Shown here: one piece after another, positions 1 to 21,218 of the stretch
Layout: each line of letters opens with the position of its first letter
Numbering within the stretch: the first letter of the stretch is position 1
Virus record (IMG/VR): IMGVR_UViG_3300008050_000394
Span: 1-21,218 of that record
Reading direction: 5' to 3' (one strand)
From: a virus
DNA: 21,218 nucleotides
The notes under the pieces: model-generated
What the model saw: the letters and a program-made list of their open reading frames with translations, nothing else
Told to the model about the DNA's origin: nothing
Databases searched by the model: none
Program-made: the position numbers and the translations under genes

Positions 1-669
1 AATCCTGAACACATCAAAGTGGTCAGGCTGGTCAGCCAGTAATTTAATCGTAGCGCCATTCAGGTCGATGATTGTGTCGCTCTGCGGAAGCAAGGTGCTG
101 GTCATATACGTCACACCCGGCTGGAACCAGACGTACCCGTTACTATCCAGTGCTGCTTGAATCGCTGCTGTGTTGTCAGATACCTCTGTTGTTGCAGATT
201 CGTCTTCTACAGCGCCGTAGCGCCGTACATCGCCAGGTTCATACTGCGGATCAACGATATTACCCGCTGTCGTAACGCCCTCAACGTAATCGGGGATGTT
301 CGCGTCTTCTTCACGCTGAGTCCGAGGATAATGAACCAGAGTGCTTGACATGGGAACAATGTCCCAACCAATATCAGTCGATGACCAAACAGTATTACCG
401 TCAGAATCCTTCAGCGTTACCTTATATTCCTCACCGTCTATGCCCCATAGCTCTTTCCTCACGCCGGATATTTCTGGTTCGCCGCGTTGGTTTAAGTCGA
501 GAGTGGCTGCGTTAGGTGTCTGAGGTACGTCTGCATCAGCCGCAGTGGGGTACGTTGATTTGTCTAAACCAGATGTGGGGTCAACAGTCTCAATCGTGCC
601 GCCATCATAAGGGTCGCCGTTCTCGTCTAAGAACTGGGGTGTTGGTATGCCTAGTACGGGGAATGCCAT
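1..669 (-). CDS. Tailspike / tail fibre protein 2, C-terminus cut by window edge
   Basis: The frame is open from an ATG at 669 to the left edge (223 codons), so the gene is partial at its 3' end. Residues 1 to about 145 are clearly homologous to the start of the neighbouring 810-residue spike: both begin MAFP(I/V)LG and share NGDPY, a TLNQ/DLNQ-x-G segment, EYKV-x-LKDS, RTQ-x-EEDANI and EPG-x-x-x-RYGA. This matches the layout of podoviral head/tail-binding domains. After RYGA the sequence enters what looks like the first turns of a right-handed beta-helix (a DNTAAIQAALD helix, then short strands), as in pectate-lyase-fold spikes. A GAAGG ribosome site lies 11 nt upstream of the ATG. It follows the first spike gene after a 50-nt gap with no obvious terminator. 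The enzymatic part is outside the window, so receptor or substrate cannot be inferred. Confidence 0.85.
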   Translation of the reverse strand, partial: MAFPVLGIPTPQFLDENGDPYDGGTIETVDPTSGLDKSTYPTAADADVPQTPNAATLDLNQRGEPEISGVRKELWGIDGEEYKVTLKDSDGNTVWSSTDIGWDIVPMSSTLVHYPRTQREEDANIPDYVEGVTTAGNIVDPQYEPGDVRRYGAVEDESATTEVSDNTAAIQAALDSNGYVWFQPGVTYMTSTLLPQSDTIIDLNGATIKLLADQPDHFDVFRI

Positions 670-719
670 TTAATTATATGCCTTCATAGATTGTGAGTAT
701 AGTCATTAAGCCTTAGCCG

Positions 720-3152
720 TTATACCGTGGTAGCTATGGCAGTCCATACCATTCCAAGCGCGGCTGTGGAGTAACCGCCCACCACCTTAATCATAGAGAG
801 GGATGGCTCATAGATAACATATCCCTCTCCGGTTTCCATTATGTCAGTGTCCAATGTCAACTGCGTGTCACTATCGACATTGGTTACGAATGCTGATGTT
901 GAATCGGTTGAGTTATATACAAGATCACCAATATCTACAGTGGTTGAAAAGTTCTGCCCAGACTGGATTAGTTTGAAGGCTGTAGTGACCCCATCCGTTG
1001 TGCCGCTATCCACGGTTGCTGGCGAGAACGAGACAGTCGCAGCCTCGTTGATGGTTTCAGTTGAGTTGCCTACGTTTCTCCAGTAAATAGTCCCATCGAG
1101 CGTTGAACCGCTTGAATGAGTGGGTTCCGTACTCGCAGACGTACCATCGTTCTGAGCAACATAGATTTTAGTCCCTGAGTTCTTGACTTTAGTGAATGCC
1201 TCATACTCTGTTGTAGCTGCCCATGTCGCTACTGCGTCTACATCAATCTTGACAATGCCAGTGGTCGAGGTTTCCCTTACTATAAGGGTTTCCATCGTGC
1301 CTTGAATATTCTGATTGACAGGCAGTTTGACCGTTGCTGTCTGATTATTAGCTGGAGCGACCCGAATAATTGAAGGCAACTTGCGAACATCTGAGTAATC
1401 AAGCGTTACGTCTGTGGTGCTTTGCTCCCTAACCGTGAATGCAGAGTCGCCAACAAAGTGCTTGCCGTACATAGTTGTATTGCCAGCATCTTCCTCACAC
1501 CACTCAGACTCGTTATGGGATCGCCAACCGTCCATACCGATAACTTCAATAGGCCCGAACTGAGGTTCATCAGCATCAATGGTTACTATCCCTAAGTTAG
1601 CAGAATTGAACGTAAAATCCATGTCTTCAAGCGTCAGTTTGCCATTGCCTGATGTATTGAAACGCCTTATTTTCCCTTCTGATGACGATCTCATTACACA
1701 ATTTTTGAGGCGGATTTCACCTACCCGGTCTTCACCTAGAGTTCCTGTGGCCTGACCAATTTCAACATCATAAGTAGCAGTCCCATCACCAGAACTTATA
1801 ATACAATTATCTAATACAATGCCGCTTGTTCTAGCAAATACTGGATTTTCATTATCTGCCGCAGTAAAGTTGCTGTCATACCCACATGAGTCAGAGAACT
1901 TGAAGTCTGTATGGTCTGCTGCACCTCCCCCATCTGCATTTTCAGCCCAACAGTTTAGTAGGTGTGCCGCAAGTATGCCATGCCGAAACCACCAATTTAC
2001 TCGATTCCAATTACCCTCACACCCAGATAAGAACCATGTGCTAGAATAATGTTCGCGGTCAACATCATAAACACCACCAAACTTCCAGCCATATTCAAAG
2101 CCATTTACGTTACAGCCGAAGCAGTTGTTAGCGCCACCACCAGCACTAACTGGCTCATAATCAAAACCAATACCGTGGTCAGAAGTCGAGCCACCTGTAT
2201 TCCGAGGCACAGACCCGGTTATGTCAACATGCTCCATAGTCAGGAAGAACACAGATAGAATCTTTACACCACCGCCAACTACAGCAGCGTCATTCAATAT
2301 CCCAAGCCGCTTCCATGAGGTCTTTGACAGATTATCAACAATCATCGCGTAGTCAGATGTAGCAGACCAGATGCTAAAGTCCTCAAACACAAGACCTTGT
2401 GCAGTCTGATGAGCAAGGTCACCTATGTCAAACGCATAGCCACTTGCAGCCGTGTACTTGAATACAGTTCCTACCGCATCACGATTCCTAAGTTCTGCAT
2501 CACGCGAACCACCAGCACCCCGTAGTATTATTCGCCCATCGTGGCGTGATTGATTGAGGAATCCGGTGTTGTTAGTCGTGTCCCAGTGGAAGTAAACCGT
2601 AGTGTTGTGACTGTAAGTTCCTTCCGGTGCATAAACAGGAGAGCCACCGTGAGACTGCTGGTTTATCGCGTTCTGTAACGCGAGGTGGCACTCAGTGCTG
2701 CCCGTTGGGTCTGCTCCATAACGCTGTGTGTTTCCCGGCTCAAGATAAGGATTAACAATATCCCCAATCGTATTCCCACTCGCATACGCCGCAATGTTCG
2801 CATCTTCCTCAGCCTGAGTCCTCGCGTACTGAATCGCTGTGGAATCGACTATGCTAATGTCCCACGCTATATGGGTGTCTGACCATACCTCAGTGCCAGA
2901 TGAGTCTTTCAGGATTACCTTGTACTCCTGACCATCGACTCCCCATATACCAACAGGAACCCTGCCCTCTTGGTTTAGCGTGATGACAGAAGCATTAGCG
3001 TTACTCGCGGCATCAGCGTCCACAGCAGTCGGATAGGAATACTTATCAGAATCATCCGTTGGCTCAAGGAACGTCAGCGTACCCGATGAGTACGGGTCGC
3101 CATTGTCATCGGTGTAGGTCGGGAAAGGTTGACCTAATATGGGAAATGCCAT
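720..3152 (-). CDS. Tailspike protein 1 (N-terminal anchor, beta-helix body, carbohydrate-binding-like module)
   Basis: 810 residues. Residues 1 to about 145 form an anchor module shared with the next spike gene and resembling, in pattern, the P22 tailspike head-binding domain. From about residue 145 a pectate-lyase-superfamily beta-helix begins (RYGA, then a helix ending NAINQ and PVYAPEGTY), continuing through repeated short strands rich in Gly, Asn and Asp to about residue 600. Residues 644-694 look like a small Trp-rich module of the ChtBD3-like type often found in phage fibres (WAATTEY, then IYVAQNDGTS, and DGTIYWRNVG). The last about 110 residues are Thr/Ser/Asp-rich beta sequence, likely for trimerisation. 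A good site (AGGA, 7 nt spacing) precedes the ATG at 3152, 13 nt after the last ejection gene. Expected role: host surface recognition, probably glycan binding or cleavage. Catalytic residues are not identified. Confidence 0.85.
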   Translation of the reverse strand: MAFPILGQPFPTYTDDNGDPYSSGTLTFLEPTDDSDKYSYPTAVDADAASNANASVITLNQEGRVPVGIWGVDGQEYKVILKDSSGTEVWSDTHIAWDISIVDSTAIQYARTQAEEDANIAAYASGNTIGDIVNPYLEPGNTQRYGADPTGSTECHLALQNAINQQSHGGSPVYAPEGTYSHNTTVYFHWDTTNNTGFLNQSRHDGRIILRGAGGSRDAELRNRDAVGTVFKYTAASGYAFDIGDLAHQTAQGLVFEDFSIWSATSDYAMIVDNLSKTSWKRLGILNDAAVVGGGVKILSVFFLTMEHVDITGSVPRNTGGSTSDHGIGFDYEPVSAGGGANNCFGCNVNGFEYGWKFGGVYDVDREHYSSTWFLSGCEGNWNRVNWWFRHGILAAHLLNCWAENADGGGAADHTDFKFSDSCGYDSNFTAADNENPVFARTSGIVLDNCIISSGDGTATYDVEIGQATGTLGEDRVGEIRLKNCVMRSSSEGKIRRFNTSGNGKLTLEDMDFTFNSANLGIVTIDADEPQFGPIEVIGMDGWRSHNESEWCEEDAGNTTMYGKHFVGDSAFTVREQSTTDVTLDYSDVRKLPSIIRVAPANNQTATVKLPVNQNIQGTMETLIVRETSTTGIVKIDVDAVATWAATTEYEAFTKVKNSGTKIYVAQNDGTSASTEPTHSSGSTLDGTIYWRNVGNSTETINEAATVSFSPATVDSGTTDGVTTAFKLIQSGQNFSTTVDIGDLVYNSTDSTSAFVTNVDSDTQLTLDTDIMETGEGYVIYEPSLSMIKVVGGYSTAALGMVWTAIATTV

Positions 3153-3165
3153 TCGTTAATCCTGG

Positions 3166-5643
3166 TTAGTTTGTTTCATCGTAGGAACTTATGTCTACTG
3201 GTGCTGACATTTGTGCAGCAGCACCACCGAGCGCACGAAGCACAGCAGCATTGGAGTTCTGAAGCCCGCCGCCAATCATTATCTTGCGACCAGTATTGGA
3301 CAGATAGAATCTTGAAACAATGCCGAATTGGAACATTGAAGTCATTGCATTACTCGCCAAGTCTAGTGTCATTATGGCTGGGATAATCCCCTTAGCAATA
3401 GTCGCGCCTTGAATTGATGTACCAGCATCCTGAACGCTCTGGAACGCCTTTGTCAAAGTTTTGGCATCGCTGATTAGCGCCCTCTCTCTAGGTGAGAGCA
3501 TTCGCCACAACTCGCTACGCTTGAGAGTTGCCATGCGAGTTGCCAACAACCCTTCGTTGGCTTTCATAACGCGACCACCATGCTCAATAACGCCATCCCA
3601 AACCCAATCAACAATCGAAGCCCTAAGCGACTCTCGCAGAGGCTTGTTGTTAGTTTGGTTCGCAGCCTTCATTAAGGTATGGGTTTGCCGTGGGTTCCCG
3701 CTAGTTATCAGTGAGTCAACGAAGTTTCTATTCGTAATCTGCATTTCCTTCATCGCAGGAGCGCCGATAGAAGCTATCCTCTCCAACTCAGCGGTAGTTT
3801 TTCTGAATATCTTTTGAGTCGCCCGTGGCATGAGAGCATCAAGTGTCTCTTGGTCGAATGAATCAAAAACTTTCCGCGCTTTTGAAGGGTCTTTCAGAAT
3901 TTCGGAGTATGCAGCGTCTTGAAATGACTTCCAACGCTTAGGGGAAACGGCGGAACGAATAGCCAGTAAGTTTTCAGAGTTATGTGGGGCTACATACGAA
4001 CGAGCAAGTTTGCCTAATTCCTCGCCCTTTGCTATAGCCTTAACTGCTGCTTTGCCTAGAGTGGTGCTTCTGATGGCGTGAGCTGAATTAGCAGCCGCCC
4101 ATGCCTTGAGGAAGCGTGGGTTTGTGTTTAGCGGGTTTCTGAGAATATCATCCACAGCTTTATAAAGGTCGTTAGCCTGTCCGGTAGCTTGCGTAGGCAG
4201 TTCACCCGGCTTAACCTGCTTTAAGTCCCATAATTCTGTTCTGACGTTGCGTAACTGGTCTGTTACAGAAAGAGTTGTGCCATCTGGGAGTTTCTTCGCC
4301 CCTTTAATGGAAAGGAAGTTATCAACTGCGCTATTGATAGCCCCGCTGAACTTGCCTTTTGAGCCAGCACGAAGGGAGGCAGCTAGAACCATAAATGGCG
4401 ATGAGGCTGGAACGTCCTGAGTAGTAGTAAGCGGTTTGCCGGAACTATCAACAATGTTGCCGCCGACCTGTCGAGTGGAACTCTTGCTGGTTCCAGAGGC
4501 CACCACTGGCTCTAGCCCAAATTTAGGTTCCGCAATCAACCGCGCTTCGTCATAGAGTTTAGAGACTGCCTGTTTGGAGGCTTTTGAATAATGCGCAATG
4601 CCTTCCTGAAGCTGTTTACCTGCTTTGCCAAGCATTGTCCCGCGTACGTTTATCTTAGCCAGGAATACATCGCTGAAGTTTTTAAGAGAGTCTACAACGT
4701 GACCCATAGCCCCTGCTTTATTCCCCGGAGAAGCAGACTTAATAACATTGTCCAAAGTAGTAAGCAGGTCATTGTATCTACGCTGAAAAGCGGGGAGTAC
4801 AGCACTCGCCTGTTTTTCCTGTAGGCGTATGATGGGATTGTCTGTTACGAGGCCGGGAGTCATCTTATCAAGAAGCCCTTTCTTGTCAAGATTTTTAGCC
4901 GCTTTAAGAACACCTATTCCCGAATCGCCAACCTTTAGCGCACCAGCGCCCCGTAATACGTTATAGGTCGCTGCAAAAGGCGACATTATGGCATTACCAC
5001 CCAACGAATACCCTCCTTCCGCAGCAATCTCTATAGCTTGCTCACTAAGGGTCTGCGCCTGAACGCCGTTCATATACTGGAACCCCTGCTCTACTGTCTC
5101 ACCAAATACCGCGCCCAATGCATTTAGAGCAATCGTGGCTGGAATTGTTAGAGGCGCGGCAGGAGGGGCAACAACACCAGCATAGAGTGCAAGCCCAATC
5201 TCGCCAGCTATCGACTCAGCAGATGGAGCAAGAGCTTCCAGAACGTCCATCCAAAGATCGCTTTTCTGGAATCCTTGCGGCTCAGTTAGTTTCCATTGAG
5301 CCTGTGGACTCTCACGAAACAGAAGCGTGTCTTCGTCATAGCCAAGCGCAACAGACTCGCCCATAACCATAATCTCGCCTTCAGCGAATTCCTTTTTTAT
5401 ACGAAGCCGCTTTTCCGCAAGGTTATCGCCACGCGCTAATGAAAGACGCAGAGCCGGACTAGCGAAGTTATCCCTGTCAAAGTCAGCGCCGAAGAATTCT
5501 ACTGACGAACTCTCAGCGGTCTGCATCAGGAATTGGGCTTCTTCTCTGGAACCACCACCGGATGACTCGCTACCTGAAGTTTCAAGCGCAGACATAAGTG
5601 CCTTAGCTTCATCACGGGCTGTATCTCTAACAACAGTAGTCAT
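3166..5643 (-). CDS. Large internal virion / DNA ejection protein (P22 gp16-like position)
   Basis: 825 residues, third of three ejection-type genes before the spikes, the place of gene 16 in P22. The N-terminus is polar and Ser/Gly-rich (residues 20-35). Residues 65-135 are charged, followed by an Ala/Gly/Pro-rich hydrophobic stretch at about 142-180 that could insert into or cross a membrane. The remaining about 600 residues are predicted helical from composition, rich in Ala, Lys, Leu and Ser, with a second apolar segment near the C-terminus. No lysozyme or transglycosylase signature was recognised. The start codon overlaps the stop of the preceding gene by 1 nt (TAATG), implying translational coupling. 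Family knowledge: such proteins leave the virion with the DNA and help it cross the cell envelope. The assignment rests mainly on gene order and size. Confidence 0.65.
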   Translation of the reverse strand: MTTVVRDTARDEAKALMSALETSGSESSGGGSREEAQFLMQTAESSSVEFFGADFDRDNFASPALRLSLARGDNLAEKRLRIKKEFAEGEIMVMGESVALGYDEDTLLFRESPQAQWKLTEPQGFQKSDLWMDVLEALAPSAESIAGEIGLALYAGVVAPPAAPLTIPATIALNALGAVFGETVEQGFQYMNGVQAQTLSEQAIEIAAEGGYSLGGNAIMSPFAATYNVLRGAGALKVGDSGIGVLKAAKNLDKKGLLDKMTPGLVTDNPIIRLQEKQASAVLPAFQRRYNDLLTTLDNVIKSASPGNKAGAMGHVVDSLKNFSDVFLAKINVRGTMLGKAGKQLQEGIAHYSKASKQAVSKLYDEARLIAEPKFGLEPVVASGTSKSSTRQVGGNIVDSSGKPLTTTQDVPASSPFMVLAASLRAGSKGKFSGAINSAVDNFLSIKGAKKLPDGTTLSVTDQLRNVRTELWDLKQVKPGELPTQATGQANDLYKAVDDILRNPLNTNPRFLKAWAAANSAHAIRSTTLGKAAVKAIAKGEELGKLARSYVAPHNSENLLAIRSAVSPKRWKSFQDAAYSEILKDPSKARKVFDSFDQETLDALMPRATQKIFRKTTAELERIASIGAPAMKEMQITNRNFVDSLITSGNPRQTHTLMKAANQTNNKPLRESLRASIVDWVWDGVIEHGGRVMKANEGLLATRMATLKRSELWRMLSPRERALISDAKTLTKAFQSVQDAGTSIQGATIAKGIIPAIMTLDLASNAMTSMFQFGIVSRFYLSNTGRKIMIGGGLQNSNAAVLRALGGAAAQMSAPVDISSYDETN

Positions 5644-7106
5644 TATTCACCACTCAGTTGAATGGCTCGAAGCCGCAAGTACGCCCTTGTGCGACCCTTT
5701 TCGTCAATGCCCGCCTTTGTTAGGTGGTCTATCAGGGCTGTAACACCATCCTCATTGGTCAGGTCATAGGGTGGGCTTATATCCTTATCTTTCTTAGCAA
5801 TGTTATATCTTGTGACAAGAGATTCCTCGTACAGTTGTTTCAATGCGCCCATGACTTGAGGGTAGGCTTTGGGAAGGTCGGCCATTGTTATACCCTTATC
5901 AATGGTTGAAACAGCGTTGTTTACAATCTCAAGTTCCTTGTCTGATACACGCTTGCCTTTTTCGGGGGTCAGGATAGGCACTAACTGTGATCGGATTATC
6001 TTGAGTTGAGTTTGCATACCAGCTATTGTTTCTTGGTCTGCGTCAGAAATAAACTGCGCAATAGCTTCCGCACCCTCCTCGTACCCTAAGTTATGAGCGA
6101 TACCAGCTAGAGTCATCGCACCAGCACCCTTAGCACCTACAGCGCCCTTAATGTCCATCATCTTTGGCATAGCATCTGCAAGAATCTCATCTAGTTCGCT
6201 AGACGCATCGTATGAGTTTTTGTTCAGAATATACTGCGCGCTCCGGTGAGTTGGTGTAGTGGGGTCTTGTGCGTCATACTCAGTCTTGCCGGGAGTTTTC
6301 TGATTCAGTTTGTCAATTCTGCCAAGCAGAAACTTCTCAGTCTCAGGGTCGTTAGCACCAGCCCGATTCTTGGCAACCTGTTGAATCAGACCAGTCATTT
6401 CACTTGTGCTTGCGCCACTAGCCAATCTGGCTTCATTAAGAGTTTCAACCCGTGTTTTGGCAAGGTCGGCTGCTTCCCGCTGCCCCTCAAGTTGTTTCTT
6501 CTGCATAGACAGCGCAAACATCTGGTCTTCCACGGCAGCAATGCTACCAAGCCGTTGTGCTTCTTTAGCAAGAGACTGTGTTTCACCAACAAGGCGTTTC
6601 GTTTCTGGAGAACCTGGAGACAGCAGTTTTGACTTGTCAGAAGCCTCCTTTGCCGTGCCATAAGCCCCCACCGCTTCATTAGCAACATTCTCAGCATCTA
6701 TAACCGTGTTGACAGCATTGGAGACTTTCTGCCCCATGTCCTTCATTTTGAACAGTTCAGCGCGGTCTTTCTTGTAGTCGCCAGTTAGATTTTTGCCTAA
6801 TTCTGGGTTTATTTCATTCAACTTCGGAAGATAAGCGTCTTCTTCAGCCTGACTGCCAATAGCGCCGATAATTGTATCTGCCGCTTTAATCTGGTCTGTC
6901 ATTTTGCCGTACTTCGCAGCCGCAGTTACCCGCTCTTGCTGTGCCTTACGAGCGGGAGCCTCATCGCGCCGAATCTGATTCTGCTGCTGCATTCCTTCAG
7001 TAGCCGCTTTGACACGGTTGTTCTGAAGCCCTTGAGCCTTCGCGTCCAAGTAGGATTTTGCGATATTAATGGGGCGCTGGTTTGCTGCTATGTTATATAG
7101 AGTCAT
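5643..7106 (-). CDS. Internal virion / DNA ejection protein, helical (P22 gp20-like position)
   Basis: 487 residues, dominated by Ala, Gln, Lys and Glu, with long stretches of heptad-like helix (for instance residues 20-80 and 160-230) and no Cys. This is the usual look of podoviral ejection proteins. It lies between the gp7-like gene and the 825-residue gene. It has a clear ribosome site (AAGG, 7 nt before ATG) and a 9-nt gap from the gene before it; its own stop overlaps the next start. The likely role is part of the protein channel or scaffold ejected with the genome. No catalytic motif is visible. A structural tail role cannot be excluded from sequence alone. Confidence 0.65.
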   Translation of the reverse strand: MTLYNIAANQRPINIAKSYLDAKAQGLQNNRVKAATEGMQQQNQIRRDEAPARKAQQERVTAAAKYGKMTDQIKAADTIIGAIGSQAEEDAYLPKLNEINPELGKNLTGDYKKDRAELFKMKDMGQKVSNAVNTVIDAENVANEAVGAYGTAKEASDKSKLLSPGSPETKRLVGETQSLAKEAQRLGSIAAVEDQMFALSMQKKQLEGQREAADLAKTRVETLNEARLASGASTSEMTGLIQQVAKNRAGANDPETEKFLLGRIDKLNQKTPGKTEYDAQDPTTPTHRSAQYILNKNSYDASSELDEILADAMPKMMDIKGAVGAKGAGAMTLAGIAHNLGYEEGAEAIAQFISDADQETIAGMQTQLKIIRSQLVPILTPEKGKRVSDKELEIVNNAVSTIDKGITMADLPKAYPQVMGALKQLYEESLVTRYNIAKKDKDISPPYDLTNEDGVTALIDHLTKAGIDEKGRTRAYLRLRAIQLSGE

Positions 7107-7115
7107 GGATGTGCC

Positions 7116-8228
7116 TTAATCCTCATCCCACGGGTCGGGGTAGTCAAGAACTGATCGGTCTGTGCCAAAACCGCCTGGGGTGTTGCTGGCGAGATTGTTA
7201 ACGCCGGGGCTGTTGTTTCCTTCCCAGAATCCGCCATCTGCATTAGCACCGCTGCCCTTCCTGCTCATGTAATCTCCCAAAAGAGCCGCGCCGCTTTCAA
7301 GCGCATCGCCCCACATATTACCCTTAGCTATTTCATTAGAGGCCAGAGTAGCACCGAGGTTAGTCATGTTACCTGCTGTTTGTTCTGCGAACTTATTGTT
7401 AGACCCTGTGGCTGCTGTCATACCATATCCAGCTATTCCACTCAGTCTGTTGAAGATTTTGTCGAACTCAGCAGAAGCATAGTTCTGGCTGTACTCCATC
7501 GCACCCTTCATTGACTTGCCGGATAGGGATGAGCCGTGAGCAGCCGCTTGGCGATCCAGTTCTTTCTGGCCTTCTTCAAGACGGAACTGATAGCCTGGGT
7601 CTTCTTTCCACTGATATATGTCTGCTCCAGGGGCATTAAGGTCTTCTTCTGGCAAGGTCTTGTTCATTTCAGCCCATTCGTCAAATTTGCCCACACCTTG
7701 AGCTATTTGAGACATTCCGAAGCCTATATGCTTGCTCTTACCACGCCGCCCGTACCACTCTTGGTAGCCAAGCCTTGCTTCATCTGCGGTTGCGTCCTTG
7801 CCGTACTTCTCGTAGAAGTCCTGATAGCCGCTACCCGTTATAAACTCGTTCCAGAAATCATTGTCAGTGTCGAATTGATTGCCATGAAGCGTGGGCATGG
7901 TACGAACATCATCACCCTGACGGAAGCGCATGATGCTATCACCAGTTGTTCCCTCGTCCCAATCGTATCGGTCTAGCGGGTCGTTGGGATCATCAGGTTG
8001 AGCCACTTGAGGTAGCCCCATCATGGCATTCATCGCGTTATTCGCGTTCCAACCCGATTCAGTGTAGGGTGCGAATCGTGCTACGTTCTTGTCCTGTTCC
8101 TCGGCTAAGTAGGCATTGGCTTGCTCCGTAGCGATACGGGCTTTTCTCGCGGCTTTGTTGCCGGACATAATGCCCAAGCCACTGCTGAGGACTGTACCAC
8201 CCGCTACAGCCGCTGCTGCCCAACTCAT
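7116..8228 (-). CDS. DNA transfer / ejection protein (P22 gp7-like)
   Basis: 370 residues. The N-terminus is small and apolar (residues 2-22, Ala/Gly/Ser-rich), then positively charged helix. Residues about 209-268 carry a signature seen in many phage DNA-transfer proteins: DPGYQFRLEEGQK, then DRQAAAHGSSLSG, then a NYASAEF segment and NRLSGIAGYG. The region between about 110 and 170 (a YGRRGK stretch) looks like a lineage-specific insert. The C-terminal 70 residues are Gly/Asn-rich and probably flexible. The ATG overlaps the cupin gene stop (ATGA), and a GGAG site lies 7 nt upstream. In P22 the equivalent protein is packaged in the capsid and ejected first to help build the DNA conduit across the envelope; that function is inferred here. 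Confidence 0.75.
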   Translation of the reverse strand: MSWAAAAVAGGTVLSSGLGIMSGNKAARKARIATEQANAYLAEEQDKNVARFAPYTESGWNANNAMNAMMGLPQVAQPDDPNDPLDRYDWDEGTTGDSIMRFRQGDDVRTMPTLHGNQFDTDNDFWNEFITGSGYQDFYEKYGKDATADEARLGYQEWYGRRGKSKHIGFGMSQIAQGVGKFDEWAEMNKTLPEEDLNAPGADIYQWKEDPGYQFRLEEGQKELDRQAAAHGSSLSGKSMKGAMEYSQNYASAEFDKIFNRLSGIAGYGMTAATGSNNKFAEQTAGNMTNLGATLASNEIAKGNMWGDALESGAALLGDYMSRKGSGANADGGFWEGNNSPGVNNLASNTPGGFGTDRSVLDYPDPWDED

Positions 8229-8671
8229 GTCGTTACTCCTTCAAGCAGGTCGGGAAAGTCCGTGGCGATTATCTGCTTCTCAATCTCATCCACATCAGTT
8301 TCCTCTGTCGCGTGAACTGTTATCCACAGTGAGTCTTCCAAAATTTTCAGGACTCGTTTTGTTCCTGCTAATGTCTTAATCATGCACGGCGCTTCAATCA
8401 CTTGCCCACCTTTATGTTCGTCAACTACTTGAGCCTTACCCTTCAGGACAAAGCAAAAATGATTCGTTATATGTATCTTGCTGGATATAATCATACCCGC
8501 TGGCATGAACAGTTCGCGGGCATACATTCCGTCAGCGAAGTGGTTTACGTGAGGGGGTATCTCAACCCTGTCAGGAGAGTTTAGCATGGCAGTTTCCACG
8601 CTAAGAATCTTCTCCCTTGTACTGAGGCGTGTTTCTATCTCCCTGTCGCGGAGTGCCTCTATCTCGCTCAC
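8225..8671 (-). CDS. Cupin-fold phage protein of unknown function
   Basis: 148 residues starting at a GTG that overlaps the previous stop (GTGA), with GAGG 4 nt upstream. The N-terminal 45 residues are charged helix. Residues 52-120 read as a single cupin (RmlC-like) barrel: a Gly at 59, a His/Asn cluster around 67-71 (KIHITNHF), FVLKGKAQVVD as the next strands, then a second motif LAGTKRVLKILEDSLWITVHATE. The His-x-His-x(n)-Glu metal set is incomplete (one His, an Asn and no obvious Glu), so metal binding is uncertain. Proteins with the same TKR...DS-WITVH ending occur in many tailed phages within structural operons. Possible roles are a minor virion component or an assembly factor, but none is shown by the sequence. 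Confidence 0.7.
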   Translation of the reverse strand: MSEIEALRDREIETRLSTREKILSVETAMLNSPDRVEIPPHVNHFADGMYARELFMPAGMIISSKIHITNHFCFVLKGKAQVVDEHKGGQVIEAPCMIKTLAGTKRVLKILEDSLWITVHATEETDVDEIEKQIIATDFPDLLEGVTT

Positions 8672-9009
8672 GATACCTCCGTTGCAGAGCCAATTACTGT
8701 TATCGCATTAGCCGCACTCGCAAACATTTGAATAGTGTCGCCCGCTTCTAATATCTGACCTTCAAGTTCTGGTAAAGTTGTCGTGGCTAGAGTCGCTAAA
8801 GTAACCGTCTTGTAGAACATATTATCGTTGCCCACTGTACTAGCGTTCGGCACAATATGAACCGTGAATGTTGCATCACTTCCCGAACTGTTGAACAGGG
8901 CTATCCTGCGTATAGCCGTTACAGTAGACGCAGGGGTTTCGTACTGTGTTGCTACGGCGTTAGGGAGTTCTTGAGGCTGTATGATTTGCTGTATGTTTAG
9001 AATTGCCAA
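8668..9009 (-). CDS. Small beta-rich phage structural protein
   Basis: The frame extends to a TTG at 9033, but the better start is the in-frame TTG at 9009, one base after the preceding stop. From there the protein begins (M)AILNIQQIIQ and has 113 residues, like the short MA-x-L-N-type N-termini of related phage proteins. The body is a Thr/Ala/Val-rich beta sandwich pattern (IRRIALFNSSG, TFTVHIVPN, GQILEAGDTIQMFA). Such proteins are common in podoviral and siphoviral structural operons, where they are usually annotated as hypothetical virion proteins. It lies between the 140-residue gene and the cupin gene, with 4-nt overlap to the latter. The ribosome site is poor, so translation may depend on coupling. 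Start choice is uncertain; the function is unknown. Confidence 0.65.
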   Translation of the reverse strand: MAILNIQQIIQPQELPNAVATQYETPASTVTAIRRIALFNSSGSDATFTVHIVPNASTVGNDNMFYKTVTLATLATTTLPELEGQILEAGDTIQMFASAANAITVIGSATEVS

Positions 9010-9010
9010 A

Positions 9011-9433
9011 CTATGCCATAATCCCCGCCGCAACTAACGCGGCTCTAATTTCAATTAAGTCTTGGGCTACCGATGCGAAGTTGCTATTGATAGTTATATC
9101 ATCACCGCCCGTACTAACAACAGCCTCTACAGAATCGCCATCTGTCCCTCCACTGTTATCAGCCATGATGTCCATGAGGGTCTGACCAACGATAGCGGCT
9201 ATATCTGCGGTATTTACAGTTATTGCCGTAGAGTTTGCGGCTATATCTTTACCAAAATGTATTTGAGGCACAGCAAGAAAGTTCCCTTCCCATCCCTGAA
9301 TAGCAACATCAATCTCGTCAGGGTCTTGCGTGTACTGCGCAAGCACCTTAATGAACTCTTGCCACTGCTCTTGACTCTCAGGCCATGTCTGAGCGCCAGG
9401 ATGCTTCATAAAATTAGTGTTTAAGCCAGCCAC
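9011..9433 (-). CDS. Small structural protein downstream of tail hub gene, function unknown
   Basis: 140 residues from a GTG that overlaps the stop of the gp10-like gene by one base (TAGTG); a GAAGG site lies 10 nt upstream. Residues 10-50 are Trp/Gln/Glu-rich (PESQEQWQEFIKVLAQYT). Residues about 60-90 show a pseudo-heptad pattern of Ile and Ala (IAANSTAITVNTADIAAIV), and the end is helical. In P22 the next gene after gp10 encodes the tail needle gp26, a trimeric coiled coil. The position and the short heptad pattern make a reduced needle or plug conceivable, but the protein is much shorter than gp26 and no homology was recognised. Confidence 0.6.
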   Translation of the reverse strand: MAGLNTNFMKHPGAQTWPESQEQWQEFIKVLAQYTQDPDEIDVAIQGWEGNFLAVPQIHFGKDIAANSTAITVNTADIAAIVGQTLMDIMADNSGGTDGDSVEAVVSTGGDDITINSNFASVAQDLIEIRAALVAAGIMA

Positions 9434-10845
9434 TATCTGTCTACCTTCATCTGAGCGTTATCACCTACCTGCTTGGCAATCAAGCCAGTGTAGATAGTTC
9501 TTGCGTCAACTTTTCTGGTAATCCTGAACACCCAATCTCGACCTCGGCCTAGCTTGCGCCAGATAGCGCGATGACTGTACTTACCGATGATGCCGAATGA
9601 AATCTCGCGTTCAGTAGAGTATGTGTGACCACCGTCCTTTGAGTAAGTTAAAGTTACGTTGCCGCTAACGCCCTCCTCACCTGTAAGTTGAAGGGAACGA
9701 ATGCGTAGACGGTCTTCGTCTTTAGTCTTCTGACCTTTCGTAGTACGGATGTTGGGGATAATGTCACCATCCATCGTGTGATAGTCAGAATTCAATTCAT
9801 ATATCTTGCCGTTCTTGTAATCACCAACCAGATGCTTACTATAAGCAAATGTGTGGCAGTTGTAACGCTCCCGATTTGGGAATGTCTTGTTAATGATGTG
9901 GGCGCGTTGATGCCAGTGCTTGCTGGTCAAATCGTACACCCATGTAACATTCTCTGTAGGGAATGTCAGGACGTAGAAATCATGGCCTTCGTAAGCATAG
10001 GTATATGCGGTTGCGTCTTCAACAGTCGTGTACTGACCCATCTGGTAGGCAACCTGGGGAAAGTCACTCGTCAGAGGTGCAGGATTGTAGCCCTGCGAAA
10101 TCATAGGTCGAGCCTGACCCTGATCGCTTTTACCTAACCAGACAATCGCATGACCTATTCGGGAAACGGAATGTGGGGCAGCACAGCCAACTTCGCTAAA
10201 GCCACCCTGGAATCGTGCAAACGGGTCGCCTGAGTTATACCAGACTTCTGTTGTTTCTTTACCGAGCAGCCAGATATTTCTGCGGTTCGATATGACAGCA
10301 ACTAAGTCATCGCCCTTACCCTCTGCTGTGGCGAAGTCTAGGGGGTCTATAGAAGTTGCATCGTCAAGCGCAGTCCACCAGAATTGCCCCGTGTCTTTCT
10401 GTGTGAACACAACGTAGCGGTCTAGGAACGTGCAGGAATCCGTATTCACTGAACCCGTATTGGTAATGACTCCGGTTGACCTATCGTAAACCTTCAGAGA
10501 GCCGCCATCAGCAATAGCTATCTGGTTGCCGTTCACTGCGCCATTGTCGCACATGGAGACAATGCCGCCAGATGTACCTATCGCACCCAAGTCTGTCGCA
10601 GTGCCAGCTACATTAACCTTATAGAGATTAGTGCCTACAACGGCGTAACACTCGTCAGCAAAGGTGTGCAAGCCCCGAACCTCACCAACAGCGGGTAAAG
10701 AAAACTCAACGCAGCCGGGTACGTTTACTAATGCACCATCACTAGGATCATCCTTAGCCCTCTCTTGGAACAGGTTGATACATTCCTCAGAGGCAACATT
10801 CGTAGAACGCCCTTTGTATGCCCCTCCTATAAAGGGGAGCCTCAT
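9433..10845 (-). CDS. Packaged DNA stabilisation / tail hub protein (P22 gp10-like)
   Basis: 470 residues, very close to the P22 gp10 length (472). It begins with the family-like MRLPFIGGAYKGRS and CINLF. The diagnostic stretch is in the middle: RRNIWLLGKETTEVWYNSGDPFARFQGGFSEVGCAAPHSV (written here in parts: NIWLLGKETTEVWYNSGD, then FSEVGCAAPHSV), followed by IVWLGKSDQGQ. Repeated blades of 40-60 residues suggest a beta-propeller-like body. In P22, gp10 forms a hexamer under the gp4 ring, closes the channel after packaging and holds needle and spikes. The ATG overlaps the upstream stop (ATGA). It is flanked by the gp4-like gene and small tail genes, as expected. The family assignment is from recalled sequence pattern plus order. 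Confidence 0.85.
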   Translation of the reverse strand: MRLPFIGGAYKGRSTNVASEECINLFQERAKDDPSDGALVNVPGCVEFSLPAVGEVRGLHTFADECYAVVGTNLYKVNVAGTATDLGAIGTSGGIVSMCDNGAVNGNQIAIADGGSLKVYDRSTGVITNTGSVNTDSCTFLDRYVVFTQKDTGQFWWTALDDATSIDPLDFATAEGKGDDLVAVISNRRNIWLLGKETTEVWYNSGDPFARFQGGFSEVGCAAPHSVSRIGHAIVWLGKSDQGQARPMISQGYNPAPLTSDFPQVAYQMGQYTTVEDATAYTYAYEGHDFYVLTFPTENVTWVYDLTSKHWHQRAHIINKTFPNRERYNCHTFAYSKHLVGDYKNGKIYELNSDYHTMDGDIIPNIRTTKGQKTKDEDRLRIRSLQLTGEEGVSGNVTLTYSKDGGHTYSTEREISFGIIGKYSHRAIWRKLGRGRDWVFRITRKVDARTIYTGLIAKQVGDNAQMKVDR

Positions 10846-11786
10846 TGAGTCATCCCTTCATTGTTCACAGTGAACAGGACTGAGGCATTCTCAGTGTCAG
10901 CATCTAATGCTTGATTAATTTTAGCCTGTGAGCGTTGAGCGATAGTCTTCTGCTCCCGGTCACTCAAGCCATATTCCGCAGACAATGAATCAGCCAAGCC
11001 CCATATGAGCGCACTCGTCCACTCAATCGGAAACTCTGGGTTATCAGAAGCCGCATCAAAATCATCAGGGTAATACTGAGCAGTAAGAACAATCTTATCA
11101 GTATCTCCATCACCTGTAGGCCATACGAACAAAGTTCCGTTAGTAAGCGTTTGGCGGTAGTGAACTTGATTTGGTACACCTGTCTGCCCCTTCTGTGATA
11201 GGAAACGGTATTCATTGTCGCCTATCAACTCAATCGGAATATCATAGTCGCTGCCGTCCCTGCGTAGGGCATAAAGCAGCGTATGCGGGCGATATGCTTT
11301 GGTTGTATAGAAATAGACAGCATTACCAGAGGCAGCGTCATCATCAGTAACGTCATCAATCGTCATGGGATTTGCAAGGTTGGCTACCGTAGTCCAATGA
11401 ATAGACCCGTCATCCATCTTGATCCCAACGTAGTCTGCCGCTGTTACGTCCGTTATCGAAGTCAGCGTTATGGAGTTAGTACCGCTTGACGCATCAGCAG
11501 AAAGCGTAGTCTCAACGTAACTCGAAGTGACATGATCGCCCGTTGAACCAATCTGGTACGATTCCTGAGACTTCTGAATGAACAGAGTTATCTCTTGGCG
11601 TAACCAAATGTCAGCACCCGCAACACCCGACAACTCGTTTATGAGTATGTTAAGCGCTTGGGACGCATCAGCAGTTTCATCACCGCCTGGAGCCTCAGAT
11701 GAATCAAACTCACCCAACTTACGAAGGGCTGAGTTGATTATGTCGTTACGAGTGACGCTAAAGTTTTTAGACCCTGACGTTGCCAT
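10842..11786 (-). CDS. Tail accessory factor / head-tail adaptor (P22 gp4-like)
   Basis: 314 residues. The N-terminus (TRNDIINSALRKLGEFDSSE, then ADASQALNILINELSG) is the typical helical start of podoviral adaptors that dock under the portal. A Trp/aromatic segment and DYDIPIELI, FLSQKG and LFVWPTG motifs follow, and the C-terminus is a helix (WTSALIWGLADSLSAEYGL). Compared with P22 gp4 (166 residues) it is about twice as long, with a Thr/Ser/Asp-rich beta insert at about residues 80-165. It lies directly before the gp10-like gene as gene 4 does in P22 and is coupled to both neighbours (TGATG upstream, ATGA downstream). An alternative is a T7 gp11-like tail tube protein; the position fits either, since both do the same job. 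Confidence 0.7.
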   Translation of the reverse strand: MATSGSKNFSVTRNDIINSALRKLGEFDSSEAPGGDETADASQALNILINELSGVAGADIWLRQEITLFIQKSQESYQIGSTGDHVTSSYVETTLSADASSGTNSITLTSITDVTAADYVGIKMDDGSIHWTTVANLANPMTIDDVTDDDAASGNAVYFYTTKAYRPHTLLYALRRDGSDYDIPIELIGDNEYRFLSQKGQTGVPNQVHYRQTLTNGTLFVWPTGDGDTDKIVLTAQYYPDDFDAASDNPEFPIEWTSALIWGLADSLSAEYGLSDREQKTIAQRSQAKINQALDADTENASVLFTVNNEGMTQ

Positions 11787-12082
11787 CAGTAAGCGTTGCC
11801 AGCTTCAATGCGAACATCAGTAGTGCCTGAACCGAACTCTCCGGTCTTGCAGCCTACGCGCATATCACAGGTCACGGCACTCTGTAGCACTCGTTCCGCA
11901 TCTGCCGTATGAGTTTCTACATCAAGCCACGTAGTCCCGCCATCGAAAGAACGCTGAATCGTGATGGTAGACCCGCCAGCAATATCAACAATAGAACAAT
12001 CAACAAGTTTAGACCCGCGCACTCGGATTGCATCTGTCCACTCATTCTGTGCATCAACGGTTCTTATAGCTTTACTAGCCAT
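11786..12082 (-). CDS. Small beta-rich structural protein, 98 residues
   Basis: 98 residues with a strong beta pattern: SKLVDCSIVDIAGGSTITIQRSFDGG in the first half (in shorter pieces, STITIQRSFDGGTTW), ending in strands around VTCDMRVGCKTGEFGSG. The QRSFDGGTTWLDVE segment resembles short virion beta-sandwich proteins that many phages carry near the head-tail joint. A GAGGA site sits 6 nt before the ATG. It is the first gene after a strong terminator and is coupled to the adaptor gene by TGATG. The likely role is a minor head or tail protein; the exact role is not known. Confidence 0.65.
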   Translation of the reverse strand: MASKAIRTVDAQNEWTDAIRVRGSKLVDCSIVDIAGGSTITIQRSFDGGTTWLDVETHTADAERVLQSAVTCDMRVGCKTGEFGSGTTDVRIEAGNAY

Positions 12083-12101
12083 ATTAAATCCTCAAAAAAT
12101 A

Positions 12102-12117
12102 GGGAGCCGAAGCCCCC
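12102..12117 (-). terminator. Intrinsic terminator after the 125-residue gene
   Basis: On the minus strand a 6-bp G/C stem (GGGGGC against GCTCCC, one G-T pair) is closed by a TTCG tetraloop and followed by TATTTTTTG (12100-12094). It falls 12 nt after the stop of the 125-residue gene and just before the ribosome site of the 98-residue gene. Stem, loop and U-tract are all as expected for a Rho-independent terminator, probably partial since tail genes follow with no obvious promoter. Confidence 0.85.
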
Positions 12118-12128
12118 GTTAAATGCCG

Positions 12129-12503
12129 TTATTCTGTTTCCCAAGTGCCATTTACATCACTTACTACAAAGTATGCGGTGCTTGCCAATGATACGATAGT
12201 GACGTAATCGCCCTTTTTGGCTGTAGCAAGAGTGTTCCTTAGATAGTCGCCATCAGAAACAGCCCCGGCATACAAAATACCGTCACCAGCATCAGGGTCT
12301 ATAGTGATTTGCACTTGACCGTCTTCACCGCCATTTATAAATGTGTAACATATACCTGTTCCCATTGCGGGCAAGGTTATCTCTGCTGTAGAAGTAACTA
12401 GGTAGTTAGTATTTGGTACGGCAGTTATATCACCAGTTACTACAGTGTAGTTTGATGGCGCAATAAATGTATCTACACCGTTTGGAAATTTAGTTAAACC
12501 CAT
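12129..12503 (-). CDS. Small beta-rich head-region protein, possible decoration protein
   Basis: Two adjacent ATG codons occur at 12506 and 12503. GGAG lies 7 nt before the second, so 124 residues from 12503 is preferred. The sequence is rich in Thr, Val, Gly and Asp with alternating strands (FIAPSNYTVVTGDIT, TAEITLPAMG, KGDYVTIVSLAS) and no Cys-rich or catalytic motif except one Cys. The gene stands alone between two strong terminators, directly after the capsid gene. Beta-rich proteins of this size next to the capsid gene are often capsid decoration or fibre proteins. That is an inference from position and composition; no family was recognised. Confidence 0.7.
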   Translation of the reverse strand: MGLTKFPNGVDTFIAPSNYTVVTGDITAVPNTNYLVTSTAEITLPAMGTGICYTFINGGEDGQVQITIDPDAGDGILYAGAVSDGDYLRNTLATAKKGDYVTIVSLASTAYFVVSDVNGTWETE

Positions 12504-12520
12504 CATATTTCTCCATACCT

Positions 12521-12579
12521 CACGGATTCAAACCGTGACTTACCCATCAGGGATATAATTGTTTTGAGCAGAATTGCTC
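12521..12579 (-). other. Structured leader before the 125-residue gene
   Basis: Read on the minus strand, two clear hairpins lie between the capsid terminator and the next gene: GAGCA-ATTC-TGCTC (12579-12566) and CACGG-TTTGAAT-CCGTG (12537-12521), with a short CCC-TGAT-GGG element between them. The last one has the geometry of a tRNA T-arm (5-bp stem, 7-base loop). No acceptor stem can be formed, so it is not a tRNA gene. It may shape or protect the 5' end of the downstream message. Confidence 0.5.
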
Positions 12580-12598
12580 GGTTATTGAATTAGGAAAA

Positions 12599-12623
12599 GC
12601 ACCGCCCCCCGAAGGAGGCGGGC
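12599..12623 (-). terminator. Strong intrinsic terminator after the major capsid gene
   Basis: On the minus strand GCCCGCC..GGCGGTGC forms a long G/C stem with one or two mismatches, capped by C(TTCG)G and followed by TTTT (12598-12595). It begins 13 nt after the capsid stop. The arms are preceded by AAAG, so the element could act weakly in the other direction too, though no plus-strand gene needs it. Confidence 0.9.
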
Positions 12624-12635
12624 TTTAGGTAGCGC

Positions 12636-13544
12636 CTAAGCGCCTTCGCTACACACGATACCGCGTGGGTCAGTCCAACCAGCACTAAAGCGCATATAGG
12701 CTTTAGACTTGTCGTTTTCCGTATCGAAATCACCGTCATGGGTGAACTCAACAGGAGCGCGGTCAAACCACTTCAGACCTTCAGGAGCATTCGTAGTAAT
12801 GAAGAATGCGTCTGCGTTGGTCAGGTAATGGTTGACTGCTGTCTCTGGGATAGAGTTCATGCTGTTCAGCGCGTTGATAGCGTTGTTGGCAGTGTCACTC
12901 TGAAGAACAGATTTCAAGATGCGTTGAGCATTGAACTGCTCCGCGATATTGATAATCAAGCATTTCGGACGAATGCTAGCCTTCAATCCCATTGAGTCTG
13001 TCATGTTACCGATGAGGATACAAAGTTCCTCAAGCGATGCTTCTGACAGATCAGCAGCGGTGATGATATTGGCGAAACTATCGCCATTTTGCATCGTGTG
13101 GTCTGTAGCACCAAGCACTTTACCGTCACCGCCAGTATAACCAGCAGTGAACGCACGGTTCAGAATGTTTGCACCCACGTTTTCACGGGTTTGAGACATA
13201 CTGTATGCAAGTGAGCTAGCACGTTGTCGAGAGACTTTCTCGTACAGGTTATCAGCTTGTTCCTCTTTAGTTACGATGTAACCAAGAGCATACGCAACGT
13301 GCGTATAACGGCTGATGTAGCCTTGAGAATGACCCTGAAAAGCAGCAGAGACTCCTTCTGGTTTGACCGGAGCCAAACCAAAGCCAGCGTGTTCTACGTC
13401 TTCTTCAAAGTGCTGTGTAGACCCTTGTACATCAAAAATCTTGGTGTATTCCGGGGAGAATTGGTCATATTTTGCGCCGAACCATGCGTTCACACCAGGC
13501 CATAGCGCCTTAGGATGTGAACCAGTATTGATAGGATTACTCAT
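12636..13544 (-). CDS. Major capsid protein (probable HK97 fold)
   Basis: 302 residues with no signal or membrane segment. The N-terminal part (FGAKYDQFSPEYTKIFD, then HFEEDVEHAGFGLAPVKPEG and YISRYTHVAYALGYIVTKEE) looks like the N-arm and E-loop region of phage capsid proteins. The middle helix region (ANILNRAF, then DGKVLGATDHTM) and the end (DAFFITTNAPEGLKWFDR, KAYMRFSAGWTDPRGIV) fit the P- and A-domain pattern of Mu gpT-like and related coats. It has one of the best ribosome sites in the window (GGGAGG, 9 nt before ATG), is followed by a strong terminator, and lies after the scaffold region. All of this agrees with the most abundant virion protein. The fold is inferred, not shown. Confidence 0.85.
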   Translation of the reverse strand: MSNPINTGSHPKALWPGVNAWFGAKYDQFSPEYTKIFDVQGSTQHFEEDVEHAGFGLAPVKPEGVSAAFQGHSQGYISRYTHVAYALGYIVTKEEQADNLYEKVSRQRASSLAYSMSQTRENVGANILNRAFTAGYTGGDGKVLGATDHTMQNGDSFANIITAADLSEASLEELCILIGNMTDSMGLKASIRPKCLIINIAEQFNAQRILKSVLQSDTANNAINALNSMNSIPETAVNHYLTNADAFFITTNAPEGLKWFDRAPVEFTHDGDFDTENDKSKAYMRFSAGWTDPRGIVCSEGA

Positions 13545-13559
13545 TATTGATTACCTCCC

Positions 13560-14117
13560 TTATACGCCAGCAGCATTAGGCGCTGCAAGACTTTCGTTAA
13601 TTGTAACTTCCCAAATTGTATAAGGCGCTGCCTTACCAATCTCGTTGTCGTCAACCTGCGCTCTGCCAATCAGTTTGAACTGAATGTCTGCACCAGTACC
13701 ATGAGTGTCAGAATCAAGTGAATGACCAGACAGCCCAGTATCAGTATCGCCAGCGCCAACAGCAGCATCAATGTTGTTGCCTACATCAGCAATAACAAGA
13801 GAGCCATCGTCTTCAGTAGCCTGAAAGATGATGTTTGTGTCAGTCGCTACATAGACATAACTGGTTGTACCAGATGCTACATACGTCTTCGTCAAATCAC
13901 CAACTTGCGGGGCTAATCCAACAACAACACCATAAAATGCTCCACCAGCCGCAGCACCTTTAACCTTCATAATGCCTGTGACTGCTTCTGCTTCCGTGTC
14001 GAGAGTTACAATGTCGCCAACAAACAAGTTTGCTGTATCGTCAAAGTAACACTGTTGGGAAGCACCATTGTACGGCGTACCATCACGCATACGTACGGGC
14101 TTAAATCCAAAAGCCAT
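13560..14117 (-). CDS. Conserved head protein upstream of capsid gene
   Basis: 185 residues. It starts MAFGFKPVRMRDGTPYNGASQQCYF and has the pattern of a conserved phage protein found next to capsid genes: LFVGDIVTL, GAFYGVVVGL, TSYVYVATDTNIIFQATEDD, then DTGLSGHSLD and WEVTINESL near the end. It is a beta-rich protein with no catalytic motif. Its role is unknown; a capsid-binding or cement function is a reasonable guess. A GGAG site lies 9 nt upstream of the ATG, and the capsid gene follows after 15 nt, so the two form one expression unit bounded by hairpins on both sides. Confidence 0.75.
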   Translation of the reverse strand: MAFGFKPVRMRDGTPYNGASQQCYFDDTANLFVGDIVTLDTEAEAVTGIMKVKGAAAGGAFYGVVVGLAPQVGDLTKTYVASGTTSYVYVATDTNIIFQATEDDGSLVIADVGNNIDAAVGAGDTDTGLSGHSLDSDTHGTGADIQFKLIGRAQVDDNEIGKAAPYTIWEVTINESLAAPNAAGV

Positions 14118-14128
14118 AATAATTTACT

Positions 14129-14153
14129 CCAAAAGAAACGTCCAGAATGGACG
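14129..14153 (-). terminator. Weak terminator-like hairpin before the 185-residue gene
   Basis: On the minus strand CGTCC-ATTCT-GGACG (14153-14139) is followed by TTTCTTTT. The stem is only 5-6 bp and the U-tract is interrupted, so it would be a leaky terminator or an RNA processing or stabilising element at the 5' end of the capsid message. A second, weaker hairpin (TTCG-TCATTG-CGAA) lies just before it. Confidence 0.45.
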
Positions 14154-14188
14154 CAATAAAATAAAGAACTTCGCAATGACGAAAATCT

Positions 14189-14665
14189 TTAGCGCATTTT
14201 TACCTCGCCGTATTGATTTTCGATGGAAGCTCCACCAGATTTGCCAGCACGGATAGCGTCATCCACCATGTCATTCTTCTTAGCTTTTGCCGCATCGTCT
14301 TCTGCTTTGAATTCGTTTGGCAATTTCATCAAGAACACAGTGATTTCATCGTCACCCACCTTAGTCTTCTTACTTACCCTAGAGTTAAGGTCGCTGTTAT
14401 CGCCGTGTACTTCCTTATCACCCACACGGCCTACTATCTCTTTGGCGTTTACATACTCATACCCTGCATTCAGCGCGTCCTGAATCCTAGAACCAACATC
14501 GTTAAACCAACGAAGGTAATAATTATCCTCAACTGATTTGATTACGTTAGTTTTAAGTTTGCTGCGCGATTCCGTCATGGATACTCGTTCACGCCTGTCT
14601 TTCTTCGCTACCACTGGCTTAACATCTTCGGTAGTCTTTTCTTTCTTCTGGTTGGAACTTGTCAT
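14189..14665 (-). CDS. Conserved phage protein of the head region, function unknown
   Basis: 158 residues, Lys-rich and highly polar. The N-terminal 40 residues look disordered and basic. Residues about 48-75 (YYLRWFNDVGSRIQDALNAGYEYV) carry the R-W-x-N-D...RI...GYE pattern that I recall from proteins placed between scaffold and capsid genes in many podo- and siphoviruses. The rest alternates acidic and basic segments ending in a flexible Gly/Ser tail. A perfect AAGGAG, overlapping the end of the scaffold gene, lies 6 nt before the ATG. No enzymatic or DNA-binding motif is visible. Confidence 0.65.
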   Translation of the reverse strand: MTSSNQKKEKTTEDVKPVVAKKDRRERVSMTESRSKLKTNVIKSVEDNYYLRWFNDVGSRIQDALNAGYEYVNAKEIVGRVGDKEVHGDNSDLNSRVSKKTKVGDDEITVFLMKLPNEFKAEDDAAKAKKNDMVDDAIRAGKSGGASIENQYGEVKMR

Positions 14666-14675
14666 TGCTATCTCC

Positions 14676-15413
14676 TTATTTTCCGAAATAATCAGCTACA
14701 TACTGGGCTTGGGTCAAAACACCCTCGCTAACAAGTCGGTCACAGATTGCTTTCGCCTCTGCATCCAACGCTTTGTAGTTATTATCTCCGGCTTCTTCCT
14801 GTGTAAATTCTTCCTCACCCGTAATAGTTTCCTTACGTTTGGGGTTCTCAAATTTGTGTGCCATGTCCTTCTTGGTAACTTCAGCAACTTTATCCATGAA
14901 CTCCTGTTGAGAGCCATGAAAGCCTGAGTTATCCAAGTCAGCAGCAACGCTATCAGCGTAACGCCTTAGAACAGGGTCGGCTGCATACCAGGTATTCTTC
15001 TCAGCCCACTTAGCATTAATAGCAGCACCATCGGACGCAACGGGGGATGCCTTAACTTCCTCAAGTTGCTTACCTAAACGGATATAGTCTTCGCCATCAC
15101 CGTTATTAATTGCTTCGGCAAGTCGTGACTCAAGTGAAGCAACTTCTTTTGCTCGTTCTGAACGCTCCCGTTCTACCGTGCGCTTAGTCTGCTCAATGAA
15201 CTGGTCTTTCATGGTGGCTACACTTGCTTTAACTTCATCAAGTTCGGCCTCCAGTTTGCGGGCTTTCTTGGTTGCTATGCCAGCAATCTTCTCTCCAGTC
15301 TCCACATATTCCTGCGCAGTCTTGGCTCCTTCGCCTTCAAAGTCAGGATTCCACCCATCTTTGGTTGCTTCTGCTTCCCAATCTCTCATTTGTTCGTTCA
15401 TATCTTGCTCCAT
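14676..15413 (-). CDS. Probable capsid scaffolding protein
   Basis: 245 residues, strongly acidic at the N-terminus, with a long coiled-coil stretch at about residues 35-120 (KKARKLEAELDEVKASVATMKDQF then ERERSERAKEVASLESRLAEA, quoted in overlapping parts: KARKLEAELDEVKAS, ERSERAKEVASLESRLAEA). The C-terminal part has a small helical tail with basic residues (HKFENPKRKET), where scaffolds usually touch the coat. Size, composition and position between portal and capsid fit a scaffold. Two or three in-frame ATGs are possible: the first at 15413 has AGGG 5 nt upstream, the second at 15401 has GGAG 6 nt upstream. A separate protease was not seen, so a reusable P22-like scaffold is possible. Confidence 0.7.
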   Translation of the reverse strand: MEQDMNEQMRDWEAEATKDGWNPDFEGEGAKTAQEYVETGEKIAGIATKKARKLEAELDEVKASVATMKDQFIEQTKRTVERERSERAKEVASLESRLAEAINNGDGEDYIRLGKQLEEVKASPVASDGAAINAKWAEKNTWYAADPVLRRYADSVAADLDNSGFHGSQQEFMDKVAEVTKKDMAHKFENPKRKETITGEEEFTQEEAGDNNYKALDAEAKAICDRLVSEGVLTQAQYVADYFGK

Positions 15414-15425
15414 AGTTGCCCTAGC

Positions 15426-15791
15426 TTAACTAACCTTTTCATGTGCCACTCTTTGTCGGCGGTTGAGTTCGTAGTATCCTACTTCATCATCAAGCGTTGC
15501 AGTAATGTCTACATCGTTTAAGACGCGATACTTCTCACCATCTTTCCCAACCACCGGAACACCACCGTATTTTGCAATCATTATACGATCACCAACAGCA
15601 GCAAATGGCTTAGAGTAATCACTCCAACAATCAGCGCCTACGTCAACCAAATGACCATAGACCTGCGCGTTGGAATACTTTTCGTGAGATTCGTTAGCGA
15701 GGATAATACCGCCCTCAGAAACTTCTTCAAGTTCTTCTGGCCTGACTAAAACCCTGTCGCCTTGAGGATAGATACCGGATTCATTATTCAT
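15426..15791 (-). CDS. groES: GroES-type co-chaperonin (Cpn10)
   Basis: 121 residues from the ATG at 15791. An upstream in-frame ATG at 15806 exists, but only the second has a ribosome site (GAGGA, 8 nt), and it gives the normal short N-terminus. The Cpn10 pattern is clear: GDRVLVRPEE (residues 11-20), a mobile-loop-like segment with EGGIIL (26-31) that corresponds to the GroEL-binding GGIVL of GroES, a central VYGHLVDVGAD, then VGDRIMIAKYGG and KYRVLNDVDITATL. The dome region is longer than usual (CWSDYSKPFA) and about 20 extra charged residues follow the normal end. It overlaps the previous gene by 8 nt and precedes the scaffold by 12 nt. Expected role: capping host GroEL to fold phage head proteins, as T4 gp31 does for its capsid protein. 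Confidence 0.9.
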   Translation of the reverse strand: MNNESGIYPQGDRVLVRPEELEEVSEGGIILANESHEKYSNAQVYGHLVDVGADCWSDYSKPFAAVGDRIMIAKYGGVPVVGKDGEKYRVLNDVDITATLDDEVGYYELNRRQRVAHEKVS

Positions 15792-16056
15792 TGCCGGGTT
15801 CCTCATAATACTCAGGGTCTAATTCCTGAATGCCCTCTGCATCAAGGCAACTAATCTGTGTTGACAACTCCTCAACGATTCCACGGTAGCAAGAAATGTC
15901 TTCCTGCGTCCTGTAGGGTTCGCCTGGATAAAATACATCAACCTTAGCGTCTATATAGTCTTGAACCCTGGACTTCAGGATTTCAATGTAATACGCCGTT
16001 ACCGGGTGCTGATTCCACTCATCCATCGCTTCCTTGTTTGGTATCTGACTTTCCAC
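15784..16056 (-). CDS. Small conserved protein after portal gene
   Basis: 90 residues starting at a GTG with a perfect AAGGAG 7 nt upstream, placed inside the end of the portal gene (38-nt overlap). An ATG at 16026, also near a fair site, would give 80 residues starting MDEWNQHPV. The protein is acidic and helical (EWNQHPVTAYYIEILKSR..., then ISCYRGIVEELSTQISCLD) and ends DPEYYEEPGNE. Small helical proteins of this type with an early W-x-x-HP motif often sit just after portal genes in phages; their function is unknown. No motif for a protease or nuclease is present. Confidence 0.7.
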   Translation of the reverse strand: MESQIPNKEAMDEWNQHPVTAYYIEILKSRVQDYIDAKVDVFYPGEPYRTQEDISCYRGIVEELSTQISCLDAEGIQELDPEYYEEPGNE

Positions 16057-18214
16057 TTTCTAGCTCCTTTAGTTTATCTCTAATTTTTTCCTGCTTAACT
16101 TTAAGACGCTCTGTAACCGCCTTAAACTGACTCACTTGCGAATTATCACCTATAGCCTGTGCCTCTGAGGTTAACTTGGCTACCTGTGCCTGGGTAAGAA
16201 GATTCTTGTCCTCTGCCCCCATCATCGCTACAATCGCCTTCTGCTTGGAATCTTCAACCTTGTGCTGCAACTCCATGACCTGAATCTCAAACTCAGGGTT
16301 CTTCGGAGGTTCAATAGCAGGTTGACCCGTTTCAGGGTTGATTGGGAATACCTCTTGGCTGTCTGCAATACTCATGGCCTCAAGGAATCGAAGTTCAATC
16401 TTTGTCTTATCGTAGCCCGCAACTGCATCAGCACGTTGTAACAACATCTGAGCCTTCTGCATCTTTTCCTGCGAGGAAAAAGCGTTCTTATCCGCAGCAG
16501 GATGAATGTCCTTACCATCGCCCGTGTAATCAGTCGAAAGCACTTGAGCCTTACCCTCTAATGTCTCAAAGTATTCTTCTGGATTGAGATAAACAGAATT
16601 GAGGCGATACTGCTCACGAAACTCTTGGCGCATTGAACGGTGAACACGCTTGAAGATACCTGAAAAAACTTGCATACCCTGACTTAACATGGCTTCCATA
16701 TTGTAAGCAGGGGTGTTCTGACCCATATTCTTACCAGACATAGCATCATTAATTGATGACAACTCTTTCGTGTACTCAATTAGCAAGCCAAGCAAGTTAA
16801 ACAAGACAGGTGAAGGAGAATTGACAGGTATAGGAACAATGGATTCTTTCAATGACTGACCCGTAGAGTTAATTTTGATCCACTCATTGTTACGGAAACT
16901 TACCTTGCCACCCTTAATCCTAGCCCCTCGACCTAAGAAACCGCCCGAAGTCGTCTGAAGCGTACCAGCATCTATCAACTGGTTAATCAGGGTGTTAACC
17001 GTACCGTTCAAAGGCGCGAGTAAAGAACCAAACCCTATGTCATAAAATGAACCATCGGGGGCAGGTATGAACGAATACTTAGTGTAAGACTCAATCGGCA
17101 GAATCTCAAGTATATTCTGAGGCTCATCAGCGAGTTCTTTAATCCGCTGCTCTCGAATATCAATTTCTTGTTCTATCTGCCCAACCTGCTGTTCTACAGC
17201 TTGTTGGTCTTGCACATTAGGAGGCGTACCCGCTTCCTGCATTTGTTTAATCTTCTGCTGAACTTGCTGAATTAACTCATGCGCCTTACGCCGGAAACCA
17301 GCAAGTTCATCTTCAATCACGGAAATTTGCTCAGACTGCTCCGATATAACCTTACGGAATCGGTTGACAATCCGCAGAGTCTTTACATCAGAACTGTCAA
17401 CAGTGACTATATAGGGCTCAGGATAACCATCACCGTCCAAGTCCAACCATAAGTGCTGCTCAAGCATCATGCGGGGTAACTTGGTGTCGCTCGGATTATT
17501 TGACACACCAGCGCGTATGTCCGAATTATCAGGTTCAGGTATATCAGCCTGACCCAATTTAACATCGGAATAAACCTTTCTTAACTGGCGGGACTTAACT
17601 TCCCTGTCGTAAAGGTAGAACATCTCCGTCTTGCGCGGCATAGTCTCTAACGATGCTGCGCGGTACGGTACTACTAAATTCTGAGGTAAAACAGTCGTAG
17701 TCTTTAAGCGCTGCTCTGATGCGTCCCAAAACTTCTTACGGAAGCATAGACCCATAATTGGTAAAACCATGAGCATCCGGTCAAAACCAGATTCCCAGTC
17801 GGGGTCTTCATCCAAATTTTGATAACTCATGTGTTGGCTTACACGGGAAGCGCGGGCAGCTTTAGTCCCTTTCGGGTCGGCTCCTGTTACCTTCATGCGA
17901 ACTAAGTCAGGGGCTTGGGCTAGATTCGAGAATGCTCTGACTTGAAACTGTAAGGCGGCTTGAGACAATAACGGGAACTTGACATTACTCGCTCCCTCCC
18001 ACGGCAGAGTCTTAGATTCAGCAACCTGGAGGGCCAGTTTCATTGCGTGTTCGTTGGCTTTCTCCCACTTGGAGCGAGTTGATTTGTCAGCCCGAAAGTC
18101 CTCTATAACTTGGTGAGCAATGGCATCTGACTGCGCCTCAGTCAACAACTCGTTGATATTTTTGGACTCTGAGAGAACCTTAAAGTCAATCTTGATGTTT
18201 TCGATGTTATCCAT
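16019..18214 (-). CDS. Portal protein
   Basis: 731 residues, close to P22 gp1 (725). The segment PWEGASNVKFPLL (71-83), followed by QFQVRAF, is a pattern I recognise from many podoviral portals. A calcium-loop-like LDLDGDGYPEPYIV lies at 257-270. A long coiled coil fills about residues 288-362, interrupted by a Gly-Pro turn. Next come GFGSLLAPLNGTVNTLINQLIDAG (394-417; seen as LLAPLNGTVNTL) and a wing/crown region with NDAMSGKNMGQNTPAYN. The C-terminus is Gln/Lys-rich helix. It would form the dodecameric ring at one vertex through which DNA is packaged. AGGA lies 5 nt before the ATG at 18214, and the gene follows a promoter-bearing gap after terminase. Confidence 0.92.
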   Translation of the reverse strand: MDNIENIKIDFKVLSESKNINELLTEAQSDAIAHQVIEDFRADKSTRSKWEKANEHAMKLALQVAESKTLPWEGASNVKFPLLSQAALQFQVRAFSNLAQAPDLVRMKVTGADPKGTKAARASRVSQHMSYQNLDEDPDWESGFDRMLMVLPIMGLCFRKKFWDASEQRLKTTTVLPQNLVVPYRAASLETMPRKTEMFYLYDREVKSRQLRKVYSDVKLGQADIPEPDNSDIRAGVSNNPSDTKLPRMMLEQHLWLDLDGDGYPEPYIVTVDSSDVKTLRIVNRFRKVISEQSEQISVIEDELAGFRRKAHELIQQVQQKIKQMQEAGTPPNVQDQQAVEQQVGQIEQEIDIREQRIKELADEPQNILEILPIESYTKYSFIPAPDGSFYDIGFGSLLAPLNGTVNTLINQLIDAGTLQTTSGGFLGRGARIKGGKVSFRNNEWIKINSTGQSLKESIVPIPVNSPSPVLFNLLGLLIEYTKELSSINDAMSGKNMGQNTPAYNMEAMLSQGMQVFSGIFKRVHRSMRQEFREQYRLNSVYLNPEEYFETLEGKAQVLSTDYTGDGKDIHPAADKNAFSSQEKMQKAQMLLQRADAVAGYDKTKIELRFLEAMSIADSQEVFPINPETGQPAIEPPKNPEFEIQVMELQHKVEDSKQKAIVAMMGAEDKNLLTQAQVAKLTSEAQAIGDNSQVSQFKAVTERLKVKQEKIRDKLKELESGKSDTKQGSDG

Positions 18215-18272
18215 TAAAGTCCTAAGCGCAATGCGCGTATCCCAACGGGAGTGTAAAATCAGTCATTAATAA

Positions 18273-18374
18273 TCAGTTCCCTAAACACGCCGACCACAAT
18301 ATTAACAGAAAAATGTAAGATAGCCCCCAACAGGCAATCCATATTGCTATAATTAATCTCAACCATGCAATCAT
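18273..18374 (-). CDS. Candidate 33-residue membrane peptide (tentative)
   Basis: This short frame starts with ATG at 18374 (another in-frame ATG at 18389) and stops at 18273. The product begins MIAWLRLIIAIWIACWGLSY, continues as FLLILW and is almost entirely apolar with four Trp and two Cys, so it would form a single membrane helix. It starts just after the predicted transcription start of the promoter at 18395-18423, and no good ribosome site is present, so it may not be translated. Small single-pass peptides are common in phages, sometimes as lysis or superinfection factors, but there is no direct sign of that here. Confidence 0.3.
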   Translation of the reverse strand: MIAWLRLIIAIWIACWGLSYIFLLILWSACLGN

Positions 18375-18394
18375 TGTACTACTGCGCATCAGGC

Positions 18395-18423
18395 ATTATA
18401 ACACACTTCAAGACTGGTGTCAC
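18395..18423 (-). promoter_or_regulatory. Sigma70-type promoter for portal and downstream head genes
   Basis: On the minus strand GTGACA (18423-18418) and TATAAT (18400-18395) are separated by exactly 17 bases. That is one mismatch from the -35 consensus and a perfect -10. Transcription would start near 18388, within the 258-nt gap between terminase stop and portal start. The gap holds no terminator that I can see. Confidence 0.7.
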
Positions 18424-18472
18424 ACATTAGCATCTTTTCAAGATATAATGTTCATCAACACTACCCAACTTT

Positions 18473-20038
18473 TTAGTAACCAGTGTACACATCTTGCCCG
18501 TGGTCGGCGTGAAGTTCTACTGTTTCGTTGTATTCGTCTTCTTCAAGTTCGTAATCAGTCTGAGGCTCTACCATTTCATCAAGCATCAAGCCCAACCAGC
18601 CTAAAGCATCGAATTGATCCTTATAGGCGTGTTTCGGATAACGCAACACTTCTTCAAGGAAATCAGCCGACCACTCAGCTTCCATGTCCACATAGACCTT
18701 GCCCGCCCTAGCACGGGCTTGCATGGAACGAGAACGTAAAGACTTGTCCTTTGACGGAACTGCCGTGTTCAAGGGGAGATACTGCTGCCTCTCCTCCATC
18801 ATCTGATAGAGAAAGGCTCCCAATGACCGAGCGATGTTTTCTTCTTCGACCTGGATTAACTGTGGCGAGTAACGAGTGTCAACAGAGAATAACTCCTCGC
18901 ATATCTCCAGCCCGTCAATCCTCTGGCGGCGAACGTCAACGATGCACAAATCACCGTTCTCAGTCAAACCACCCGTCATAACAACGGTATAAGCCGAAGT
19001 CTTCTTCTCCGAGATAGCCATGTCAGTTGAGACATAATACGTCATCCTCAACTTCTTCATTTCTTCAGTCATCGGCAGGAAGTCAGCCTTCCTGTAGTAC
19101 GCCGTAGACTCGTCAATCGGGTCGTTCAGGTATTCCTGACCGTACAAGTCAACACGACCCCGTTCAGCGTATTTGTTCCTCTCCCGTACCAGCCAATCCT
19201 TCGGACGGTGTTCTTCCCATAAAAGATTACTAAAGTCCTCGTTGTGCGCCCTATACTTGACCGCCAACCAAGACCTGTTCAAATTCTTCGAGTATGTCTT
19301 TAACGGAAGGTGTACAGTCTCCTCCGCCTTCTCAGGGGGCATACAGCCCTCTAGGAACGAGTCGTAACCGATAATCGTGCCTACACCACGGATAATGCCG
19401 CCTGAACCCAAAATAGGGGTCACAGCGCCCAGAAACCACGACATAAACTTGAATCGCCGCGCCTCACTGAGAACCAAGTCCTCATCTTCCATATCATCAA
19501 AGACCACCGCATCAGGTCGCTTACGCTGCCATTTCAGGCCACGCATACGCTGATTAGCACCTTTACAGATAATTCGGAACGTATGACCGTCCTTTAACTC
19601 GACTATTAACTCGGATTCCTTGTCTTTCAAAAACCTAGAAACACCAAAAGCCTCACGCAAATCATCATTATCAGCCAGTTCAGCACGAATATCCGCTAAA
19701 AACGCATTCGCCAGGGACTCATTCGACCCCAAAAGCAGGATATGTCGGTTAAATCTGAATAACAGGATGAATAGAACGTAAGCAAAGGTAATCGCCGTGG
19801 ACTTAGCAAAGCCCCGAGGAGCCGCTAAAGCTACCTGGTCGGCTTCTGACAGGCATAACGCCCACATTTCCATGTGCAAATACGGTATAGGCTTGGGCTT
19901 GTCGTAACGAGCCGCCAAGAACGTAGCCGAAAAACCAAATAACTGCTTTGCCTTAGACCACGATTCCTCTGTTATACCAGGTATCTTACCTTCCATTCCG
20001 CATTTCTCTATCTCTTGCCCCACCACTACAGGATACAC
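18473..20038 (-). CDS. terL: Terminase large subunit
   Basis: 521 residues as drawn. ATPase motifs: deviant Walker A APRGFAKST (73-81) and Walker B DAVVFDDMED (176-185), with an AGSNES-like coupling segment LLGSNES (102-108). Nuclease motifs: Asp in VSTDMA (339), acidic VEEEN (397-401) and KDQFDALGWL with Asp474 and Asp477. Together these make the packaging motor that cuts concatemers and pumps DNA through the portal. The drawn start is a GTG at 20038, only 12 nt after the tRNA and without a ribosome site; the ATG at 19996 would give 507 residues and is equally possible, with no strong site either. The acidic C-terminal tail may bind the portal. No small terminase subunit was recognised in the window. 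Confidence 0.95.
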   Translation of the reverse strand: MYPVVVGQEIEKCGMEGKIPGITEESWSKAKQLFGFSATFLAARYDKPKPIPYLHMEMWALCLSEADQVALAAPRGFAKSTAITFAYVLFILLFRFNRHILLLGSNESLANAFLADIRAELADNDDLREAFGVSRFLKDKESELIVELKDGHTFRIICKGANQRMRGLKWQRKRPDAVVFDDMEDEDLVLSEARRFKFMSWFLGAVTPILGSGGIIRGVGTIIGYDSFLEGCMPPEKAEETVHLPLKTYSKNLNRSWLAVKYRAHNEDFSNLLWEEHRPKDWLVRERNKYAERGRVDLYGQEYLNDPIDESTAYYRKADFLPMTEEMKKLRMTYYVSTDMAISEKKTSAYTVVMTGGLTENGDLCIVDVRRQRIDGLEICEELFSVDTRYSPQLIQVEEENIARSLGAFLYQMMEERQQYLPLNTAVPSKDKSLRSRSMQARARAGKVYVDMEAEWSADFLEEVLRYPKHAYKDQFDALGWLGLMLDEMVEPQTDYELEEDEYNETVELHADHGQDVYTGY

Positions 20039-20050
20039 TTAAATAATGGG

Positions 20051-20122
20051 CTGGAAAGGCAGGACTCGAACCTGCGACATTCTGATTAACAGTCAGACGT
20101 TCTACCACTGAACTACTCTCCA
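20051..20122 (-). tRNA. tRNA-Asn (anticodon GTT)
   Basis: The minus strand folds into a full cloverleaf of 72 nt: acceptor TGGAGAG with CTTTCCA (one G-T pair), TA linker, D stem GTTC/GAAC, anticodon stem TCTGA/TCAGA with loop CTGTTAA, variable loop ATGTC, T stem GCAGG/CCTGC with loop TTCGAGT, discriminator G. The anticodon GTT is at 20090-20088. The sequence continues CCCA, so CCA is not exactly encoded. The core resembles proteobacterial tRNA-Asn. It lies between the 53-residue gene and terminase, in the same direction, so it must be cut out of the late transcript. Confidence 0.95.
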
Positions 20123-20177
20123 AGTCCCCTCTAACGCTCTCACAGCCCCGTAGAGCCGATTTCTCTAACTTTTGGTA

Positions 20178-20339
20178 CTAGGGGTGAGGGTCAGACTCAG
20201 GACGCTGTATAACGCCACCACGACCCGTCTTACGATTGGGATGCTTGTACTTACGACCCTGCTTGTCAACGTAATTATCAGCCTGATCCGGCTTGGAACA
20301 CCCCTCACCCTTCCTATACTCATATTTCTTGTCGCCCAT
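20178..20339 (-). CDS. Small basic protein, first gene of the late transcript
   Basis: 53 residues, too short for many gene callers. The ATG at 20339 has a textbook site (AAGGAG, 6 nt). It begins MGDKKYEYRKGEGCSKPDQA and continues with a basic YVDKQGRKYKHPNRKTGRGG segment and a proline-rich end. More than a third of the residues are charged, with a single Cys; no known fold was recognised. It follows the extended -10 promoter and palindrome at 20391-20436 and precedes the tRNA and terminase. The size and charge would suit a nucleic-acid-binding or regulatory protein, but the small terminase subunit is normally longer and helical, so that assignment is not made. Confidence 0.7.
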   Translation of the reverse strand: MGDKKYEYRKGEGCSKPDQADNYVDKQGRKYKHPNRKTGRGGVIQRPESDPHP

Positions 20340-20390
20340 TAGGGACTCCTTAAATTGTCAAAAACGTCAGATTTTTCGCGCCGCCAAAAT

Positions 20391-20408
20391 TTCTATATAC
20401 ATATAGAA
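20391..20408. promoter_or_regulatory. 18-bp operator-like palindrome in late leader
   Basis: TTCTATAT-AC-ATATAGAA is a perfect inverted repeat with 8-bp arms around a 2-base centre. It lies between the -10 box (20433-20428) and the start of the 53-residue gene, about 13-30 nt after the expected transcription start. That is the usual place for a repressor or activator site blocking late transcription. Being A/T-rich, it is unlikely to be a terminator. Confidence 0.55.
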
Positions 20409-20427
20409 CAACACAATCCATAACTAT

Positions 20428-20436
20428 ATTATACCA
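20428..20436 (-). promoter_or_regulatory. Extended -10 promoter for the late operon
   Basis: Minus-strand TGGTATAAT is a perfect extended -10 element (TG-n-TATAAT). No good -35 hexamer lies 16-18 bases upstream, which agrees with an extended -10 promoter or one needing an activator. It is the first promoter facing the leftward late genes. Confidence 0.6.
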
Positions 20437-20555
20437 CACTGAGAAAAGTCACCATTTCTCTTTTTTAACGACTTCTGGAAAGTGGGATATATATATAATC
20501 TTGTTTGCAGAATTTGCCCCTCCCCCGCCTGGTATTACTGTAATGGAATTCATTA

Positions 20556-20604
20556 TGTACCATGCAGCTGCATGTACTGTACCATGTAGCCGCATGTACT
20601 GTAC
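20556..20604. repeat. 22-bp tandem repeat with TGTAC borders
   Basis: Two adjacent units (20556-20577 and 20578-20599) match at 20 of 22 positions, and a third TGTAC begins at 20600. The units read TGTACCATG(C/T)AGC(T/C)GCATGTAC. Unit 1 contains the perfect 14-bp palindrome CATGCAGCTGCATG (20561-20574). The unit junctions create GTACTGTAC. Confidence 0.9.
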
Positions 20605-20753
20605 AAGGCTCAGGGTATGTACTGATACCAACGGTTACAGCGGGTACTGTACAACTTTTGGCTGTTTGGGCGTTGGGATCATGCTATTCTGGCCTGTATC
20701 ATGCTGGTATACTGTATGGATAAACAGTACCTGGTGTATCAGCGTACTAGTAC
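20557..20753. repeat. Cluster of eleven GTAC palindromes
   Basis: GTAC occurs at 20557, 20574, 20579, 20596, 20601, 20619, 20644, 20649, 20727, 20744 and 20750. Three pairs form GTAC-T-GTAC (20574, 20596, 20644) and one forms GTAC-TA-GTAC (20744-20753). Less than one would be expected in 200 bases of random sequence. The half-site spacing suggests binding sites for a dimeric regulator or replication protein. Confidence 0.8.
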
Positions 20754-20908
20754 ACTACTACATGCGCAGGGTTTATACCCTAAGGCAGCTATACCCCAAA
20801 ATAATATCAACTAATCCGGCATACCCTGCCCTTAGCATCTACCAAGTTAAGCCAATGTAGGGCAATTCAGGCAATATCAAATTAAATCAATATATCTGGT
20901 ATATACCC

Positions 20909-20935
20909 TTGTAATGTGGTGTAGTTTTCTATACT
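20909..20935 (+). promoter_or_regulatory. Possible promoter for the rightward gene
   Basis: Plus-strand TTGTAA (20909-20914) and TATACT (20930-20935) are separated by 15 bases, which is short. A start near 20942 would give a leader of about 40 nt. Other -10-like sequences nearby make the exact promoter uncertain. Confidence 0.3.
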
Positions 20936-20982
20936 CTCTATCTATCCCCTATCTTATGGGGCATTTATTGAGGTAATACGAT

Positions 20983-21218
20983 ATGCAAGCAATAACCAGT
21001 AAATACTTAGGCGCTACCCTTCATCGCGGGTCGCGGTTCAAGGCCACAACAGCCGGAGGTCAGTCTGTTACTGTGCCTTATGACTACGAACTAAGCACAA
21101 CAGAGAATCATAAGGCCGTAGCTCAACAGCTACTAACTAAGCTTGGCTGGAAGTGTGGCATGGTGGGCGGCACACAATCTAATGCGGGCAAGGGTGAATA
21201 CGGGCGCATGGTGTGGGT
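20983..21218 (+). CDS. Conserved small hypothetical protein, cut by window edge
   Basis: The frame is open from ATG at 20983 to the right edge (78 codons plus 2 bases), with GAGGT 8 nt before the start. The protein begins MQAITSKYLGATLHRGSRFK, then ATTAGGQSVTVPYDYELS, TENHKAVAQQLLTKLGWKC, and ends at the edge in a GKGEYGRMVW segment. I recognise the pattern YLG-x-T...GSR-x-KA...SVTVPYDY-x-L...NH-x-x-A...LGW from short proteins of phages, plasmids and bacterial genomes, usually 75-90 residues and without known function. The gene is therefore probably nearly complete. It is the only supported plus-strand gene here and opens the rightward arm, where early or replication genes would be expected. 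Confidence 0.8.
   Translation, partial: MQAITSKYLGATLHRGSRFKATTAGGQSVTVPYDYELSTTENHKAVAQQLLTKLGWKCGMVGGTQSNAGKGEYGRMVW

Follow-up and report, generated by a model that had tools for sequence, protein, structure and literature searches.

A TACTGTA dyad array with an SOS-box-like site between the diverging early and late genes of a tailed phage

The window analyzed here is a 21,218-bp virus record in which late genes run leftward and a single rightward gene is truncated at the right end. The leftward late module contains the gene for the terminase large subunit, TerL, and continues beyond it with connector and structural genes. The rightward gene, of which the 5' 78 codons are present, belongs to a family whose relatives are found among the early genes of T7-like phages. 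Between the start of a 53-aa open reading frame (ORF) at 20339 and the rightward ATG at 20983 lies a 640-bp gap, and in this gap sits the array of short repeats that is the subject of this work (Table 1). With leftward late genes on one side and a rightward early gene on the other, the array does occupy a divergent control region, as the original prediction had it. AT-rich DNA flanks the array on both sides (20400–20500 and 20860–20940). The window has a tRNA-Asn gene, whereas a tRNA scan of six related loci detected none.

Table 1. Features in and around the divergent gap, in window coordinates
Feature	Position	Strand	Basis or remark
Terminase large subunit TerL (phrog_38)	18473..20038	-	family match
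tRNA-Asn(GTT)	20047..20123	-	between the 53-aa ORF and TerL
53-aa leftward ORF	20178..20339	-	without family match
Putative late promoter, extended -10 TGG-TATAAT facing TerL	20428..20436	-	read from sequence
Conserved G-rich element, GGGGGAGGGGCAAATTCTG...~20 nt...CCCACTTTCC	20467..20530	-	comparison of relatives
Dyad copy 1, TTACTGTAA, core at 20536	20535..20543	+	repeat analysis
22-bp tandem unit 1, TGTACCATGCAGCTGCATGTAC, with the perfect palindrome CATGCAGCTGCATG inside it	20556..20577	+	repeat analysis
GTAC-rich array, 11 GTAC	20557..20753	.	tetramer count
Dyad copy 2, GTACTGTAC	20574..20582	+	repeat analysis
22-bp tandem unit 2, TGTACCATGTAGCCGCATGTAC, 91% identical to unit 1	20578..20599	+	repeat analysis
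Dyad copy 3, GTACTGTAC	20596..20604	+	repeat analysis
Degenerate copy, GTACTGATAC	20619..20628	+	read from sequence
Dyad copy 4, GTACTGTAC	20644..20652	+	repeat analysis
Putative early promoter, extended -10-like TGG-TATACT (TGGTATACT)	20705..20713	+	read from sequence
LexA/SOS-box-like site TACTGTATGGATAAACAGTA, CTG-N10-CAG	20710..20729	.	17/20, E. coli consensus
GTACTAGTAC palindrome, GTAC-TA-GTAC	20744..20753	.	tetramer count
Second motif TATACCC and relatives AGGGTTTATACCCT, TATACCCC, ATACCCT, TATATACCCT	20769..20909	.	interval from array to early gene
Early gene, 5' 78 codons (phrog_3199)	20983..21216	+	family match

A DNA-binding protein had been expected to the right, and neither family nor structure searches recognized a DNA-binding family or fold in the phrog_3199 protein; its predicted structure (pLDDT 64, a low-confidence model built on three sequences) has no match in the PDB. 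No repressor gene adjoins the candidate operators, whose neighbors are the 53-aa ORF, tRNA-Asn and TerL to the left and phrog_3199 to the right, and no lysogeny genes were seen in the 21-kb window.

The array was first recognized by its GTAC tetramers, which start at 20557, 20574, 20579, 20596, 20601, 20619, 20644, 20649, 20727, 20744 and 20750. This density was rightly described as far above chance: the maximum in other 197-bp stretches of the window is three (mean 0.58 per 197 bp), and 400 sequences simulated with a third-order Markov model gave a mean maximum per 197 bp of 4.0 and none above 6. No other of the 256 tetramers is as strongly clustered locally in the window as GTAC. Its total of 73 is not raised (shuffles, 64.8 ± 8.5), and the excess is therefore purely local; since GTAC is not dense elsewhere, the array stands. 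The positions also bear out the arrangement described for it, with GTAC-T-GTAC three times (dyad copies 2 to 4) and GTAC-TA-GTAC once.

GTAC itself is a by-product of another conserved word. What is repeated is a TACTGTA dyad, present as five exact cores, all on the plus strand, over 183 bp (20536, 20575, 20597, 20645 and 20710), with a degenerate variant, TACTGATA, at 20620. Start-to-start steps, the variant included, are 39, 22, 23, 25 and 65 bp. In five of five copies the bases flanking the core are complementary (T..A once, G..C three times, A..T once), which would happen about once in 1000 by chance. This makes the unit a 9-bp dyad, N-TACTGTA-N', centered on one base, the kind of site that a small homodimer would be expected to bind. 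The proposal of sites for a dimeric protein thus survives in the dyads, which suit a dimer, while the GTAC half-site with a fixed gap of one or two bases gives way to TACTGTA units mostly 22–25 bp apart. The array also holds the three or more similar dyads in a divergent region that would be looked for in a lambda-like multi-operator switch.

Two further accounts of the array can be weighed on the repeats themselves. In the first, a 22-bp unit was recently duplicated in tandem, the palindromes arose by chance, and the array as such has no function. The two 22-bp units are 91% alike, and besides the window the array is known from one identical contig only. This account is nonetheless very unlikely, as the isolated copies at 20536, 20645 and 20710, outside the tandem block, keep both the core and the symmetric flanks, and the SOS-box-like site is left over by it. 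The second would make the array an element controlled by GTAC methylation, comparable to the GATC cluster in oriC of E. coli, to which 11 palindromic GTAC in 197 bp are numerically similar. It can be given almost no credence: the 21-kb window holds no methyltransferase, GTAC is not avoided elsewhere in it, and the conserved unit is TACTGTA, with the non-GTAC copies TTACTGTAA and ATACTGTAT.

Readings of the array as coding DNA or as an RNA element were set aside. A 119-aa ORF (20501–20860) spans the array and is cysteine rich, with a TTG start and no family match. Rfam finds only the tRNA, and there is no comparative support for a fold. The fold of a 211-nt RNA is more stable than those of shuffles (z -3.0), as expected from the palindromes, and that of a 111-nt DNA strand is not (z -1.3).

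The rightmost TACTGTA copy forms the left half of TACTGTATGGATAAACAGTA, a site that resembles a LexA-binding SOS box. It is a CTG-N10-CAG palindrome close in sequence to TACTGTATATATATACAGTA and matches 17 of 20 positions of the E. coli-type consensus, which may not be the LexA specificity of the host. The next best match in the 21-kb window reaches 14/20, and no second site within 20340–20983 reaches 15/20. The four left copies have no CAG half at the N10 distance and are therefore not LexA sites. Among some 60 regulator consensuses compared with the intergenic region, LexA gave the best match and shuffles never scored above 14; the matches to these consensuses serve as leads. The array had been said to match no described element, which now needs correcting for 20710–20729, in part an E. 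coli-type LexA/SOS box. The extended -10 of the putative early promoter overlaps the SOS box; it has no good -35, and promoter matches are in no excess over shuffles. Close by, the 13-mer TATCATGCTGGTA (~20697–20709) recurs in the related locus L005 (~903–915), on opposite strands relative to TerL, a coincidence with about a 1% probability by chance. A TrpR operator at 20744 (15/18 to the consensus) was rejected as one of the ~60 tried and as absent in relatives. Cyanobacterial and Gram-positive LexA spacings (GTAC-N4-GTWC and GAAC-N4-GTTC) were likewise discarded, none being present in the control regions.

TerL searches brought together 80 viral loci and a further 34 from genome assemblies. 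The same GTAC array occurs in only one of these, the contig L034, whose L004 stretch is 100% identical over 8,743 bp and which probably represents the same population as the window. It is absent from the nearest other relatives, L005, L006 and L007 (TerL 57–60% identical), and L005, L045–L047 and L051, the closest relatives, have neither the GTAC array nor the SOS box. In L006 (3–230), the TerL frame opens with an apparent intein end (...GDGVVMHN / STAITFAY) at the nucleotide-binding motif.

A G-rich element next to the array is shared far more widely. Its general form on the late strand is GGGG(N)GGGGCAAA...~25 nt...CCC(C)(T)TTC, and it precedes TerL in relatives whose TerL identity is as low as ~43%. 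A weaker GGGGG-AAAA form occurs in many more relatives, and the element can also be seen in a cultured Alcaligenes phage, vB_Af_QDWS535 (OK172329). Seven strong matches, these being the rows of the motif model itself, and additional weaker matches are almost all located upstream of TerL on the late strand; in L047 the element is followed directly by an ORF that occupies the TerS position and has a weak HTH match. Contig ends in the metagenome assemblies cluster just outside it, five of 13 lying within 120 bp (p ~8e-4). The element is thus conserved upstream of terminase genes and looks like a packaging site, a role that we infer; the GTAC array, known only from the identical contig, is not conserved with it.

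The proximity of the two raises the possibility that the dyads are TerS sites, a cosB- or pac-like terminase-binding array belonging to a packaging signal at the G-rich element. Only ~5 bp separate the first dyad copy from the element, outside which the contig ends cluster, and ~27 bp separate the main array from it. Repeats also accompany the element in MW202796, where TTATATAAGACATA repeats stand directly beside it with 23 bp between the last two, and in the Alcaligenes phage, where ACATGGGGACAG repeats 21 bp apart are found near it. Significant phage-specific direct repeats are present in nine of 25 loci, five of the nine (the window included) having them at 21–24 bp. This reading is nevertheless unlikely. 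L045–L047 have no significant repeats beside the element even though a TerS-position gene adjoins it, no TerS-like gene separates the element from TerL in the window, the SOS dyad is found without change beside different TerL families, and the element is no more than a putative packaging site. In L124, from a Pseudomonadota assembly, a direct repeat (GAACCGTACAGTAT / GAACCGTTCAGTAT) lies ~80–130 bp upstream of its element, and one copy has a TACAGTA in common with the dyad of the window.

About 25 relatives have a comparable control region, and in 25 loci the 500 bp next to the G-rich element, toward the early genes, were scanned for regulator boxes. DnaA boxes number 17 (shuffle mean 1.2), Fur-type boxes five (0.30) and LexA-type boxes four (0.26), the last in the window, L094 (twice) and L114; none of 200 shuffles reached any of these counts. 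One of 300 random control palindromes also reached four, and the LexA enrichment alone is therefore weaker than that of DnaA. In an unbiased 9-mer count of the control regions the words shared by most loci were those of Fur and DnaA boxes (AATGAGAAT in eight loci, TGTGGATAA in six), and an unbiased dyad count returned the LexA-type ACTGT-N8-ACAGT in the window, L094 and the cultured Alcaligenes phage. In the Alcaligenes phage this candidate SOS dyad is ~45 bp upstream of the G-rich element. The enriched boxes and locus-specific repeats together point to a regulatory, possibly replicative, hot spot in which the repeats vary by phage. Fur-box-like palindromes (GAGAATGATTCTCATT or AATGAGAATCATTCGCAT) occur in L011 (~18214), L059, L076, L087, L101, L121 and L124, and also in L165–L167, L213 and L038, near the G-rich element or SOS boxes and upstream of the terminase. 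A further palindrome, GTTAGT-N4-ACTAAC, in L114, L082, L076, L121 and L101, is ~21 times denser in control regions than elsewhere.

The DnaA boxes bear on whether the direct repeats are iterons of a replication origin, bound by a phage initiator that would open the adjoining AT-rich stretch. Boxes cluster in L114 (990–1188), L087 (3898–3929), L076 (3668–3687), L073 (3362–3404) and L082 (3754–3944), 150–400 bp from the G-rich element, and these clusters are likely the replication origins of the five phages. The dyads of the window, direct repeats at about two helical turns with AT-rich DNA on either flank, would suit an origin in the corresponding interval, and the 22-bp repeats have p = 0.015 against shuffles. 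The window region, however, has no TTWTNCACA DnaA box, the closest being TTATCCATA, with one mismatch, within the SOS box; DnaA boxes are mostly absent in the closest relatives too. No initiator gene is present in the 21-kb window, and one dyad copy overlaps both promoter-like sequence and the SOS box, which is more typical of an operator. Iterons are therefore a possible but rather improbable reading. A multi-operator switch and iterons were the two functions first proposed, and both are viable. Iterons, terminase sites and operators could also coexist within 300 bp.

SOS boxes beside terminase genes are found well outside the relatives of the window. A blind pattern of two abutting SOS boxes at an 18-bp step, whose junction CAGTACTG itself generates GTAC, was found in 68 IMG/VR contigs, compared with four for one scrambled pattern; the 68 include contigs closely related to each other and so stand for fewer than 68 independent events. 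The pairs lie between diverging ORFs in 33 of 42 classifiable contigs, and 0.46–3.4 kb upstream of TerL in all 40 contigs with a detectable TerL. The TerLs belong to different families while the box stays constant, which suggests that a host reader fits better than a phage reader. Diverse phages carry such pairs upstream of the terminase (L160–L221, L017, L038 and others), and in L183 an array of ~4 SOS boxes runs directly into GGGGGAGGGG. A scan for SOS boxes within 30 bp of GGGGGAGGGG gave 40 matches against none for a scrambled control; it is not used as evidence because several matches are dinI-type SOS genes and the G-run may be a ribosome-binding site. Pairs of GTACTGTAC occur in 33 IMG/VR contigs, mostly in unrelated contexts, one family of which (L017/L035/L037/L038/L040/L041) consists of abutting SOS boxes upstream of the terminase.

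The reading that we favor, while holding it at somewhat less than an even chance, is that the array is a multi-operator control region for early and late genes, read in part by host LexA and in part by a dimeric protein. The repeated N-TACTGTA-N' dyads, on one strand and mostly at 22–25 bp steps, would be bound by a dimer, which at the copies other than the SOS box would probably be phage encoded, from a gene outside the 21-kb fragment. The rightmost copy, extended to a full SOS box over the rightward early promoter, would be occupied by host LexA, and given this overlap LexA could hold early transcription down until it is cleaved. From the sequence we infer that proteins bind, that LexA represses, which way the effect runs, and that the remaining copies are read by a phage protein. 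If this is right, a phage with no visible repressor times its early genes by a host stress regulator and a second factor acting on one compact array, and the virus may read the state of its host through a LexA-type docking site before committing.

A broader proposal, which we regard as doubtful though possible, is that the control region beside the packaging site serves in many unrelated, mostly uncultured tailed phages as a sensor of host state. Arrays of host LexA, Fur and DnaA sites would there take the place of a phage repressor and gate transcription or replication by the DNA damage, iron and replication status of the host, the GTAC array being one form and the abutting SOS pairs a widespread one. 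The blind pattern search placed SOS-box pairs upstream of the terminase in all 40 testable contigs, and on that ground timing gated by the host could be common in uncultured phages.

The literature searched yielded no report of SOS boxes at phage terminases or of a GTAC array, and several known systems offer partial likenesses. The cos and pac sites of phages (lambda cosB, SPP1 pac) carry terminase-binding repeats, and the repeats described here adjoin a conserved packaging-like element upstream of the terminase; they differ in that they are not conserved with the element and have no TerS-like gene adjacent. At the lambda origin, the O protein binds four iterons. Four or five short dyads at ~22-bp steps near AT-rich DNA resemble such an origin, whereas the array lies between diverging modules and not inside an initiator gene, and no initiator is seen.

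For clusters of host-regulator sites in noncoding phage DNA, the nearest precedent is the CtrA sites of alphaproteobacterial phages, which cluster in noncoding regions and are supported by EMSA and reporter data (PMC9437464). The regulator there is CtrA, whereas the present case concerns LexA-, Fur- and DnaA-type motifs and sequence statistics. Other phages that coopt LexA are reviewed in the introduction of the same paper (PMC9437464). The nearest worked precedent for SOS boxes at phage promoters with host LexA as sensor, as proposed here, is GIL01, a temperate phage of Bacillus thuringiensis, in which SOS boxes, sometimes in tandem, stand at the early and late promoters P1 and P3 (PMC6182141, PMC4551915). 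LexA and phage partners act together on the early and late promoters of GIL01 (PMC6182141). The window, by comparison, comes from a tailed phage with no lysogeny genes seen, and its one candidate E. coli-type SOS box sits inside a larger dyad array at the point where early and late genes diverge.
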